Origin: Erysipelothrix sp. HDW6C
GTDB taxonomy: Bacteria; Bacillota_I; Bacilli_A; Erysipelotrichales; Erysipelotrichaceae
Reading direction: 5' to 3'
Assembly: GCF_011299615.1 (NCBI RefSeq)
Contig: NZ_CP049861.1
Coordinates: forward strand, 992,001-1,056,000
Length of the DNA stretch: 64,000 nt
Below are positions 1 to 64,000 of the stretch, piece by piece. Below the pieces are notes generated by a model. That model had not been told where the DNA came from, did not search any database, and saw nothing but the letters and a program-made list of their open reading frames with translations. The position numbers and the translations under genes are program-made. Position 1 is the first letter of the stretch, and the number at the start of each line of letters is the position of its first letter.

Positions 1-1485
1 TTTGTTGATCAATTTGATCGCAAACCAACCTACAAGCGCGCAAGTGCTGATGTAACTGCTGTATTACCTGGGGAATCAAAACTGAGAGACTCTATTAAAG
101 ATGTTATCATCGAATCGGGATTAAAAGATGGTATGACTGTTTCATTCCATCACCACTTCCGTGAAGGTGATGCCGTTCTCAATATGGTTATGGCTGAAAT
201 CGCCAAATTAGGAATTAAGAATTTAACCCTTGCATCAAGCTCGATTGCCAATGTTCACGAACCAATTATTGAACATATCCGTAATGGTGTTATTACCAAT
301 ATTACTTCAAGTGGATTGCGTGATAAAGTTGGAGCTGCTATTTCAAGTGGTATCCTTGAAAATCCAGTTGTGATTCGTTCACACGGTGGTCGCGCACGCG
401 CCATTGAAATGGGTGATATTGAAATCGATGTGGCCTTCTTAGGTGCACCAAGTTCTGATGACTATGGAAATGCAAACGGATCTCATGGAAAAGCAACCTG
501 TGGTGCATTGGGTTATGCTCGTGTCGATGCAGAGTTCGCTAAGAAAGTTGTTATTATTACCGACAATCTTGTGCCGTATCCAAATACACCAATCAGCATT
601 CCGCAAAATCATGTTGACTATGTTGTTGTCGTTGATTCAATTGGTGATCCAAACGGAATTGCCAAGGGAGCAACACGCTTCACAAGTAACCCTAAGGAAT
701 TGTTGATTGCTGAATACGCAAGTAAAGTTATTACTGAATCACCATACTTCAAAAATGGTTTTTCATTCCAAGCAGGATCGGGTGGATCAGCACTTGCTGT
801 CGCGCGTTTCCTTAAAGATGAAATGATTGCTAAGGAAGTAAAAGCTGGTTTCGCATTGGGTGGTTTGACAGGTCACATGTGTCAAATGCTCGAAGAAGGA
901 TTAATTGATACAATTATTGATACACAGTCATTTGACCGTGGCGCAATTGAATCCATTAAGAATAACGAGAAACACTATGAAATCAGTGCATCCATGTATG
1001 CCAACCCTGGTAACAAGGGGGCGGCTGTAAATAAACTTGACGTTGTTGTCCTTTCAGCACTTGAAGTTGACACAAACTTTAATGTTAATGTTATGACAGG
1101 ATCTGATGGTGTCATTCGTGGCGCCTCAGGTGGACACTGTGATACTGCAGCGGGTGCAAAATTAAGCATCATCTTATCACCGATTGTTCGTGGACGTATC
1201 CCAACAATTGTTGATAATGTAAATACAATTATTACACCGGGCCAATCAATCGATGTTGTAGTTACGGAAGTCGGAATTGCGATTAACCCACTACGTCAAG
1301 ATTTGATTGAAGCCTTCAAGAATCTAAACATTCCGCAATTTACGATTGAGGAATTACGCGACAAAGCTTACAGCATTGTTGGAACACCAGAACCAATCAA
1401 ATATGGTGAGAAAGTTGTTGCCCTCATAGAATATCGTGATGGTAGCATCATCGACGTTGTAAACAATGTCCAAAGAAACGACTAA
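1..1485 (+). CDS. citF: Citrate lyase alpha subunit (citrate CoA-transferase), 5' end cut by window edge
   Basis: The frame is open from base 1 ([10 protein letters not shown]...) and runs to a TAA at 1485, so the start lies outside the window; the ATG at 133 is internal. CitF transfers the acetyl-ACP thioester to citrate in the citrate lyase complex, making citryl-ACP for CitE to cleave. Family features seen are the FHHHFREGD segment, [14 protein letters not shown], a glycine-rich [19 protein letters not shown] stretch and the C-terminal [18 protein letters not shown] region. The last 20 bases overlap citX, and oadA follows, which is the gene order known from the Enterococcus faecalis citrate operon (citF-citX-oadA). 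citC, citD and citE are expected upstream of the window. Confidence in the family is high; only the N-terminus is missing. Confidence 0.96.
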
Positions 1486-2059
1486 AGTCGTCATTCTAAC
1501 TACTGCGCAAGACGCATTTCAAAGTGGTGAAGAACCTACTTTGGAACTCGTCTTGCATCATCGCGAGAACCGCGTGCAGTTCCAAAATAAACTTGTCGCC
1601 ATGTATCCCAAAAATACACTCATTGCTCTAAAAGTTAATATGCCAGGACCTATTAAGAACAATGAATTGGTACAAGCATTGATTGGAATTGGCAAGCAGT
1701 TACTCAAAACGTATACAACCAACCAAGGTTGGCAATGTGTCTATGAAAAAGATATTGATACATTAGCCGGCGTTGAATACTTCGTTGTTGTTGATGAACC
1801 ATCGATAACAAACGTAAAAAAAGCCATGATTGATTTGGAAGATCATCAACTGCTTGGTCGCTTGTTCGACCTTGATGTCTTCCAGTCCGATTATGGATCG
1901 ATTTCGCGCGAAGATTTGGGTTACACATCACGTCGATGCTTGATCTGTCATGAGTCGAGTAAAGACTGTGGTCGCAATCGTACCCATTCGGTCCGCGAAC
2001 TCCATGAGAAAATAATTGAACTATTAAAAGAAGAAGGGAGCGTGACATTTAATGACTAA
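1466..2059 (+). CDS. citX: Apo-citrate lyase phosphoribosyl-dephospho-CoA transferase
   Basis: This 197-residue protein matches CitX, which attaches the 2'-(5''-triphosphoribosyl)-3'-dephospho-CoA prosthetic group to the acyl carrier subunit CitD. The diagnostic GRLFDLDV motif lies near residue 131, followed by a cysteine-containing segment ([20 protein letters not shown]) near 152-170, as in the family. The ATG lies inside the 3' end of citF in another frame and its stop overlaps the start of oadA, so the three genes are translationally coupled. The cofactor precursor is made by CitG, encoded at 6745-7545 on the other strand. Confidence 0.93.
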
Positions 2060-3440
2060 AACCGTTAAAATCACCGATACAATATTGCGAGATGCCCATC
2101 AAAGTCAAATTGCAACACGTATGACAATTGAACAAATGATTCCAGTCCTTGAAACACTGGATCATGCGGGATTTGAAAGCCTAGAAGTTTGGGGCGGTGC
2201 AACCTTTGATGCATGTATTCGTTTCTTAAACGAAGATCCATGGGAGCGTCTGCGTACCATCCGTAAACACGTCAAAAACACGAAATTACAAATGTTATTG
2301 CGTGGACAAAACCTTCTTGGTTACAAACACTATGCTGATGATGTTGTGGATGCTTTCATTCAGAAGTCAATCGAGAATGGTATTGATATTATTCGCGTCT
2401 TTGATGCATTGAATGATACGCGTAATCTAAAGACATCTGTGGCATCCATTAATAAATATGGTGGACATGCCCAAGTTGCGATTTGCTACACAATTAGTGA
2501 AGTGCATACAGATGACTATTATGTTGAACTCGTCAAGGAAATGGAAGCCATGGGTGCCCATTCAATTTGTATTAAAGATATGGCCGGTATTCTTACACCG
2601 TATCGTGCTGAAACACTAGTAAAACGTATCAAGGCAGTCACAAAGCTACCATTGCAAGTTCATACACATGCAACAAGTGGTATTGCTGAAATGACATACC
2701 TTAAAGCAGTAGAAGCAGGTGCAGACATTATTGATACTGCAAACTCCTCTTTCGCTGGTGGGACAAGCCAACCCGCTACCGAATCAATGGTTATTGCCCT
2801 GCGTGAATTGGGATATCACATTGATGTGAATCTTGAAGATTGCCAAAAAGTTGCTGAACACTTTAAAGCAGTTAAAGAGACATTTATTGAAAGTGGTGTC
2901 TTTAATCCCAAGGTTCTCGAAGCCGATCCAAATACGCTTATCTATCAAGTTCCAGGAGGTATGATTTCCAATCTGCTTTCACAACTTAAAGAAGCAAAAC
3001 AATTGGATAAATTCGAGCAAGTACTTGCGGAAGTACCCAAAGTCCGTGCTGATTTAGGATATCCTCCTTTAGTTACTCCTTTATCACAAATGGTTGGAAC
3101 ACAGGCGGTAATGAACGTCTTGAGTGGTGAGCGCTATAAACTTGTTCCAAACGAAATCAAAGATTACATCAAAGGATATTATGGTAAGTCTCCTGCTCCA
3201 ATTTCTCCTGAACTTATCGAGACTATCGTAGGAAAGAATGCCGAAATTATTACTGTACGTCCTGCCGATCTCATTGAACCTGAGATGGCAAATGTTACAG
3301 CTGAACTCGGCGATATTGCTGACTCGGTTGAGGATGTCTTGTCCTATGCACTGTTCCCACAGATTGCATTACCATACCTCAAGAAGAAGCATGATCCATT
3401 CTATGATGTACCCGAACAAAACGTTACGATCATAATGTAA
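2052..3440 (+). CDS. oadA: Oxaloacetate decarboxylase alpha chain (carboxyltransferase domain only)
   Basis: The product opens with KITDTILRDAHQSQIATRM, the HMGL/PYC-type TIM barrel signature with metal-binding Asp, and contains the carboxyltransferase core (ESLEVWGGATFD, CIKDMAGILTPY, VHTHATSGIAEMTY). It is 462 residues and ends right after the conserved carboxyltransferase domain, so it lacks the C-terminal biotinyl domain of Klebsiella-type OadA (about 590 residues). In Enterococcus-type citrate clusters the biotin carrier is a separate protein (OadH/BCCP); that gene is presumably upstream of this window. The enzyme decarboxylates oxaloacetate released by citrate lyase to pyruvate. It overlaps citX by 8 bases and ends the operon at an intrinsic terminator. 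Confidence 0.93.
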   Translation: MTKTVKITDTILRDAHQSQIATRMTIEQMIPVLETLDHAGFESLEVWGGATFDACIRFLNEDPWERLRTIRKHVKNTKLQMLLRGQNLLGYKHYADDVVDAFIQKSIENGIDIIRVFDALNDTRNLKTSVASINKYGGHAQVAICYTISEVHTDDYYVELVKEMEAMGAHSICIKDMAGILTPYRAETLVKRIKAVTKLPLQVHTHATSGIAEMTYLKAVEAGADIIDTANSSFAGGTSQPATESMVIALRELGYHIDVNLEDCQKVAEHFKAVKETFIESGVFNPKVLEADPNTLIYQVPGGMISNLLSQLKEAKQLDKFEQVLAEVPKVRADLGYPPLVTPLSQMVGTQAVMNVLSGERYKLVPNEIKDYIKGYYGKSPAPISPELIETIVGKNAEIITVRPADLIEPEMANVTAELGDIADSVEDVLSYALFPQIALPYLKKKHDPFYDVPEQNVTIIM

Positions 3441-3469
3441 CATTTGGCTAAGTCCTGCCAACTTAGTCT

Positions 3470-3503
3470 AACCACAACAATTTGCCCTTGTTGTGGTTTT
3501 TTA
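3470..3503 (+). terminator. Intrinsic terminator after oadA
   Basis: An 11-bp perfect stem AACCACAACAA/TTGTTGTGGTT (3470-3480 with 3488-3498) with a 7-base loop runs into a T tract. It closes the citrate operon before the racemase gene. Confidence 0.9.
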
Positions 3504-3564
3504 TTACATCAATCGTTTTAAATAAAGAGTTATGGTACACTGAGGCTATTAAAAGGGGATAATA

Positions 3565-4254
3565 ATGAAAACAATTGGAATTATTGGTGGAATGAGTTGG
3601 GAAAGCACCGCCACCTATTATAAGTTAATGAATACATACACACGCGATCTTATGGGAGGTTTACACTCCGCAAAGTTGATTATATTCAGCGTTGATTTTC
3701 ATGAAATTGAATACTATCAGTCACGTGGAGAATGGGAAAAGTGTGCTGAAAAAATGATACTTGCAGCACAGGCACTCGAACGTGCAGGTGCCGACTTTAT
3801 TGTTATAAGTACAAATACGATGCATAATGTAGCGACACAAGTCAAAGCATCGGTTAAAATTCCGCTGCTTCATATCGCAGAAGCCACATCACGGGTTTTA
3901 AAGGACGCTGGTCACACTAAAGTTGCTTTGTTAGGTACAAAGTACACGATGCAATTAGACTTCTACAAAGATGTCCTGAAAGCTAATGGTATTGAGGTTC
4001 TTATACCAAATATTCAAGAGATTGACGAAATAAATCGCATTATTTTTGAAGAATTATGTGTCGGTGTGATACTCGAGACTTCACGCAAGTATTATCAAAA
4101 AGCAATATTAAAGTTGCAGGAGAACGGTGCCCAAGCAGTAATTCTTGGGTGCACAGAAATTGGGATGTTAATTGAACACTCTGACTGCAACATTCCAGTA
4201 TTTGATACAACTGAAATTCATGCAAAAGCTGCAGTAGATTGTGCAAATAAATAA
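3565..4254 (+). CDS. Aspartate/glutamate racemase family protein (YgeA-like)
   Basis: This 229-residue protein belongs to the Asp/Glu racemase superfamily: N-terminal KTIGIIGGMSWEST, a TNTMH motif (Thr83) and GCTEIG (Cys196). Most family members use two catalytic cysteines. Replacement of the first by Thr with retention of the second is the arrangement described for Escherichia coli YgeA/EcL-DER, with almost identical positions (Thr83/Cys197). It probably racemises L-Asp or L-Glu or a related amino acid, perhaps with one-sided specificity. The gene has its own extended -10 promoter (TGgTACACT at 3533-3541) and SD AAAAGGGG, so it is likely a separate transcript. Substrate is not shown by sequence. 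Confidence 0.85.
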   Translation: MKTIGIIGGMSWESTATYYKLMNTYTRDLMGGLHSAKLIIFSVDFHEIEYYQSRGEWEKCAEKMILAAQALERAGADFIVISTNTMHNVATQVKASVKIPLLHIAEATSRVLKDAGHTKVALLGTKYTMQLDFYKDVLKANGIEVLIPNIQEIDEINRIIFEELCVGVILETSRKYYQKAILKLQENGAQAVILGCTEIGMLIEHSDCNIPVFDTTEIHAKAAVDCANK

Positions 4255-4277
4255 GAAAAATATTTTTTTGATATTAT

Positions 4278-4306
4278 TCAAACTATTTCATCGATTTTAG
4301 AGTCTA
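4278..4306 (+). promoter_or_regulatory. Candidate ECF-type promoter of the sigma/anti-sigma operon
   Basis: TCAAAC (4278-4283), a 17-base spacer and AGTCTA (4301-4306) resemble the ECF consensus TGAAAC-N16/17-CGTCTA known from Bacillus, with one mismatch in each box. Its place directly before the sigma gene suggests autoregulation. The predicted transcript start would be at or just before the SD GGAGGA, leaving a very short leader, which is a weakness of the call. Confidence 0.4.
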
Positions 4307-4324
4307 ATGTGTGGAGGAAAGAAA

Positions 4325-4828
4325 ATGGAGATTACAAAAAAGACAATTCGTGATCGCGATGAACTTGCCCGATATCTAAAAACGATATCAAAAGAACTTC
4401 AAGCCGTTGCTTATTCATTTATGGGTGACACAGTCTTGGTTGACGATGTCATCAGTGAAACAGTAGTAAAAGTCTTCAACAGTCGCAAGAAAGTTAAACA
4501 TCCAGAATTCTTTAAAACGTGGATTATTCGTATTTTAATCAATACGTGCAAGGATACGTTGATTGCCCAAAACAAGTATGTTGAGTTGTTTGACGAGGAT
4601 TTAATCCTAAGTACGGAAAATAGTAACGATGCATATGCCTACGTACATGACTATGTTGATGAACTCCCATTTATTGAGCGAGAAGTAATTACACTCAAAG
4701 TTTTTAGTGGCTATACATTTAAAGAAATTAGTGAAATTATAGAAGTACCCGAGGGAACAGCAAAAACACGCTATTATGCCGGTCTTAAGCGTCTTAAATT
4801 AGAAATGGAGGAGCTATCTTATGAATAA
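4325..4828 (+). CDS. ECF-type RNA polymerase sigma factor
   Basis: A 167-residue sigma-70 family protein with region 2 (YSFMGDTVLVDDVISETVVKVFNSRK, then HPEFFKTWIIRILINTCKD) and region 4 (LPFIEREVITLKVFSGYTFKEISEIIEVPEGTAKTR). An ATG at 4307 is in frame, but the SD GTGGAGGA lies between it and 4325, so 4325 is the start. The last 8 bases overlap the downstream membrane protein, the typical coupling of an ECF sigma with its anti-sigma factor. The regulon cannot be read from the sequence; a matching promoter may lie upstream of this operon. Confidence 0.9.
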   Translation: MEITKKTIRDRDELARYLKTISKELQAVAYSFMGDTVLVDDVISETVVKVFNSRKKVKHPEFFKTWIIRILINTCKDTLIAQNKYVELFDEDLILSTENSNDAYAYVHDYVDELPFIEREVITLKVFSGYTFKEISEIIEVPEGTAKTRYYAGLKRLKLEMEELSYE

Positions 4829-6392
4829 AAACCAATTTGAGCAATGGAAGCAAATGGTTGATGAGAACTCTGAACGAAATTTAGATGATATTATTGATGC
4901 TTCTCTAGATCAAGCACAAAAAGAAGAAAAGCGAAAGAATATATTTAAAGGAGCAGGGACCATTTTCTCAACAATCCTTGTATTCACTTTAATGGTTAAC
5001 TTTAGTAATTCGTTTTATGTTTTTGCACAAGAAGTTCCAGTATTGCGTGAAATAAGCAGTTTATTACGGTTCGCTGAATATAAGAAGGAAACTATGGTAG
5101 TTCCAAATAAACCGATTGAACCTGAAAAACCTTCGGATATAGATAAACCAACCAATCCACAGGAGTCCAATGATTCGAAATCGGTAAACTTCGATGTAGG
5201 ATATATGTCGGGCATGGTTACGAGTATGTCGCCCATAGATATTACGGTCAATGAATATGGACCAAAGGGAGTCGACGGTATTAACTATTACCCAACGGGT
5301 CCCTATAAAGATGGTTGGATCATGAAGGGTTATGAGGTGAATACACCCGCAATTTCTACCTATGATGTTGATTACATTTTCGAAAGTCCAACCGATATCT
5401 ATAAAATACTTCCGAAGATGAACCCAATAGATCCTTATTCTGGTGGACCAATTGACAACCTCATCCCAAGTGTTCAAAAACTTATTGACGATTACCCCTA
5501 TGTTGTACCTTTTGGGAATTCTATTTATGCACAAATGATTGTAATCAATGATAAAACCTACTTTGTGTACAGAACAAATAAAGAGCGTGATGAAAGTGCG
5601 CAGACACACTACCTTACAGTAGTGGAGTATGACATTACACAAGGAAGCTGGAGGGCGCATGGTATTTTCGATGCTAAGGCGTATCCAACGGATGCACGTA
5701 TTAAATATTTGGAAGAACACAATGGTAAACCATATTTAACATATGATAGGAATTATGGAGATGCCACATGCAACATGTTTCACGCTATTGATGCAGATCC
5801 TGAGTCAGGAAAGCTTGACTGCTTCGACGGATCGGCATCTGGAAATGTGTATACTAAACCCAATTTAGTTCAAAAAGAGGAGAATTTACGTGTTTATTCC
5901 AATAATCTCATTGAGCCTACGTACTTCTTCCAAGATGACAATCCTAAAGAAAGTCTACCGGGTTTCACAACGTCAAATCTACATGTGTATACAGATGATG
6001 GCTATAAATACAGTTTCTCCGAACATTATAATTTAAAAATAGTTGGTAAGTACTTACTGCTTGCTCATGAAGACTTGACCTATAGGGTTATTAACACTGA
6101 AACGGATATGTATGACACGTTTACATCATTATCAGAAGTACAAAAATGGCTGAATAATAAAGGTATCGAGGCATTGTTGGTAAATGTTTCGTCATTTGGT
6201 GATGAATTTGGCATTCAAGGCAAGTTTGCCCAAACAGCTTGGCCAAATTACAGAAGGAATGATTTTGAGACTAGTGGTTCCAAACCCAATCCACATTTTA
6301 TTCTCATCGGTGATGGTAAACCTTACCGCATAATTTCAGGAAGTGAAGCGGTGGATGACTGGCGAGAAATTGTTATTACACCTCGAAAATGA
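4821..6392 (+). CDS. Transmembrane anti-sigma factor-like protein with large extracytoplasmic domain
   Basis: The 523-residue product has a charged cytoplasmic segment (1-43), one membrane span (about 44-64, FKGAGTIFSTILVFTLMVNF) and about 455 outside residues starting with SFYVFAQEVPVLREISSLLRF, a pattern seen in DUF4179-type anti-sigma proteins. Residues near 90-110 form a Pro/Lys-rich linker (PNKPIEPEKPSDIDKPTNP). By position and 8-base overlap it most likely holds the sigma factor at the membrane and releases it on an envelope signal. The ectodomain is not one I recognise functionally, but it has a clear paralogue at 18886-20304. Both end with a similar block (GIEALLVNV..., then RIISGS...W.EIV). 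The outside domain is unusually large for this family. Confidence 0.75.
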   Translation: MNKNQFEQWKQMVDENSERNLDDIIDASLDQAQKEEKRKNIFKGAGTIFSTILVFTLMVNFSNSFYVFAQEVPVLREISSLLRFAEYKKETMVVPNKPIEPEKPSDIDKPTNPQESNDSKSVNFDVGYMSGMVTSMSPIDITVNEYGPKGVDGINYYPTGPYKDGWIMKGYEVNTPAISTYDVDYIFESPTDIYKILPKMNPIDPYSGGPIDNLIPSVQKLIDDYPYVVPFGNSIYAQMIVINDKTYFVYRTNKERDESAQTHYLTVVEYDITQGSWRAHGIFDAKAYPTDARIKYLEEHNGKPYLTYDRNYGDATCNMFHAIDADPESGKLDCFDGSASGNVYTKPNLVQKEENLRVYSNNLIEPTYFFQDDNPKESLPGFTTSNLHVYTDDGYKYSFSEHYNLKIVGKYLLLAHEDLTYRVINTETDMYDTFTSLSEVQKWLNNKGIEALLVNVSSFGDEFGIQGKFAQTAWPNYRRNDFETSGSKPNPHFILIGDGKPYRIISGSEAVDDWREIVITPRK

Positions 6393-6409
6393 TTTTGTTG
6401 AAATATTTC

Positions 6410-6440
6410 AGTGTTGGTGAGAAGTCACCAACACTTTTTA
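6410..6440 (+). terminator. Intrinsic terminator after the anti-sigma gene
   Basis: AGTGTTGGTGA (6410-6420) and TCACCAACACT (6425-6435) form an 11-bp stem with a GAAG loop followed by TTTT. Confidence 0.93.
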
Positions 6441-6674
6441 TATATGATTCAATGGACTTATGCAGTAAACTGTTACTATTAATAGGTGTTCTCAGCTTCC
6501 ATACTATCTAAATTATGATGGATATCACGTATTCATTCATATTATAGAACAATCATAAGAAATGACACCATACTTAATCATAATTTTAGTTGTGTTCCTT
6601 TTCAATTTATAACCGAACTTAGAACCGTTAATCATTATTCAATTGTAATACCGGAGTAGCTTCACGGCTAATTA
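6441..6674. other. AT-rich intergenic stretch, nothing recognised
   Basis: About 230 bases separate two converging terminators. It holds no ORF with a plausible ribosome binding site, no recognisable RNA motif and no clear repeat. Confidence 0.5.
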
Positions 6675-6709
6675 TAAAAAACCATCGTTAATTTAAAATA
6701 ACGATGGTA
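6675..6709 (-). terminator. Intrinsic terminator of the citG/GntR operon
   Basis: ACCATCGTTA (6681-6690) pairs with TAACGATGGT (6700-6709). Read on the minus strand the stem is followed by a run of Ts, so it serves transcription leaving citG. Confidence 0.88.
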
Positions 6710-6744
6710 GTAATGTAAAATATTGATAATTTTAGAAACGATTT

Positions 6745-7545
6745 TCAGACACAAATTTGATAATGATGGAGGAAAATTGCGACAGCCAATAAGTCTGCAG
6801 AACCACCTGGACTCAGATTTCGCTTGATGAATTCATAATTCATCATTCGCAAATGATAATCAAGATCATCATAAGGGGTGTCGGCAAGTGATTTGCCATA
6901 ATTCAATCCCTCTATACCTCCGCGTTTAAGCATGTTTGCATCATCATTAAACTTGATGATTTCCAACAAAGCGAGTTTCAGTCGTTTTTGATATGGAATC
7001 AATTCATCACTTAGAATTGGAAGAGCATGCTTCATAATGGTGGGAAGTCCATTTTCAACTTCACCGCGTATACCGGTATATCCAAATTGCTCGAAAATCC
7101 GTTCTCCGTGAGTAGTATAAACTGTTAAACTTTCAAGTTCTTCCTTTACGAGTCCAACAGTCATCCTCCGAATCATTTGCGAAAGTTCATCCAATGTCGG
7201 TGTTCCTAAATTTCCAAGTGCCGCTAATACCACACCAAAGATGAAATTTGCACCTTTGTGTGTATTCACATGATCTGTAACTGAGAACATAGCTGCTTCA
7301 TTTGCCCTTCCGATACTGCGAATTTCATCAAAAAGTTGTCGTGGCGTTCCCGAATGGGAAATTCCCGTTTCATAATAAATGACAAACCCAGGTTGTAACG
7401 AAAAGCAACTATCGAGAAACATAAAGTAGTCCATATCGCTGTGAGATCCATTATCGATAGGATCAACGAGTCCAGGTTTTGGTGCTAAACTGACTTCGTG
7501 AATGAGTGATTTAAGGGCTAAATTTGCGATCTCTGTGGCATTCAT
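6745..7545 (-). CDS. citG: Triphosphoribosyl-dephospho-CoA synthase
   Basis: At 266 residues the protein carries the CitG hallmark EVSLAPKPGLVDPIDNGSHSDMD (residues about 17-39) and the C-terminal SPGGSADLLAVAIFLHH segment. CitG makes 2'-(5''-triphosphoribosyl)-3'-dephospho-CoA from ATP and dephospho-CoA, the precursor that CitX loads onto citrate lyase. The start ATG overlaps the stop of the upstream GntR gene by 4 bases, so regulator and cofactor enzyme form one operon. It lies on the opposite strand from citF-citX-oadA and is separated from it by unrelated genes, so the citrate cluster is split here. Confidence 0.93.
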   Translation of the reverse strand: MNATEIANLALKSLIHEVSLAPKPGLVDPIDNGSHSDMDYFMFLDSCFSLQPGFVIYYETGISHSGTPRQLFDEIRSIGRANEAAMFSVTDHVNTHKGANFIFGVVLAALGNLGTPTLDELSQMIRRMTVGLVKEELESLTVYTTHGERIFEQFGYTGIRGEVENGLPTIMKHALPILSDELIPYQKRLKLALLEIIKFNDDANMLKRGGIEGLNYGKSLADTPYDDLDYHLRMMNYEFIKRNLSPGGSADLLAVAIFLHHYQICV

Positions 7546-8237
7546 ATTGCGCCATTTTCACGCATAACATCTAAAATGAAATCACGCGATAAAGAAAGGT
7601 GTTCGCGAATTACAAGTTCCATCTGCTCAACATCGCCATTTTTAAGACAGCGGTAGATGAGACGGTGCTCGGCTAATGCACGTGCGCGCCTCATGTCGGC
7701 TGTTAGGGAGATATCACGGAAACGTGTAAGATAGTCACGAAGGCGATTTTGGATGGATTCAAGGCGAGGCATACGGGAAAATTCGTAAACCATTGTGTTA
7801 AAATTCTTCGACATTTGAATGACAGCTTGTACATCATTGTCAGCTTGTGCTTGATCTGTTCTGTCCAAGAGGTCTTCCATTTTTCTAAAATCATCTGAAG
7901 TCATAAGTTTCATTGCATTAACTGCAGCGAGAATATCCAGCGAAATACGAATTTGATAGATTTCATGAACATCGTCTTCTTTAAATGTACTAACTACAAT
8001 TCCATAATTAGGAATGTATTGAACAATGTCCTCATCTTGGATGCGACGCAACGCTTCACGAACAGGTGTACGACTCACATTCAAACTCTCTGCGTAGTAT
8101 TTTTCATTGATACGTTCGCCCATTGGAATAATTCCAGTAATAATGGCTGTACGTAAACCCTCGTATATTATCTGATTCAAGGGCATATTTTGACTCAAAT
8201 CAACCAATTCGATCACTTTAACCATATAGTCTTTCAT
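7542..8237 (-). CDS. GntR/FCD-family transcriptional regulator, probable citrate regulator (CitO-like)
   Basis: A 231-residue regulator with an N-terminal winged helix (MPLNQIIYEGLRTAIITGIIPMGERINEKYYAESLNVSRTPVREALRRI, about residues 19-67) and a C-terminal helical FCD-type ligand domain whose metal/ligand histidines fit HRLIYRC and REHLSLS. CitO of Enterococcus faecalis is a GntR-family activator of the citrate operons, so coupling to citG makes the same role likely here. This is inferred from context. A GTATAC-containing palindrome just upstream of its promoter is the likely binding site. Confidence 0.82.
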   Translation of the reverse strand: MKDYMVKVIELVDLSQNMPLNQIIYEGLRTAIITGIIPMGERINEKYYAESLNVSRTPVREALRRIQDEDIVQYIPNYGIVVSTFKEDDVHEIYQIRISLDILAAVNAMKLMTSDDFRKMEDLLDRTDQAQADNDVQAVIQMSKNFNTMVYEFSRMPRLESIQNRLRDYLTRFRDISLTADMRRARALAEHRLIYRCLKNGDVEQMELVIREHLSLSRDFILDVMRENGAI

Positions 8238-8309
8238 GATTCTTCTCCTTTATGTTAGACTCGGGTAAATATAAACTTAGATTGTCTACTCTATGTAGAT
8301 TACTTTGTT

Positions 8310-8338
8310 ATTATATAAGAATAAGACAACTTACGCAA
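8310..8338 (-). promoter_or_regulatory. Predicted promoter of the GntR-citG operon
   Basis: On the minus strand TTGCGT (8338-8333), a 17-base spacer and TATAAT (8315-8310) make a good sigma-A promoter about 75 bases before the start codon. Confidence 0.6.
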
Positions 8339-8341
8339 AGC

Positions 8342-8362
8342 AGTGTATACACTGTATACACT
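8342..8362. promoter_or_regulatory. 21-bp palindrome, candidate GntR operator
   Basis: The arms AGTGTATACA (8342-8351) and TGTATACACT (8353-8362) are perfect inverted repeats around one central base. They contain two GTATAC cores, typical of FadR/FCD-subfamily operators. The site ends 3 bases upstream of the predicted -35 of the regulator's own promoter, a position that fits activation. Confidence 0.6.
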
Positions 8363-8455
8363 TTGAATTGTGAGAGAAAGTCTACTCAAAAGGGCGCATT
8401 CATATAAAAATATAAAATGGTATTTTTGGTGTCTTTTCGATTTTGTGTGCACAAT

Positions 8456-8485
8456 CAAAGAAAAACCGCACCAATTGATGCGGTT
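8456..8485 (-). terminator. Intrinsic terminator of the two-gene ABC operon
   Basis: AACCGCA (8464-8470) and TGCGGTT (8479-8485) form a stem; on the minus strand it is followed by TTTTTCTTTG. Confidence 0.82.
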
Positions 8486-8488
8486 AAA

Positions 8489-9241
8489 TTAGTCGTTGTC
8501 CATGCCGTTTTTCTTGTATGCATAAAGTAATAATCCGATTGCGACTATCATCCAAACTGCCATGACAACGATATTCATTATTCCGATGCCATTTTCAGGA
8601 GTAAAGAGTGAATTGTTAATGACGTTAATCAATGCGCCAGTATATGTGAATCCTGAAATTGATTCAAGTGCTGGAAGAATACTTCCAAACATGGGAATCA
8701 TCATGAAGACGAGCATAAATGGTGTTGAAAGCATCGATGCAGACATTTGATCTTTTGCCATCAATCCAACCATGGCTCCCATAAGTAAGGAAACAATGCT
8801 CGCAATTGTTGTAACAATAAGATATAAAATCCAATTAATGCCAATCAATCCACTGAATGGAACAATAACGATATTTACAACAATCATAATAAGCAAGCAA
8901 GGCAGTAAACTGCCCATAAAGAAATCGGCTCCATTAACAGAAGATGTCATTAACACACGTAACGTGTGTTTTTCTTTTTCCTCAGCCAAAGGCAGGCTGG
9001 ATGCCATGATTCCTGTCATCACAACGTTTGCGAGTAATCCGTATGTTAATGCATTCATGCTTAAGTGATTTATTTGATCTTGAGTTAAAACTTCACCACT
9101 CGTTGCTTGGCCCATGATGAATTTCATCATGAATACAAACCCGATAGCCATGATTGGTGCAACCATGATTGTTGAATTCTTTAATATACTATTAATTTTA
9201 AATCGAAAGAGTGCGCTTGTTTTTCGTAGTGAGAGTCTCAT
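8489..9241 (-). CDS. ABC-2 type transporter permease
   Basis: A 250-residue membrane protein with about six hydrophobic segments (for example IMVAPIMAIGFVFMMKFIM, LANVVMTGIMASSLPLAEEKE, MIVVNIVIVPFSGLIGINWILYLI). The AEEKEKHTLRVL segment after the second span is a common ABC-2 permease feature. It overlaps the upstream ATPase gene by 4 bases (ATGA), so the two form an exporter. Substrate is unknown; antibiotics, lipids or peptides are usual for this class. Confidence 0.85.
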   Translation of the reverse strand: MRLSLRKTSALFRFKINSILKNSTIMVAPIMAIGFVFMMKFIMGQATSGEVLTQDQINHLSMNALTYGLLANVVMTGIMASSLPLAEEKEKHTLRVLMTSSVNGADFFMGSLLPCLLIMIVVNIVIVPFSGLIGINWILYLIVTTIASIVSLLMGAMVGLMAKDQMSASMLSTPFMLVFMMIPMFGSILPALESISGFTYTGALINVINNSLFTPENGIGIMNIVVMAVWMIVAIGLLLYAYKKNGMDND

Positions 9242-10083
9242 TGTAGTTCACTTCCTGTCAGTTTTAAGAATACAGTTTCCAATGTCGGTTCTGAAGAGTG
9301 GATTTTATCAATTTTACCATCAATGATTAGTTGTGATAAATCCAAAAGATCTTGGTCAGAACTTGTAAAGATTTGCTTTGTTTTATCTGTAAGTTGAACG
9401 TTAAATTGCTTATCGGTATTGTGTTTCAAGCAAACATCACTTGGGTTTCCAAACTCAACGATATTCCCTTTATATAATAAGGCAACATTGTCACACAGTT
9501 TTGTTGCTTCTTCCATGTTGTGTGTTGTTAAGAAAATCGCTGTTCCATTTGCTTTAAGCTCAAGTAAGAGTCGGTGAATTTCAAGTGTGGTTGAAGGATC
9601 CAACCCACTGGTTGGTTCGTCCAAGAATAATAATTTTGGTTGGTGCAAAATTGCGCGTGCCAAAACAAGACGTTGTGCCATCCCTTTCGATAGTTTACCA
9701 GCAGGTTTTTTACGATGATCATTGAGTCCAACGCGGACGAGTAATTCATCAATCCGTGCTTTATCAATATTGAGAATATCAGCGAAAAGTCGCATATTCT
9801 CATAAACAGATACTTTCTCATAAACGCCACTGTTGTCGGTAACAATACCAATTTGACTGTAGATTGATTCGTTTATTTCATGGGTATCTATTCCCAGTAT
9901 TTTTGCGGATCCACTCGATTGATTGAGTTGTCCAGTCAGGATTTTAATCGTTGTTGTTTTTCCCGCCCCCGATGGTCCGAGAAATCCGAGAATCTCTCCA
10001 CTCTGTAAGGTGATGTTTACGTCATTCAATGCAACTTGTTGCCCAAACGACTTGGATATATTTTTCAGTTCAATCATTTCCAT
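9238..10083 (-). CDS. ABC transporter ATP-binding protein
   Basis: The 281-residue ATPase has Walker A GPSGAGKTTTIK (near residue 37), signature LSKGMAQRLVLARAIL, Walker B LLFLDEPTSGLD and H-loop TTHNMEEA. The tail of about 70 residues after the core is common in CcmA/NatA-like exporters. The SD AAGGGAG sits 9 bases before the ATG at 10083. It partners with the permease immediately downstream. Confidence 0.92.
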   Translation of the reverse strand: MEMIELKNISKSFGQQVALNDVNITLQSGEILGFLGPSGAGKTTTIKILTGQLNQSSGSAKILGIDTHEINESIYSQIGIVTDNSGVYEKVSVYENMRLFADILNIDKARIDELLVRVGLNDHRKKPAGKLSKGMAQRLVLARAILHQPKLLFLDEPTSGLDPSTTLEIHRLLLELKANGTAIFLTTHNMEEATKLCDNVALLYKGNIVEFGNPSDVCLKHNTDKQFNVQLTDKTKQIFTSSDQDLLDLSQLIIDGKIDKIHSSEPTLETVFLKLTGSELQ

Positions 10084-10177
10084 ATGTCATGTCTCCCTTG
10101 TGTTGAGTGTATCGTATCATTAGTACGCCCAATAATTCAAATGATTTCCCCATTGACCTCTCACATGTCCCAAAGTG

Positions 10178-10211
10178 TAAAAAACCATCACGTTGGTAGG
10201 CGTGATGGTTT
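10178..10211 (-). terminator. Intrinsic terminator of the met-type ABC operon
   Basis: AAACCATCACG and CGTGATGGTTT (about 10182-10192 and 10201-10211) form a strong stem; on the minus strand TTTTTTACAC follows. Confidence 0.9.
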
Positions 10212-10219
10212 GGTTTCCA

Positions 10220-11011
10220 TTAGAATGAAGGAACAAGTGTTGCCTTATTTGTTTCATTGCTCAAGAAATCTCTAACTTCCTGGCTGGTCATGGCTTCTTT
10301 TAACTTTTGAATTTTCACATCATCCTTATTGTCTTCACGGGCAACAAGTGAGATTGCATAATATGTTGAGTCCATGTCCTCAAGAATCAGTGCGTCTTTA
10401 AGTGGTGTTAATCCTATTTTTCCAATGTATGTTGGATAGTTGAAGACAAGATCAACCTCAGGATAGACTTGAGTTAATGTCAGAAGATCTACTTCTTGGA
10501 AAGTATAGGTTGTATCTTCCACATCTTTAAGTGTCGCATTGTTCGTAACACCATTTTTAAGTTTAATTAGACCTGCATCACTGAGTATCATCAGAGCGCG
10601 CGCTTGATTTACTTGGTCATTTGGAATTGCAATTGTTGCGTCAGCGGGTAGGTCTTTGATATCATCAACAGTACTCGAATAAAATCCAACAATCGCATTA
10701 TAAATGGGTTGAATTCCAACTAAGGTTCCATTATTTGTCTCGTTAAACATTTCCATGAATGGAACATGTTGGAAGAAGTTAGCGTCAATTTCTTTGTTAT
10801 TGAGTGCAATATTTGCTGCTGCATTGTCAGAAACAGTTACAAGCTCAAGTGTGTAGCCATCTTTTGCGAGCACTTCTTTCGCAATTTCTAATACGGTTGT
10901 CATCGGTTCAGTATGTGACGATACACGAATAACCGTGTCATCGCTCGCTTTAGAACCGCATGCTGTTACCAATAATAAGAGTAAAGTAATCATAAATCCT
11001 TTTTTAATCAT
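10220..11011 (-). CDS. metQ: MetQ/NlpA-family substrate-binding lipoprotein
   Basis: The 263-residue product starts with a lipoprotein signal (MIKKGFMITLLLLLVTAC; lipobox LVTAC, Cys18). It has NLPA-family features: KDGYTLELVTVSDNAAANIALNNKEIDANFFQHVPFME near 52-87 and TIAIPNDQVNQARAL near 130-144. The family binds methionine or related amino acids outside the cell and delivers them to MetI. It is the last gene of a metN-metI-metQ operon. No SAM-responsive riboswitch is seen upstream of the operon and the ATPase lacks the methionine-sensing domain, so the substrate is not certain. Confidence 0.88.
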   Translation of the reverse strand: MIKKGFMITLLLLLVTACGSKASDDTVIRVSSHTEPMTTVLEIAKEVLAKDGYTLELVTVSDNAAANIALNNKEIDANFFQHVPFMEMFNETNNGTLVGIQPIYNAIVGFYSSTVDDIKDLPADATIAIPNDQVNQARALMILSDAGLIKLKNGVTNNATLKDVEDTTYTFQEVDLLTLTQVYPEVDLVFNYPTYIGKIGLTPLKDALILEDMDSTYYAISLVAREDNKDDVKIQKLKEAMTSQEVRDFLSNETNKATLVPSF

Positions 11012-11024
11012 GAATCATATCTCC

Positions 11025-11687
11025 TTAGCGTTTGTTTAAACGATGTCCAATTTGCGTACCGGCAAACTGAATTATTTGCACCAATAATACCATAATAATA
11101 ACTGTTGCATACATAAGAACATAATCAAAGCGTTGGTAACCATAACGCATCGCAAAGTCACCAATACCACCACCACCCACAACTCCCATAACCGTAGAGT
11201 ATGAGATGAAACTGATGATTGAAGAGGTGAGTCCAAGTATTAAACCTGAACGTGCTTCTACATACAGAAACTGTAAAACAAGTTGCTTGGTTGTTGCGCC
11301 CATTGAAAGTGCCGTATCGGTTATCTCATCGGGAACCTCAAGAAGCGATTGTTCCACAAACCGCGCAAATATTGCGATTGCAACAAAAGATAGTGGAATC
11401 GAAGCGGCCAGTGTTCCGATAGATTTGCCAATGAGCATTCGTGTGACAGGAATCATCGCAACAACGAATATTAAGAAGGGAAACGACCGGACAACATTTA
11501 CATAAATATTTCCCAGTGTATTGATCAAACGGTGTTCACGAACACCCCCACTGCGGGTAAGATAGATGAGTGTTCCCAGTGGTAACCCAATAAGGATGGC
11601 GCTTAGCGTTGAGACACCGATAAGGAATCCTGTTTCCAAAAGTGCCTTCACAATCTCAGCTTGGTATTGCATGATGTGAGATATCAT
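11025..11687 (-). CDS. metI: MetI-type amino-acid ABC transporter permease
   Basis: At 220 residues, with five or six membrane spans, it matches MetI: FLIGVSTLSAILIGLPLGTLIYLT near the N-terminus, VVRSFPFLIFVVAMIPVTRM, and the EAA coupling segment EVPDEITDTALSMGATTKQLVLQFLYVEARSGLILG. The start overlaps the end of the ATPase gene by 4 bases and the lipoprotein gene follows after 13 bases. Confidence 0.93.
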   Translation of the reverse strand: MISHIMQYQAEIVKALLETGFLIGVSTLSAILIGLPLGTLIYLTRSGGVREHRLINTLGNIYVNVVRSFPFLIFVVAMIPVTRMLIGKSIGTLAASIPLSFVAIAIFARFVEQSLLEVPDEITDTALSMGATTKQLVLQFLYVEARSGLILGLTSSIISFISYSTVMGVVGGGGIGDFAMRYGYQRFDYVLMYATVIIMVLLVQIIQFAGTQIGHRLNKR

Positions 11688-12421
11688 TGGGTAAGAACCT
11701 CCACTGCGTGATCGATATAGCGTTGTTGTTTGCTGATTGCGTGTGGTTTTACATCAATCACATCAATCAATTTTCCCTGCTCAAGCAAGGCTGCGCGCTT
11801 ACATACAGCCTTTGCAAGTGGTAGTGCATGAGTCACAATAATAATTGTGGTATTGAATGTAGAATTGATGGACTCCAGTACACGAAGAATATCATGTGTC
11901 GTACTTTGATCCAATGCAGATGTTGGTTCATCACAAATCAGTATCTTTGGTTTTGTGATGATTGCACGCGCAATCGCAACGCGTTGTTTTTCACCACCGG
12001 ACAACTGTCGTGGGTAATGAGATGCTTTATCATTAAGACCAACAAAGGCAAGCGCATCATCTACGGCCTGACTATCAAATTGATTGCGTAGTCGTAGGGG
12101 AAGTGCAACGTTATCATAAACTGTGCGATTGGCAAGCAGATTGTAATTTTGAAAGATGACGGCAATATCGTGGCGCATCTTTTGCAATTCACGTGCTGAT
12201 AGTGATTTTACATCAACTCCATCAACAAGAATCGTGCCAGAGTCTTGTTGCTCAAGTTGATTCACCATTCGTAGCAATGTAGATTTCCCAGCACCACTTT
12301 CTCCAATGATTCCAAAAATCTCGCCGGTGCGAATTTCGAGGTTAAGAGAATCAATGGCTGTAAAGGTTGGTGTGTATTTTTTGCTGACATTTTTAAATTG
12401 TATAATATTAAAACCTCCCAT
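11684..12421 (-). CDS. metN: MetN-type ABC ATPase lacking the NIL domain; start codon possibly ATT at 12406
   Basis: The ATPase core is complete: Walker A GESGAGKSTLLR, signature LSGGEKQRVAIARAI, Walker B ILICDEPTSALD and H-loop VTHALPLA. The protein is only about 240 residues and stops after the core, while classical MetN (about 340) has a C-terminal NIL domain for methionine feedback; that domain is absent. The start is unclear. The frame opens at GTG 12463 without an SD. TATAAT at 12440-12435 would start transcription downstream of 12463 and 12436. The ATG at 12421 lacks a good SD, whereas GGGAGG overlaps that ATG and sits 7 bases before an ATT (12406-12404) that would give MIQFKNVSKKY, the usual MetN N-terminus. 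Confidence 0.85.
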   Translation of the reverse strand: MGGFNIIQFKNVSKKYTPTFTAIDSLNLEIRTGEIFGIIGESGAGKSTLLRMVNQLEQQDSGTILVDGVDVKSLSARELQKMRHDIAVIFQNYNLLANRTVYDNVALPLRLRNQFDSQAVDDALAFVGLNDKASHYPRQLSGGEKQRVAIARAIITKPKILICDEPTSALDQSTTHDILRVLESINSTFNTTIIIVTHALPLAKAVCKRAALLEQGKLIDVIDVKPHAISKQQRYIDHAVEVLTQ

Positions 12422-12434
12422 CTTACCCGCACTC

Positions 12435-12440
12435 ATTATA
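12435..12440 (-). promoter_or_regulatory. Candidate -10 box of the metNIQ operon
   Basis: TATAAT reads on the minus strand at 12440-12435. The -35 region is poor (GTGCAT at 12463-12458). If used, the transcript begins near 12428, inside the longest open frame, which restricts the possible metN start codons. Confidence 0.45.
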
Positions 12441-12617
12441 TGTTGTTCTGAACATCGATGCACGTAAAAGACAGCGTTTTCAGAGAATTAAACGGAACTT
12501 TTTTGTGAGTGCGTTGGCATGCAATAAATGTTTATCAAAACCCCGCTTTTGGTCATGTCACTAATAAAAGTTTATTGAATCATGCTATACTTTTGCTGAA
12601 GACGAGGAGGAATCATA

Positions 12618-13025
12618 ATGAGCGTATTATATAAAACAGTTGCAGTCAACGAAACTAAAACTCCCAATGAAACACGCATTGAAAACGAGTGGAAGATTAA
12701 AGTTGGATCACCAAGTAAGGGTGAAGAAGGTGCTAATCCAGAACAATTTATGGGGATGGCTTGGGCAACATGCCTAAACTTAACCATTCAAGCATTGATG
12801 AAAGCCCGTGGTTGGGAGAATCAAAGCCGTGTTCGCGTTGAGGTTGAATTGCACCCCGAGACGGAGACGAAAGGTTTGTACTTTGCACTGACTGCTTTTG
12901 TTGCAGTTGAAGGATTGGAAGACGAGAAAGTGACACAACTTGCTGAGCAAGCCCATAAGCGCTGCCCTGTTTCCAAATTGATTTCAGCCAACGAATATAT
13001 TGATGTTCAAACAGAAGCGTACTAA
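12618..13025 (+). CDS. OsmC/Ohr family protein
   Basis: The 135-residue protein has the OsmC layout: a Lys/Gly-rich strand region, GANPEQFMGMAWATCLNLTIQAL with the first active-site-like Cys (near 54), and AHKRCPVSKLISAN with the second Cys (near 115). Such proteins reduce organic or fatty-acid hydroperoxides with the Cys pair. An SD GAGGAGG and a possible extended -10 (TGcTATACT, 12585-12593) precede it. It stands alone, divergent from metNIQ. Whether it is Ohr- or OsmC-type is undecided. Confidence 0.83.
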   Translation: MSVLYKTVAVNETKTPNETRIENEWKIKVGSPSKGEEGANPEQFMGMAWATCLNLTIQALMKARGWENQSRVRVEVELHPETETKGLYFALTAFVAVEGLEDEKVTQLAEQAHKRCPVSKLISANEYIDVQTEAY

Positions 13026-13043
13026 TCGTTTCTGTTTTTTTTT
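13009..13043 (+). terminator. Intrinsic terminator overlapping the osmC-like stop
   Basis: AAACAGAAGCG (13009-13019) pairs with CGTTTCTGTTT (13027-13037) with one G-T pair, followed by a T run. The 5' arm is coding sequence. Confidence 0.8.
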
Positions 13044-13117
13044 TACGACTATCACATTAAATTCAGTATCTTGTACCAAATGTCATGATATAATTATCGC
13101 ATTAACCGAGGTGGAAA

Positions 13118-13966
13118 ATGATAAAACTTGAAAATGAACATTTACTGGTAACAATTGCCGAACACGGTGCAGAAATTGTATCGGTCTATAATAAGGTTAC
13201 AAAGAAAGAGATGATGTGGAGTGGTGATACGAAATACTGGGGACGCGTTTCTCCAGTGTTATTTCCGATTGTTGGGCGTGTCATTAATGGTTCATATCGT
13301 ATCGATGATACGTCCTATCAACTGAGTCAACATGGATTCTTACGTGACCAAGATTTTACTGTCAAAACACACGATGCAACACATGCAGTGCTTCGATTTG
13401 AAAGTCAGGGACAACTCAAAGATAAGTATCCATTTGAGCATGCCGTTGAAATAGAGTATAGACTCGATGCCGACACAATTCACATTGGTTGGCATGTATT
13501 CAATCTTGATACGCAGGAAATGTATTATTCAATCGGGGCGCATCCAGCATTTGCGCTCACGCCCGATGACAATTACGAATTCCGATTTAAGACACGTGGA
13601 CCCGTTGATGAGATTACATTAAAGGGTGGTCATGTCGACCAACAAGTTCCAATTGAAGTTGAGCCAATTCCAGTTGAATTTGAACGTTTCTCCAATGATG
13701 CGCTAATCTATACAAATGTTGATGCTGTAGATTTGGTGAACCTAAAAACTGGTGAAACTGTGCGTGCTGAATTTGCTGGTTTTGACTATGTTGGACTATG
13801 GACCCCGGTTGTAGATGGAGAGCTTGCACCGTTTATCTGCATTGAACCATGGTTGGGCATTACAGATCGCTTTGATGCAACGGGTGACTTTAAAGAGAAA
13901 CTCGCAATTAAAACCTTAGAAAGAGGCGCGGATATTACGCATCGCTATTCGCTACGATTTATATGA
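13118..13966 (+). CDS. Aldose 1-epimerase family protein (LacX-like)
   Basis: A 282-residue galactose-mutarotase-fold protein: N-terminal IKLENEHLLVTIAEHGAEIVSVYNKVTKKEMMW, SQHGFLRDQDF with the conserved His, and SIGAHPAFALTPDDNYEF with the second His. The C-terminal FICIEPWLGITDR supplies the likely catalytic Glu. These proteins interconvert anomers of sugars or sugar phosphates in the cytoplasm. An extended -10 (TGaTATAAT, 13086-13094) precedes it. The stop overlaps the start of the next gene by 4 bases. Confidence 0.88.
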   Translation: MIKLENEHLLVTIAEHGAEIVSVYNKVTKKEMMWSGDTKYWGRVSPVLFPIVGRVINGSYRIDDTSYQLSQHGFLRDQDFTVKTHDATHAVLRFESQGQLKDKYPFEHAVEIEYRLDADTIHIGWHVFNLDTQEMYYSIGAHPAFALTPDDNYEFRFKTRGPVDEITLKGGHVDQQVPIEVEPIPVEFERFSNDALIYTNVDAVDLVNLKTGETVRAEFAGFDYVGLWTPVVDGELAPFICIEPWLGITDRFDATGDFKEKLAIKTLERGADITHRYSLRFI

Positions 13967-14358
13967 AACAGAAATTTTTAAACTTTATGCGAGGACGCTA
14001 TGGTGCTGATAAGCTCAATCAACATTTGCTCTATCTAACCGTTATCCTTGCTCTCATTTCCATGATTACCAAGATTAGTTGGTTATCCTTAGTATGGTTG
14101 CCAATTATGATTGTTGTATATTTCCGAATGTTCTCAAAGAATATTACAAAACGTTATGAAGAGAATCAAGCATATCTCTATATATGGAACAAACTAAAGG
14201 GGAAAGTTCGCAAAATAACAACCCGTATTAAAGACTTCCCAAAGTACAAATATTTGAAATGCTCAGAGTGCGGTACTCAATTACGCGTTCCGCGTCGCAA
14301 AGGAAAGATTAGTGTGACGTGTCCGAAATGTCGTCACAAATTCGACGCAAAATCATAA
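13963..14358 (+). CDS. Small membrane protein with C-terminal zinc ribbon, function unknown
   Basis: The 131-residue product has two adjacent membrane spans (about 22-55, LLYLTVILALISMITKISWLSLVWLPIMIVVYF), a very basic middle (KLKGKVRKITTRIKDFPKYKYLK) and a zinc ribbon of two CxxC pairs (CSECGTQL near 100 and CPKCRHKF near 121). It has no SD of its own and starts inside the stop of the epimerase gene, so translation is coupled. Similar two-span/zinc-ribbon proteins of unknown role are common in Firmicutes. I cannot assign a function. Confidence 0.75.
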   Translation: MKQKFLNFMRGRYGADKLNQHLLYLTVILALISMITKISWLSLVWLPIMIVVYFRMFSKNITKRYEENQAYLYIWNKLKGKVRKITTRIKDFPKYKYLKCSECGTQLRVPRRKGKISVTCPKCRHKFDAKS

Positions 14359-14369
14359 AGTTGTAGAAT

Positions 14370-14387
14370 TTGTTAATTATTTCACAA
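14370..14387. promoter_or_regulatory. Rex-like operator, site 1
   Basis: TTGTTAATTATTTCACAA matches the Rex consensus TTGTGAANNNNTTCACAA at 13 of 14 fixed positions. It lies about 90 bases upstream of the predicted adhE promoter, before the terminator of the preceding operon. Confidence 0.55.
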
Positions 14388-14390
14388 TGA

Positions 14391-14420
14391 AAACGCTTCA
14401 CTGGAAGTGTTTTTTTTATT
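14391..14420 (+). terminator. Intrinsic terminator before adhE
   Basis: AAACGCTTC and GAAGTGTTT (14391-14399, 14404-14412) form a stem with an ACTG loop followed by TTTTTTATT. Confidence 0.85.
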
Positions 14421-14455
14421 TTCGCATAATTTGTTCGGTTTCGCAGGAAAATTGT

Positions 14456-14484
14456 TTGGAACGATGGGGAATCCAATGTACACT
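14456..14484 (+). promoter_or_regulatory. Predicted adhE promoter
   Basis: TTGGAA (14456-14461), a 17-base spacer and TACACT (14479-14484) precede the gene, putting the transcript start near 14491. Confidence 0.55.
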
Positions 14485-14488
14485 AAGT

Positions 14489-14506
14489 ATGTGAAAGAAA
14501 TAACAA
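14489..14506. promoter_or_regulatory. Rex-like operator, site 2, over the adhE transcript start
   Basis: On the minus strand the 18 bases read TTGTTATTTCTTTCACAT, matching the Rex consensus at 11 of 14 fixed positions. The position just after the -10 box is the usual one for NADH-relieved repression. Confidence 0.4.
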
Positions 14507-14516
14507 GGAGGAAGTT

Positions 14517-17147
14517 ATGACAGACAAAAAGACTGTAATTGACAATGAAGTAAACACACTCGTTGCCAATGGACAAAAAGCATTAAAAGAATTCTTAGAA
14601 CTTAATCAAGAACAAGTTGACTACATTGTTGCGAAGGCAGCAGTTGCTGGTGTGGACAAACATGGTATTCTTGCCCAACTTGCTGTTGAAGAAACAGGAC
14701 GTGGTGTCTTTGAAGATAAAGCAACTAAAAATATGTTTGCATGTGAGCATGTCATCAACCATATGAGAAACTTAAAAACTGTTGGTATCATCTCGGAAGA
14801 TGATGTTACAGGAATTACACAAATCGCCGATCCTGTAGGTGTTATTTGTGGGATTACCCCAGTTACAAACCCTACATCAACCGCAATGTTTAAAGCGTTG
14901 ATATCATTGAAAACACGGAACCCAATTATCTTTTCATTCCACCCTTCAGCACAACGTTGTAGTGTGGCTGCAGCGAAGGTAATTCGTGATGCTGCGATTG
15001 CAGCAGGTGCACCTGAAAATTGTATTCAATGGATTGAGCGTGGTTCAAAAGAGAAAACAGATCAGTTGATGAATCATGAAGGTGTGGCAACAATTCTTGC
15101 TACTGGTGGTAACGCAATGGTTCGTGCCGCATACTCTTGTGGTAAACCAGCCTTAGGTGTTGGTGCTGGAAACGTGCCTGCCTATATTGAGAAAACAGCA
15201 GATGTTGCTCAAGCTGTGAATGATATTGCCCTATCAAAATCATTTGATAATGGTATGATTTGTGCATCAGAACAAGCAGTTATCATTGATAAGGAAATTT
15301 ATGATGATGCCGTTGAAAAGTTTAAAAACTATGGTGTCTATTTCATCAATGCCGCTGAAAAGAAAAAAGTTGAAACATTCATGTTCGGTGTTGCGTCGAC
15401 AGATAAAAACTATGCCGATGCCGTATTGAATCCAACAGTTGTTGGTAAAGATGCAACGTGGATTGCAGAACAAGCAGGAATTAAAGTACCTGCAAACACT
15501 GTTATCATTGCTGCAGAATGTAAAGAAGTTGGTCCTAAAGAAGTCTTAACCCGTGAGAAACTCTCACCTGTCCTTGCAATTCTAAAATCTAAAGATACTG
15601 CTGAAGGGATCGCATTATCCCGTCAAATGGTTGAATTTAATGGAATGGGTCACTCAGCAGCGATCCATACAAAATCAAAAGAAATCTCAGAACAATTCGG
15701 TGAAGCCATCCCAGCAATCCGTATTATCTGGAATGCACCATCAACATTTGGTGGAATTGGAAATGTTTATAATGACTTTATTCCATCATTAACGCTTGGT
15801 TGTGGATCATACGGTCACAACTCAGTGGGTGATAATGTAGGAGCTATCAATTTATTAAATATCAAAAAGATTGGGAGACGTAACAATAATATGCAATGGT
15901 TCAAAGTACCAGAGAAAATCTATTTCGAACGCAACTCAATTCGTTACTTGTCAGAAATGCGTGATGTTGAACGCGTCTTCGTCGTAACCGATAAATCGAT
16001 GGTAGATCTTGGATTCTACAATCTAATCGTTGAACAACTCAACAACCGCGCAAACAATGTTGTTATTCAATTGTTCGCAGATGTCGAACCGGATCCATCA
16101 ATTGAGACCGTCAAGAAAGGTTTCGAAATGATGCAAGCCTTCCAACCCGATACAATTATTGCTTTGGGTGGGGGTTCACCAATGGATGCAGCCAAGGGTA
16201 TGTGGATTTTCTACGAACACCCAGAAGTTGACTTCAATGACTTGAAGCAAAAATTTATCGATATTCGTAAACGTGCCTTTAAGTATCCAGACTTGGGTGT
16301 GAAAGCACAGATGGTATGTATCCCAACAACATCAGGAACAGGAAGTGAAGTAACACCATTTGCTGTTATCACTGACAAGCAAGCGAATAAGAAGTACCCA
16401 CTTGCTGACTACTCAATGGTTCCAAATGTTGCAATCGTTGACCCAATCTTTACACAAAACTTGCCAGCATCTGTAACTGCAGATACAGGGCTTGATGTGT
16501 TAACACATGCAACCGAAGCGTATGTTTCAAACTTTGCAAACGACTATACAGATGGACTTTGCATCCAAGCAATTAAACTTGTATATCAATATCTTGAGCG
16601 CTGTGTTAAAGACGGAAGTAATGATCTTGAAGCACGTGAAAAAATGCATAATGCCTCAACAATGGCCGGAATGGCATTCGGTAATGCATTCTTAGGAATG
16701 AACCACTCGTTGGCTCATAAAATTGGTGGACGCTGGCATGTTCCCCATGGACGTATCAATGCAATCTTGATGCCATATGTTATCCGATATAATGGAACAC
16801 ATCCAGAAAAACCATCATTGTGGCCAAAGTATAATGTATACCGTGCTCACGAACGCTACGCTGAAATTGCACGAATCTTAGGATTAAAAGCCGATACAGT
16901 TGAACAAGGTGTAGAAAGCTATGCCCAAGCATGCCACGATCTTGCAGTACGCTGTGGTATTGATATGAGCTTCAAAGCGCAAGGAATTGCAGAAAAAGAC
17001 TTCTTACAACATGAAGAAGAAGTTGCTTACCTTGCTTATGAGGATCAATGTTCACCATGTAACCCACGTTTACCTTTAGTAAAAGATATGCGTGCAATCC
17101 TTAAAGCATCATACTATGGTGAAAAATACGATCCAAAACGTGTTTAA
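14517..17147 (+). CDS. adhE: Bifunctional acetaldehyde-CoA/alcohol dehydrogenase
   Basis: The 876-residue protein has an N-terminal CoA-acylating aldehyde dehydrogenase (about 1-440; catalytic Cys in [12 protein letters not shown] near 245) and a C-terminal iron-dependent alcohol dehydrogenase (about 455-870). The latter has [13 protein letters not shown] for [33 protein letters not shown], and [20 protein letters not shown] for the metal histidines. It reduces acetyl-CoA to ethanol with two NADH, the main electron sink of mixed-acid fermentation, and forms spirosomes in other bacteria. Start is supported by AAGGAGG 6 bases upstream. Two Rex-like sites suggest control by the NADH/NAD ratio. 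It is monocistronic. Confidence 0.97.
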
Positions 17148-17152
17148 TCAAG

Positions 17153-17176
17153 AGAACTCTTCGGAGTTCTTTTTTC
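17153..17176 (+). terminator. Intrinsic terminator after adhE
   Basis: AGAACTC and GAGTTCT (17153-17159, 17164-17170) enclose a TTCG tetraloop and are followed by TTTTTT. Confidence 0.93.
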
Positions 17177-17217
17177 TATAAAAATGCTATAATCTTTGTA
17201 AGAAAAGAGGAATACCT

Positions 17218-18021
17218 ATGCAGTTAGATGAACAACACCAAGCAGAACTTCTACGATTTCTTCACACTGACCCTCATATCAATCTTTTTTTGATTGGGGA
17301 TATCGATTTATTTGGGTTTGACGATACAATCCAACGTTATTACGGTCATTATAATGCCGATGGCAATCTTGTTGGTGTTATTTTTCGATTCCGTGAAGAA
17401 ACAATGCATCTTTATGCAACTCAGATAAGTGATACATTTATCACTCAAGCATACGAACTTTACGAACAAGAAGCATTTCCACGCATTATGGCTGGATCAA
17501 AAACGATGGCACTCATTGGTTCGAGGCTTGATGCAATTATTGGAAGTAAAGCTGCGTCAACAATGGCAGTTTACACTCCCAATAACCTAGAAATTGATAC
17601 ATCTGAAGTGAGTGTGCTTACGTCTGCGGACGCAGATGCAATTGTAGCACTGGAATCGCAAAGTTTCGGTGTTCGTGTTGGTGCACATGATCATGTGCGA
17701 ACAGAACTCCATCAAGGATTGCGTATTTCCTATGGATGGAAGATTGAGGGTAAATTAGTGAGTGTTGCAACCGCAACTGCAATGACATCTGACAGTGCCA
17801 TGATTATTGGCGTGTGTACAGACCGAGATTATATGAAGCAAGGGTTTGCCACAAAGGTTGTTAAAAGAATGAGTGATGAACTCTTGAAACAAGGAAAACA
17901 AGGTGTTCTTTTCTATACCAATCCTGCTGCAGCTTCGATTTATGAACGCTTAGGTTATGAGCCTTACGATACCTATTATATGTGCGAGTTAAAGCGTTCG
18001 GCATCGCACGCCAAAAAATAA
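17218..18021 (+). CDS. GNAT-family N-acetyltransferase, two-domain
   Basis: At 267 residues it has an N-terminal region typical of long Firmicutes GNATs (HTDPHINLFLIGDIDLFGF...) and a C-terminal acetyltransferase fold. The latter includes MIIGVCTDRDYMKQGFATKVVKRMSDELLKQGKQGVLFYTNPAAASIYERLGYEPYDTYYM, with the acetyl-CoA-binding pattern degenerate as R/K-x-x-G-x-A (MKQGFA). An extended -10 (TGcTATAAT, 17185-17193) and SD AAAGAGGA precede it. The acceptor substrate is unknown. Confidence 0.82.
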   Translation: MQLDEQHQAELLRFLHTDPHINLFLIGDIDLFGFDDTIQRYYGHYNADGNLVGVIFRFREETMHLYATQISDTFITQAYELYEQEAFPRIMAGSKTMALIGSRLDAIIGSKAASTMAVYTPNNLEIDTSEVSVLTSADADAIVALESQSFGVRVGAHDHVRTELHQGLRISYGWKIEGKLVSVATATAMTSDSAMIIGVCTDRDYMKQGFATKVVKRMSDELLKQGKQGVLFYTNPAAASIYERLGYEPYDTYYMCELKRSASHAKK

Positions 18022-18119
18022 TCAATGCGCTTACATCTTAAGAAGCTCAAAGAAGGAAGTTCTGTTCTTAAGGCATTCTTATGATATAATCAAGGTAAGA
18101 TTCAAAAGGAGGAATTTTA

Positions 18120-18839
18120 ATGGCAACACCACATATTAATGCGGAAAAAGGACAAATTGCGAAAGTTGTTCTCATGCCGGGTGATCCACTTCGTGCGAAG
18201 TTTATCGCCGAAACATTCTTAAAGGATGTCAAGCAGTTCAATGAAGTACGCAACATGTTTGGATACACAGGAACATACAACGACGTTGAAGTTTCAGTAA
18301 TGGGTTCAGGAATGGGACAACCAAGTATTGGTATCTACTCCTACGAACTGTACGACCAATTTGGAGTCGAAGCGATTATTCGTATTGGCTCTGCGGGCTC
18401 ATACAAAGACGGTGTTGATGTATACGACGTCGTGATCGCTGACAGTGCATATAGTGAGTCAAGTTTTGCAAAAGTAGCATTCGGTTATACAGAAGATGTC
18501 TTACTCCCAAGTGATACACTCAATGCTGCCTTAAAATCAAGTGCTGAGAAACTAGAAATTCCAATGCATGAAGCACGTGTACACTCTAGTGATGTGTTCT
18601 ATCGTGATTCTGGTAAAACATGGCAAGAACTTGAGCGTGAACATCAAGTAGCATGTGTTGAAATGGAATCATTTGCTCTTTTTGCAAATGCTAAGAAACT
18701 GGGCAAACACGCCGCATGTTTATTAACAATTTCGGATTCATTTGTTACCGAGGAAGTAACATCTGCTGAAGAACGCCAAAATTCATTCACTAAAATGATG
18801 GAAGTTGCTTTGGATACAGCATCAACCATTAATTTTTAA
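18120..18839 (+). CDS. deoD: Purine nucleoside phosphorylase, DeoD type
   Basis: The 239-residue product matches hexameric DeoD: ATPHINAEKGQIAKVVLMPGDPLRAKFIAE with phosphate-binding Gly/Arg, IIRIGSAGSY, VACVEMESFALF (ribose-contacting Met-Glu) and TISDSFVTEE with the catalytic Asp. It splits purine (deoxy)nucleosides with phosphate into base and (deoxy)ribose-1-phosphate. An extended -10 (TGaTATAAT, 18082-18090) and a strong AAAAGGAGG precede it. With the nucleoside importer, PsuG and xpt elsewhere in the window it supports active nucleoside salvage. Confidence 0.96.
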   Translation: MATPHINAEKGQIAKVVLMPGDPLRAKFIAETFLKDVKQFNEVRNMFGYTGTYNDVEVSVMGSGMGQPSIGIYSYELYDQFGVEAIIRIGSAGSYKDGVDVYDVVIADSAYSESSFAKVAFGYTEDVLLPSDTLNAALKSSAEKLEIPMHEARVHSSDVFYRDSGKTWQELEREHQVACVEMESFALFANAKKLGKHAACLLTISDSFVTEEVTSAEERQNSFTKMMEVALDTASTINF

Positions 18840-18862
18840 GACGATTTATTCGTCTTTTTTTT
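18838..18862 (+). terminator. Intrinsic terminator after deoD
   Basis: AAGACGA and TCGTCTT (18838-18844, 18850-18856) with a T run; the 5' arm overlaps the stop codon. Confidence 0.88.
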
Positions 18863-18885
18863 AGGGGATAGAATAGGATAGATTC

Positions 18886-20304
18886 ATGAACTCAGACAAA
18901 ATTAATAACATAAAAAAGTATGTTGGCATTGTGGGAGTATCTGTGCTGGTATTTGGAATACTCATCAATTACAACCTTTCATTCTATAGATTTATGAAAC
19001 AGATTCCGGTTATAGATATACTTGCCAATGGCATGAAGTTCACAACCGTGGGTAAAGACAAAGGAAAAGGGGTACCATTCACGTATAAAGATGATGCAAT
19101 CCATTACAATATCGTGAGAATCACACCTGAATATGAACTTGAAACTACGGTTAATGATTTTGATGGCCATAATATCAAAGAATTAAGGTATGTCCCCGTG
19201 CGCAATCATAATGATTATTGGGTTATGTATGGATATACAAATGAAGATGCCAAAGATACATCAATCAAAGACATCATTTATGAAACAAAACATAAAATGA
19301 TGAAACCCGTCAATGAAAAATATCTTTCCGGCGATCATTTTGTTGCACAAAACGATGATTTCAGGGACATTTTGTGGCAATACAAAATTAGCGATTTACA
19401 CTTTAATGCGGATGGTGTGTATTACGAAGATGAAGTAGCGTACTTTCCAGTCCAATTGACTGAAGGTCGAGAAGAGAATCAACGCCGTTTCAATGCGGTA
19501 TTATCAAATGCTTCGAATGGGTATGAATGGTATATGTATCCACCTTACGAGACGACTTCTGATTTGAGTTTGCAAAGAATATATTTTGATGGTACGAATA
19601 TACGTCTTCTTTATCCATATGAGCCACAAATGATACAAGACCCCAAAAAAGGCTGCATCATGAGTCGTTTAATCAATGATTATGCGGAACTAAGCGAGCA
19701 ATGCATTTTGTGGGATGAGTTAAAAACACCATGGGTTTCTTTAGATTCCAATGATGCGATGGTTGTGGGAGTTCAGGCAAAAAACACCAGAGACATTATT
19801 GGAACAAACCTGGAGACTTTATCAGATGGCGATGATTTTACATACCAACATATAATTCAAATACGAACAGTCGACGGTCGGGCTCGGACATATTCTGTAA
19901 GACAAACAAACGAAAGTCCCTTGGAATATACATTGTTTGATCATAAACTGATTGTGACAACACAAACAAAGCACGATATTGTAGTTATTGATACACAGAC
20001 TGACAAGGTTAATTCCTACGATTCATTAGCGAAGCTTCAGGATGTTTTTGATAGCGAAGGCATTAAATCCATGCTGGTAAATGTTGCATACCGCGAAGTC
20101 TATGACGCAACAGTGCACCAACCATTTGGTCGTACAATCGTATCGGATGCGCAACAAGTCCATGGTAATAGAGAGTATGATGATAAGGGAACGTTGCAGA
20201 AAGAAACAATTCTATTCTTTAGTAAGATGTCCGATATACGTTTAATACATGGGAGTTTCTCCAATGACAAATGGACTGAAGTTACTGTGATGTTTGAACG
20301 CTAA
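18886..20304 (+). CDS. Membrane-anchored paralogue of the anti-sigma ectodomain, without sigma-binding segment
   Basis: The 472-residue protein has only about 11 cytoplasmic residues, a membrane span (IKKYVGIVGVSVLVFGILINY, about 9-29) and an outside domain beginning SFYRFMKQIPVIDILANGMKF. This aligns with SFYVFAQEVPVLREISSLLRF of the protein at 4821-6392. The C-terminal blocks also match: YDSLAKLQDVFDSEGIKSMLVNV with YDTFTSLSEVQKWLNNKGIEALLVNV, and RLIHGSF...WTEV with RIISGSE...WREI. It lacks the roughly 40-residue cytoplasmic region of its paralogue and has no sigma gene beside it. It probably shares the same extracytoplasmic ligand or partner. The SD is AGGATAG; it directly follows the deoD terminator. 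Confidence 0.7.
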   Translation: MNSDKINNIKKYVGIVGVSVLVFGILINYNLSFYRFMKQIPVIDILANGMKFTTVGKDKGKGVPFTYKDDAIHYNIVRITPEYELETTVNDFDGHNIKELRYVPVRNHNDYWVMYGYTNEDAKDTSIKDIIYETKHKMMKPVNEKYLSGDHFVAQNDDFRDILWQYKISDLHFNADGVYYEDEVAYFPVQLTEGREENQRRFNAVLSNASNGYEWYMYPPYETTSDLSLQRIYFDGTNIRLLYPYEPQMIQDPKKGCIMSRLINDYAELSEQCILWDELKTPWVSLDSNDAMVVGVQAKNTRDIIGTNLETLSDGDDFTYQHIIQIRTVDGRARTYSVRQTNESPLEYTLFDHKLIVTTQTKHDIVVIDTQTDKVNSYDSLAKLQDVFDSEGIKSMLVNVAYREVYDATVHQPFGRTIVSDAQQVHGNREYDDKGTLQKETILFFSKMSDIRLIHGSFSNDKWTEVTVMFER

Positions 20305-20349
20305 ATTCTTTAATAATTGTGCACGTTCAGTGATGAAATAGCATAGTAA

Positions 20350-20378
20350 TTGTTTGATTGAACATGAATGAATATAAT
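20350..20378 (+). promoter_or_regulatory. Predicted promoter of a non-coding transcript
   Basis: TTGTTT (20350-20355), a 17-base spacer and TATAAT (20373-20378) form a near-ideal promoter with no ORF downstream before a terminator at 20604-20632. Confidence 0.55.
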
Positions 20379-20384
20379 GGAATT

Positions 20385-20632
20385 AGCATACATCAATACT
20401 GAGAGTTGTATGCAGGAATGCTGCATTAAATAGTTTCATTATGTTTGCGCGTCAAGTCCCCGAGAACGGCATCTATAATGACTCTATAATATTTACGTAT
20501 CTGGCACCATTGATCTGATCCTTTCGAATAACTCCCTGTTAGTAGAGAACATGGTAACAATAATAATGAACCATGAGATTCGCTGGATACGTAAATGTTC
20601 TTAAAAAGACTGAAATAACGCAGTCTTTTTTT
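20385..20632 (+). ncRNA. Candidate structured non-coding RNA (about 250 nt), class unknown
   Basis: Downstream of a good promoter lie several structures. The hairpin GCATACA...TGTATGC lies near 20387-20413. A long-range stem pairs ATTTACGTATC (20491-20501) with GATACGTAAAT (20586-20596) and extends by TGGC/GCTG. An internal CATGGT...ACCATG hairpin follows. The transcript ends in a classic intrinsic terminator AAAAGACTG/CAGTCTTTT (20604-20612, 20621-20629) with Ts. Two TATAAT boxes inside (20474-20479, 20485-20490) could start a shorter, 6S-sized form. I could not match SRP RNA, RNase P RNA, tmRNA, T-box or common riboswitch motifs. A 6S-like role is possible but unproven. Confidence 0.5.
20604..20632 (+). 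terminator. Intrinsic terminator of the candidate RNA
   Basis: A nine-base stem AAAAGACTG/CAGTCTTTT with loop AAATAACG and a T run. Confidence 0.88.
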
Positions 20633-20651
20633 GTGTCAAAACTCAATCGTT

Positions 20652-20661
20652 TACATTTGTA
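20652..20661. promoter_or_regulatory. cop box 1 (CopY-type operator)
   Basis: TACATTTGTA fits the CopY-family box TACANNTGTA and lies upstream of the predicted copZ promoter. Confidence 0.72.
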
Positions 20662-20681
20662 AATTAATTCGGTTGAAATGC

Positions 20682-20710
20682 TTGCGCTCATTAAAAAGAT
20701 ATGATAGACT
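20682..20710 (+). promoter_or_regulatory. Predicted copZA promoter
   Basis: TTGCGC (20682-20687), a 17-base spacer and TAGACT (20705-20710) lie between the two cop boxes. Confidence 0.45.
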
Positions 20711-20719
20711 ACAAATGTA
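20710..20719. promoter_or_regulatory. cop box 2 (CopY-type operator)
   Basis: TACAAATGTA fits TACANNTGTA and overlaps the end of the -10 box, where a bound repressor would block transcription. No copY gene is in the window. Confidence 0.72.
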
Positions 20720-20744
20720 AACGAACTACAAGGAGGTTACGAAA

Positions 20745-20945
20745 ATGGAAAAAGAATTTAAAGTAAATGGTATGACATGTGGCGGCTGTGTTCGACATGT
20801 AACTCATGCACTCAATGAACTTGAAGGCGTATCGAATGTCAATGTCGATTTAGAAACTGGGATTGCGAAAGTTGTCGTAAGTGAAACTGTTACTGACGAC
20901 CAAATCGTAAATGCAGTTAAAGAAAGTGGCTATTCAGTTCAATAG
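20745..20945 (+). CDS. copZ: CopZ-type copper chaperone (single HMA domain)
   Basis: A 66-residue protein that is one HMA domain: KEFKVNGMTCGGCVRHV carries the metal-binding CxxC (Cys-Gly-Gly-Cys), then ALNELEGVSNVNVDLETGIAKVVV and the closing ESGYSVQ. It is expected to bind Cu(I) and hand it to CopA, which follows after 22 bases. The SD is AAGGAGG. Two cop boxes upstream point to copper-induced expression through a CopY-type repressor. Confidence 0.92.
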   Translation: MEKEFKVNGMTCGGCVRHVTHALNELEGVSNVNVDLETGIAKVVVSETVTDDQIVNAVKESGYSVQ

Positions 20946-20967
20946 TTAACGTCCAGAGGTAAAAGGT

Positions 20968-23421
20968 ATGTCAACAAAAACATTTGATATAACAGGAATG
21001 ACATGTTCGTCATGTCAAACTCATGTTGAAAAAGCAATCGCCAAGGTTGACGGTGTTTCATCCGTCGATGTCAACTTGGTTACCAATAAAGCCAGTGTCA
21101 CGATGGATGATACCGTTGCTGATTCAGAAATTGTGGCCGCAGTTGAAAAAAGTGGCTATGGTGTTGCTGAACAAGCAATCAACAAATCTGTTGATTTGAA
21201 AATCACAGATATGACATGTTCATCGTGTGTTGCCAATGTCGAAGGGGCGCTTAATGCCCTCGACGGTGTGTCATCTGCACGCGTGAATCTCATCACTGAA
21301 AAAGCTCATGTCGACTATAATCCTAATGAAATTAAACTGGTAGATATTATTGCTGCAGTTGAGGGGCAAGGATATGGTGCGGTTCGTATGGAAGATGTAG
21401 TAGCGCTGGATGATGATGAGATCAAGAAAGCACATCAAAAAGAAAAGAATGGTGTTCTAATTGGTTTGATCTTGGCCGCAATTATGCTGTATATCACCAT
21501 GGGTCAAATGTTTGCCGTAAAATTACCAATGCCTCGGTTTGTTGACGCAACATTAAGCCCTGTAAGTTATACAATTGTGCAATGGCTTATTACGATCCCT
21601 GTGTTATGGGTTAATCGTGATTACTATCGCCGTGGGTTTAAGACCTTATTCAATAAGTCACCAAACATGGATACTTTGGTTGCCATCGGGACAGGTGCAG
21701 CTGTTGTTTACAGTCTCTATGGAACCATTCGTATCTTTGCTGGAGAACATCATTATGCCCACCACCTCTATCTAGAGACGGCTGTTGTTATCCTAGCACT
21801 CATCAGTTTGGGTAAATATTTTGAATCCGTTAGCAAGTCAAAAACGTCTTCAGCAATTAAAGCATTGCTCAATCTCAAGCCAAAATCCGCAATCTTATTG
21901 CGAGATGGCCAAGAAATTGAAATTGATGTTGATGAAATCAGTATTGGCGATCATCTTGTTGTTAAACCAGGGTCTTCAATTCCTATGGATGGTCGTGTTG
22001 TTGAAGGTCACAGTAGTGTTGATGAGGCCATGTTGACGGGTGAGAGTATGCCGGTTGATAAGGAAATTGGTGACGATGTCGTCATGGGAACCATGAACAT
22101 CAATGGTCGCTTGATTGTTGAAGCAACAGTCAACAATGAGGATACAAAACTCGCTAAAATTGTTGAACTTGTAGAGAATGCACAAAATGAAAAAGCTCCG
22201 ATTTCAAAAGTTGCTGATAAAGTGTCGGGCATCTTTGTTCCGATTGTCATCTTGATCTCAATTATTTCCGGTCTCTTCTGGTTTTTCTACAGTGGAGATG
22301 TTGAAATGAGTTTGACTGTCTTTGTAACAGTGCTCGTTATTGCATGTCCGTGTGCATTGGGTCTTGCAACACCGACTGCAATAATGGTTGGAACCGGTGT
22401 TGGTGCTCAAAACGGAATTTTCATCAAGTCAGCAGAATCTCTTGAAGAAGCATCGCATATCCAAACGGTAGTCTTCGATAAAACAGGAACGCTGACATAT
22501 GGTGAACCTGTTGTTACTGATATCGTATCCAATGAATATGACGATCATGATTTGATGACAATTGTTGGATCCATTGAACGCATGTCAGAGCATCCTCTTG
22601 CTCAAGCACTTGTGAGAGGTGCGGAAGAGATGGATGTTACCTTTGCACCCGTAGATCAATTTGAAGCACTCATCGGTCGTGGTGTTGAAGGACTTTATGA
22701 TGGAAAGAAACTCTATATCGGTAATGAAAAATTAATGCGTGAAACACTCAGTGATTATTCAGCATATGCCGGTGCAATCACAGGTTATGCACGTCATGGA
22801 AAAACAGCAATGATTGTTTCATTTGATGGAAGGGTGATTGGTGTTGTAGCAGTGGCTGATACTATTAAAGATGAAGCCATTGAAACAGTTGCTGCCCTTA
22901 AACGTATGAATATTGATGTTGTTATGATGACTGGTGACCATAAAGATACTGCGAAAGCAATAGCCGACCAAATTGGAATAACACATGTTTTATCAGAAAT
23001 ATTACCAGACGAAAAAGCAAGTAATATTAAATTGATTCAGGACGAAGGTAAAAAGGTAATGATGGTTGGCGATGGTATTAATGATGCAATTGCGCTTGTT
23101 CAAAGTGACGTAGGAATTGCCGTTGGAACGGGAACTGATGTTGCCATTGAGTCTGCGAAGATTGTTCTCATGAAGGATAATATCAAAGATGTTGTAAATG
23201 CACTTGCGTTGAGTAAAGCAACCATGAGAAATATCAAGCAAAACCTATTCTGGGCCTTTGCTTACAATGTTATTGGAATTCCCTTTGCGATGGGGCTATT
23301 CAAACTCCTCTTCAATGGTCCAATGTTGGATCCTATGATTGCGGGAGCAGCAATGGCATTCTCATCCGTATCGGTTGTGGCCAATGCATTGAGATTACGC
23401 CGTTTTAAAATGAAAGTATAA
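20968..23421 (+). CDS. copA: Copper-exporting P1B-type ATPase with two HMA domains
   Basis: The 817-residue protein has two N-terminal HMA domains (GMTCSSC near 10-15, DMTCSSC near 80-85), eight expected membrane spans, actuator motif [10 protein letters not shown], the transport-site CPC in [12 protein letters not shown], phosphorylation motif [11 protein letters not shown], and SEHPLAQAL in the nucleotide domain. It closes with [14 protein letters not shown] and [31 protein letters not shown]. The Ile in [10 protein letters not shown] replaces the usual Pro of GDGINDAPAL, a mild oddity. The pump exports Cu(I) across the membrane and partners with CopZ. Start by SD AGAGGTAAAAGG. Confidence 0.95.
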
Positions 23422-23423
23422 GA

Positions 23424-23472
23424 AAAAGTGTGGGTTAAGGAACTGAATTGGTTCCTTAATTCACACTTTTCT
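23424..23472. terminator. Bidirectional terminator between copA and the ABC operon
   Basis: AAAAGTGTG...CACACTTTT enclosing GTTAAGGAAC...GTTCCTTAA gives a long imperfect stem with A and T tracts on both sides, serving the two convergent operons. Confidence 0.85.
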
Positions 23473-23476
23473 ATTT

Positions 23477-24625
23477 TTATGATTGTGTATTTATTTTTGC
23501 ATTGACAGTCTTGAATGATTTCTCAGAGGAAATAACAAGTGCGACTGCAACTAATACAACAGCGAATACGATTTGAATGAGGAATGGCATTGCGAGATCG
23601 CCGAAGGATGTAAGACCATCGTTGATTCTTTGTGTAACCTCAATGTTCCAATATAGTGGGAAAAGTTTCGAGATATTTACGATGGTTGCGTTCATCAAGT
23701 ATTGGGGAACGAATACTCCAGATATAAAGGATAGACCGAGAGTTGTTGAGTTTAACACAGCAACTCTCATTGAAGGAGATAATGCAAATTTACTGATTAA
23801 GAATGCAAGTGATAGAATTACGATGAAGAATACGTAGGAATTGAGAAAGTGCAGACCCAGTGTTGCGGGATTAAGATAATCCTTCAATACAATCACTGTA
23901 ATAATCTTCGTAACAACCCACAAGACATTGCCAATCAATACAATGCCAAACATGAGTTGAAGTGTTTGTTTGCGTGTTGATGTTGCTGAAATTGCGGAAC
24001 GCATTTTGATGCTTGTTTGATTGAAGATAATAAGCAGCATCGTGACAACTGTAAGTACTGTCAGCATATCAGGGTAGAGTTCGAGCGTAAAGAATCGCTC
24101 TGCAACTCCGCTGTTGTCTTGAACAGTATCAATAACTGAAACATTATTTGCATTAACAAGTGATGTCTGAACCATGTGAATCGATTCATCCAGTGAATAC
24201 CCATTATTGTAAAGACTTGCAACTGCATTTAGGTATTCATTCACATACGAGTCTGCAATATATCCAGAAGCGTTATCGTAGATCATTTGTGATTGGATGG
24301 ATTCTGTTTGGAAAGTTTCACTAAAGTTTGCTGGGATTGTCATTGCGAAGCTTATTTCATGATAGAAAATCAAATTTTCGAACTGCGCTTCGGTTGCCTC
24401 GACAAATTCAACACGTCCATCAAGGTAATCGAGAAGACCCTTTGAAAGGTTGCTATTATCAAGGTTGACAACACTTATTTTTGGAATGGCATTGGTAAAC
24501 GCAGATTCTTGCGATTGTGCGTCAGCGCGAGCGACAAACATGAAGGCAACAAACATTATCATAGGCAGGATAAGTGCTGTTTTTTTGCGCCATGTTGTAC
24601 GCATGAGGGTTTTAAATACTATCAT
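23477..24625 (-). CDS. ABC-2 type permease (second permease of the exporter)
   Basis: A 382-residue membrane protein. It has one N-terminal span (LILPMIMFVAFMFVARA), a 150-residue outside domain (VVNLDNSNLSKGLLDYLDGRVEFVEAT..., typical of YhgE/ABC-2 permeases) and five or six C-terminal spans. It overlaps the preceding permease gene by 14 bases and forms a three-gene exporter with it and the ATPase. The cargo is unknown; bacitracin-, lantibiotic- or lipid-type substrates are common for this arrangement next to a two-component system. Confidence 0.83.
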   Translation of the reverse strand: MIVFKTLMRTTWRKKTALILPMIMFVAFMFVARADAQSQESAFTNAIPKISVVNLDNSNLSKGLLDYLDGRVEFVEATEAQFENLIFYHEISFAMTIPANFSETFQTESIQSQMIYDNASGYIADSYVNEYLNAVASLYNNGYSLDESIHMVQTSLVNANNVSVIDTVQDNSGVAERFFTLELYPDMLTVLTVVTMLLIIFNQTSIKMRSAISATSTRKQTLQLMFGIVLIGNVLWVVTKIITVIVLKDYLNPATLGLHFLNSYVFFIVILSLAFLISKFALSPSMRVAVLNSTTLGLSFISGVFVPQYLMNATIVNISKLFPLYWNIEVTQRINDGLTSFGDLAMPFLIQIVFAVVLVAVALVISSEKSFKTVNAKINTQS

Positions 24626-25724
24626 AAGAAACTACCTTTAACTTTCTATACGTGAGGATGGCAAGAATAAGCGCCATTCCAAGAAGAATTCCAATATTCG
24701 TAAATGCTTGAGCATTTTTTCCTGTTAATGTCGCGAGATGGAAATTATCAGAAATGAGTGCTGATGGATTTAGCATTGATATAACTGGTGAAACATTGTC
24801 GATTGCTGTACGAACGGATGTTGACATCATTCCAGAGAGGAATCCACAGAGAACACCGAATCCAGAAATGAAGTTAGCACGCTGTGCGCTTCCACCTTTG
24901 ATGAAGACACTCGCTGCGTATCCAAAGCAGATTGAGAATAAGCCACCGGCAAGTGCAGTTGCGGCAATGATTCCGTAATTGTCACCCATAGGTACATTGA
25001 GAGCAAATTTTAGGAAGAGGAAATGAATGATAAATTCGATCATGAAGATTAGATACACGACCGCAATATCTAAACCAAGTAAACGAAGTTTGGGTGTTGG
25101 GGCAACATTAGTTCGAATCCCCAATGCCGATACATCGGCTTGGAGGTACTCACCACTTTTTGTTCCCCATTGTGAAGCATAGATACACAGCATTGCGATT
25201 GTCGTATACATATGGATGGTGAAGATTGCATCACTGCCATTTTCAGCAGAGTTTGTTGTGAATTGGTGTGCTTCTGTAAGAGATGCGATGAACTCTGGGG
25301 TCAGACGTTCGGGGTTTGTTTGTGCAATCGTTTGAATCATCGCTTGCTTGCTGTTGAAGTTATTGAGTGCATTGTTGAGGACTGTCGTCATGGTGGTTGC
25401 TTTTTTTATTGAGACTTTGAAACTACCATCGAACTCAATGAACGCCATTGTTTCGTCATTTTCAAGGGATGCTTGTGCATCTGCTGAATTCTCAAACGTA
25501 TGAATTTCAATAAGCCCAACTTCGTCACTCAGAATGGTTAAAAAGTCATTCGCAGGAGCGTTGTCAATGGATACAATCGCGACGGGATAGCGGGTTGTTT
25601 TTTCAACTGTGAGTGCGTCTCTTAGAACGACATTGAAGAGGCTTGCAAGAATCATAGGGAATATTAAGGTCCAAAAGATAAGTGCTTTATCTTTGATAAT
25701 TGTTTTGAATCGGTATTTAAACAT
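24612..25724 (-). CDS. ABC-2 type permease (first permease of the exporter)
   Basis: The product starts MFKYRFKTIIKDKALIFWTLIFPMILASLF, a typical ABC-2 permease N-terminus, has an outside loop (about 45-165) and six C-terminal spans, giving 370 residues. The open frame extends to 25811, but those codons overlap the ATPase. The ATG at 25724 lies one base beyond the ATPase stop, so 25724 is preferred. The second permease follows with overlap. The pair presumably forms a heterodimeric channel. Confidence 0.83.
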   Translation of the reverse strand: MFKYRFKTIIKDKALIFWTLIFPMILASLFNVVLRDALTVEKTTRYPVAIVSIDNAPANDFLTILSDEVGLIEIHTFENSADAQASLENDETMAFIEFDGSFKVSIKKATTMTTVLNNALNNFNSKQAMIQTIAQTNPERLTPEFIASLTEAHQFTTNSAENGSDAIFTIHMYTTIAMLCIYASQWGTKSGEYLQADVSALGIRTNVAPTPKLRLLGLDIAVVYLIFMIEFIIHFLFLKFALNVPMGDNYGIIAATALAGGLFSICFGYAASVFIKGGSAQRANFISGFGVLCGFLSGMMSTSVRTAIDNVSPVISMLNPSALISDNFHLATLTGKNAQAFTNIGILLGMALILAILTYRKLKVVSYDSI

Positions 25725-25725
25725 A

Positions 25726-26661
25726 CTAGTCACGAAGATCCTTTCCAGTGATTTCCAAGAAGACATCGTTAAGTGTTGGCATTTCATTGCGTACACTGAG
25801 GTAGTCAACATTTGCTTGTGTAAAGTGATTGATTAAATTTACAAGGTTGTGGTCACCACGGTGGCAACGAATGACAAGGTCATTAACATCCTGCGATACT
25901 TCGAATACGAAATCGAGGGACTTGACGCTCTCAATAAATGCAGCGCTCAGGTCGAAACTTGTGAAACTGACTGTTTCTCCGAATTGACTCATTGCTTTGA
26001 GTTCTTCTTTCGTACCCGTGGCAATCTCTTTCCCTTTGTCCATAATTACAACGCGGGTACAGATTTGTTCAATTTCTTCCATGTAATGGCTGGTGTAGAG
26101 GATGGTTGAACCTTGTTTGTTGAGTTCAACGATTCCCTCAAGAATCTTATTTCGACTTTGTGGATCAACCGCAACTGTTGGTTCATCGAGGATAATGAGT
26201 TTTGGTTTATGAGCAACCCCACAGGCAATGTTGAGACGACGTAGCAATCCACCACTCAGTTCCTTTGGTAGGTGCTTGGTGAAGTCTTGTAATCCTACAA
26301 ACTGAATTGCTTCTTCAACAAGTGCTTTACGTTCGTGCTTGTCATTGACATACAGTCCGCAGAAGTAGTCAATATTCTCATAGACATTCAACTCATCGAA
26401 GACCGCAACGTCTTGCGGAACAATTCCAATATTTCGTTTGATTTCCAATGCGTTTGGGCTCATTTTCTTTCCGAAGATTTCGATGGTTCCATGTTCGTAT
26501 TTTAAGAGTGAGAGCAAGCAATTAATTGTTGTGCTCTTTCCGCTCCCGTTAGGACCCAACAATCCTAACACTTCGCCTTCTTTGATGTTTAAGTTAAGGT
26601 GATCGACGGCGGTAAAGTCCCCATAACGTTTTACTAAATCGGTAATTTCTAATGTGTTCAT
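25726..26661 (-). CDS. ABC transporter ATP-binding protein
   Basis: The ATPase has Walker A GPNGSGKSTTINC, signature LSGGLLRRLNIACG, Walker B LIILDEPTVAVDPQSR and H-loop TSHYMEEIE, followed by a C-terminal region (about 220-311) common to CcmA/NatA-like exporters. The frame opens at 26685, but AAGGAGA is located just before the ATG at 26661 (MNTLEITDLVKRYG), which is the start. It heads the three-gene exporter operon and diverges from the histidine kinase gene. Confidence 0.93.
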   Translation of the reverse strand: MNTLEITDLVKRYGDFTAVDHLNLNIKEGEVLGLLGPNGSGKSTTINCLLSLLKYEHGTIEIFGKKMSPNALEIKRNIGIVPQDVAVFDELNVYENIDYFCGLYVNDKHERKALVEEAIQFVGLQDFTKHLPKELSGGLLRRLNIACGVAHKPKLIILDEPTVAVDPQSRNKILEGIVELNKQGSTILYTSHYMEEIEQICTRVVIMDKGKEIATGTKEELKAMSQFGETVSFTSFDLSAAFIESVKSLDFVFEVSQDVNDLVIRCHRGDHNLVNLINHFTQANVDYLSVRNEMPTLNDVFLEITGKDLRD

Positions 26662-26694
26662 AAGTAGTTCTCCTTGTTCGTACACCTATCATAG

Positions 26695-26717
26695 CTGTTT
26701 GATTGCTTATCAAACAG
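26695..26717. repeat. 23-bp inverted repeat in the divergent promoter region
   Basis: CTGTTTGAT (26695-26703) and ATCAAACAG (26709-26717) are perfect 9-bp arms around TGCTT. It lies about 35 bases upstream of the ATPase start and probably overlaps that operon's promoter. Confidence 0.65.
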
Positions 26718-26735
26718 TGGTAAATGTCACCAGTG

Positions 26736-26755
26736 CAAATGACATTTGTCATTTG
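26736..26755. promoter_or_regulatory. Inverted repeat overlapping the -35 of the kinase promoter, candidate response-regulator site
   Basis: CAAATGAC (26736-26743) and GTCATTTG (26748-26755) flank ATTT. A related half site AAATGTCA lies at about 26722-26729. The site covers the -35 box of the histidine kinase promoter. Confidence 0.55.
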
Positions 26756-26774
26756 TGCTGTGAAAATTTATAAT
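26746..26774 (+). promoter_or_regulatory. Predicted promoter of the two-component operon
   Basis: TTGTCA (26746-26751), a 17-base spacer and TATAAT (26769-26774) are close to consensus. Confidence 0.72.
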
Positions 26775-26792
26775 AGGTACAGGTGATTGTTG

Positions 26793-27833
26793 ATGAGACG
26801 TTATGGACTGAAAGGAATTCTTTATCTTATGATGGCAATGTCAGTGGTTCGAACAGGAATCAGTGACATTGATATTTTGGCGTTATTAATTCCTATTATT
26901 GCAACATGCGGCTTGTCTTTAAATACTGACCGCCGCATTCGCATCGGTCTTTTTGCACTGATATCTATCCTATCCATTCCCATTCCATTGTTAATCCTCT
27001 CGTTCCCACTGATTGCATTTGATTTTGATTCGCCAGTTGATTTTGTTTTCTTAGTGCCACTACTTTTGAAACCAAACTTTAATGCATTGATTATTTTTGG
27101 GAGTTCGTGTCTGATATATGCTTTGGGCTCCTTGGAATACAACAACGATGTTCTAACTACAAAGCTGGAGGCCTTCAACGATCAACAACGCACTCTTGAA
27201 CTGAGCCAGGAACAAATGCAAGTGCAAGCAATCAAGGAGCATGATGATCAATTGAAAGTAGAACGGTTGAATGAGCGCAATCGAATTGCTCGAGATATAC
27301 ATGATAATGTCGGCCATCTTCTTTCAAGTGCAATCATTCAAGTTGGGGCATTGCAAGCAATCAATACGGATGCACATAAAGATCCGGTCTATGCTACTTT
27401 AAAACAAACACTGGATCAGGGAATGGACTCAATCCGAAGTAGCGTTCATGCCCTTTATAATGAATCCATTCAATTTGAAGAGGAAGTAGCAACCTATTTG
27501 GAAATTCTAAAAGAGAAGGATGTTAATTTGGATATTCATATTCAAGAACTCGATCCAAAACTTCAAAACACATTACTCTTAATTCTTAAAGAAGCAGTTA
27601 ATAATATTGTGAAACACAGTAACGCAACCGCAGTTAAAGTTTCAATCAAAGAGACACGTGCCCATGTGATCGTAACAATTCACGACAATGGAACGTTGCA
27701 ATCAGCGCATATGTCATCTGGGATTGGGCTTAAGGGGATACAAAAACGTATTAAAGATTTAAACGGTGTCTGTAACATTCAAACACATGATGGATACCGA
27801 ATCTATATTAATGTACCGAAGGAGATAGTATGA
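26793..27833 (+). CDS. Sensor histidine kinase, NarL/LiaS/DesK-type (HisKA_3)
   Basis: About 346 residues: a membrane part of four or five spans (about 8-112) with little outside sequence, a coiled segment (about 120-160), the HisKA_3 dimerisation helix ERNRIARDIHDNVGHLLSSA with phospho-acceptor His170, and a HATPase domain (LLLILKEAVNNIVKHSNATAV; GIGLKGIQKRIKDLNG). The frame can begin at TTG 26787, but ATG 26793 is preferred with SD AGGTGAT. Intramembrane sensing with an adjacent ABC exporter resembles systems that detect membrane damage or transporter activity. It overlaps the response regulator gene by 4 bases. Confidence 0.9.
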   Translation: MRRYGLKGILYLMMAMSVVRTGISDIDILALLIPIIATCGLSLNTDRRIRIGLFALISILSIPIPLLILSFPLIAFDFDSPVDFVFLVPLLLKPNFNALIIFGSSCLIYALGSLEYNNDVLTTKLEAFNDQQRTLELSQEQMQVQAIKEHDDQLKVERLNERNRIARDIHDNVGHLLSSAIIQVGALQAINTDAHKDPVYATLKQTLDQGMDSIRSSVHALYNESIQFEEEVATYLEILKEKDVNLDIHIQELDPKLQNTLLLILKEAVNNIVKHSNATAVKVSIKETRAHVIVTIHDNGTLQSAHMSSGIGLKGIQKRIKDLNGVCNIQTHDGYRIYINVPKEIV

Positions 27834-28450
27834 AATTAGTTCTGATTGACGATGACCCAATTGTGAGTTCATCCCTAAAAATGATCCTCCAAGCGAAAGG
27901 GGATTGTGAAGTTGCTGCCATTGGTGGCGATGGACGTGAGGCACTCGGCTTATATAAGGAACACAATCCCGATATAATGTTAATGGATATTCGTATGAAA
28001 GATATGAATGGCATTGATGCAGGTCGTGAGGTATTAGCCTATGATTCGAGTGCGCGTATTATATTCCTTACAACCTTTGTTGATGATGAATATATCGAAG
28101 ATGCATTAACCATAGGTGCGATGGGCTACATTTTAAAGCAAGACTTTGCGAATATTGGTTCCGCCATCCAAGCGGTAATGAATGATCAAATGGTTTTCGG
28201 GCAAGATATTGTTTCAAAGATACAAAAAAGAACCAAGTCCAGTCGTCATAATATTCCAGATAATTTCACGCAAACGGAAATGGAACTGGTAAGATTAGTG
28301 GCAGATGGACTCAGTAATAAGGAAATTGCCCACAATCTTGGTTTTAGTGAAGGGACAATTCGAAATTACTTGAGTGTCATTTTGGAAAAGTTAGACTTGC
28401 GTGATCGCACGCAACTGGCAATCTATTATTATAAGAACATTGCCGATTAG
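27830..28450 (+). CDS. NarL/LuxR-family response regulator
   Basis: The 206-residue regulator has a receiver domain with acidic pocket IDDDP, phospho-acceptor Asp53 (IMLMDIRMKDMNG) and Lys in YILKQDF. A C-terminal LuxR-type HTH follows (TQTEMELVRLVADGLSNKEIAHNLGFSEGTIRNYLSVILEKLDLRDRTQLAIYYY). It pairs with the overlapping kinase. Its likely targets are the inverted repeats in the divergent region that also drives the ABC exporter. Confidence 0.94.
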   Translation: MKLVLIDDDPIVSSSLKMILQAKGDCEVAAIGGDGREALGLYKEHNPDIMLMDIRMKDMNGIDAGREVLAYDSSARIIFLTTFVDDEYIEDALTIGAMGYILKQDFANIGSAIQAVMNDQMVFGQDIVSKIQKRTKSSRHNIPDNFTQTEMELVRLVADGLSNKEIAHNLGFSEGTIRNYLSVILEKLDLRDRTQLAIYYYKNIAD

Positions 28451-28458
28451 GAGGGACT

Positions 28459-28650
28459 ATGAAACATATTATATTTGTTAAAGATTTAGATACTGAAGAA
28501 GCATACAAAAAGGTAGCCCATGAAATGGACAATACAAGGATTGAGTACTCAATCAGTTTGGGAACGAGCAGCGTTACTGTGAGTGGGTCTAATGACGTGG
28601 TCTATACTGCAAAACAAGCAATCATTCAAGCGGGCTTTATTGTGCAATAA
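28459..28650 (+). CDS. Small HMA-like protein without the CxxC metal site
   Basis: The 63 residues follow the beta-alpha-beta-beta-alpha-beta pattern of heavy-metal-associated domains: KHIIFVKDLD, TEEAYKKVAHEMD, IEYSISLG, SSVTVSG, VVYTAKQAIIQAG, FIVQ. The metal loop GMTCxxC is replaced by LDTEEAY and the protein has no cysteine at all. Its SD (GGAGG) begins right after the regulator stop, 8 bases away, so it is cotranscribed with the two-component system. The domain call is a pattern judgement. It might have turned into a protein-interaction or small-molecule-binding module. Confidence 0.55.
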   Translation: MKHIIFVKDLDTEEAYKKVAHEMDNTRIEYSISLGTSSVTVSGSNDVVYTAKQAIIQAGFIVQ

Positions 28651-28662
28651 GCCTGCTTTTTA
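28628..28662 (+). terminator. Intrinsic terminator overlapping the end of the HMA-like gene
   Basis: AGCGGGCTTTATTG and CAATAAGCCTGCT (28629-28642, 28645-28657) pair with one G-T and one bulged base, followed by TTTTTA. The 5' arm is coding sequence. Confidence 0.78.
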
Positions 28663-28682
28663 TTTGTTTAAAGGAGATACAA

Positions 28683-29468
28683 ATGGAGTATACAATCAAG
28701 GCATTTGCCAATCTTGTCAAAATTCCTGTTCGAACGCTGCATTACTATGATGAAATAAACCTTTTAAACCCTCATCGCATTGATCCGGCAAATAACTATC
28801 GTTATTATAGTGATTGTCAAATTCAAAGGGTGAACCGTATTATTTATTTTAAGTCGATGGGAATTCGCCTGGATGAGATAAAAATGTTATTAGCCGAAGA
28901 TAAGGTGGCCCATCATGATACCGTTGTTGCGCGAAGAGTTGCAGAGTTACATGCCGATATTATGGCAAAACAAGTACTCGTCAATCGCTTGCAATCATTT
29001 TTAAGTGATCGTAAAGAAATTCCAATTGCAATGGTAGTTCGTCCCGAACTTACGGTTGTTTCCAACCGGGAGACTTTACCTGCTGGCGCTGATATCTATG
29101 CAAAACGATTTAATAAACTGATGCAGTCATTGAAGGCGTGTGGCTTACAACCAATCGGCCCCTTATGTGCATGGAATCATGATGATTATCGCAAATACAA
29201 TCCCCAGTCTGTAGATGTGGAAGTGTATGCAGAAGTAAGTACTTCAATTGAAGGGGTTACAAAGAAAATTCCCATGCAAAGAATTGTTCGATTACGTCAT
29301 CACGGTTCCTATGCTGAAATCCCTGCGAAATATGCTGCAATGCTAACATGGATGGTAGAGAATGGCTTCGAATATGCAGGGAAGACACACGAACGCTATA
29401 TCATTGACTTCGCACAAACACAAGATCAGGAGCAATTTGTAACAGATCTCGAAATTGAAATTATTTGA
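28683..29468 (+). CDS. MerR-family regulator with GyrI-like effector domain
   Basis: The 261-residue protein has an N-terminal MerR winged helix (YTIKAFANLVKIPVRTLHYYDEINLLNPHRIDPANNYRYYS, 1-45), a dimerisation helix (about 76-115) and a C-terminal GyrI-like effector domain. The effector domain includes VVSNRETLPAG, YAKRFNKLMQSLKACGLQPIGPLCAWNHDDYRKYNP and RLRHHGSYAEIPAKYAAMLTWMVENGF. BmrR-like regulators of this layout bind lipophilic or cationic drugs. It lies behind the terminator of the two-component operon with its own SD AAAGGAGA. Its target is not evident; the nearby ABC genes are possible. Confidence 0.88.
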   Translation: MEYTIKAFANLVKIPVRTLHYYDEINLLNPHRIDPANNYRYYSDCQIQRVNRIIYFKSMGIRLDEIKMLLAEDKVAHHDTVVARRVAELHADIMAKQVLVNRLQSFLSDRKEIPIAMVVRPELTVVSNRETLPAGADIYAKRFNKLMQSLKACGLQPIGPLCAWNHDDYRKYNPQSVDVEVYAEVSTSIEGVTKKIPMQRIVRLRHHGSYAEIPAKYAAMLTWMVENGFEYAGKTHERYIIDFAQTQDQEQFVTDLEIEII

Positions 29469-29519
29469 CATTACAGTCACTGTAGCCTTTAAGATAGAAC
29501 TATTGAAAAGGAGAAAATA

Positions 29520-29975
29520 ATGGAACACTTAGTTTATTGTGAAAAAGAGGCGGATGTTCTTGGAAAACTGGTGCGTGGTGAAAAGACGATGATAGTACGA
29601 GGCGCAGCAGGACGTAAATTACCTTATGGCCGTGTTTTTGAAAATGAAATTCTTTACTTTGTCGTTAATGATGGCACTCACATGGTTATGGCGAAAGCAG
29701 TTGTGAGTCATGTGATCAATAGTGAATCACTGAATCCCACAGAAGCGGTCGAAATTATGACATGCCATGCAAAAGCACTGAATCTCTCAGCGAAACAACA
29801 TAAACGCTGGGCTGGGAAAAAGCGATACTGTTTGGTAAGTGTCAAAGATGTTCAGATGCTGGAGAAACCGTTTCGATATGGTCGTCAAAGAAACATGGAT
29901 GATTGGATTACGGTTGCCTCAATTGATGAAATTAAGGAAGGTTCAATGGTCGAATACGAGAGTATTCGAATTTGA
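29520..29975 (+). CDS. ASCH/PUA-like protein, function unknown
   Basis: A 151-residue protein whose N-terminal half follows the ASCH/PUA-like pattern: LGKLVRGEKTMIVRGAAGRKLPYGRVFENEILYFVVNDGTHMVMAKAVVSHVIN, that is a short helix, G-x-K, a basic loop, a beta strand with NDG and A-x-A-x-V. The C-terminal half has KRWAGKKRYCLVSVKDVQMLEKPF, also typical of ASCH proteins. The family is thought to bind RNA or modified nucleosides. The SD is AAAAGGAG and the gene stands alone before the glycolytic operon. The assignment rests on pattern only. Confidence 0.55.
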   Translation: MEHLVYCEKEADVLGKLVRGEKTMIVRGAAGRKLPYGRVFENEILYFVVNDGTHMVMAKAVVSHVINSESLNPTEAVEIMTCHAKALNLSAKQHKRWAGKKRYCLVSVKDVQMLEKPFRYGRQRNMDDWITVASIDEIKEGSMVEYESIRI

Positions 29976-30011
29976 TATAATCCAATCTGAAAATATTTCA
30001 ATAGTACTGTA

Positions 30012-30056
30012 AACACTATCTTTTAACAAGCGATTGCGAAAAGGAGTGTTTTTTTA
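30012..30056 (+). terminator. Intrinsic terminator after the ASCH-like gene
   Basis: AACACT (30012-30017) and AGTGTT (30045-30050), with an inner CTTTT/AAAAG pairing, run into TTTTTT. Confidence 0.6.
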
Positions 30057-30095
30057 TCGCTTATGTGAATTCACGAACAAGTCACTTGTATTTCA

Positions 30096-30124
30096 TTGTT
30101 TATCCAGTGTTTATTTGTTATAAT
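30096..30124 (+). promoter_or_regulatory. Predicted promoter of pgk-tpiA-eno
   Basis: TTGTTT (30096-30101), a 17-base spacer and TATAAT (30119-30124) with an extended TGt make a strong sigma-A promoter, as expected for glycolytic genes. Confidence 0.75.
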
Positions 30125-30149
30125 AAAAAACGTATATAAGGAGGCAATT

Positions 30150-31349
30150 ATGACTAAAAGAACTGTCACAGATTTGGATGTTGCTGGCAAACGAGTCATA
30201 GTACGTGTCGATTTTAACGTTCCATTAAAAGATGGCGTTATTACAGATGACAACCGTATTAAGGGTGCGTTACCAACAATCAAATATTTGGTCGAAAACA
30301 ACGCAAAAGTTATTCTTATGTCACACTTGGGGAAAGTTAACCATAAGGATGCAGAAAAAACAGAAGCAGACAAAGCTAAAAACAACATGGCACCTGTTGC
30401 TGTCAGACTGCAAGAACTTTTACCAGAGACAAAAGTTACTTTTGTTCCGGTAACACGTGGGGCTCAGCTTGAGGAGGCTGTAGCAGATATGAAGGACGGC
30501 GATATCGTTCTCATGCAAAACACACGTTATGAAGTAGGAGAAAGCAAGAATGATGACAACTTGGCATCATACTGGGCAAGCTTAGGTGACTTATTTGTTA
30601 CTGATGCATTCGGTTCAGTTCACCGTGCGCATGCTTCTACTGTTGGTATTGCACATCACTTACCTTCAGCATTGGGATTCCTTGTTGAAAAAGAAGTTAA
30701 ATTCTTATCAGAAGCTATTTACTCACCAAAACGCCCATTCGTTGCGATTTTAGGTGGCGCTAAAGTTAGCGATAAAATCAATGTTATTGAAAACTTACTT
30801 GATGTTGCTGATAAAGTTATCGTTGGTGGTGGAATGGCGTATACATTCTACAAAGCAATGGGACTTGAAATTGGAACATCATTGGTCGAAATGGATCGTA
30901 TCGATGTAGCGAAAGCAATTATCGAAAAAGCAGGGGACAAATTAATTCTTCCTGTAGATAACGTTGTAGCAAAAGCGTTTGCTCCAGATGCAGAACACTT
31001 CGTTGCTGCAGAAGATGCAATGCCAGCGGATATGATGGGTCTTGACATTGGTCCAAAATCAATCGAGTTGTTCAAGAAAGAACTCGAAGGTGCTAAAACA
31101 GTTGTTTGGAATGGTCCAATGGGCGTATTTGAATTCCCTGCATTTGCAAAAGGTACTTTAGAAGTATGTAAGGCTATTACAGAACTTCCAGACGTATTGA
31201 GTGTCATTGGTGGTGGTGATTCCGCTGCTGCTGCAATTCAATTAGGATTCAAAGACCAAATCACACACATCTCAACAGGTGGTGGGGCTAGTTTAGAATT
31301 TATGGAAGGAAAAGAATTGCCAGGTATTGCTGCAATTCAGGATAAATAA
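30150..31349 (+). CDS. pgk: Phosphoglycerate kinase
   Basis: The 399-residue enzyme shows [15 protein letters not shown] at the N-terminus, [41 protein letters not shown] in the hinge/nucleotide region, [18 protein letters not shown] and [10 protein letters not shown] at the nucleotide-binding glycine loop. It makes ATP and 3-phosphoglycerate from 1,3-bisphosphoglycerate. Start 30150 follows AAGGAGG; the open frame upstream to 30096 covers the promoter and is not coding. First gene of a glycolytic operon with tpiA and eno; gap and pgm are not here. Confidence 0.97.
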
Positions 31350-31351
31350 CA

Positions 31352-33420
<2,069 letters not shown>

Positions 33421-33426
33421 TTTATG

Positions 33427-33454
33427 AAGACATCCTAAGGGATGTCTTTTTTTA
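33427..33454 (+). terminator. Intrinsic terminator after eno
   Basis: AGACATCC and GGATGTCT (33428-33435, 33440-33447) with a short loop and seven Ts. Confidence 0.93.
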
Positions 33455-33477
33455 TTGCAACAGAGTACTGATTGGGT

Positions 33478-33506
33478 TTCAAAAACTTTACAAATCATGC
33501 CATACT
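33478..33506 (+). promoter_or_regulatory. Candidate promoter of a small transcript downstream of eno
   Basis: TTCAAA (33478-33483), a 17-base spacer and CATACT (33501-33506) with an extended TGc. Confidence 0.35.
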
Positions 33507-33513
33507 TTCGATC

Positions 33514-33630
33514 GTGGTAATGTTGAATTTGAAGAGTAAAGACACGGTGAAATACATACTTTTTGGAGTTTGAAGGGTAAATATAAAAATGGACAATGCT
33601 TAAGACTTTATCCATTTTTATATGAATATG
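33514..33630 (+). ncRNA. Candidate small RNA between eno and the nucleoside locus
   Basis: The stretch follows a plausible extended -10 promoter and ends in a long perfect hairpin, ATATAAAAATGGA (33581-33593) with TCCATTTTTATAT (33611-33623), whose 3' arm contains a T run. It contains no ORF with a proper SD. Nothing ties it to a known RNA class, so this is a structural suggestion only. Confidence 0.3.
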
Positions 33631-33764
33631 CTTGGAAATGCTAAATTTATGCACAGAAAAATTTGGCAAAACTTAAGATTAAATGTGATTTTCAAATATT
33701 TCCATAAAAAATATATAGAAATTTACAATTTCACATAATTTAGCAAGTTCAAAGATTATGGGAT

Positions 33765-33790
33765 AAAAATGCCGATTTAAAGGCATTTTT
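33765..33790. terminator. Terminator-like hairpin upstream of the nucleoside promoter
   Basis: AAAAATGCC (33765-33773) and GGCATTTTT (33782-33790) form a 9-bp stem usable in either direction. It may insulate the following promoter. Confidence 0.55.
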
Positions 33791-33844
33791 CGGAAGTTCT
33801 CTTAAGTTTTGCCAAAAATGTACTGAGTCAAATACGATAACATA

Positions 33845-33858
33845 TGTAAACGCTTACT
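33845..33858. promoter_or_regulatory. cre-like site 1
   Basis: TGTAAACGCTTACT matches the catabolite-responsive element TGWAANCGNTNWCA except at the last base; it lies about 20 bases upstream of the -35. Confidence 0.6.
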
Positions 33859-33876
33859 CAAACACAAAAACATGCT

Positions 33877-33905
33877 TTGACAACGCTTACATTATTCGTT
33901 ATTAT
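33877..33905 (+). promoter_or_regulatory. Predicted promoter of the nucleoside uptake/degradation operon
   Basis: TTGACA (33877-33882), a 17-base spacer and TATTAT (33900-33905); the -35 is perfect. Confidence 0.75.
33878..33891. promoter_or_regulatory. cre-like site 2 over the -35 box
   Basis: TGACAACGCTTACA matches TGWAANCGNTNWCA with one mismatch and overlaps the -35, where CcpA would repress. Confidence 0.6.
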
Positions 33906-33911
33906 TGCCTT

Positions 33912-34145
33912 AAGAACACGTTGAAAAGTTCTTAGAATTAGTTGCTACCGAGGAATTGTTTGAAAGGAGGCCTTACGAATCATTGAAAATGTAATCCCGT
34001 TTCTTAGAAATATGCAGTAAACATCTTAATGGATGGAGCGGAGAGAAACCGCAAATGAATTCAAAATAATCTTACGTCATTACATCGTAATGACACTAAA
34101 TCTCATAATGAGACCCAGATGAAATACTGGAACATGGAGGAAAAC
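33912..34145 (+). other. Long structured 5' leader of the nucleoside operon
   Basis: From the predicted transcript start about 235 bases precede the lipoprotein gene. They contain the hairpins TAAGAAC/GTTCTTA (33911-33934), GTCATTAC/GTAATGAC (34076-34094) and TCTCAT/ATGAGA (34101-34113), and an SD-like GAAAGGAGG (33962-33970) with no convincing ORF behind it. No known riboswitch motif was recognised, and no intrinsic terminator was seen inside the leader. Confidence 0.4.
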
Positions 34146-35231
34146 ATGAAAAAATTATTTAAAGTATTATTAGTTGGATTGATTACATTTTCACTTGTAG
34201 CGTGTGGTTCTACAGATAAACCTGCTGAGGGTGGTGGCGACAAACCCGTCAAAGTAGCATTATTGGTTCAAATGCTTGGTGACTTATCATTTAATGATAG
34301 TGCAAAAGTTGGGGTAGATAAAGCTGCTGCCGATCTTGGCATGGACGTAAAGATAATTGAGTATGGTACTGACGTAAGTAAAGAAGAATCAAGTCTTATT
34401 GATGCAGCTGACTCAGGATACGATATCATTATTGCACCATCAAACTTTGCAGACTACTACGAGCAACATGCAAAAGAATACCCAGATACAACCTTTATCT
34501 TATTCGATGCAACTGTTGATTACGATGCAAATGGCGATGATGTAAAGAATGTCTACAGTATTGTATATAGCGCAAACGAAGCATCATTTGCTGCAGGTTA
34601 CTTAGCTGCTAAGAAATCTGAAACAGGCGTTATTGGTTTCTTAGGTGGACAAGAAGCACCTGTTATTAATGACTTCCTCGTTGGATACATTGAAGGTGCA
34701 AAACTAGCGAATCCAGATATCAAAGTAGCTGTTTCATTTGTCGGTAACTGGACTGACTCAGCCAAAGGTAAAGAGCTAACACTTGCCATGAACAATCAAA
34801 AAGCGGATGTAGTCTTTGCAGCTGCTGGTGGTGCAGGTATGGGAATCTTTGAAGCTGCTATCGAAAAAGGAACACAATCAATTGGTGTCGACTTTGACCA
34901 AGCAACAGTCTTTGCAGAGCAAGGAAAAGATGATTTTGCTAATGTCACAATGACATCGGTATTGAAAAATGTTGGCGATTCACTCTTCCGAGCACTTGAA
35001 CTTTATCAAAAAGGTGAGTTGAAAGTCGGCCAAGCTGAAACTCTTGGAATCAAAGAGAACGGTGTTGGACTTGCAGATAATAAATTCTATGAGGCAGCAG
35101 TTAGCGAAGAAATCAGAAAAGACGTGGCTGATTTTATCAAGAAGATTGCTGATGGGGAAGTAGAAGTTACATCATTCTATGGAATGGAAACATCAACATT
35201 TACTGAACTAAAGAACTCAGTTAGACCTTAA
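34146..35231 (+). CDS. BMP-family nucleoside-binding lipoprotein
   Basis: A lipoprotein (MKKLFKVLLVGLITFSLVACGS; lipobox LVAC, Cys20) of 361 residues with a BMP/PnrA-type periplasmic-binding fold: VKVALLVQMLGDLSFNDSAKVG, SGYDIIIAPSNFADYYE, GVIGFLGGQEAPVINDFLVGYIEGAK and TQSIGVDFDQATVF. BMP proteins bind nucleosides and feed ABC importers of the NupOPQ/BmpDEFG kind, whose genes follow. Start 34146 is set by ATGGAGGA immediately upstream; the frame continues to 34119 without an SD. A strong hairpin after the gene should raise its level over the membrane components. Confidence 0.93.
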   Translation: MKKLFKVLLVGLITFSLVACGSTDKPAEGGGDKPVKVALLVQMLGDLSFNDSAKVGVDKAAADLGMDVKIIEYGTDVSKEESSLIDAADSGYDIIIAPSNFADYYEQHAKEYPDTTFILFDATVDYDANGDDVKNVYSIVYSANEASFAAGYLAAKKSETGVIGFLGGQEAPVINDFLVGYIEGAKLANPDIKVAVSFVGNWTDSAKGKELTLAMNNQKADVVFAAAGGAGMGIFEAAIEKGTQSIGVDFDQATVFAEQGKDDFANVTMTSVLKNVGDSLFRALELYQKGELKVGQAETLGIKENGVGLADNKFYEAAVSEEIRKDVADFIKKIADGEVEVTSFYGMETSTFTELKNSVRP

Positions 35232-35245
35232 AAAACTTGAAGTCT

Positions 35246-35282
35246 CTGGCGCAGTTCTCTTAATGAACTGCGCCAGTTTTAT
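35246..35282 (+). terminator. Intercistronic hairpin/terminator after the lipoprotein gene
   Basis: CTGGCGCAGTTC and GAACTGCGCCAG (35246-35257, 35265-35276) make a 12-bp perfect GC-rich stem followed by TTTTATATA. Partial termination or RNA protection would give excess binding protein. Confidence 0.85.
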
Positions 35283-35310
35283 ATATTTTTACTATCGGAG
35301 GTGAGTTATT

Positions 35311-36867
35311 GTGAGTAAAACAATACTTGAAATGAAGAACATTACCAAGGTATATCCCAATGGTGTTGTTGCGAACCAAAACATCGATTTTACGGCTGAA
35401 GAAGGGGAAATTCATGCCTTAATGGGAGAGAATGGTGCGGGGAAATCAACACTCATGAAAATTCTTTTTGGTTCTGAACAACCAGAAAGTGGTGAAATTT
35501 ATCTGCGTGGCGAGAAAGTGAATATTGATTCTCCACTTACGGCTATTCAATTGGGAATCGGGATGGTTCACCAACACTTTATGCTTGTAGAACACTTGAC
35601 GGTTACGGAAAATATTGTGTTAGGGATGGAGCCAAAAAAAGGCTTATTCTTAGACGTCAACGAAGCACGTCGCCAAGTTAAGGAAGCATCGGATAAATAT
35701 AACTTCGGAATCGATCCTAATACAAAGATTGTCGATATGAGTGTCAGTCAAAGACAGAAAGTTGAAATATTGAAAGTATTAATACGTGGGGCAAAAATAT
35801 TGATTATGGATGAACCAACTGCCGTATTAACCCCTCAAGAAACCGAAGAACTTTTTGTTCAGTTACTTGAACTCAAAAAATCAGGACATACAATCATTTT
35901 TATTTCACACAAATTAAAGGAGATAAAATCAATATGTGATCGCATTACAATTATGCGCTCTGGTAAGTACATTGGTTGCTATACGGTTGCAGATATTACA
36001 ACGGATGATATATCTCGCATGATGATTGGACGTGACATTGTTACAAAAATCAATAAACCAAAAGCGAAACCGTTGGATACGGCACTGAATGCAGAGAATA
36101 TAATTGTGATTAACGACGAAGGAAAAGAAGCGGTTCGCAATATTAGTCTGCGAATACGTGAGGGTGAAATTCTTGGCATTGCTGCAATTGAAGGCAACGG
36201 TCAAAGAGAGTTAATTGATGCCATCACAGGCTTAAACTTACCAACAAGTGGGAAGATTTATATTAACGGAAACTTGTCGAGTGATGTTAATGCAACAAAA
36301 GATCGACGCAACAAGGGATTGGTTCATATTCCTGAAGACCGTCTTACTTATGGAGCGATGGCTGATGAAAGTATCAAAGACAACTTGATTGCAAATCGCT
36401 ACGATCTCAAGGAGTTTAATAAAGGAATTTTCCTTGATATTGAACAAATTGATGATTTGGCAGACACCTTGATTCAAGAGTTCCAAATTAAAACAGACAG
36501 CCCACTAACACCTATCAAAATGTTGTCTGGTGGAAATATGCAAAAAGTTGTCGCTGCACGGGAAATGAGTGTCGAGATGAGCGTGCTTGTAGCAGACCAA
36601 CCAACTCGTGGTATTGATATTGGAACGGCAACATTCATTCGAGAAACGATCATTAAACTCAGAGATACTGGAGCGGGTGTGCTTTTGTCCTCTGCTGATA
36701 TTAATGAAGTGTTGGAGTTGTCAGATGCATTAGTCGTCATGTATGATGGCTCGATTACCGGATTCTTTAAGGATGCAAGTGTACTTACAGAAGAGGAACT
36801 CGGTCTCTACATGCTCGGGTTGAAACAAATGGACCCTAAGGATATTGAGAGGGATATGTATGCTTAA
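35311..36867 (+). CDS. Nucleoside ABC transporter ATP-binding protein (two ATPase domains)
   Basis: The 518-residue protein has a tandem ATPase layout like sugar/nucleoside importers. The first domain has GENGAGKSTLMKILFG, VGQ-type loop MVHQHFMLVEHLTV, MSVSQRQKVEILKVL and ILIMDEPTAVLTPQE. The second is degenerate, with AIEGNGQRELIDAI, LSGGNMQKVVAAREM and VLVADQPTRGIDIG. It opens with GTG at 35311 (SD GGAGGTGA) giving MSKTILEMKNITKVYPNG. It energises the two permeases that follow and overlaps the first by 8 bases. Confidence 0.93.
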   Translation: MSKTILEMKNITKVYPNGVVANQNIDFTAEEGEIHALMGENGAGKSTLMKILFGSEQPESGEIYLRGEKVNIDSPLTAIQLGIGMVHQHFMLVEHLTVTENIVLGMEPKKGLFLDVNEARRQVKEASDKYNFGIDPNTKIVDMSVSQRQKVEILKVLIRGAKILIMDEPTAVLTPQETEELFVQLLELKKSGHTIIFISHKLKEIKSICDRITIMRSGKYIGCYTVADITTDDISRMMIGRDIVTKINKPKAKPLDTALNAENIIVINDEGKEAVRNISLRIREGEILGIAAIEGNGQRELIDAITGLNLPTSGKIYINGNLSSDVNATKDRRNKGLVHIPEDRLTYGAMADESIKDNLIANRYDLKEFNKGIFLDIEQIDDLADTLIQEFQIKTDSPLTPIKMLSGGNMQKVVAAREMSVEMSVLVADQPTRGIDIGTATFIRETIIKLRDTGAGVLLSSADINEVLELSDALVVMYDGSITGFFKDASVLTEEELGLYMLGLKQMDPKDIERDMYA

Positions 36868-37960
36868 AAAACGTAAAAGAGAAAAATCAGAAGCCGTAAA
36901 ATTACAAACACGCTTCGAAATTTTAAGAACTGTACTTGCGATTGCAATCGCAATGGGAATCGTTCTGGTTCTCGTCTTGTTTGTCAGTGATGAACCGTTG
37001 ACTGCAATAAGTAGTCTGCTTATTGGTCCATTCACATCCGTTAAACGCTTTGCAAACGTTATTGAATTGATGATTCCGCTGACATTTACTGGGTTAGCGA
37101 TTACAATCGTTTTTAAAACAAAACGCTATAACTTGGCTGCTGACAGTGCATTCTTCATGGGATCTTTAATTGCCCTTGTTGTAGCGCTGACTACTAACTT
37201 ACCGCCGCTTCCAACAATCATATTGGCACTTGTTGCATCAATTGTTGTTGGTGCAATTATTGGATACATTCCGGCGATTATTCGAAGTAAATTTGGTGCT
37301 GATGAACTCGTTACATCCTTGATGCTTAATTATGTAGTTGGATTCCTTGTTAATTATATTTTTAATTATCACTTCCGTGACCCGCAAAAAGCTGCGGTAC
37401 AATCGTATCCACTTCCAGAGGGCATGAACCTGTCTGTCATTATTCCCGGCACACGAATTCATTCAGGATTTATCATCATGATCGTGCTTGTGGTTGTGAC
37501 ATGGTTGGTTATGTACCGCACAAAATGGGGATACCAACTCCGTGCAACAGGTGCTAATGAGAAATTTGCTAAGTACAGTGGTATGAAAGTAGGCTTCATT
37601 GTTATCGCGGCTCAAGCAATTGGTACAGCATTCGCTGGATTGGGTGGTGCAATTGAAATGTTAGGCTTACATAAAACATTCAAATGGACAAAGGCTCCTG
37701 GTTATGGTTTCGATGGTGTTATCATGGCGACGCTCGCACGTGGTAATCCAGCGCTTGTACCTTTTGCTGCATTCTTCCTTGCATATGTGCGAGTTGGAGC
37801 GGATATCCTAAACCGTACAACAAGTCTTCCCGCAGAAATTGTTTCGATCATTCAAGCAACAATAATTCTACTTGTGGCTGCGCAAGCATTCTTAGCGAAG
37901 ATGCGCCACCGCTCAATCGTTAAACAAACCGGTGCTTTAGAAGTTGGAGGTGAGCAATAA
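36860..37960 (+). CDS. Nucleoside ABC transporter permease 1 (NupP-like)
   Basis: About 366 residues, eight to ten membrane spans. Family features: a basic N-terminus (KKRKREKSEAVKLQTRFEILRTVLAIAIAMGIVLVLVLF), LTFTGLAITIVFKTKRYNLAADSAFFMGSL, and the EAA-like RATGANEKFAKYSGMKVGF cytoplasmic loop. The frame opens at 36845, but ATG 36860 fits the SD GAGAGGGA and the family N-terminus. It belongs to the branched-chain/nucleoside permease superfamily (BPD_transp_2). Confidence 0.92.
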   Translation: MLKKRKREKSEAVKLQTRFEILRTVLAIAIAMGIVLVLVLFVSDEPLTAISSLLIGPFTSVKRFANVIELMIPLTFTGLAITIVFKTKRYNLAADSAFFMGSLIALVVALTTNLPPLPTIILALVASIVVGAIIGYIPAIIRSKFGADELVTSLMLNYVVGFLVNYIFNYHFRDPQKAAVQSYPLPEGMNLSVIIPGTRIHSGFIIMIVLVVVTWLVMYRTKWGYQLRATGANEKFAKYSGMKVGFIVIAAQAIGTAFAGLGGAIEMLGLHKTFKWTKAPGYGFDGVIMATLARGNPALVPFAAFFLAYVRVGADILNRTTSLPAEIVSIIQATIILLVAAQAFLAKMRHRSIVKQTGALEVGGEQ

Positions 37961-37961
37961 T

Positions 37962-38918
37962 ATGGAACAAATTTTTGGAATTATTTTTACTCAAGAATTT
38001 GCATACAGTGTAATACGTCTGATGACGCCAATTCTCTTTGCATCTCTTGCCGCACTTATTGCACAACGCAGTGGTATTACCAATATGGCCCTTGAAGGGA
38101 TTATGCTCTTTGCAGCACTCTTTGGTGTCTTGGGTTCTGCGTTCACACAGTCTGCGTTTGTTGGACTCTTATGTGCAATTCTTGTCGGAGTTATCGTGTC
38201 ATTACTACTCGCATTCTTTAAAATTAAGATGAAGACCGATGAGATACTTGCCGCAATTGCCATTAACTTATTGGCATCCGGGGCAACGATCTTTCTTCTA
38301 TATATCTTTGCGGGGGACCGTGGTACATCGACAAGCCTTGCAAGTAAGATGCTGCCATTCATTCATATTCCGTTTATTGAAGACATTCCGTTTATTGGAA
38401 AAATTTTATCCGGCCACAATATCCTAGTTTATATTTCATTTGTGGCAGTATTTGTCTTACATTACTTCTTATTCCGTACACCTCTGGGACTCCGTATTCG
38501 TGCCGTTGGTGGGAATCCCGATGCAGCAACCTCTGTTGGTGTATCGGTAGAGAAGACACAGTACATTGCCCTCATGATTAGTGGGATTCTCGCTGGATTT
38601 GCTGGAGCCTTTATGTCGATGGGATATATGGGAGTGTTCAATCGCGATATGACGGCAGGACGTGGTTATATTGCCCTAGCTGCAGCAAACGTTGGAGGTC
38701 AAACTCCAATCGGAGCTCTGCTTGCATCACTTTTATTCGGACTCTTTGATGCGCTCGGAAACAATCTTCAAATTGGTATTATTCCTGCCGAGTTCATTTA
38801 TATGATTCCTTATATCACAACAATCTTTGCATACGGATTCGCTTCCTATCGCAAACTCAATTCGAAAAAGAGACTTAAAAAGACGATTGCTCAAGAAGTC
38901 GTCGCGGAAACACAATAA
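37962..38918 (+). CDS. Nucleoside ABC transporter permease 2 (NupQ-like)
   Basis: A 318-residue BPD_transp_2 permease with about eight spans: RLMTPILFASLAALIAQRSGITNMALEGIMLFAALFG, a conserved cytoplasmic loop FRTPLGLRIRAVGGNPDAATSVGVSVEKTQY and GRGYIALAAANVGGQTPIGALLASLLFGLFDA. The frame upstream to 37944 includes the SD TTGGAGGTGA, so ATG 37962 is the start. It pairs with the preceding permease in the importer. Confidence 0.93.
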   Translation: MEQIFGIIFTQEFAYSVIRLMTPILFASLAALIAQRSGITNMALEGIMLFAALFGVLGSAFTQSAFVGLLCAILVGVIVSLLLAFFKIKMKTDEILAAIAINLLASGATIFLLYIFAGDRGTSTSLASKMLPFIHIPFIEDIPFIGKILSGHNILVYISFVAVFVLHYFLFRTPLGLRIRAVGGNPDAATSVGVSVEKTQYIALMISGILAGFAGAFMSMGYMGVFNRDMTAGRGYIALAAANVGGQTPIGALLASLLFGLFDALGNNLQIGIIPAEFIYMIPYITTIFAYGFASYRKLNSKKRLKKTIAQEVVAETQ

Positions 38919-38941
38919 ATAAAATATAGAAGAGGTAGACT

Positions 38942-39868
38942 ATGGAAAAGAAAACAATAATTATTGACTGTGATCCCGGTGTTGATGATACTTTTGCTTT
39001 ATTCTACGCCATGGCCGAACGCAATTTGAATATAAAACTAATTACAACGGTATCTGGAAATGTCAACGTGGATATAACCACGACCAATGCTCGACGCATT
39101 GTTGCAATGGCGAATCGAGATATTGAAATAGCGCAGGGGGCAGATCGTCCCCTTGTCGCTGAACCGTTTTATGCAACCTATATTCATGGTCAAAACGGTA
39201 TGGGAAATTATACGTTCACCGAAGATGTATTTGCACCCCTTTCAGAACGCCGTGCTGTAGATGCAATGCGTGATGTCATTATGACAAGTGAATCGAAGAT
39301 TGTCTTAGTGGCTGTGGGACCACTCACAAATGTGGCCACATTATTCCTTATGTACCCAGAAACTAAAAACCGGATTGAATACCTATCAATCATGGGGGGT
39401 GGTCTGAAAGGTGGCAATACCAATATTGCAGCGGAATTCAACATTCTGGTTGATCCAGAGGCAGCAAGTATCGTCTTTACATCGGGTGTGCCGATTATTA
39501 TGGCAGGTTTGGATGTTACCGAGAAATCGTATATTGATAAAACTCACCTAGAACGCATTGCGCAAACAAGTGAAATCGGATACTTCTTGTCGGAAGTGAT
39601 TGTTGCTGCACGACGTCAGATGAGCAATGACTTCAGAACCAGTCTTCACGATGTCGTCTCAGTGATGGCGATTCATAACTTGGAAATCTTTGAGTATGAA
39701 ACACTTCATGTTGTTATTGAGACACAAGGAATGTATACACGAGGAATGACCATTGCCGATCAAAGGTTAGCGGGTCGGGAATCGGGTAATGTAAAAGTAT
39801 TAAAGAATGTAAATCATCCTGCGTTTTTAGACTTGCTTTGTGAAAAGCTGGAAACGTATAGAAAGTAG
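38942..39868 (+). CDS. Inosine/uridine-preferring nucleoside hydrolase family protein
   Basis: The 308-residue enzyme begins IIIDCDPGVDDTFALFYAMA, the calcium-binding DxDPGxDD motif. It has VAVGPLTNVATLF, LSIMGGGLKGGNTNIAAEFNILVDPEAASIVFTSGVPIIMAGLDVTEK and a C-terminal SLHDVVSVMAIH with the last metal Asp. It hydrolyses the N-glycosidic bond of ribonucleosides to base and ribose, and the ribokinase that follows would phosphorylate the sugar. Base preference cannot be told from sequence. Confidence 0.93.
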   Translation: MEKKTIIIDCDPGVDDTFALFYAMAERNLNIKLITTVSGNVNVDITTTNARRIVAMANRDIEIAQGADRPLVAEPFYATYIHGQNGMGNYTFTEDVFAPLSERRAVDAMRDVIMTSESKIVLVAVGPLTNVATLFLMYPETKNRIEYLSIMGGGLKGGNTNIAAEFNILVDPEAASIVFTSGVPIIMAGLDVTEKSYIDKTHLERIAQTSEIGYFLSEVIVAARRQMSNDFRTSLHDVVSVMAIHNLEIFEYETLHVVIETQGMYTRGMTIADQRLAGRESGNVKVLKNVNHPAFLDLLCEKLETYRK

Positions 39869-39875
39869 GATATCA

Positions 39876-40787
39876 ATGAGCAAGATTGTAGTCATAGGAA
39901 GTATTAATGAAGATACCAGTTTGCGCGTTCACCATTTTCCAACTGAAGGCGAAACAATAATCGCAGACGCAGTTTCCATTAACAATGGTGGTAAAGGGGC
40001 AAATCAAGCCGTTGCCGCTGCTCGATTAGGGGGAAGTGTTGCAATGATTGGTGCGGTTGGAATTGATGGGTCTGGAAGACGAATGATTGCTGATTTTCAA
40101 GGTGAGGGTATCGATACACAAGGAATAATTCAAAAACAAGATCAAACAGGATTTGCCATTATTAATGTTGACCAACAAGGCCACAATAATATTGTCGTCT
40201 ATCCTGGCGCAAACCATGCCATTTCAAAAGAAGATATTGATGCGCATCGTCACCTTATTAAAGATGCAGATTATTGTTTGATTCAATTTGAGATACCCAT
40301 GGCAGTCATCGAATATGCAATCATGGTATGCCGTGAGTATGAGGTGAAGGTTGTGCTGAATCCTGCACCGTATTCATCCTCATTCAATCCACAAGTGCTT
40401 AAAGATGTTGCATACTTTGTTCCCAATGAACACGAGTTTGCGAGCAGCATTGGGTCGAATATTGACTTCAATACCGTTGACGAATTTGAATTAAAAAAAG
40501 TCGCAGAATCATTTGTAACAGAGTATCAATGCAATCTTATTGTAACGCTGGGTGTACGTGGATCGCTACTGGCGACACCCACGAAGTTTGTGGTGGTCGA
40601 TGCAATTCAAACACAAGCCGTGGATACTACCGCAGCAGGTGACACATACATTGGCGCATTGACAAGTCAACTCTCTCAAAGCATAGACATTGACGAAGCC
40701 ATGAAATATGCATCAAAAGCTGCAGCATTGACTGTTTCAAAAATGGGTGCGCAAACGTCAATTCCATATAAAAAAGATCTTACATAA
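39876..40787 (+). CDS. rbsK: Ribokinase (PfkB family)
   Basis: At 303 residues it has the ribokinase signatures GGKGANQAVAAARLGG (near 40) and AVDTTAAGDTYIGAL (near 250; catalytic Asp in AAGD), plus VIGSINEDTSLRVHHFPTEGETI at the substrate end. It makes ribose-5-phosphate from ribose released by the adjacent nucleoside hydrolase. The upstream extension to 39840 overlaps the hydrolase; ATG 39876 follows SD GTAGGA. Confidence 0.9.
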   Translation: MSKIVVIGSINEDTSLRVHHFPTEGETIIADAVSINNGGKGANQAVAAARLGGSVAMIGAVGIDGSGRRMIADFQGEGIDTQGIIQKQDQTGFAIINVDQQGHNNIVVYPGANHAISKEDIDAHRHLIKDADYCLIQFEIPMAVIEYAIMVCREYEVKVVLNPAPYSSSFNPQVLKDVAYFVPNEHEFASSIGSNIDFNTVDEFELKKVAESFVTEYQCNLIVTLGVRGSLLATPTKFVVVDAIQTQAVDTTAAGDTYIGALTSQLSQSIDIDEAMKYASKAAALTVSKMGAQTSIPYKKDLT

Positions 40788-40797
40788 AAAAACGAAT

Positions 40798-40815
40798 CTT
40801 AGCAATTGCTAAGAC
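40798..40815. repeat. 18-bp perfect palindrome, copy 1 of a TTAGCA operator-like motif
   Basis: The site is CTTAGCAATTGCTAAG plus one flanking base pair on each side. A near-copy lies 142 bases downstream. On the plus strand there is no T run, so it is not a terminator for the preceding operon. Confidence 0.55.
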
Positions 40816-40939
40816 AAAAGACAAGTTCAAAGAACAAAATATCGAAATTATGAATCAAGGCAAGAAACCGCTTACGGTAATTAGTGCTATTTGAGTAGGT
40901 TTACACGTTAAAGACACCCCTTATGTAGTGAATAATTAC

Positions 40940-40955
40940 CTTAGCAAATGCTTAG
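40940..40955. promoter_or_regulatory. TTAGCA palindrome, copy 2, upstream of the HTH-PfkB gene
   Basis: CTTAGCAAATGCTTAG differs from copy 1 at 2 of 16 positions and lies 20 bases upstream of the predicted -35 box. Confidence 0.5.
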
Positions 40956-40975
40956 TACAACTGTCGTAAAACCCA

Positions 40976-41004
40976 TTGATATGGGGATATTTGGGTGTTA
41001 TAGT
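40976..41004 (+). promoter_or_regulatory. Predicted promoter of the HTH-PfkB/psuG operon
   Basis: TTGATA (40976-40981), a 17-base spacer and TATAGT (40999-41004). Confidence 0.7.
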
Positions 41005-41045
41005 GACATTGTAAAGATAAGCTAGAACGGGAAGGAGAAAATAAA

Positions 41046-42158
41046 ATGGCACAGAAAAAGAAGTTAATGACTGACACAGAAAAGCGTATTTTCCGCATTC
41101 TTTCAGATGACCCATTAATATCCCAAGCCGAATTGGCGCACAAAGCAAATGTCTCACGCTCATCGGCATCCGTCCATATTTCAAATCTTATAAAAAAAGG
41201 TTATATCGCAGGACGTGGATATGTGATTAGTGAGTATGAAAGTGTCGTTGTAATTGGAGCGGCAATGATTGATCTCTATGGGAAGTCAACCAATCCACTT
41301 ATTGAAGGTGAGTCAAATCCTGGAAAAGTTGAAATTCACCCTGGTGGTGTTTCACGTAATATTTCTGAGAATCTGGCACGATTAGGAATTAAAGTCAGTC
41401 TGATTACATCGCTCTGTGATGATCCATTTGGAAAAGTAATCAAAGACAGTTGCGATGATTTGGGAATAGACTTAACCCATTCCTATTTCTTAGAACATGA
41501 GGTGTCTACAATTTATATGGCTCTTTTGGATAATGATGGGGAAATGAAATTGGCCTTATCAGATACAACTGCACTTGATAAAATGCCGATGGACCATATC
41601 ATTCGCAAAGAGTCTGCTATCAATCGTGGTGAGGTCATCGTCATGGATGCATCGCTGCCACAGGAAATTATGCGCTATGTTGTAAACCATCATAAAGATA
41701 AACGCATTATTATTGATCCCGTTTCCATTGGTAAAGCCAAAAAGCTTGTTGATTTTATAGGGAAGTTCCATACCGTCAAATGCAATCGAAATGAGGCAGA
41801 GTTTCTGTCTGGTGTAAAGATTGTTGACCAAGCCTCTCTTGAACTGGCATCCCAGACTTTAAGAGATAAGGGTGTGGAACAAGTATTCATCACACTGGGT
41901 TCCAAAGGTGTGTTCTTTCAAAATAGTGTCAAAAAAGGATCAGTCCCAACATTGGCAACTGAACTTGTGAATGTCACCGGAGCAGGGGATGCATTTACGG
42001 CCGGAGTGGCATATTGCACACTCTCAAATATTGATATTGAACAAACCGCAATGTTTGCTTCAGCAATGTCATCGTTCTCACTTGAGAGCATGCGCGCTGT
42101 AAGCCCAAATTTATCGTTGCATGAAATCAATCAACGACTTGAAAAACTAGAAAAATAA
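41046..42158 (+). CDS. psuK: HTH-PfkB fusion: probable autoregulating pseudouridine (or related nucleoside) kinase
   Basis: The 370-residue protein joins an N-terminal winged helix (TDTEKRIFRILSDDPLISQAELAHKANVSRSSASVHISNLIKKGYIAGRGYVI, about 8-60) to a PfkB kinase domain. The kinase part has VVVIGAAMIDLYGKS, GGVSRNISENLARLG and NVTGAGDAFTAGVAY with the catalytic Asp. In Escherichia coli and Firmicutes this fusion type is found beside psuG and phosphorylates pseudouridine. Pairing with psuG 13 bases downstream supports that. The HTH probably lets it control its own operon, perhaps through the TTAGCA palindromes. SD AAGGAGA. Confidence 0.85.
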   Translation: MAQKKKLMTDTEKRIFRILSDDPLISQAELAHKANVSRSSASVHISNLIKKGYIAGRGYVISEYESVVVIGAAMIDLYGKSTNPLIEGESNPGKVEIHPGGVSRNISENLARLGIKVSLITSLCDDPFGKVIKDSCDDLGIDLTHSYFLEHEVSTIYMALLDNDGEMKLALSDTTALDKMPMDHIIRKESAINRGEVIVMDASLPQEIMRYVVNHHKDKRIIIDPVSIGKAKKLVDFIGKFHTVKCNRNEAEFLSGVKIVDQASLELASQTLRDKGVEQVFITLGSKGVFFQNSVKKGSVPTLATELVNVTGAGDAFTAGVAYCTLSNIDIEQTAMFASAMSSFSLESMRAVSPNLSLHEINQRLEKLEK

Positions 42159-42171
42159 GAAGGAGACTACC

Positions 42172-43095
42172 ATGAACTACAAAGACTATATGATTATCAA
42201 TGAAGAGGTCCAACATGCATTGGACAACAATCTACCCGTTGTTGCTTTAGAATCTACAATCATCTCACACGGATTTAACTATCCAGAAAACTTAGAGTGT
42301 GCACGTGAGTGCGAACGTATTATTCGCGAAAATGGTGCCATTCCCGCTACAATCGGAATTATGGGTGGTAAAATCGTGATTGGTTTGAATGAGAAACAAA
42401 TCATTCACTTTGCAGAAAACCGCACGACACCTAAGTGCAGCCGTCGCGATGTTGCTGCAATTATTGCCAAAGGAATCGATGGTGCAACAACAGTTACAAC
42501 AACAATGATGTTTGCGCAAATGGCAGGAATCAAAGTCTTTGCAACGGGTGGTATTGGTGGTGTTCACTTTGATGGTGAAAACACGATGGATATATCCGCG
42601 GACCTTGAAGAACTTGCACGTACTAACGTTGCAGTTGTATGCTCAGGCGCAAAATCAATTCTAGATATTCCACGTACCCTTGAGTACTTGGAGACCAATG
42701 GTGTCACAACACTTGGATACCAAACCGCAGCATTCCCTGATTTTTATACACAAGATAGTGGTAAGAAAGTTGATTACCGTTGTGAATCGACGGATGAAAT
42801 TGCAAAGATTATTGTAACGAAAGATAACCTCGGCATTGATTCTGGAATTATTATTGCCAATCCAATACCAGCGGAACATGCTTTGGATACTGACTTCATT
42901 TCATCACTGATTCAACGCATTGTTAAGGAAGCTGCTGATCAAGGTGTTATTGGAAACAAAGTTACACCATTTATTCTTGAAGCTTTACATCGTGAATCTG
43001 AAGGAAAATCTGTTGTTGCTAACAAACAATTAGTCTTCAATAATTCTCGTGTTGCATCACTTCTTGCAATTTCATACAGTAAGATTCAAAAATAA
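42172..43095 (+). CDS. psuG: Pseudouridine-5'-phosphate glycosidase
   Basis: The 307-residue enzyme matches PsuG: LPVVALESTIISHGFNYPENLECARECERIIRENGAIPATIGIMGGKIVIGL, CSRRDVAAIIAKGIDGATTVTTTM, FATGGIGGVHFDGENTMDISADL, VVCSGAKSILDIPRTLEYLETNGV and GIIIANPIPAEHALD. It breaks the C-glycosidic bond of pseudouridine 5'-phosphate to uracil and ribose-5-phosphate. With the kinase upstream it forms a complete pseudouridine-degrading pair, and the preceding ABC importer could supply the nucleoside. Confidence 0.95.
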   Translation: MNYKDYMIINEEVQHALDNNLPVVALESTIISHGFNYPENLECARECERIIRENGAIPATIGIMGGKIVIGLNEKQIIHFAENRTTPKCSRRDVAAIIAKGIDGATTVTTTMMFAQMAGIKVFATGGIGGVHFDGENTMDISADLEELARTNVAVVCSGAKSILDIPRTLEYLETNGVTTLGYQTAAFPDFYTQDSGKKVDYRCESTDEIAKIIVTKDNLGIDSGIIIANPIPAEHALDTDFISSLIQRIVKEAADQGVIGNKVTPFILEALHRESEGKSVVANKQLVFNNSRVASLLAISYSKIQK

Positions 43096-43102
43096 TCGGA
43101 CA

Positions 43103-43240
43103 TTCAGATCTGCATCGTTCTCCCCACATTAAGTTGGATCTGAGTCAACCCTTTGGAGCGTGCTCATCACACCTTCCGATTGGCCGATACCAATTGACCA
43201 TCGTCTAAGCTGAGCCCAACACACTGTGTTGGGCTTTCAT
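43103..43240 (+). ncRNA. Candidate structured RNA or long 3' UTR after psuG, ending in a strong hairpin
   Basis: TCAGATC (43104-43110) pairs with GATCTGA (43137-43143), GATTGG with CCAATT (43178-43194 region), and the segment ends in the near-perfect 23-base palindrome at 43213-43235 (AGCCCAACAC...GTGTTGGGCT) followed by TTTCAT. The base composition is visibly more GC-rich than the flanks and there is no ORF. No promoter of its own is clear, so it may be a processed 3' UTR RNA. Confidence 0.35.
43213..43240 (+). terminator. Terminator of the psuG operon
   Basis: A 10-bp stem AGCCCAACAC/GTGTTGGGCT with a three-base loop and a short T tract (TTTCAT). Confidence 0.72.
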
Positions 43241-43349
43241 ATGCCCTGCAAATATCGATTCGTTACATTTAAAGCTCTTTTTAGAACGCACTTGCGCCAA
43301 AAATATCCATGCATTGGTACAATACGAAATACTAAAAGGGGGAATTTTA

Positions 43350-43430
43350 ATGATAGAGAAAAATATTAAACGGCTTGTTATTGCATCAGTCTTACTTATT
43401 ACAATTCAGCAACTCGTTTTCGCAGCCTAA
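43350..43430 (+). CDS. Predicted 26-residue hydrophobic peptide
   Basis: ATG at 43350 is preceded by AAAAGGGGGA with good spacing and by an extended -10 promoter (TGgTACAAT, 43315-43323). The peptide has a charged start (MIEKNIKR) and a hydrophobic stretch (LVIASVLLITIQQLVFAA), which would make a single membrane span. It ends in TAA at 43428. It resembles small membrane peptides or type I toxin-like peptides, but no family is recognised. It lies between the psuG terminator and the purine riboswitch. Confidence 0.45.
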   Translation: MIEKNIKRLVIASVLLITIQQLVFAA

Positions 43431-43458
43431 CCGTATGTAAATATTAATCAATGTTGGT

Positions 43459-43487
43459 TTGACTTCAACCTTTGGCAATGATACTAT
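43459..43487 (+). promoter_or_regulatory. Predicted promoter of the purine permease/xpt operon
   Basis: TTGACT (43459-43464), a 17-base spacer and TACTAT (43482-43487), placing the transcript start about 10 bases before the aptamer. Confidence 0.7.
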
Positions 43488-43502
43488 TCATACATAAAAG
43501 CT

Positions 43503-43567
43503 CCATATATTTCTGGTAATACGGTCCGGAAGTTTCTACTTGCATCCCGTAAAGATGCAAACTATGG
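43503..43567 (+). promoter_or_regulatory. Purine riboswitch aptamer, guanine-type
   Basis: All elements of the purine aptamer are visible: P1 CCATA/TATGG; P2 TTCTGG/CCGGAA with loop TAATACGGT; joining region GTTTCTAC; P3 TTGCATC/GATGCAA with loop CCGTAAA; and J3/1 ACTATGG. The cytosine in ACTATG at the specificity position indicates guanine/hypoxanthine rather than adenine. Loop-loop pairing of GG (L2) with CC (L3) is possible. Confidence 0.93.
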
Positions 43568-43612
43568 CACAAGATAGCATATGTGGTTAACACATCTTTT
43601 TTTGTTATTCTT

Positions 43613-43634
43613 CTGCCAGTGATGGCAGTTTTTT
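43613..43634 (+). terminator. Riboswitch expression-platform terminator
   Basis: CTGCCA and TGGCAG (43613-43618, 43623-43628) enclose GTGA and are followed by TTTTTTG. TGCCA in the 5' arm can instead pair with TGGCA at the 3' side of P1 (43565-43569), giving an antiterminator when no ligand is bound. Confidence 0.8.
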
Positions 43635-43660
43635 GTTTTCATGGACAAAAGGAGGATAAC

Positions 43661-45037
43661 ATGAAAAATTGGCTTAATCAGTATTTTGGTATTGAGGCTG
43701 CAAATTCAACGATTAAACGTGAGTTTACAGGGGGACTGACTGCGTTTCTTTCGATGTCGTATGTGATTTTTGTAAATCCAATTGTATTAGGAAGAGCGGG
43801 AATGCCTGAAGACGCCGTCTTTATGGCAACAATTCTTTCATCAGCAATCGGTATGTTAATTATGGGGTTTTATGCAAAGTTTCCAATGGGTGTTGCGCCT
43901 TGCATGTCAATGAATGCTTTCTTTGCATTTTCGGTTGTTATTGGTATGGGGATGCCATGGCAAACAGCCCTTGCATCAGTTTTGGTTGCTGCAATTTTAT
44001 TTTTAATCCTATCGCTATCAGGATTTAGAGAGAAACTAACGCTAGCCATACCACAGACAATCAAACAAGCTGGAAATGTTGGTTTGGGAATATTCATAGC
44101 ATTCGTAAGTTTTAAGAATTCAGGAATCATTGTTCCTGATGAGAGTATGTTTATCGCCTTTGGGGGATTTAAAGATCCAAACGTCATTATTGCGATTGTT
44201 GGAATCGTAACGGCTGCTTTTTTCTTAATTCGCAGAAACCGCTATGCTGTGTTCTTCGGAATGCTTGGAGCGGCTGTTTGCGGCTTGGGATTGCGCTTTA
44301 TGGCAGATGCCGGAATATTGGTCATGGGCGCTGAAACTCTCGCTAGTTTGCCGCAATTGCCCGCTGGAAGCCCAGTGATAATTCCGACCGTTCCATTTCA
44401 ATCCATGTTGGATCATACCTTTCTTGTTGCAATAAAAGAAATTCCCAACCTTTTCAATCCACAAGGGATAATGGTGGTTCTTATCTTTTTATTTCTTGAC
44501 TTCTTTGGAGCCTCGACAACATTGTCAGCAGCTGCATCACAAATTGATGATGTTCCCGCAGAGTCATTTGAAAACAATAAGAAGGTCTACATTGCGGATG
44601 CTATAGGTGTAGGAATTGGTGGAATTCTCGGAACATCCAGCTTGGCACCTTATATTGAATCTGTCTCAGGAATTCTTGCTGGAGCGCGTACGGGTTTAAT
44701 GAGTGTTGTCACAGCAGGTTTCTTCTTGCTTGCAGCATTCTTTTATCCAACACTCTCTTTGATAACATCGGCCGTAACAACACCAGCAATGGTTCTTATC
44801 GGAATCTTCATGATGCAAAATGTTACCAACATTAATTGGCGTGGTGGTTTCGAGGAAGTAATCCCAGCGTTTATCACAATTATCATGATGCCCCTAAGTG
44901 GATCTGTTGCGCTTGGGTTAACACTGGGTTTTGTCAGTTATGAACTATGCATGATCTTTGCGGGGCGTGGCAAGGAATTGGGACCGGTTATGCATTTTAT
45001 TGCTCTCATTTCAATTGCATATATGGTAACATTGTAA
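43661..45037 (+). CDS. Guanine/hypoxanthine permease, NCS2/AzgA family (PbuG-like)
   Basis: The 458-residue permease starts MKNWLNQYFGIEAANSTIKREFTGGLTAFLSMSYVIFVNPIVLGRAGMP, typical of the AzgA/PbuG branch, with 12-14 spans and conserved FYAKFPMGVAPCMSMNAFFAF and VLIFLFLDFFGASTTL. SD AAAGGAGGA precedes ATG 43661; the frame upstream to 43583 covers the riboswitch terminator and is not coding. A guanine riboswitch controls it, so uptake of guanine or hypoxanthine is likely, and xpt follows. Confidence 0.93.
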   Translation: MKNWLNQYFGIEAANSTIKREFTGGLTAFLSMSYVIFVNPIVLGRAGMPEDAVFMATILSSAIGMLIMGFYAKFPMGVAPCMSMNAFFAFSVVIGMGMPWQTALASVLVAAILFLILSLSGFREKLTLAIPQTIKQAGNVGLGIFIAFVSFKNSGIIVPDESMFIAFGGFKDPNVIIAIVGIVTAAFFLIRRNRYAVFFGMLGAAVCGLGLRFMADAGILVMGAETLASLPQLPAGSPVIIPTVPFQSMLDHTFLVAIKEIPNLFNPQGIMVVLIFLFLDFFGASTTLSAAASQIDDVPAESFENNKKVYIADAIGVGIGGILGTSSLAPYIESVSGILAGARTGLMSVVTAGFFLLAAFFYPTLSLITSAVTTPAMVLIGIFMMQNVTNINWRGGFEEVIPAFITIIMMPLSGSVALGLTLGFVSYELCMIFAGRGKELGPVMHFIALISIAYMVTL

Positions 45038-45059
45038 TAATACTTAGGAGGAAAGAACC

Positions 45060-45632
45060 ATGGATCTATTAAAAACAAAAATTCAAAGCGAAGGAATCGC
45101 ACGTACAACCGAGATATTGGATGTTAGCACATTTTTCAACGCAGGTGTTGATGCAGTGTTAATGGATGCAATTGGGAAAGACTTTGCCGAAAAATTCAAA
45201 AATGAGGACTTTGATGTTTTCGCAACCGTAGAGAGTTCGGGAATTGCACCGGCTGTGTTTGCAAGCTTGTATGCGGATAAACCACTTGTAATCATAAAAA
45301 AGAATGATAAGGAACTCGATTCGGAAGTCTATGTACAGCAGGCATCATTTTCATTCACAAAGAATAACCACTATTACCTAACAAGTCGTAAATTTTTACT
45401 TGAAGGGAAACGTGTAATTTTGATTGATGACTTTCTCGCTCAGGGAAGTGTTGTAACAAATGTCGAAGCATTACTCCACAAAGTGAATGCCGACTTGGTA
45501 GCAATTGGAATTTGCATCTCAAAGAATTATCAACCGGGCTATCAAACATTGATTGATGCGGGACGAAATTTGTACTGCCAAGTTCAGTTGGCGTCCCTTG
45601 ACCCCGAAACGAATTCAATAATTTTTGCATAG
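45060..45632 (+). CDS. xpt: Xanthine phosphoribosyltransferase
   Basis: The 190-residue enzyme has the PRPP-binding motif RVILIDDFLAQGSVVTN (about 119-135) and matches Firmicutes Xpt in length and N-terminus (MDLLKTKIQSEGIARTTEILDVSTFFNAGVDAVLM). It converts imported xanthine (and guanine) with PRPP to the nucleotide. It shares the riboswitch-controlled transcript with the permease 22 bases upstream. SD TAGGAGGA. Confidence 0.95.
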   Translation: MDLLKTKIQSEGIARTTEILDVSTFFNAGVDAVLMDAIGKDFAEKFKNEDFDVFATVESSGIAPAVFASLYADKPLVIIKKNDKELDSEVYVQQASFSFTKNNHYYLTSRKFLLEGKRVILIDDFLAQGSVVTNVEALLHKVNADLVAIGICISKNYQPGYQTLIDAGRNLYCQVQLASLDPETNSIIFA

Positions 45633-45695
45633 TTTCATGTTTCAATCATGCAATTCATCGCATTTTGCGGTATTATAATATTACGAGGTGGAACT

Positions 45696-46295
45696 ATGAC
45701 AAGAATATTAAGAATTGAAGGCCGTGGCCAAGTTAAAGCAAAACCAGATATGATGCGTTTCCATTATGAATTGGTACAAGATGCACCATCATATGGTGAG
45801 TCGTATGATAATCTTACGGCGCAATACAAGCAAATTGTTGCCGCATTCAAGAAAGTCGAATTTAATACCGTTTTGATTCAAACATCATCGATAGATGTTT
45901 CAATCATGCATGAGACAAAAGAGACACCAAAAGTGTTCCGTTCATCGCAACGCTTAATTTTCGAGGATAAAATTAACTTTGATAAGATGTCAAAACTCTT
46001 AGACGTGCTACGTTCCAACGATGATTTTAATTTCTCGCTTTCGTATTTTGTAAAAGATTCTTCACGCTACGATAATGATGCGCTTATTCTCGCGATTAAT
46101 GATGCCAACGATCGTGCAAAACTGATTGCTGAGACGGCTGGAATTAAGTTGAACGGTATTCAAAGTATTGAGTATGGATCTATGGGTGGTGGCGGTCCTG
46201 TAATGTACCGATCCATGGCGGATACAGCTGTCGGCATGAATGCCTCTGATATCATTATTAGTAAAGATATTTCAATTACATGGGACATTAAATAG
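45696..46295 (+). CDS. SIMPL-domain protein, function unknown
   Basis: A 199-residue protein of the SIMPL (DUF541) family: ILRIEGRGQVKAKPDMMRFHYELVQDAPSYGESYDNLTAQYKQIVAAFKKV at the N-terminus, then LIQTSSIDVSIM and DANDRAKLIAETAGIKLNGIQSIEYGS. Unlike many family members it has no signal peptide, so it is likely cytoplasmic. The start at 45696 follows SD CGAGGTGGA; the upstream extension to 45648 contains that SD and a -10-like TATAAT. No role can be assigned. Confidence 0.8.
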   Translation: MTRILRIEGRGQVKAKPDMMRFHYELVQDAPSYGESYDNLTAQYKQIVAAFKKVEFNTVLIQTSSIDVSIMHETKETPKVFRSSQRLIFEDKINFDKMSKLLDVLRSNDDFNFSLSYFVKDSSRYDNDALILAINDANDRAKLIAETAGIKLNGIQSIEYGSMGGGGPVMYRSMADTAVGMNASDIIISKDISITWDIK

Positions 46296-46296
46296 G

Positions 46297-46324
46297 AAAC
46301 TCCATAATTATGGAGTTTTTTCTT
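46297..46324 (+). terminator. Intrinsic terminator after the SIMPL gene
   Basis: AAACTCCATA/TATGGAGTTT, a nearly continuous palindrome (46297-46318), followed by Ts. Confidence 0.9.
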
Positions 46325-46371
46325 CGTTCCGCTTCATTGCGTGTTAAAATAGAGACAATGGAGGATTCATA

Positions 46372-47043
46372 ATGGCTAAGCAAAATTACAAATCTGTTTT
46401 TGATATTATTGGGCCGGTAATGGCAGGCCCGAGCAGTTCCCATACTGCAGGAGCAGCGCGTATTGGTAAAATCGCTCGGAACATCTTTTCAGCAACACCG
46501 GAAAGTGCGAATGTCTATTTGTATGAGTCTTTTGCAGATACATATCGTGGGCATGGGACGGATGTCGCTTTGGCAGCTGGATTGATGGGAATGGAACCCG
46601 ACGATGACCGCTTGCACGAGTCCTTGCTTATTGCACAAGAAATTGGGTTTGATATTCGCTTTATCCCATTAGCAGAGAAAGTTGACCATCCCAATACTGC
46701 GAAAATTGTCATGCGATCGGGTGATCGTAAGATGAGTGTTGTCGGTGTTTCAATCGGGGGTGGCAACATAAAGGTTGTAGCAATTAATGATATCGCTGTA
46801 GATATTGATGGTGGCACACCAACCATTCTCATCTTCCATATTGATTGTCCGGGTATGATTGCTAACGTTGCCCGTGTACTTAGTGATCTTCACATTAATA
46901 TTGGTTCCATGAAAGTTGATCGTGAAGAAAAGGGAAAGCGTGCGTATATGGTCATTGAACTGGATCAAGACGAACTTCACACATCCTTGCAATCGCTTCG
47001 AGAACTCGATAATATCCTCGAAGTGCTTTATATAAGAAAGTAG
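46372..47043 (+). CDS. sdaAB: L-serine dehydratase, iron-sulfur-dependent, beta subunit
   Basis: The 223-residue protein has the serine dehydratase beta domain (SVFDIIGPVMAGPSSSHTAGAARIGKIAR, RGHGTDVALAAGLMGMEPDDDRL) and a C-terminal ACT domain (about 148-220, PTILIFHIDCPGMIANVARVLSDLHINIGSMKVDRE). With the alpha subunit it deaminates L-serine to pyruvate and ammonia, feeding pyruvate fermentation. SD TGGAGGA. The alpha subunit gene follows after 7 bases but is frameshifted. Confidence 0.95.
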   Translation: MAKQNYKSVFDIIGPVMAGPSSSHTAGAARIGKIARNIFSATPESANVYLYESFADTYRGHGTDVALAAGLMGMEPDDDRLHESLLIAQEIGFDIRFIPLAEKVDHPNTAKIVMRSGDRKMSVVGVSIGGGNIKVVAINDIAVDIDGGTPTILIFHIDCPGMIANVARVLSDLHINIGSMKVDREEKGKRAYMVIELDQDELHTSLQSLRELDNILEVLYIRK

Positions 47044-47050
47044 GTGCAGC

Positions 47051-47943
47051 ATGTTTAAATCAATTGAAGACTTGGTGCAACAATCCGAGTCCGTAGGAAG
47101 TATTGCGGAAGCTGTTATTCGAGCTGAAATAGAACAAAGTGGTTTGGATCGTGAAACGATATGGAATCATATGTCTCGACAACTGGAAGTTATGAAGCGA
47201 ACTGTTGAACGCGGTGTCGCTGGTGTCAAATCAAAAACTGGATTAACAGGTGGCGATGCCCCAAAAATTAGAGAATATTTAATGGAACATGAAAGTATTT
47301 GTGGATCCACAGTGATGACTGCTGTTCAAAATGCCATTGCTACCAATGAAGTGAATGCGGCGATGGGCTTAATTTGCGCAACACCCACAGCGGGAAGTGC
47401 AGGTGTTGCACCAGGTGTTCTTGTTGCACTAATTGAACGCTATAATCTTACAGAAACACAACAAGTTAATTTTCTTTTCGTCGCTGGAGGGTTTGGTTTG
47501 GTTGTTGCAAATAATGCATCAATTGCAGGTGCAACAGGTGGGTGCCAAGCTGAGATTGGCAGTGCGTCCGCAATGGCGAGCGCAGCAACTGTCGAAATCC
47601 TTGGGGCTCACCAACCATGGCTTCTCATGCCTTTGCAATGACCATTAAGAATATGCTGGGTTTAATTTGTGATCCCGTGGCGGGTCTTGTTGAAGTTCCT
47701 TGTGTGAAACGCAATGCACTCGGTGCATCACAGGCCTTAGTGTCGGCAGATATGGCCTTGGCTGGGATTCAAAGCATTATACCTCCTGATGAGGTTGTGG
47801 CGACCATGTATAAAGTTGGGAAAGAACTGCCTTCTAAATTTCGCGAAACAGGCGAGGGTGGACTTGCGGATACCCCAACCGGTCGGCGCTATGAAAAAGA
47901 GATATTTGGAGAACGAACAAAGGGAACGACTCAAAGTGAGTAA
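47051..47943 (+). pseudogene. sdaAA: L-serine dehydratase alpha subunit, interrupted by a one-base frameshift
   Basis: The first frame (47051-47641) gives FKSIEDLVQQSESVGS... with GLTGGDAPKI, ICGSTVMTAVQNAIATNEVNAAMGLICATPTAGSAGVAPG and GGCQAEIGSASAMASAATVEILG. It then goes out of frame to a stop. The rest of the family sequence (MASHAFAMTIKNMLGLICDPVAGLVEVPCVKRNALGAS..., to 47943) is intact in another frame. The break is at a run of four Gs (47603-47606). A fifth G would restore VEILGGSPTMASHAFAM and a normal protein of about 297 residues. It could be a sequencing error, a real null mutation or slippage. Conserved cysteines lie on both sides of the break. Confidence 0.9.
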
Positions 47944-47956
47944 TTCCCTTTTTATT
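47919..47956. terminator. Terminator between sdaAA and the convergent ABC operon
   Basis: AAAGGGAA and TTCCCTTT (47919-47926, 47944-47951) with an inner ACTC/GAGT pairing, followed by TTATT. The stem overlaps the 3' ends of both convergent genes. Confidence 0.85.
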
Positions 47957-49559
47957 CGCGCAATTTGAATGTTTTATGGCTTATCAAGCGCACGATAAGT
48001 GTAGATACTCCAATAAACATGAGGGCGAAGATGATAATAATAGTGTGGATATTTGCAATTGATCGTAAGATGGATTGATTGTAAGCAAGCATGACAACGG
48101 CAATGTTTGCGAGTGTATACGGAAGACTCTTAATTTCCATATTACGATTGAATGGTTGCAGCACATAGTAGAGGAATAAATGATAGGTGGAGAAGAAAAT
48201 TGATAAAGCTATAAAATCGAAAGCAGTTATAATAACGGTACTATTGAGTTCGAGATATCCCAAACTTCCCCAAAGTGTGAACCACACTAATGCAAGTGCT
48301 ACCGGGATAAAGTTGATGGCTACAAGATTTCGTAATCGCACAAGGTACTGCTTCCAAATTGTTTCTCTGCGACGGTAAAATGCATAGTGAAGCAGGCTGT
48401 AATCAGAATTCAGATAAAATGCACGCGTGATTCGCTGTGATGAATTTATTGCATAAGTAAAAAACACGAGGAATCCGAGGGAATCAAGCGTAATTGCATT
48501 CAATCCTGATATGAGAACAGTATAGAAATCGGGTTGGAATCTTTGACAATAGATCAATATGAGTGTTGTCAAGCTCCCAATTGCCATGATTGCGGCTCCA
48601 ATGTTGCGAATGGGTTTGTACCATATACGTCGGTGTCGGGCAAAGAATAATGAATTGAGCAGGCGATAACCAGAATACTTTGAAACGGTGGCAAGTGATG
48701 CATCTTTCGAAGCTAAGTCATCAATTCGAAGTTCCTGTTTTGTTAATTCCAACATTTGCTGTGAAGCATCGGTGCTTAAATTCATTGTAGTGCGAATGTA
48801 CATGTTGACGGCATGAAAATCATTGAAATCTTGTGTGATGCGATATGCATACAATGCGAGAGATAACATTATTGCAAGAAGGGGTAGTAATATCCAAACA
48901 GGGATAAACGGCGAAAATGCAAATAAAACGCCGAAAGAAGCGTAGGCGATTGAAAGTAGAATGCGACTACGAATGCGTAATTGTCGCTCGTATCGCGTGA
49001 AAACAATCGTATTGACTGCTTCAGCAAGTATAAAATTGACGACTGGAAAACTCAGGCTAACGAGTAAATAAGGGTAATACTGTGGTTGATGGGATAGAAT
49101 ACTGAACAAGAATATCGATAAAATGATGCCATAAAGCAAGCGGTCAAGAATTCGTTGACGGTACTGGTGATGATAATAAGTTTTAGCATCCAATTTAAAT
49201 AATGAAATGAGCAGCCACTTTGTTTTGTTATCTTCAAATAATAAGGTATCTTCAGTACCCAAAAGATTGAGTGTAATTGCAACACCAAGTACAAAATGGA
49301 CATTGTTGATATCAAAGTTAAAAGTTCTGAAAAGCATCCCAGATAGCAGGATGATCCCCAAAGCCATAAGTACTTTTCCAAGTATTTTCTTAATACCCAC
49401 TATAATCCGTAATACAATGCGGTAGATGTTTTTCAGGTCATCATTATAATATGCATTTTCAGAGATTTTAGATCCTATAAATGGCAATTTACGAAGAAAG
49501 TAAAGAATTTGATTGACACGTATCGCGCTTTGGATTTGTTCGATGGATTTACTTCTCAT
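47952..49559 (-). CDS. Large membrane protein, probable ABC exporter permease
   Basis: About 535 residues with some 12 hydrophobic segments (for example VLMALGIILLSGMLFRTF, GIILSIFLFSILSH, FIPVALALVWFTLWGSLGYLEL, TIIIIFALMFIGVSTLIVRLI) and a basic soluble N-terminus. Cytoplasmic loops are rich in Arg/Lys. It has no motif I recognise with certainty, but overlap with the ATPase gene upstream makes it the membrane half of an ABC exporter. ATG 49565 and 49559 are both in frame; 49559 has better spacing to AAGAGA. The cargo is unknown. Confidence 0.72.
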   Translation of the reverse strand: MRSKSIEQIQSAIRVNQILYFLRKLPFIGSKISENAYYNDDLKNIYRIVLRIIVGIKKILGKVLMALGIILLSGMLFRTFNFDINNVHFVLGVAITLNLLGTEDTLLFEDNKTKWLLISLFKLDAKTYYHHQYRQRILDRLLYGIILSIFLFSILSHQPQYYPYLLVSLSFPVVNFILAEAVNTIVFTRYERQLRIRSRILLSIAYASFGVLFAFSPFIPVWILLPLLAIMLSLALYAYRITQDFNDFHAVNMYIRTTMNLSTDASQQMLELTKQELRIDDLASKDASLATVSKYSGYRLLNSLFFARHRRIWYKPIRNIGAAIMAIGSLTTLILIYCQRFQPDFYTVLISGLNAITLDSLGFLVFFTYAINSSQRITRAFYLNSDYSLLHYAFYRRRETIWKQYLVRLRNLVAINFIPVALALVWFTLWGSLGYLELNSTVIITAFDFIALSIFFSTYHLFLYYVLQPFNRNMEIKSLPYTLANIAVVMLAYNQSILRSIANIHTIIIIFALMFIGVSTLIVRLISHKTFKLRE

Positions 49560-50247
49560 GATCATCTCTTAAGATTTCAAGAATCTCTGCCTCAAAGTCG
49601 GGGTGGTGAAGACGTTCATTGCTCAATGCTTGAATTTCTCCATGTTGTAAGACAACAACTTCGTCACAAATATCACGCGCGATCTGAAGAATATGAGTGG
49701 AAAGAATCATAATGCAGTCATTTTTGATGTCCATCAAGAGATTCTTCATTTCTAATGAGGCAACTAAATCAAACGAAGTAAGGGGTTCGTCAAGGAAAAG
49801 AACAGTAGGTTTCAAGATTAAAATGCAAATCATCTGAAGTTTATTTCGCATGCCATGAGAATAGTCTTTAATTAGTTTATAGCGGTCTTCTTGATTGAAT
49901 TGAATTTGATCAAAATAAGTATTGATGTCTTTACGATCAAGTCCTTTATCCTTATGGATATCAACGAAGAAATTTAAAAATTCATAGCCAGTTAAAAATT
50001 CAGGAAGCATGGGCATGGCATAGACATACCCAAAATCTTGATCAGATACGGGTCCGGTCTCATCAAAATAAACACGACCTGAATCACTGCTCATTTCTTG
50101 GCTTACACAGTTAAAAAAAGTTGTTTTACCACTCCCGTTTCGGCCTAAGAGTGCATAGATTTTCCCGCGTTCAAAGGTTGCGTTGACATTACGTAGTACA
50201 TGTTTTGTGTCAAAACTTTTATTCAAGTTCTCAATAATGAGTTTCAT
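49549..50247 (-). CDS. ABC transporter ATP-binding protein
   Basis: The 232-residue ATPase has Walker A GRNGSGKTTFFN, signature variant YSHGMRNKLQMICILI, Walker B VLFLDEPLTSFD and H-loop STHILQIA. The signature HGMRNK in place of LSGGQ is typical of CcmA-like ATPases with large membrane partners. The frame opens at 50280, but CCGGAGGA stands just before ATG 50247 (MKLIIENLNKSFD), which is the start. Its 3' end overlaps the permease gene. Confidence 0.9.
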   Translation of the reverse strand: MKLIIENLNKSFDTKHVLRNVNATFERGKIYALLGRNGSGKTTFFNCVSQEMSSDSGRVYFDETGPVSDQDFGYVYAMPMLPEFLTGYEFLNFFVDIHKDKGLDRKDINTYFDQIQFNQEDRYKLIKDYSHGMRNKLQMICILILKPTVLFLDEPLTSFDLVASLEMKNLLMDIKNDCIMILSTHILQIARDICDEVVVLQHGEIQALSNERLHHPDFEAEILEILRDDHEK

Positions 50248-50416
50248 GAGTTCCTCCGGTGTGTTGTATATATAAGGCAATAATACAATAATCTTTGGTG
50301 GAAATCAAATGGTGATGCTGTGAATTGGGTCTTATGTCATTGAGAGCACGTTTTGAGACATTCAAAAGGTACGAGGGTGGGACTATGGTAATCTTATGGA
50401 AAGAAGGTATTTATCT

Positions 50417-50884
50417 ATGAAACATATTGAACATTATCCCTATCCATACACACCACTCTTAAAGCAAAATGCGGCACCCCATGAACTATTTGAAGGGTTA
50501 TTTATTGAAGTTCGCACCATCGAACGGTATGAAAAATACGGAATGCTTCTGGCATCGGAAACAGAGGATATCTTGGTTGTGAAACTTGGATTTACGAACA
50601 TACACAAAAGAAGCCATGGCGTGGGAAGTTTATTCACGTCAGTGCTTCTTGGTGATACAATTTGTCCGCTGGAATCGGTTGTCGATACGCGCGAGAACTT
50701 GTCAGCATTTGAGGTCATTACCCCTGCGAGTTGTTGCGAAAAGTGCTTAGTAGTTCGTGTTAATCGCGGTCCGATTCCTCAGCACGCTCTGCGGATTCGT
50801 TTTTATGATTTGTTGCATCAGCATCTTGCGATTGTTTCCCTTGATTCCTCTGCATCTCCTCAAGAATATCTTGGCGAAAGATAA
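50417..50884 (+). CDS. Unrecognised cytoplasmic protein
   Basis: A 155-residue ORF from ATG 50417 (SD AGAAGG) encoding MKHIEHYPYPYTPLLKQNAAPHELFEGLFIEVRTIERYEKYGMLLASETEDILVVKLGF... It has no signal peptide or membrane span. Two adjacent cysteines (ASCCEKC, about residue 108-112) might bind a metal. I recognise no family. Its last 125 bases overlap the 3' end of the convergent licD-like gene, so the C-terminal part may be fortuitous or the two genes may truly overlap. Confidence 0.5.
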   Translation: MKHIEHYPYPYTPLLKQNAAPHELFEGLFIEVRTIERYEKYGMLLASETEDILVVKLGFTNIHKRSHGVGSLFTSVLLGDTICPLESVVDTRENLSAFEVITPASCCEKCLVVRVNRGPIPQHALRIRFYDLLHQHLAIVSLDSSASPQEYLGER

Positions 50885-51710
50885 GTTCAACAACACCATG
50901 GTGGGGTGTTTGCTCCGCTTTGGGTGGATAGCTTAAGTAATCTCCATACGTATTCAGTAACATGGCTTCATAGTTTTGAGGTACAGGAAAATAACTCCCT
51001 TCAAAAGGAAATAGTGTCGCACTATTATGCTCTTGGATGGTCCTTCGGTAATCTGTATATTTTGGAAAACCTTGCGTCATATGCGTAACAGAATCGCTAT
51101 CTGTATAGCCTTGGTTATAACGTGTCATGATGTCTGTTTGTTTTCGATTGAGGTATTGCATGGAGCGAAGGCTCTGGGGATGGGTGACTAATGTTCGCAT
51201 GAATTCAGAAAAACTATTCGTTCGTAAATAGGAAACACGATGAAGTTTTGTTTGTTGTAAAGTGTATATTTTTTCTTGGTGCCGATCACGCTCTTCTTTT
51301 TGCGATGGAATAACATCGTAAGGGAATACATCAATAAAAATACCATGGTGTACATCCATGTGTTTCCATTCCTCTTGTAAAGCCAATGATCCATTGAGCC
51401 TAATACGTGTGAATGCATGTACGAATTCAGGGTCGCTTTCAAAACTTTGAACGAAAATATTGGGATGATTCCATGATTTAGCATATTCGAGAAACGCATC
51501 ATAATCCCAGCGGAGCATCGCAATATCGATATCATCATCCCAGGGAATAAAACCTTGATGGCGTATGGCTCCGATTATGGAACCAAAGTCGAGTGTAAAA
51601 TGTAGCGTATGTTTTTTGCAGAATGCTTTAAATTCAGTAAGTAAGTAGAATTCAGATAATTGAAGTTGGCGGAGTGTTTCAGTAGTCATTGTTTGATCAG
51701 ATACGATCAT
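50760..51710 (-). CDS. LicD-family phosphotransferase
   Basis: The protein shows the LicD nucleotidyltransferase core: FCKKHTLHFTLDFGSIIGAIRHQGFIPWDDDIDIAMLRWDYDAFLEYA with the acidic metal triad in WDDDID, GIFIDVFPYDVIP, and YFPVPQNYEAMLLNTYGDYLSYPP near the C-terminus. LicD enzymes add phosphorylcholine or other phospho-groups to teichoic acid, capsule or glycans. After the core comes a charged, low-complexity tail (about 35 residues, rich in Asp/Glu/Gln/Asn) encoded in the stretch that overlaps the convergent ORF. ATG 51710 has SD GAGAGGAG; TTG 51716 is also in frame. Confidence 0.88.
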   Translation of the reverse strand: MIVSDQTMTTETLRQLQLSEFYLLTEFKAFCKKHTLHFTLDFGSIIGAIRHQGFIPWDDDIDIAMLRWDYDAFLEYAKSWNHPNIFVQSFESDPEFVHAFTRIRLNGSLALQEEWKHMDVHHGIFIDVFPYDVIPSQKEERDRHQEKIYTLQQTKLHRVSYLRTNSFSEFMRTLVTHPQSLRSMQYLNRKQTDIMTRYNQGYTDSDSVTHMTQGFPKYTDYRRTIQEHNSATLFPFEGSYFPVPQNYEAMLLNTYGDYLSYPPKAEQTPHHGVVELIFRQDILEEMQRNQGKQSQDADATNHKNESAERAEESDRD

Positions 51711-51861
51711 AATCAAAACTCCTCTCTATTATCATGAAATCTGGAAGTGACTTCATGAGTACAGTATAGCGTGTGCGCGTGTTCACGACGTGAAATTTGG
51801 GAAGATGACAGAATTCGTCGTAAACTCTTGGTATAATCAAGTCATGAAATGGGGTGATGCC

Positions 51862-53160
51862 ATGCCAAACCGAATAATTTTTCATATTGATATCAACCAT
51901 TGCTTTGCACAAATTGAGGAAATGATGAATCCAGAGCTTCGCAAGGGTCCGATGTGTGTTGGTGGCGATGAGAAAAAAAGAAGTGGAATTGTACTTGCAC
52001 GTAATCTTAAAGCACGAGAATTCGGTATCGTCACTGCTGAGACGCTTCGCGATGCATTCCAAAAATGTCCTGCGCTTCGTGTTGTACCCCCTCAGTATGA
52101 TAAATATGTCTATTACACATCATTAGTGAAAGATATTTATCGCGAATATACGGATAAAGTTGAATCCTATGGTTTGGATGAAGCGTGGCTTGATATTACG
52201 GAATCTGCGCACCTTTTTGGGAAACCCTTTGATATTGCCTATGAAATTCAAAACCGTGTACTTGAGGAATATGGCTTAACTGTTTCTGTAGGTGTGAGTT
52301 GGAATAAGGTGTTTGCGAAATTAGGGAGTGACTTGATCAAACCATCTGGAATGACAATCATCACGCCTTATAATTTCAAGGAAATTGTTTGGCCACAACC
52401 CGTTGATTCACTCTTGTTCATTGGTCAACAAACAAAACCCAAACTTAACGCCATGGGAATTTTTTCGATTGGAGATCTTGCGCAAACCCCAATTGAGAAA
52501 CTGGAGCATCAGTTTGGTTTGAAAGGAAGTGAAATGTGGCGCTATGCAAATGGACTGGACGCGAGCGAAGTGGATGCATTTGGCCATGTTGATCCACCCA
52601 AAAGTATTAGTAACAGCACCACACCGCCTCATGATATCAATACATTACGCGAGGCAGAAATTATTCTGCAAAGGTTGTGTGAAAGTGTTGCTTCAAGGAT
52701 GCGTGACGAAAAGGTGCGGGGCTATGTTGTCACTGTATCACCTCGGGATGTGAATTTAAAAAGTTTCAGTCGGCGCAGAAAATTAGACCATCCGATAAAT
52801 CTTACGCGAGACATTTTGAATGTTGCGATGACACTACTTTCTGAGAGTTATGATTTTGATGCATTACCCCTACGAAGTATTGGGGTTAATGTCAGTAGAT
52901 TGATTGATGAAGATAAGGTTGTGGAACAGATGGGTTTATTTGAGCGTTCACAAATTGAAGATCAAAAAGAGCATACAATTGATACAACCATTGACATGCT
53001 GCGCGATAAATTTGGATTTCATACCATCAAACGTGGTTCAGCGCTCTTGAATAAAGATATTGAGAATTTTGATGCGAAACGTGCCCACAGTGTGTTTCCG
53101 GGTCGGAAAAGAATTGATAATGACGAAGAAAATTTAGACAATAAGAAAAGCCCTCGGTGA
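51862..53160 (+). CDS. dinB: Y-family DNA polymerase (Pol IV, DinB-like)
   Basis: The 432-residue polymerase has the first metal motif FHIDINHCFAQIEEM (Asp10; likely steric-gate Phe15), DEKKRSGIVLARNLKAREFG and ESYGLDEAWLDITES (Asp-Glu metal pair). It also has SVGVSWNKVFAKLGSDLIKP, a helix-hairpin-helix zone (IFSIGDLAQTPIEKLEHQFG) and a little-finger domain. QMGLF near residue 375 fits a beta-clamp-binding motif. It would copy past damaged bases with low fidelity. The frame opens at 51790, but 51862 with GGGGTGAT and the family N-terminus (PNRIIFHIDIN) is the start. No LexA box was seen. Confidence 0.93.
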   Translation: MPNRIIFHIDINHCFAQIEEMMNPELRKGPMCVGGDEKKRSGIVLARNLKAREFGIVTAETLRDAFQKCPALRVVPPQYDKYVYYTSLVKDIYREYTDKVESYGLDEAWLDITESAHLFGKPFDIAYEIQNRVLEEYGLTVSVGVSWNKVFAKLGSDLIKPSGMTIITPYNFKEIVWPQPVDSLLFIGQQTKPKLNAMGIFSIGDLAQTPIEKLEHQFGLKGSEMWRYANGLDASEVDAFGHVDPPKSISNSTTPPHDINTLREAEIILQRLCESVASRMRDEKVRGYVVTVSPRDVNLKSFSRRRKLDHPINLTRDILNVAMTLLSESYDFDALPLRSIGVNVSRLIDEDKVVEQMGLFERSQIEDQKEHTIDTTIDMLRDKFGFHTIKRGSALLNKDIENFDAKRAHSVFPGRKRIDNDEENLDNKKSPR

Positions 53161-53171
53161 GAAGGGCTTTT
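53146..53171. terminator. Bidirectional terminator between dinB and cueP
   Basis: AAAAGCCCT and AGGGCTTTT (53146-53154, 53163-53171) form the stem; it overlaps the stop codons of both convergent genes. Confidence 0.88.
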
Positions 53172-53727
53172 AACTTAAATGGAGTGTCGTGAGACACGTT
53201 GGGTCGGATGCAAATGTACTGATATTTGCTGTAGCGATTTGTCCATAATGTGTGACTGTAATTGTACCTTCGGTATTGCGTGGTAACCAAATTCCGGCAA
53301 AACCATTTTTAGCCGTTGTAACACGACCGCTAAAAAGTTCTGTGCCGAGGGTATCTTTAACGATAACCTCAAAATCACGATTCACCAATTCTCCTTGACA
53401 TCCAGTCGGTACATGGTCGGTGCAAGGATGAGTGATATCATTATATGGTGCAAATGAAAGGTAAAACAATTCATCGCTTATATCAAGTGTCACCGTTTCT
53501 TGAGTGTCTTTCAAAATGAGCTTTGATGCGGTTATTTGAGCGTTTAAACCTTCGGGTTTGACATCCGAACCATCCAAGTAGTCAATGAGTTGAACGGTAT
53601 TCATATCTGCAAGCTTATAGTGTTCAAGAAATGCTTGCGATGAATCATTGCGACTTGAAATGTAAAACAATCCCCCCAACCCAATGAGTGCAACTGCAAA
53701 GGTTGCGATTATGAGTTTTTTATTCAT
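53170..53727 (-). CDS. cueP: CueP-family copper-binding exported protein
   Basis: A 185-residue exported protein (MNKKLIIATFAVALIGLGGLFYISS anchor/signal) with clear CueP features: MNTVQLIDYLDG, ASKLILKDTQETVTLDISDELFYLSFAPYNDITHPCTDHVPTGCQGEL, NGFAGIWLPRNTEGTITVTHYGQIA and DPTCLTTLHL. The three family cysteines are present. In Salmonella CueP binds periplasmic copper and supports copper resistance; here it would sit outside the membrane. ATG 53727 follows ACGGAGAAA; the frame extends to 53760 without support. It is cotranscribed with the small His-rich gene 11 bases upstream. Confidence 0.92.
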   Translation of the reverse strand: MNKKLIIATFAVALIGLGGLFYISSRNDSSQAFLEHYKLADMNTVQLIDYLDGSDVKPEGLNAQITASKLILKDTQETVTLDISDELFYLSFAPYNDITHPCTDHVPTGCQGELVNRDFEVIVKDTLGTELFSGRVTTAKNGFAGIWLPRNTEGTITVTHYGQIATANISTFASDPTCLTTLHLS

Positions 53728-53738
53728 AGTTTCTCCGT

Positions 53739-53981
53739 TTATTGTGTGCGACGGTGGCAATGACCGGAGTCATCACGATTGCGCATGTGTGTGTTCATAT
53801 TTTGATCGTGGTAATTTGCACAATCTTCAGTACGATGGTTTCCGTGCCATGTGTCGTCTTCGATAACATCAACAATTGTTTGCGAATTGTCTGTTGCATT
53901 AACGATTGATGTTGAAACAACAATACCAAGGAATAAAACAAACACACCTGATAGTACGCGTAATGTATAATTTCGTTTCAT
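53739..53981 (-). CDS. Small exported His/Cys/Met-rich protein, putative metal binder
   Basis: The 80-residue product has a signal peptide (MKRNYTLRVLSGVFVLFLGIVVSTSIVNA, cleavage probably after A29) and a mature part of about 51 residues. That part holds six His, two Cys and two Met in the last 36 positions (WHGNHRTEDCANYHD, NTHMRN, GHCHRR), plus many acidic residues. Such a composition suggests metal binding. It begins the cueP operon (SD AAGGAGG), next to a two-component system with a Met/His sensor motif, so copper is the obvious candidate. I do not recognise a named family. Confidence 0.68.
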   Translation of the reverse strand: MKRNYTLRVLSGVFVLFLGIVVSTSIVNATDNSQTIVDVIEDDTWHGNHRTEDCANYHDQNMNTHMRNRDDSGHCHRRTQ

Positions 53982-54000
53982 AAGTAACCTCCTTGACTAA

Positions 54001-54028
54001 AGAATACCAATCAATTGTGGCGAAACAA
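54001..54028 (-). promoter_or_regulatory. Predicted promoter of the small protein-cueP operon
   Basis: On the minus strand TTGTTT (54028-54023), a 16-base spacer and TATTCT (54006-54001) precede the operon. Confidence 0.5.
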
Positions 54029-54045
54029 TGACATTTATGACGAAA
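54028..54045. repeat. Tandem 9-bp repeat, candidate OmpR-type regulator site
   Basis: ATGACATTT (54028-54036) and ATGACGAAA (54037-54045) are head-to-tail half sites. They abut the -35 box of the cueP promoter, the place expected for activation by the divergent response regulator. Confidence 0.45.
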
Positions 54046-54105
54046 TTGGAAACAAATAACACAAATGAGTGTTCAGCCTATGCTACCATATCTACAGGTG
54101 ATAGC

Positions 54106-54795
54106 ATGGAAAAAATACTGATTGCAGATGATAATCAAAATATTACGAATATATTGAAAGACTACGCACAACGAGAGGGATTTGATGTTTATGTTGCTGA
54201 GGATGGCGAACGTGCACTACAATTGGTTGCGCAACATCGTTTTGCCATGATTTTATTGGATGTCATGATGCCGGTGATGGATGGCTTTGATGTATGCAAA
54301 AGCATCCGCTCGCATTCCAATGTTCCAATTATTATGATAACTGCTCGGGGTGATGATTACGATCGCATCATGGGTTTGGATATTGGTGCCGATGACTATA
54401 TTGTAAAGCCTTTTGTTCCTGCTGAGGTGATGGCGCGAATCCGTGCAATTTTAAGACGTATTGGTCACACTCAAAACGCAAACATATTGGAGATTGATTC
54501 ATTAATGGTAAACTTGGATGAATATGAGGTTCGCATTGATAATGAACCGATTCTTCTTACAAAGAAAGAGATTGAGATTCTATGGACCTTAATGGAATTT
54601 CCAAATCGTGTATTCACGCGTGATAATCTGCTCGATAAGGTTTGGGGGACGGATTATTATGGTGACAGTCGAACGGTTGATTCACACATAAAACGGTTGC
54701 GATCAAAACTTGATGGCAAGGGTTCAATGGGGTGGGCAGTGGCAACTGTTTGGGGATTGGGATATAAGTTTGAGGTGAATCATAATGCGTCATAA
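54106..54795 (+). CDS. OmpR/PhoB-family response regulator
   Basis: The 229-residue regulator has a receiver domain with acidic pair ADDN, phospho-acceptor Asp52 (MILLDVMMPVMDG), Lys101 (DYIVKPF) and a C-terminal winged helix (EYEVRIDNEPILLTKKEIEILWTLMEFPNRVFTRDNLLDKVWGTDYYGDSRTVDSHIKRLRSKL). ATG 54106 follows AGGTGATAG; the frame upstream to 54028 is not supported. It overlaps the kinase gene by 11 bases and is divergent from the CueP operon, which is its likely target. Confidence 0.94.
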   Translation: MEKILIADDNQNITNILKDYAQREGFDVYVAEDGERALQLVAQHRFAMILLDVMMPVMDGFDVCKSIRSHSNVPIIMITARGDDYDRIMGLDIGADDYIVKPFVPAEVMARIRAILRRIGHTQNANILEIDSLMVNLDEYEVRIDNEPILLTKKEIEILWTLMEFPNRVFTRDNLLDKVWGTDYYGDSRTVDSHIKRLRSKLDGKGSMGWAVATVWGLGYKFEVNHNAS

Positions 54796-56224
54796 AATGA
54801 CTCGAAAACTCGTTCTATATTTTTCAATAACTTTGCTGGTGTTTGCTTTGATTCTTGGCTTTGCTTTCTCATCCATGTTCCGCGAATCAACCCGTGATCA
54901 AGCACGCCAAGATTTGCAGTATCGTGCAGAGACGATTGCAGGCTCCTTGGCTGTTCATTTAGAAAATACGCAATCAAGTTCGCACATGGGACATATGAGC
55001 TCACGGCGTGCGTTTACATCGTACTTGGAGGCGCTGGATGAAGTTGCGATTGGTGATGTTTGGATTGTCGACCCTGATCTGAAAATAATCAAGCGTGGTC
55101 AAGAATCTGCAGATATTGAACTTCGTGACCTTCCACGCGGTGGCGAACAACTTATTCTCGATGCTTTGGGTGGGAAGACAGTTTTCAGTGACGGTTTCAG
55201 TGAACTTCTAAACTCTGAATCCGTGACTGTTGGTGTTCCTATCATCGGCGCTGATAAGCAAATTGTCGGAGCGGTACTGCTGCACTCACCGATTGCGGGG
55301 ATTGATGCTGTGATTAATCATGGTTATCATGTATTGTTAATCAATAGTGGTGTTGCGTTGCTTCTCTCAGTTCTCGTTGCCATTATTTTGTCCAATCGCT
55401 TTGTTAAGCCACTCAAGAAAATGAGTGATACCGCGCTTCAACTCTCGAAAGGTGATTATAAAGTGCGAACTGAAGTATCATCCTCGGACGAAATTGGTGA
55501 TTTGGCCAAAACACTTGACATCCTGTCTGCACAATTGGAGGCAGCAGCAATTCAACGTGATAATTTGGATCACATGAGAAACGAATTTTTTGCCGATATA
55601 TCGCACGAACTACGGACGCCAATTACAGTTCTTAGAGGCACCCTTGAGACGCTTCATGATACACCAACCCTTGATCGAAACGACCATGTTGCATACCATG
55701 AAACGATGATTCAAGAAGTGGTCCATCTGCAAAAATTAGTTGATGATTTATTGGATTTCTCAAAATTAAATGCGACCGATTTCTCCCTTGATATGACGAC
55801 AGTAAACATCGCTGATATCATCAACGACAGTGTAAGAAGTCTTCGCATTGCTGCTCAAAACCGCAACATAACAGTTCGCGTTTCCGTTAGAGAAACCGTT
55901 GAACCGCAAACCGCAGACTATGCTCGCTTGCGACAAATGTTCACAATCATTCTTGACAATGCATTGAAATTCACATCACCTGACAAGGGTGTTGATATTA
56001 TCGTATCCAAACGTTCAGTAACAATTCAAGACTATGGGAAAGGGATTGCACCGGAGAATTTAGAGAAAATATTCAATCGTTTCTACAAGACGTCGGGAAC
56101 TGATAACGAGTTGGGCAATGGGATTGGCTTGGCGATTGCTAAACAAATTGCGGTTCGTCATGGTATAATTATCACAGTTGAAAGTGAACCGAATACCCAA
56201 ACGTCATTTGTTTTTGAGTTCTAG
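54785..56224 (+). CDS. Sensor histidine kinase with HMGHM motif in the extracellular domain
   Basis: A 479-residue kinase: first span about 8-30, outside domain about 31-180, second span about 186-206 (LLINSGVALLLSVLVAIILSN), HAMP (NRFVKPLKKMSDTALQLSKGDY), HisKA (FFADISHELRTPITVLRGTLE, His in SHELR) and HATPase (FTIILDNALKFTSPDKG, YGKGIAPENLEKIF, GNGIGLAIAKQI). The outside domain carries SSHMGHMSS (HMGHM at 67-71), a Met/His cluster suited to Cu(I)/Ag(I). Together with divergent cueP this suggests a copper-sensing system outside the CueR/CsoR/CopY types. The metal role is inferred. Confidence 0.92.
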   Translation: MRHKMTRKLVLYFSITLLVFALILGFAFSSMFRESTRDQARQDLQYRAETIAGSLAVHLENTQSSSHMGHMSSRRAFTSYLEALDEVAIGDVWIVDPDLKIIKRGQESADIELRDLPRGGEQLILDALGGKTVFSDGFSELLNSESVTVGVPIIGADKQIVGAVLLHSPIAGIDAVINHGYHVLLINSGVALLLSVLVAIILSNRFVKPLKKMSDTALQLSKGDYKVRTEVSSSDEIGDLAKTLDILSAQLEAAAIQRDNLDHMRNEFFADISHELRTPITVLRGTLETLHDTPTLDRNDHVAYHETMIQEVVHLQKLVDDLLDFSKLNATDFSLDMTTVNIADIINDSVRSLRIAAQNRNITVRVSVRETVEPQTADYARLRQMFTIILDNALKFTSPDKGVDIIVSKRSVTIQDYGKGIAPENLEKIFNRFYKTSGTDNELGNGIGLAIAKQIAVRHGIIITVESEPNTQTSFVFEF

Positions 56225-56236
56225 AATCGAGGCATT

Positions 56237-57364
56237 ATGCAAGTTTATCTTTACCCAATTCGACAAGCAGCAATAATCTTTATAGGCATTGTTTTCATGA
56301 TTATGGTTCCATTTATGATTGTGCAATACCGTAAGTATGGGTCGGTATCAACGTGCCGATCACTTATTTTATATTCTTTTTTATTTTACATGATATGCGC
56401 CTATTTCCTTGTAATTTTGCCATTACCCGCACGGGATTCGGTTACAACATCTTACCGTGATATGATGCAATTAATACCGTTTAATTTTATAGGGGATTTC
56501 TTTCGAGAGACAACACTCGTACTCTCACAACCATCTACCTATCTCCCTGCTTTGATGCAAGGTGTGGTGACACAACCAATCTTTAATATTATTATGTTAA
56601 TCCCCTTTGGAATCTATCTGCGCTACTATTTCAATCGAAGTTTTAAAGAAACACTGATTCTATCATTTTGTTTGTCACTTTTTTTCGAACTTACGCAGTT
56701 ATCCGGTCTTTATGGAATCTATTCGGGACCGTACCGCTTGTTTGATGTTGACGATTTGATGTTGAACACATTAGGTGGGGTTATTGGTTTTGTCATTGCT
56801 CCAGCGATTACATACTTCTTCCCAAGCCGTGAAACGATTGACACTTTAAATTATCGCAAAGGTCAACGGGTTACATATCTCAGACGTTTTATCGCCTACA
56901 ACCTGGACCTTATGGTTATTGGAGTCCTAACAAGTATGTTGACAATGGCGTTTAGAGCCATTGGAATTACGAGTTCAACCGAACTCTATGTAAACCCACT
57001 TGTGTTCTTTGGATACTTTGTAGTATTCGCATACATAAACCATGGACGAACGCTGATGCAACAACTTTTAAAAATTGAAGTAACTTCTCATACTGGAGAA
57101 TTGAAACTCTCACAATTGTTTTTAAGAGGACTCCTATTCTATATTGGAATTTACCAAGGTCCAGCAGTTGTCAACAGCCTGTATACCATGGCTTTAGATA
57201 ATAATGCTGTCGATCTTCTTTCGACATTGATGTATCTTGCATTAACACTGGGGTGGTACGTATTCCTTGGAATCCACTTGGTATATACTGCATTCAAGCA
57301 GAATCGCGAATTGTTTTATGAGCGCATGAGTAAGACCTATTTTGTAAGTACTGTAAATGAATAA
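56237..57364 (+). CDS. VanZ-RDD fusion membrane protein
   Basis: The 375-residue protein has an N-terminal VanZ-like domain of about five spans (LILYSFLFYMICAYFLVILPLPARD, QLIPFNFIGDFF, TQLSGLYGIYSGPYRLFDVDDLMLNTLGGVIGFVI). A C-terminal RDD domain of three spans follows (YLRRFIAYNLDLMVIGVLTSML, with Arg and Asp positions). VanZ-type proteins affect sensitivity to teicoplanin and other envelope-active agents; RDD roles are unclear. It starts 12 bases after the kinase stop, so it may belong to the same transcript. Confidence 0.85.
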   Translation: MQVYLYPIRQAAIIFIGIVFMIMVPFMIVQYRKYGSVSTCRSLILYSFLFYMICAYFLVILPLPARDSVTTSYRDMMQLIPFNFIGDFFRETTLVLSQPSTYLPALMQGVVTQPIFNIIMLIPFGIYLRYYFNRSFKETLILSFCLSLFFELTQLSGLYGIYSGPYRLFDVDDLMLNTLGGVIGFVIAPAITYFFPSRETIDTLNYRKGQRVTYLRRFIAYNLDLMVIGVLTSMLTMAFRAIGITSSTELYVNPLVFFGYFVVFAYINHGRTLMQQLLKIEVTSHTGELKLSQLFLRGLLFYIGIYQGPAVVNSLYTMALDNNAVDLLSTLMYLALTLGWYVFLGIHLVYTAFKQNRELFYERMSKTYFVSTVNE

Positions 57365-57381
57365 AAAAGATGGAGGGCACT

Positions 57382-58653
57382 ATGGAAACAACTGAAATTA
57401 GACAAGAACGTGTTGTGATTGTGGGTGTTGATTTAGGCCAACGTGATTTTAATATCATCGAGTCGATGAAGGAATTAAGTGAACTGGTGATTGCCGCGGG
57501 TGGACTTGTGGTTGGTGAAACAATTCAAAACCGCGAAAAAGTAAACGCAAAAACATATATTGGTAAGGGGAAAGTCGAAGAAGTAGCAACCTTAGTATTG
57601 CTCACCGAGGCTGATACCGTTGTTTTTAATGAAGAACTTACGGGATCGCAAATGCGAAATCTTGAAGAAGTCATTCAATGTAAAATCATTGACCGTACTA
57701 ATTTAATTCTCGATATCTTTGCCAGCAGAGCGACTTCCAAAGAAGGACTCTTGCAAGTAGAACTTGCACAGTTGAAATATCGCTTACCCCGTCTTGTTGG
57801 ATACAGTACACATCTATCCCGTTTGGGTGGTGGGATTGGAACCAAAGGACCGGGTGAACAAAAACTTGAGTTGGATCGCCGTCATATTTTGAAGGATATT
57901 CATCGTATTGAGTCAGAACTCAAGAAACTTGAGGAAAATCGGACATTGAATCGAAAACAGCGCCTCAAATCGCATCTGCCAATCGTATCTCTTGTGGGCT
58001 ATACCAATGCTGGGAAATCGACAATCATGAATGGGATCCTCAAATTATCCAATGATGACAAATTTGTTTACGCAGAAGACATGCTCTTCGCCACCTTGGA
58101 TACATCCATGCGCCGTACAAAGTTGAATAATAATCTATCGATTCTTTTAACCGATACCGTAGGGTTTGTTTCGAAATTACCAACGCATTTAATAGCTGCG
58201 TTTAAGGGGACACTTGAGGAAATAACGTTCTCAGATTGTATTGTTCATGTTATTGACGCATCAAATCCGCACTTAGATATTCAAGTAAATACGACCAAGA
58301 AAATCCTCAGTGATTTAGGTGTCGCAGACATACCGATGGTCACAGTATTTAATAAGATGGATCTCATTGAACATGATGACCTTGCAACCATGAATCAAAA
58401 CTACAAACAACGGATCTACATTTCAGCAAAAAATCCTGCAGATATTGATTTGCTTCTTGATGTTGTTGAGGATGCATTGGCACCTAAATTTCGAAAAGTA
58501 GTCCTGAAGTTGCCGTTTTCAGATATGAATCTGATGGACTATTTCGCAAGTAATTATGATGTTGGAACCATTGAATACGATGAAGAAGGAGCAGTGTTTA
58601 CCGTTGTGCTAAGCACAAGTGATCTCGAGCGTTTTAAAAAGTATCGAACGTAA
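57382..58653 (+). CDS. hflX: GTPase HflX
   Basis: At 423 residues it has the HflX N-terminal domain (VNAKTYIGKGKVEEVATLV, VFNEELTGSQMRNLEE, DRTNLILDIFASRATSKEGLLQVELAQLKYRLPRL), the GGIGTKGPGEQKLELDRR linker and the G domain (VGYTNAGKSTIMN, DTVGFVSKLPTHLIAAFKGTLEE, NKMD). HflX binds the large ribosomal subunit and rescues stalled or hibernating ribosomes under stress. The ATG at 57370 contains the SD GGAGGG, so 57382 is the start. Confidence 0.96.
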   Translation: METTEIRQERVVIVGVDLGQRDFNIIESMKELSELVIAAGGLVVGETIQNREKVNAKTYIGKGKVEEVATLVLLTEADTVVFNEELTGSQMRNLEEVIQCKIIDRTNLILDIFASRATSKEGLLQVELAQLKYRLPRLVGYSTHLSRLGGGIGTKGPGEQKLELDRRHILKDIHRIESELKKLEENRTLNRKQRLKSHLPIVSLVGYTNAGKSTIMNGILKLSNDDKFVYAEDMLFATLDTSMRRTKLNNNLSILLTDTVGFVSKLPTHLIAAFKGTLEEITFSDCIVHVIDASNPHLDIQVNTTKKILSDLGVADIPMVTVFNKMDLIEHDDLATMNQNYKQRIYISAKNPADIDLLLDVVEDALAPKFRKVVLKLPFSDMNLMDYFASNYDVGTIEYDEEGAVFTVVLSTSDLERFKKYRT

Positions 58654-58687
58654 AAAAATGTACACTTCATTGTAGTGTACATTTTTT
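58652..58687. terminator. Bidirectional terminator between hflX and the pseudouridine synthase gene
   Basis: AAAAAATGTACACT and AGTGTACATTTTTT form a perfect stem around a 7-base loop, with A/T tracts on both sides. Confidence 0.93.
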
Positions 58688-59471
58688 ATTGTGCAATGCG
58701 ATGGTTTATCTCCTGTAATTCAGCAGCAGTTAAGTATCGCCATTCACCGGGTTTTAGATTGTCAATCGTTATATTCATGATGCGTACGCGCTGCAAGGAA
58801 ACAACTTTGAAACCAAGTGCCTTGGTCATGCGACGAATTTGACGGTTAAGACCTTGCCGTAAAATGATACGGAATGTTTTCGGTCCCAGTGATTCAACTT
58901 CACAGGGTTCGGTAACTTGCATCATATGTGCAGCTTGGTTGTATATATTAACCCCATTTGACATTGCGGATGCAAACTCATGATTGAAGGGTTTATCGAC
59001 CGAGACAATATACTCTTTATCATGCCCGTATTCCTCACGAAGGATCTTATTGACGATGTTGCCATCGTTTGTCATAAGAATAAGTCCGAACGAATCCTTG
59101 TCAAGACGACCAATTGGGAAAATCGTATCTTCATAGTTCATGAATTTCACAATATTACTGGAATCTTTTGGATCTGTTGTGCTTGTGATGCCAACGGGTT
59201 TATTGAGTGCGATGTAGACAAGATTTTGCACTTTACCAATGATGTTGCCCTCGACGCTCACTGTATCACCAGGAAACACCTGAGTTCCTACTTCGGCTAC
59301 GACATTATTAATCGTTACCAGGCCATTCTCGACCAGACGATCAGCGCCGCGACGTGATGCGTAGCCGGACTCACTGATGAACTTATTAAGACGTATGGAT
59401 GATGTTGCCTCGTGTTGAATTATGCCTTGTGGTTGGCTGAGAGCATTGCCTTTTTGAATTGCGTGTTTCAT
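58686..59471 (-). CDS. rluF: rRNA pseudouridine synthase, RluF/RsuA family
   Basis: The 261-residue enzyme has an S4 RNA-binding domain (IRLNKFISESGYASRRGADRLVENGLVTINNV, about 26-57) and a catalytic domain. The latter has YIALNKPVGITSTTD, IFPIGRLDKDSFGLILMTNDG (catalytic Asp in GRLDKDS) and LRQGLNRQIRRMTKALGFKVVSLQRVRI. This fits the RluF branch that modifies the 23S rRNA peptidyl-transferase region. An N-terminal extension of about 25 residues precedes S4. The ATG overlaps the stop of the radical SAM gene by 4 bases. Confidence 0.88.
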   Translation of the reverse strand: MKHAIQKGNALSQPQGIIQHEATSSIRLNKFISESGYASRRGADRLVENGLVTINNVVAEVGTQVFPGDTVSVEGNIIGKVQNLVYIALNKPVGITSTTDPKDSSNIVKFMNYEDTIFPIGRLDKDSFGLILMTNDGNIVNKILREEYGHDKEYIVSVDKPFNHEFASAMSNGVNIYNQAAHMMQVTEPCEVESLGPKTFRIILRQGLNRQIRRMTKALGFKVVSLQRVRIMNITIDNLKPGEWRYLTAAELQEINHRIAQ

Positions 59472-60430
59472 TGTGTTATCTCCCTTTGGTAGTATTTACC
59501 TTGCCATGTATTACGTTCAACCATAAGTTTATCAATGTCGTTCAATACGACCGTTTTGCGTCGCGTCCAATCTGGTGCTAAAAGGTCTGCTCCGATACCA
59601 TCACCAGTCAAGCGAGCAATCACCATATCTTGCGGTAAGCGCTCAATCTGTTGAACTACGATATCGATATACGCTTCACGCGTCAACATTGCAAAGGGAT
59701 TCTTTTTATACTGATATCCTAATTTTGTATCATTGATAATATGTAACATATGAATCTTGATCATATCGGGTTTGATGCGTGCTACAAAATCTGCGGTTTC
59801 AAGCATCATTGCGGGTGTTTCGACAGGGAATCCATTGATAATATGGATACAGGTACGAATGCCCGCTTGTTTGAGTTTCTGAATGCATGATTCGACAGAA
59901 TCGAGATCGTGCCCACGGTTCATCCACACACCAGTTTCTTTGTGAATGCTTTGGAGTCCGATCTCAATGGTTAAATCTTTCAATTGATTCATTGATTTGA
60001 AATAGGCGATTTTATCATCATCCAAGCAGTCACTGCGTGTGGCAATATCGATTCCTACAAAACGATCATCATTAAAGAAAGGCGTGTACAAATCCATAAG
60101 TTCTTCAAGGGGTGCATGGGTATTGGTGTAGGCTTGGAAATATGCGATGCGCGCGGCATCAGGCCACTTGTTGAGCATAATCGCTTCACTGTGGTCGATT
60201 TGCAACTCAAGATCACGATCTTTAAGAATCATATCGCCAGAACCGCGATCAGAGCAAAAATTACAACCACCACTTCCGCATGTTCCATCACGGTTTGGAC
60301 AGGTAAAGCCAGCATCAATGCTCACTTTAAATGCCTTTTGTCCATAAGTTACATGGGTGAAATAGTTGTATGTTTGATAACGTTTATTATCAAATGAATA
60401 AGGGTAAGGGTTGTTTTTTATCATGTTCAT
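59468..60430 (-). CDS. Radical SAM protein, TIGR01212/YhcC family
   Basis: A 320-residue radical SAM protein: FKVSIDAGFTCPNRDGTCGSGGCNFCSDRGSGD carries the cluster cysteines in the family-specific spaced arrangement. It is followed by YFQAYTNTHAPLEELMDLY, GIDIATRSDCLDD, LTIEIGLQSIHKETGVWMNRGHD and IHIINGFPVETPAMMLETADFVA. The substrate is not established; the family is near coproporphyrinogen III oxidase-like and tRNA-modifying enzymes. The coupled pseudouridine synthase suggests RNA modification, but that is guilt by association. Confidence 0.9.
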   Translation of the reverse strand: MNMIKNNPYPYSFDNKRYQTYNYFTHVTYGQKAFKVSIDAGFTCPNRDGTCGSGGCNFCSDRGSGDMILKDRDLELQIDHSEAIMLNKWPDAARIAYFQAYTNTHAPLEELMDLYTPFFNDDRFVGIDIATRSDCLDDDKIAYFKSMNQLKDLTIEIGLQSIHKETGVWMNRGHDLDSVESCIQKLKQAGIRTCIHIINGFPVETPAMMLETADFVARIKPDMIKIHMLHIINDTKLGYQYKKNPFAMLTREAYIDIVVQQIERLPQDMVIARLTGDGIGADLLAPDWTRRKTVVLNDIDKLMVERNTWQGKYYQREITQ

Positions 60431-60515
60431 ATTTTACCATGTCAAACAAAAACTACAAGGATAAAAGAATCTCATCTTTAAATTTGGTATAATGAGGATA
60501 GAAGCGAGGTATGAC

Positions 60516-61052
60516 ATGGAATTTCTATTAGGGTTCGTAGTTGCACTGTTAATTATAATCATTTTTAAACTCGTTCAGTGGCGCATGGCAGAGCGACAAA
60601 TTGAGCGAGATTATGCGTATCAAAGAAAAGCAAACAGCAATAATTCGATTACCATTGCGGCAGAGTTTAATCACATTCCGACCAACGAAACGGTTGATGA
60701 TGTTGTCGTTAAGATGATTCAAAACAACCAAACAGTTAAGGCCATTAAATACATACGTGAAGAAAAAGGCATGAGTCTTCTTGAAGCCAAAGAATATGTC
60801 GACTCTCGTAGTAACTTAGCTGCAAATAATCACAACATGCAACATCATAACGCTGGCGATGAAGATTTGAAAAGCCTCATCCGGAACGGTGAAAAAGTTA
60901 AGGCAATAAAACATGTTCACCAAGAAAAAGGCATGAGCCTGACAGCTTCAAAGGCATATGTTGAAAAACTAAGTGTTCAAGACCGTATCGGCAAAAAACA
61001 ATCATTGTCTACAGTCTTGAGTGATATCAAAGAGAGTCTTTACGACAAATAG
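60516..61052 (+). CDS. Membrane-anchored protein with two ribosomal L7/L12 C-terminal-like repeats
   Basis: The 178-residue protein has an N-terminal span (FLLGFVVALLIIIIFKLVQW, about 3-22), a basic linker, and two similar units. Unit one is near 64-96 (VVVKMIQNNQTVKAIKYIREEKGMSLLEAKEYVDS) and unit two near 117-151 (DLKSLIRNGEKVKAIKHVHQEKGMSLTASKAYVEK). The core KAIKxxxxEKGMSLxxxKxYV matches the bL12 C-terminal helix motif (KxxVIKxVREITGLGLKEAKxLVE). In ribosomal bL12 that domain recruits translation GTPases. What it does here is unknown. ATG 60516 follows GCGAGGT; the frame upstream to 60492 is less likely. A MgtC gene follows 12 bases later. Confidence 0.75.
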   Translation: MEFLLGFVVALLIIIIFKLVQWRMAERQIERDYAYQRKANSNNSITIAAEFNHIPTNETVDDVVVKMIQNNQTVKAIKYIREEKGMSLLEAKEYVDSRSNLAANNHNMQHHNAGDEDLKSLIRNGEKVKAIKHVHQEKGMSLTASKAYVEKLSVQDRIGKKQSLSTVLSDIKESLYDK

Positions 61053-61064
61053 GAGGAATGAGTG

Positions 61065-61760
61065 ATGCTTGTTCAAGACGTATTAATACGCCTTGTTTTA
61101 GTTAGCATCTTTGCGGGCATTATTGGTTATGAGCGCGAGGTAAATAACTCAAACGCAGGTTTGAAAACACATATGGTCGTTGGGGTTGGTGCAACAATTG
61201 TTGCCCTAATCCAACAAGAAATATCAATGCATGCAATTGAGATTGCATTGCAAGATCCTGTCATTGCTGGAGCCATTCGTTCTGATCCAGCCCGTCTGAT
61301 TGCTCAAGTTGTCAGTGGTATTGGTTTCTTGGGAGCTGGAACAATTATCGTTACAAAACGTAATATATCTGGACTTACAACAGCGGCTTCGATTTGGTCG
61401 GTTGCATGTTTGGGATTGGCCCTCGGAATGGGGTACTATGAAATTGCAATTCCAGGGTTTATATTTTTGTTTTTAATTTTATTTATTACCAAGAAAATTG
61501 TTAATCTCACTTTTTCAGAAAAACTTCATATCAAGTATGTAGATGGTGAGCAAACCCTAACAGAAATTGAAGATGTATTTACAGCGATGGGGGTTACGTA
61601 TTCACAGGTAAAATATGAAGTAAACATGTATGGTAGTGAGCGTGTTTACACTAGTGTGTTTGAAGTGCATGGCAGTAGGAAGTTCTCTTTTAGTGATTTC
61701 GTAAATACCATGTCTCATAAGAGTACTGTAATCAGTGTTCAAACAACAAATCTAGAATAG
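61065..61760 (+). CDS. MgtC/SapB family membrane protein
   Basis: A 231-residue protein with a four- or five-span MgtC core: GIIGYEREVNNSNAGLKTHMVVGVGATIVALIQ, DPARLIAQVVSGIGFLGAGTIIVTKRNISGLTTAASIWSVACLGLALGMGYYEIA. An ACT-like cytoplasmic tail of about 80 residues follows. MgtC proteins are linked to growth at low magnesium, acid and intracellular survival by acting on the F-type ATPase or other partners. ATG 61065 follows AGGAGGA; GTG 61062 is also in frame. Confidence 0.9.
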   Translation: MLVQDVLIRLVLVSIFAGIIGYEREVNNSNAGLKTHMVVGVGATIVALIQQEISMHAIEIALQDPVIAGAIRSDPARLIAQVVSGIGFLGAGTIIVTKRNISGLTTAASIWSVACLGLALGMGYYEIAIPGFIFLFLILFITKKIVNLTFSEKLHIKYVDGEQTLTEIEDVFTAMGVTYSQVKYEVNMYGSERVYTSVFEVHGSRKFSFSDFVNTMSHKSTVISVQTTNLE

Positions 61761-61769
61761 AGGTTTAAG

Positions 61770-62210
61770 ATGAGTATACGAAAAGCGGTGGTCAATGATG
61801 CACCACGAATTCATGAATTATTAGTACAAATAGCCAATTGGCATCACGAACTGTATCCAGAGTATTTTGACGATGGACGGGCAAAATATACAGTAGGAGA
61901 AATTGAATCATTAATTGATGAACTGCATATTGTAATGTTTGTTTATGAGCATGAATCAACAATTGAAGGCTATTGCATTGGTTGGTATGAGGATGATATT
62001 TTCTTTGTCGATGATCTTTGTGTCAATGAAGCACTGCGTGGTCAGCGAATTGGTCATCAACTCATGGAACATCTAGAACAAACGGTACACGCCAAAGAAA
62101 TTCGTTTGAATGTGTGGTTGCGCAATACCGCAGCTGTACGATTTTACGAAAGGGAAGGGTATACACCCTTGAAACAGGTACTCGTAAAAAAAGTAGGCAA
62201 CACGCATTAG
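61770..62210 (+). CDS. GNAT-family N-acetyltransferase
   Basis: A 146-residue single-domain GNAT: SIRKAVVNDAPRIHELLVQIANWHHELYPEYF, IEGYCIGWYEDDIFFVDDLCVNEALRGQRIGHQLMEHLEQ with acetyl-CoA motif RGQRIG, and LNVWLRNTAAVRFYEREGYTP. The substrate is unknown. It follows mgtC by 9 bases and is likely cotranscribed. Its stop overlaps the stop of the convergent glucosidase gene by 4 bases. Confidence 0.9.
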   Translation: MSIRKAVVNDAPRIHELLVQIANWHHELYPEYFDDGRAKYTVGEIESLIDELHIVMFVYEHESTIEGYCIGWYEDDIFFVDDLCVNEALRGQRIGHQLMEHLEQTVHAKEIRLNVWLRNTAAVRFYEREGYTPLKQVLVKKVGNTH

Positions 62211-62231
62211 AATGCGCGTCGTCTACTTTTT
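62185..62231. terminator. Shared terminator inside the 3' ends of two convergent genes
   Basis: AAAAAAGTAG (62186-62195) pairs with CTACTTTTTT (62222-62231), with an inner ACGCATT/AATGCGCGT hairpin. Both stop codons lie in the loop region and both directions have T runs. Confidence 0.72.
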
Positions 62232-63988
62232 TCTTTTATCTTAAAGATGTTGATTTCATATGGTTGCATAAGTGTCAGATGGTGGGTGTAATTTGAAAGG
62301 ATTGGCTGATAGTTTCCTGTTCTTTGGTGACGCTTGATGGCAAGATTTGAAAGGTTGGCCTGAATGAAAAAGGTCTCATTTCCAAGTTTGCGATAATATC
62401 CAAGATAGTGTTTCTCCTTAGGGTAAACAAAGGATGTTTCACCATAAATCATGGCATCGTTATCTTTTCGGAGTGCAATTAGCTGACGGTAGAAGCTAAG
62501 GATTGAGTGGGGATCGATGGATTGATCTTCGACATTGTATCGAACGCAATCATCATCGGAAAGAATCCACGGTGTATTCTGGGAGAATCCGCCGGTTGCA
62601 TTCCATTGGACGGGAGTCCGCGCATGATCGCGAGAACCAGCTAAAACAAGGTGGAATGCATCATGGTGACTCATGCCTTGATCAATGAGTTCGTGGTACT
62701 TATTGATCGATTCGACATCACGAAGATCATCAAGTGATCGAAACTGTTGGTTTACCATACCAATTTCCTGCCCTTGAAAGATGAATGGAGTCCCCTTAAG
62801 TGTCAATTGAATTCCTGCCAGTAGTTTACCCAGGACATCACGAAATAGCGGATTCGGATCGATTTTGGAAATCATGCGCGGGTTGTCGTGATTCTCATAA
62901 AAGAGTGACATCCAGTAGTGGTTGCCGTAATTATTTTGGTAATCCATAATGTAAGATTTGTAGTAGTTTAAGTCATAACGATATTCATTAAAGCGAACAT
63001 GTCCGGGTGTTTCGAGATGGTCAAAGTTGAAAACCATATCCAATTCCTCGCGATAGTCACCCGTTAACAGTTTTGCCATTTCCATACCAATTCCGGGGGT
63101 TTCACCCACAGAGAAGGCATTAAAAGGTTTAAAGGCCTCTTGATTGAGTTGATGCAGGTATGTGTGTAATTTCGGTCCATAGAAATATTGCTCAATACCT
63201 GTAAATTCCATCATCTCACCAATCAATGTACTGCCATTTGGAAGCACCTCGCGTTTTGAAATGTAATTTATCACATCAAGGCGGAAGCCATCGACGCCCA
63301 TTTCAAGCCACCATTTTACCATTGTGATGATATCTTGGCGCAAGTTGGAATTATCCCAATTGAGGTCCATTTGTTTTTTTGAAAATAGATGCATTCCCCA
63401 TAAGTCTTGCTCTGGATAGTAATTCCATGCCGATCCACTGAAAAATGAAGTCCAATTGTTCGGTGGGGTTCCATCGGTGTTTGGACGCAGAAAATAGTAA
63501 TCACGATAGGGTGAATGAGTATCTTCTAATGCCGACTGAAACCAAGGGTGTTCATCAGAGGTGTGGTTGACAACCAAATCCATGATGATGCGCATATCGC
63601 GTTTGTGTACTTCTTCGAGAAGTTTTTTGAAATCGTCAAGAGTACCAAAATCAGCCATGATATCGTGATAGTTGCGGATATCATATCCATTGTCGTCATT
63701 TGGAGAATCATAGATAGGAGATAACCAAAGAGCGTCAATGCCAAGAAACTTAAGGTAATCAAGTTTCGCAATAATACCATTAATATCGCCAATACCATCA
63801 CCGTTACTATCCATAAACGAGCGTGGATAAATTTGATAAAAGACGGCTTCTTTCCACCACTTTCTTTCAACTGCAATCACATCATTTCGTGGCTCAAGAT
63901 GCTCAGTATTAAGAAGTTCGAGTGCTTTTATAAAGAAATCGTCATCAACATTCTTACCGCCAATTTTTTTGAGCGTATTCAGTTTCAT
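62207..63988 (-). CDS. GH13 alpha-glucosidase (oligo-1,6-glucosidase type), 5' end uncertain
   Basis: The glycoside hydrolase 13 barrel is complete: WWKEAVFYQIYPRSFMDSNGDGIGDINGI, MDLVVNHTSDEHPWF, DGFRLDVINYIS (nucleophile Asp), FSVGETPG (acid Glu), ENHDNPRM (third Asp) and a small C-terminal beta domain. It hydrolyses alpha-1,6 or alpha-1,4 gluco-oligosaccharides inside the cell. Unusually, about 43 residues (MKLNTLKKIGGKNVDDDFFIKALELLNTEHLEP...) precede the normal start of such enzymes. The ATG at 63988 has no good SD and the frame stays open to the window edge, so the gene may extend further. Confidence 0.88.
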   Translation of the reverse strand: MKLNTLKKIGGKNVDDDFFIKALELLNTEHLEPRNDVIAVERKWWKEAVFYQIYPRSFMDSNGDGIGDINGIIAKLDYLKFLGIDALWLSPIYDSPNDDNGYDIRNYHDIMADFGTLDDFKKLLEEVHKRDMRIIMDLVVNHTSDEHPWFQSALEDTHSPYRDYYFLRPNTDGTPPNNWTSFFSGSAWNYYPEQDLWGMHLFSKKQMDLNWDNSNLRQDIITMVKWWLEMGVDGFRLDVINYISKREVLPNGSTLIGEMMEFTGIEQYFYGPKLHTYLHQLNQEAFKPFNAFSVGETPGIGMEMAKLLTGDYREELDMVFNFDHLETPGHVRFNEYRYDLNYYKSYIMDYQNNYGNHYWMSLFYENHDNPRMISKIDPNPLFRDVLGKLLAGIQLTLKGTPFIFQGQEIGMVNQQFRSLDDLRDVESINKYHELIDQGMSHHDAFHLVLAGSRDHARTPVQWNATGGFSQNTPWILSDDDCVRYNVEDQSIDPHSILSFYRQLIALRKDNDAMIYGETSFVYPKEKHYLGYYRKLGNETFFIQANLSNLAIKRHQRTGNYQPILSNYTHHLTLMQPYEINIFKIKEKSRRRAF

Positions 63989-64000
63989 ATTACCAACTAC

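Follow-up and report, generated by a model that had tools for sequence, protein, structure and literature searches.

C-rich motifs of small RNAs from Gram-positive bacteria act on Shine-Dalgarno regions, and RsaE/RoxS and LhrC combine a single-stranded motif of the UCCC type with an intrinsic terminator. Other precedents lie next to, or within, the transcript of a regulator gene. In Lactococcus, the Gram-positive small RNA ArgX lies just after argR and has a promoter of its own (PMC6586332), and it has also been presented as a small RNA made just after a regulator gene (PMC9438474). The 3' UTR of icaR from S. aureus holds a UCCCCUG motif that pairs with a Shine-Dalgarno region (PMC3868564).

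The candidate RNA described here, located in Erysipelothrix between a gene for an anti-sigma-like protein and copZA, shares features with each of these systems. Like ArgX, it lies directly after a gene and may have its own promoter, a likeness of arrangement, although its ~145–250 nt contrast with the ~66 nt of ArgX. Like icaR, the upstream gene would have a long 3' UTR (~330 nt) in which C-rich motifs are exposed (UCCCU, located in a loop, and UCCCC); unlike in icaR, however, the predicted pairing to the leader of that gene is matched by 16% of shuffles (9% are as good for the copZ leader). The UCCC-type single-stranded motif and the intrinsic terminator are common to RsaE/RoxS and LhrC, from which the candidate differs in having no Rfam match and only one strongly exposed C-rich loop. 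Most likely, it is an ordinary species-specific small RNA or mRNA tail of putative function.

Layout and fold of the candidate RNA

The region occupies the gap between the stop of the 472-aa gene at 20304 and the start of copZ at 20745. Its features are listed below, with positions counted from the first letter of the window, that is, the whole 64-kb stretch of DNA analysed:

18886-20304, plus strand: gene for an anti-sigma-like protein of 472 aa (ORF; no Pfam match)
20350-20378, plus strand: possible promoter TTGTTT-N17-TATAAT, with a perfect -10 and a weak -35
20488-20505, plus strand: 5' strand of the closing helix P1, 18 pairs (from pairing and folding)
20522-20548, plus strand: hairpin P2, with an unpaired UCCCU loop at 20533-20537 (from folding)
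20550-20575, plus strand: hairpin P3, CATGGT/ACCATG, with an AU-rich loop (from folding)
20582-20599, plus strand: 3' strand of P1 (from pairing and folding)
20603-20632, plus strand: intrinsic terminator with a 10-bp stem (20603-20612/20621-20630), an 8-nt loop and a T-run
20647-20724, plus strand: two CopY-type boxes, TTTACATTTGTAAA ... TACAAATGTAAA, one on either side of the copZA promoter, apart from the RNA
20745-23421, plus strand: copZ (66 aa) and copA (817 aa)

As the earlier note had proposed, the RNA contains no ORF of substance: those on the plus strand are all short (the longest, of 29 aa, at 20573-20662), and Pfam gave no match for the five short ORFs of the region that were scanned.

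The central element is an inverted repeat. An 11-bp perfect pairing (20491-20501/20586-20596), which the earlier note had extended to about 15 pairs, is part of a still longer helix, P1, with 18 unbroken pairs (20488-20505/20582-20599), three of them G-U, around a loop of 76 nt. Helices scoring at least as high as P1 appear at a rate of 0.025 per shuffled 64-kb window, the background being 40 shuffles of the entire window that preserve its dinucleotides. The same search recovered two other real helices: one is the hairpin that follows copA, and the other is formed by the CopY boxes, which pair because they are palindromic operators. The presence of G-U pairs at both ends of P1 would suit a stem in RNA better than two operators in DNA.

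Folding of 20486-20604 yields a minimum free energy of -32.0 kcal/mol and a z-score of -4.1, and the window at 20486 ranks fifth among the 1065 plus-strand windows of a fixed-frame z-score scan. The core of this fold consists of P1 enclosing two hairpins, P2 (UUUC/GAGA and UAAC/GUUA, closed by the UCCCU loop) and P3 (CAUGGU/ACCAUG), together with an optional stem of five pairs whose probability is near 0.45. The pair probability of P1 exceeds 0.9 for transcripts starting at 20186, 20305, 20379, and 20484, readthrough from the upstream gene included, and the UCCCU loop is unpaired with a probability of ~1. On the other hand, the 5' part (20306-20545) does not fold above chance, with z-scores of -0.6, -1.4, and -0.3 for the windows at 20306, 20366, and 20426. 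Of the several stems claimed at first, those of the 5' part are no more than chance would give. The structure is real and unusually stable, but smaller than first claimed. Elsewhere in the window, strong predicted RNA structure is found within coding sequence of the plus strand, at 1440-1600 and 1690-1900 (z-scores of -5.1 and -5.5), and these two structures outrank the candidate RNA in folding strength.

The promoter signals are weaker than had been thought. The upstream promoter consists of TTGTTT (20350-20355), a spacer of 17, and TATAAT (20373-20378), and its description as near-consensus was overstated: the -10 is perfect, but the -35 matches TTGACA at only three of six positions, and the combination is not listed by a sigma-70 scan with a threshold of at least 4/6 per hexamer. 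The window has six sequences of the form TTGNNN-N16..18-TATAAT where 4.5 would be expected, which is near chance, and the chance of one in the shuffled region is 3%. Further TATAAT boxes occur at 20474 and 20485, both with no recognisable -35, and a total of three such boxes exceeds the number expected for the region (p ~0.007). Since the 5' part carries no excess structure, the ~250-nt form has only the weak promoter behind it. The window contains eight extended -10 sites (TGNTATAAT), every one of them on the plus strand.

A putative small RNA at the 3' end of an anti-sigma-like gene

The terminator reported by the earlier note is present, with its stem at 20603-20612/20621-20630 followed by seven T, and is of an ordinary type (AAAAAGACTG...CAGTCTTTTT) that is met again elsewhere in the family. 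Neither a terminator scan nor direct reading of the sequence gave another terminator-like site on the plus strand from 20304 to 20603; the reading matters here, as the scan also misses the real terminator at 20603. The paralogue of the upstream gene (4821-6392) has its own terminator right after the stop, at 6410-6435 plus the following Ts. As no terminator of the upstream gene was recognised before 20603, the stretch that holds the RNA is also the 3' UTR of that gene, which the earlier note had overlooked, and the RNA shares its terminator with the upstream mRNA, as 3'-end-derived small RNAs with their own promoter do. The proposal that a standalone RNA is likelier than a riboswitch therefore holds only in part: a riboswitch is disfavoured, whereas a standalone RNA is not established.

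Our tentative reading is that the 3' end of the anti-sigma-like gene carries a species-restricted putative small regulatory RNA, whose transcription, processing, pairing, and targets we infer as follows. The RNA, of ~145–250 nt, would end at the terminator 20603-20632, which would also end the upstream mRNA, and would either start at its own weak promoter (20350-20378) or arise when the mRNA is trimmed back to the stable structure at 20488-20599. Its exposed C-rich stretches (the UCCCU loop at 20533-20537 and UCCCC at ~20457-20461) may then base-pair with ribosome-binding sites, a mode of action modelled on the C-rich small RNAs and 3' UTRs of Gram-positive bacteria. This interpretation is favoured by a helix far above chance, the z-score of -4.1, the stability of P1 in every transcript context tested, the presence of the terminator, the unpaired UCCCU loop, and the precedents of ArgX and icaR. 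It is weakened by the absence of a homologue, by promoter matches near chance, by an unremarkable predicted leader pairing, and by the unspecific pairing of C-rich stretches with many ribosome-binding sites. As the leader pairing is not statistically notable, no target is claimed.

A possible, though rather unlikely, alternative is a passive structured 3' UTR, in which the region is just the long untranslated tail of the 472-aa gene together with its terminator, and the helix protects the 3' end of the mRNA or has no regulatory role. The lack of an earlier terminator-like site and the weakness of the promoter fit this view, as does the frequency of 3' UTRs of more than 100 nt among S. aureus mRNAs (PMC3868564). 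However, termination does not require an 18-pair helix closing 76 nt, such a helix rarely arises by chance, and the excess of TATAAT boxes is not accounted for either.

Homologue searches and the deoD-copZA junction

Homologues of the RNA were sought at several levels. Searches with blastn in the genus, other relatives, and 392 genomes of the phylum returned no RNA homologue besides its own copy, the other matches being DNA of the CopY boxes and the start of copZ, or short ones read as AT-rich chance matches or terminators. A single-sequence covariance model run on the family and 315 genomes of the order found no relative, only weak matches; those inspected (L071 and L072 were left out of the residue-level check) align in the terminator only or poorly throughout, and most represent the terminator type. 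There was no match to the exact stem pattern in genome contigs or to the stem-and-flank pattern in viral contigs, none in plasmids or phages, and none to the RNA in the copA loci of the relatives, and a scan of viral contigs for copZ returned nothing. Within the genome, the RNA is single copy, with no repeat or second copy of the inverted repeat. A mobile element of the MITE or inverted-repeat type was considered and rejected, given the single copy and the lack of a target duplication by eye. Judged from these searches, the RNA appears to be restricted to one species among those covered. Consequently, the covariation check named in the earlier note has no homologue to draw on, which neither supports nor refutes the RNA.

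The upstream gene is similarly isolated. It is absent from the other genomes of the genus and from 315 genomes of the order, and no relative was found in genome contigs, viral contigs, or the order except a paralogue in its own genome, the 523-aa anti-sigma-like gene at 4821-6392, with 20% identity. This paralogue follows a sigma-factor-like gene, both being located at 4307-6392.

The genus search comprised 13 genomes, including this one, and the full copA locus was compared in ten relatives. Nine of the ten have deoD immediately before copA or copZ, with gaps of ~100–140 bp (five genomes), ~370–405 bp (two), or ~1.2 kb (two; L031 and L032), and in the remaining one (L033) there is no deoD within the 1.5 kb examined upstream. 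The gap in the present genome measures ~1.9 kb and contains the 472-aa gene and the RNA. In L031, the gap is occupied by two small ORFs, both unrelated, and by a separate hairpin terminator, CGCGAACAC...GTGTTCGCG plus a T-run (1080-1170 of L031), which immediately precedes the copZA CopY boxes and is unrelated in sequence to the terminator 20603-20632. The deoD-copZA junction (18840-20745 in the window; L031-L040) is a variable insertion site: the two loci are close together in several relatives of the genus, whereas L031/L032 and the present genome have different inserts, each unique.

Such variability would also suit a neutral remnant left at the junction by a lineage-specific insertion, with a fold that is accidental or a relic. 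This explanation, which we regard as unlikely, agrees with inserts that differ between relatives, with a sequence unique to the species, and with an unstructured 5' half, but not with the rarity of the helix in shuffled windows, the intact terminator, or the lack of repeats or a second inverted-repeat copy elsewhere in the genome.

Returning to the putative small regulatory RNA, if expressed, it would be a young regulatory RNA that arose together with a gene recently inserted at a variable junction of the chromosome. A stronger version, in which a new species-specific structured regulatory RNA, with its helix around two hairpins and its C-rich loop, was gained with the anti-sigma-like gene at the deoD-copZA junction and links envelope-stress or copper regulation, is decidedly doubtful. 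A literature search found no dedicated small-RNA study of Erysipelothrix, and the lineage is probably poor in small-RNA data; even if expressed, this RNA would leave the understanding of RNA classes unchanged.

Known RNA classes and the control of copZA

The earlier note held that the RNA fits no common class and asked for an Rfam scan, and the outcome agrees with it: Rfam 15 gave no match in the RNA region at the gathering cut-off, and at E-values up to 10 (including RsaE/RoxS and the known riboswitches) only chance-level matches far below the cut-offs. Neither a tRNA nor a tmRNA was found.

A cis-acting leader of copZA, either a riboswitch or an attenuator setting readthrough at 20603-20632, is very improbable. 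The order of structured domain, terminator, and copZA is the one expected for it, but copZA has its own promoter region after the terminator, just as had been claimed, with CopY-type boxes at 20647-20661/20710-20724 (the CopY operator being TACANNTGTA; PMC7253601). Furthermore, P1 and the terminator do not overlap, the copA loci of the relatives show no match, and there is no strong antiterminator partner, since the 5' arm of the terminator pairs upstream only partially before the 3' arm is made: at most 0.5 for a start at 20379 and 0.25 for one at 20484, with 0.7–0.9 reached only for a start at 20305 and for part of the arm. These data support an unclassified structured RNA and not a copZA riboswitch. 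A second 6S RNA, which the earlier note thought conceivable and which would agree with the intergenic position and with the long helix that RF00013 members also have, is hardly credible, as there is no RF00013 match even at E-values up to 10, the genuine 6S RNA of the genome is located elsewhere (G000:C1:1404053-1404210, 48.2 bits), and the fold is a closed helix around two hairpins, not a rod whose central bubble mimics an open promoter.

The same window does hold a known riboswitch at a distance from this region, a purine riboswitch aptamer on the plus strand at 43483-43584 (78.5 bits).
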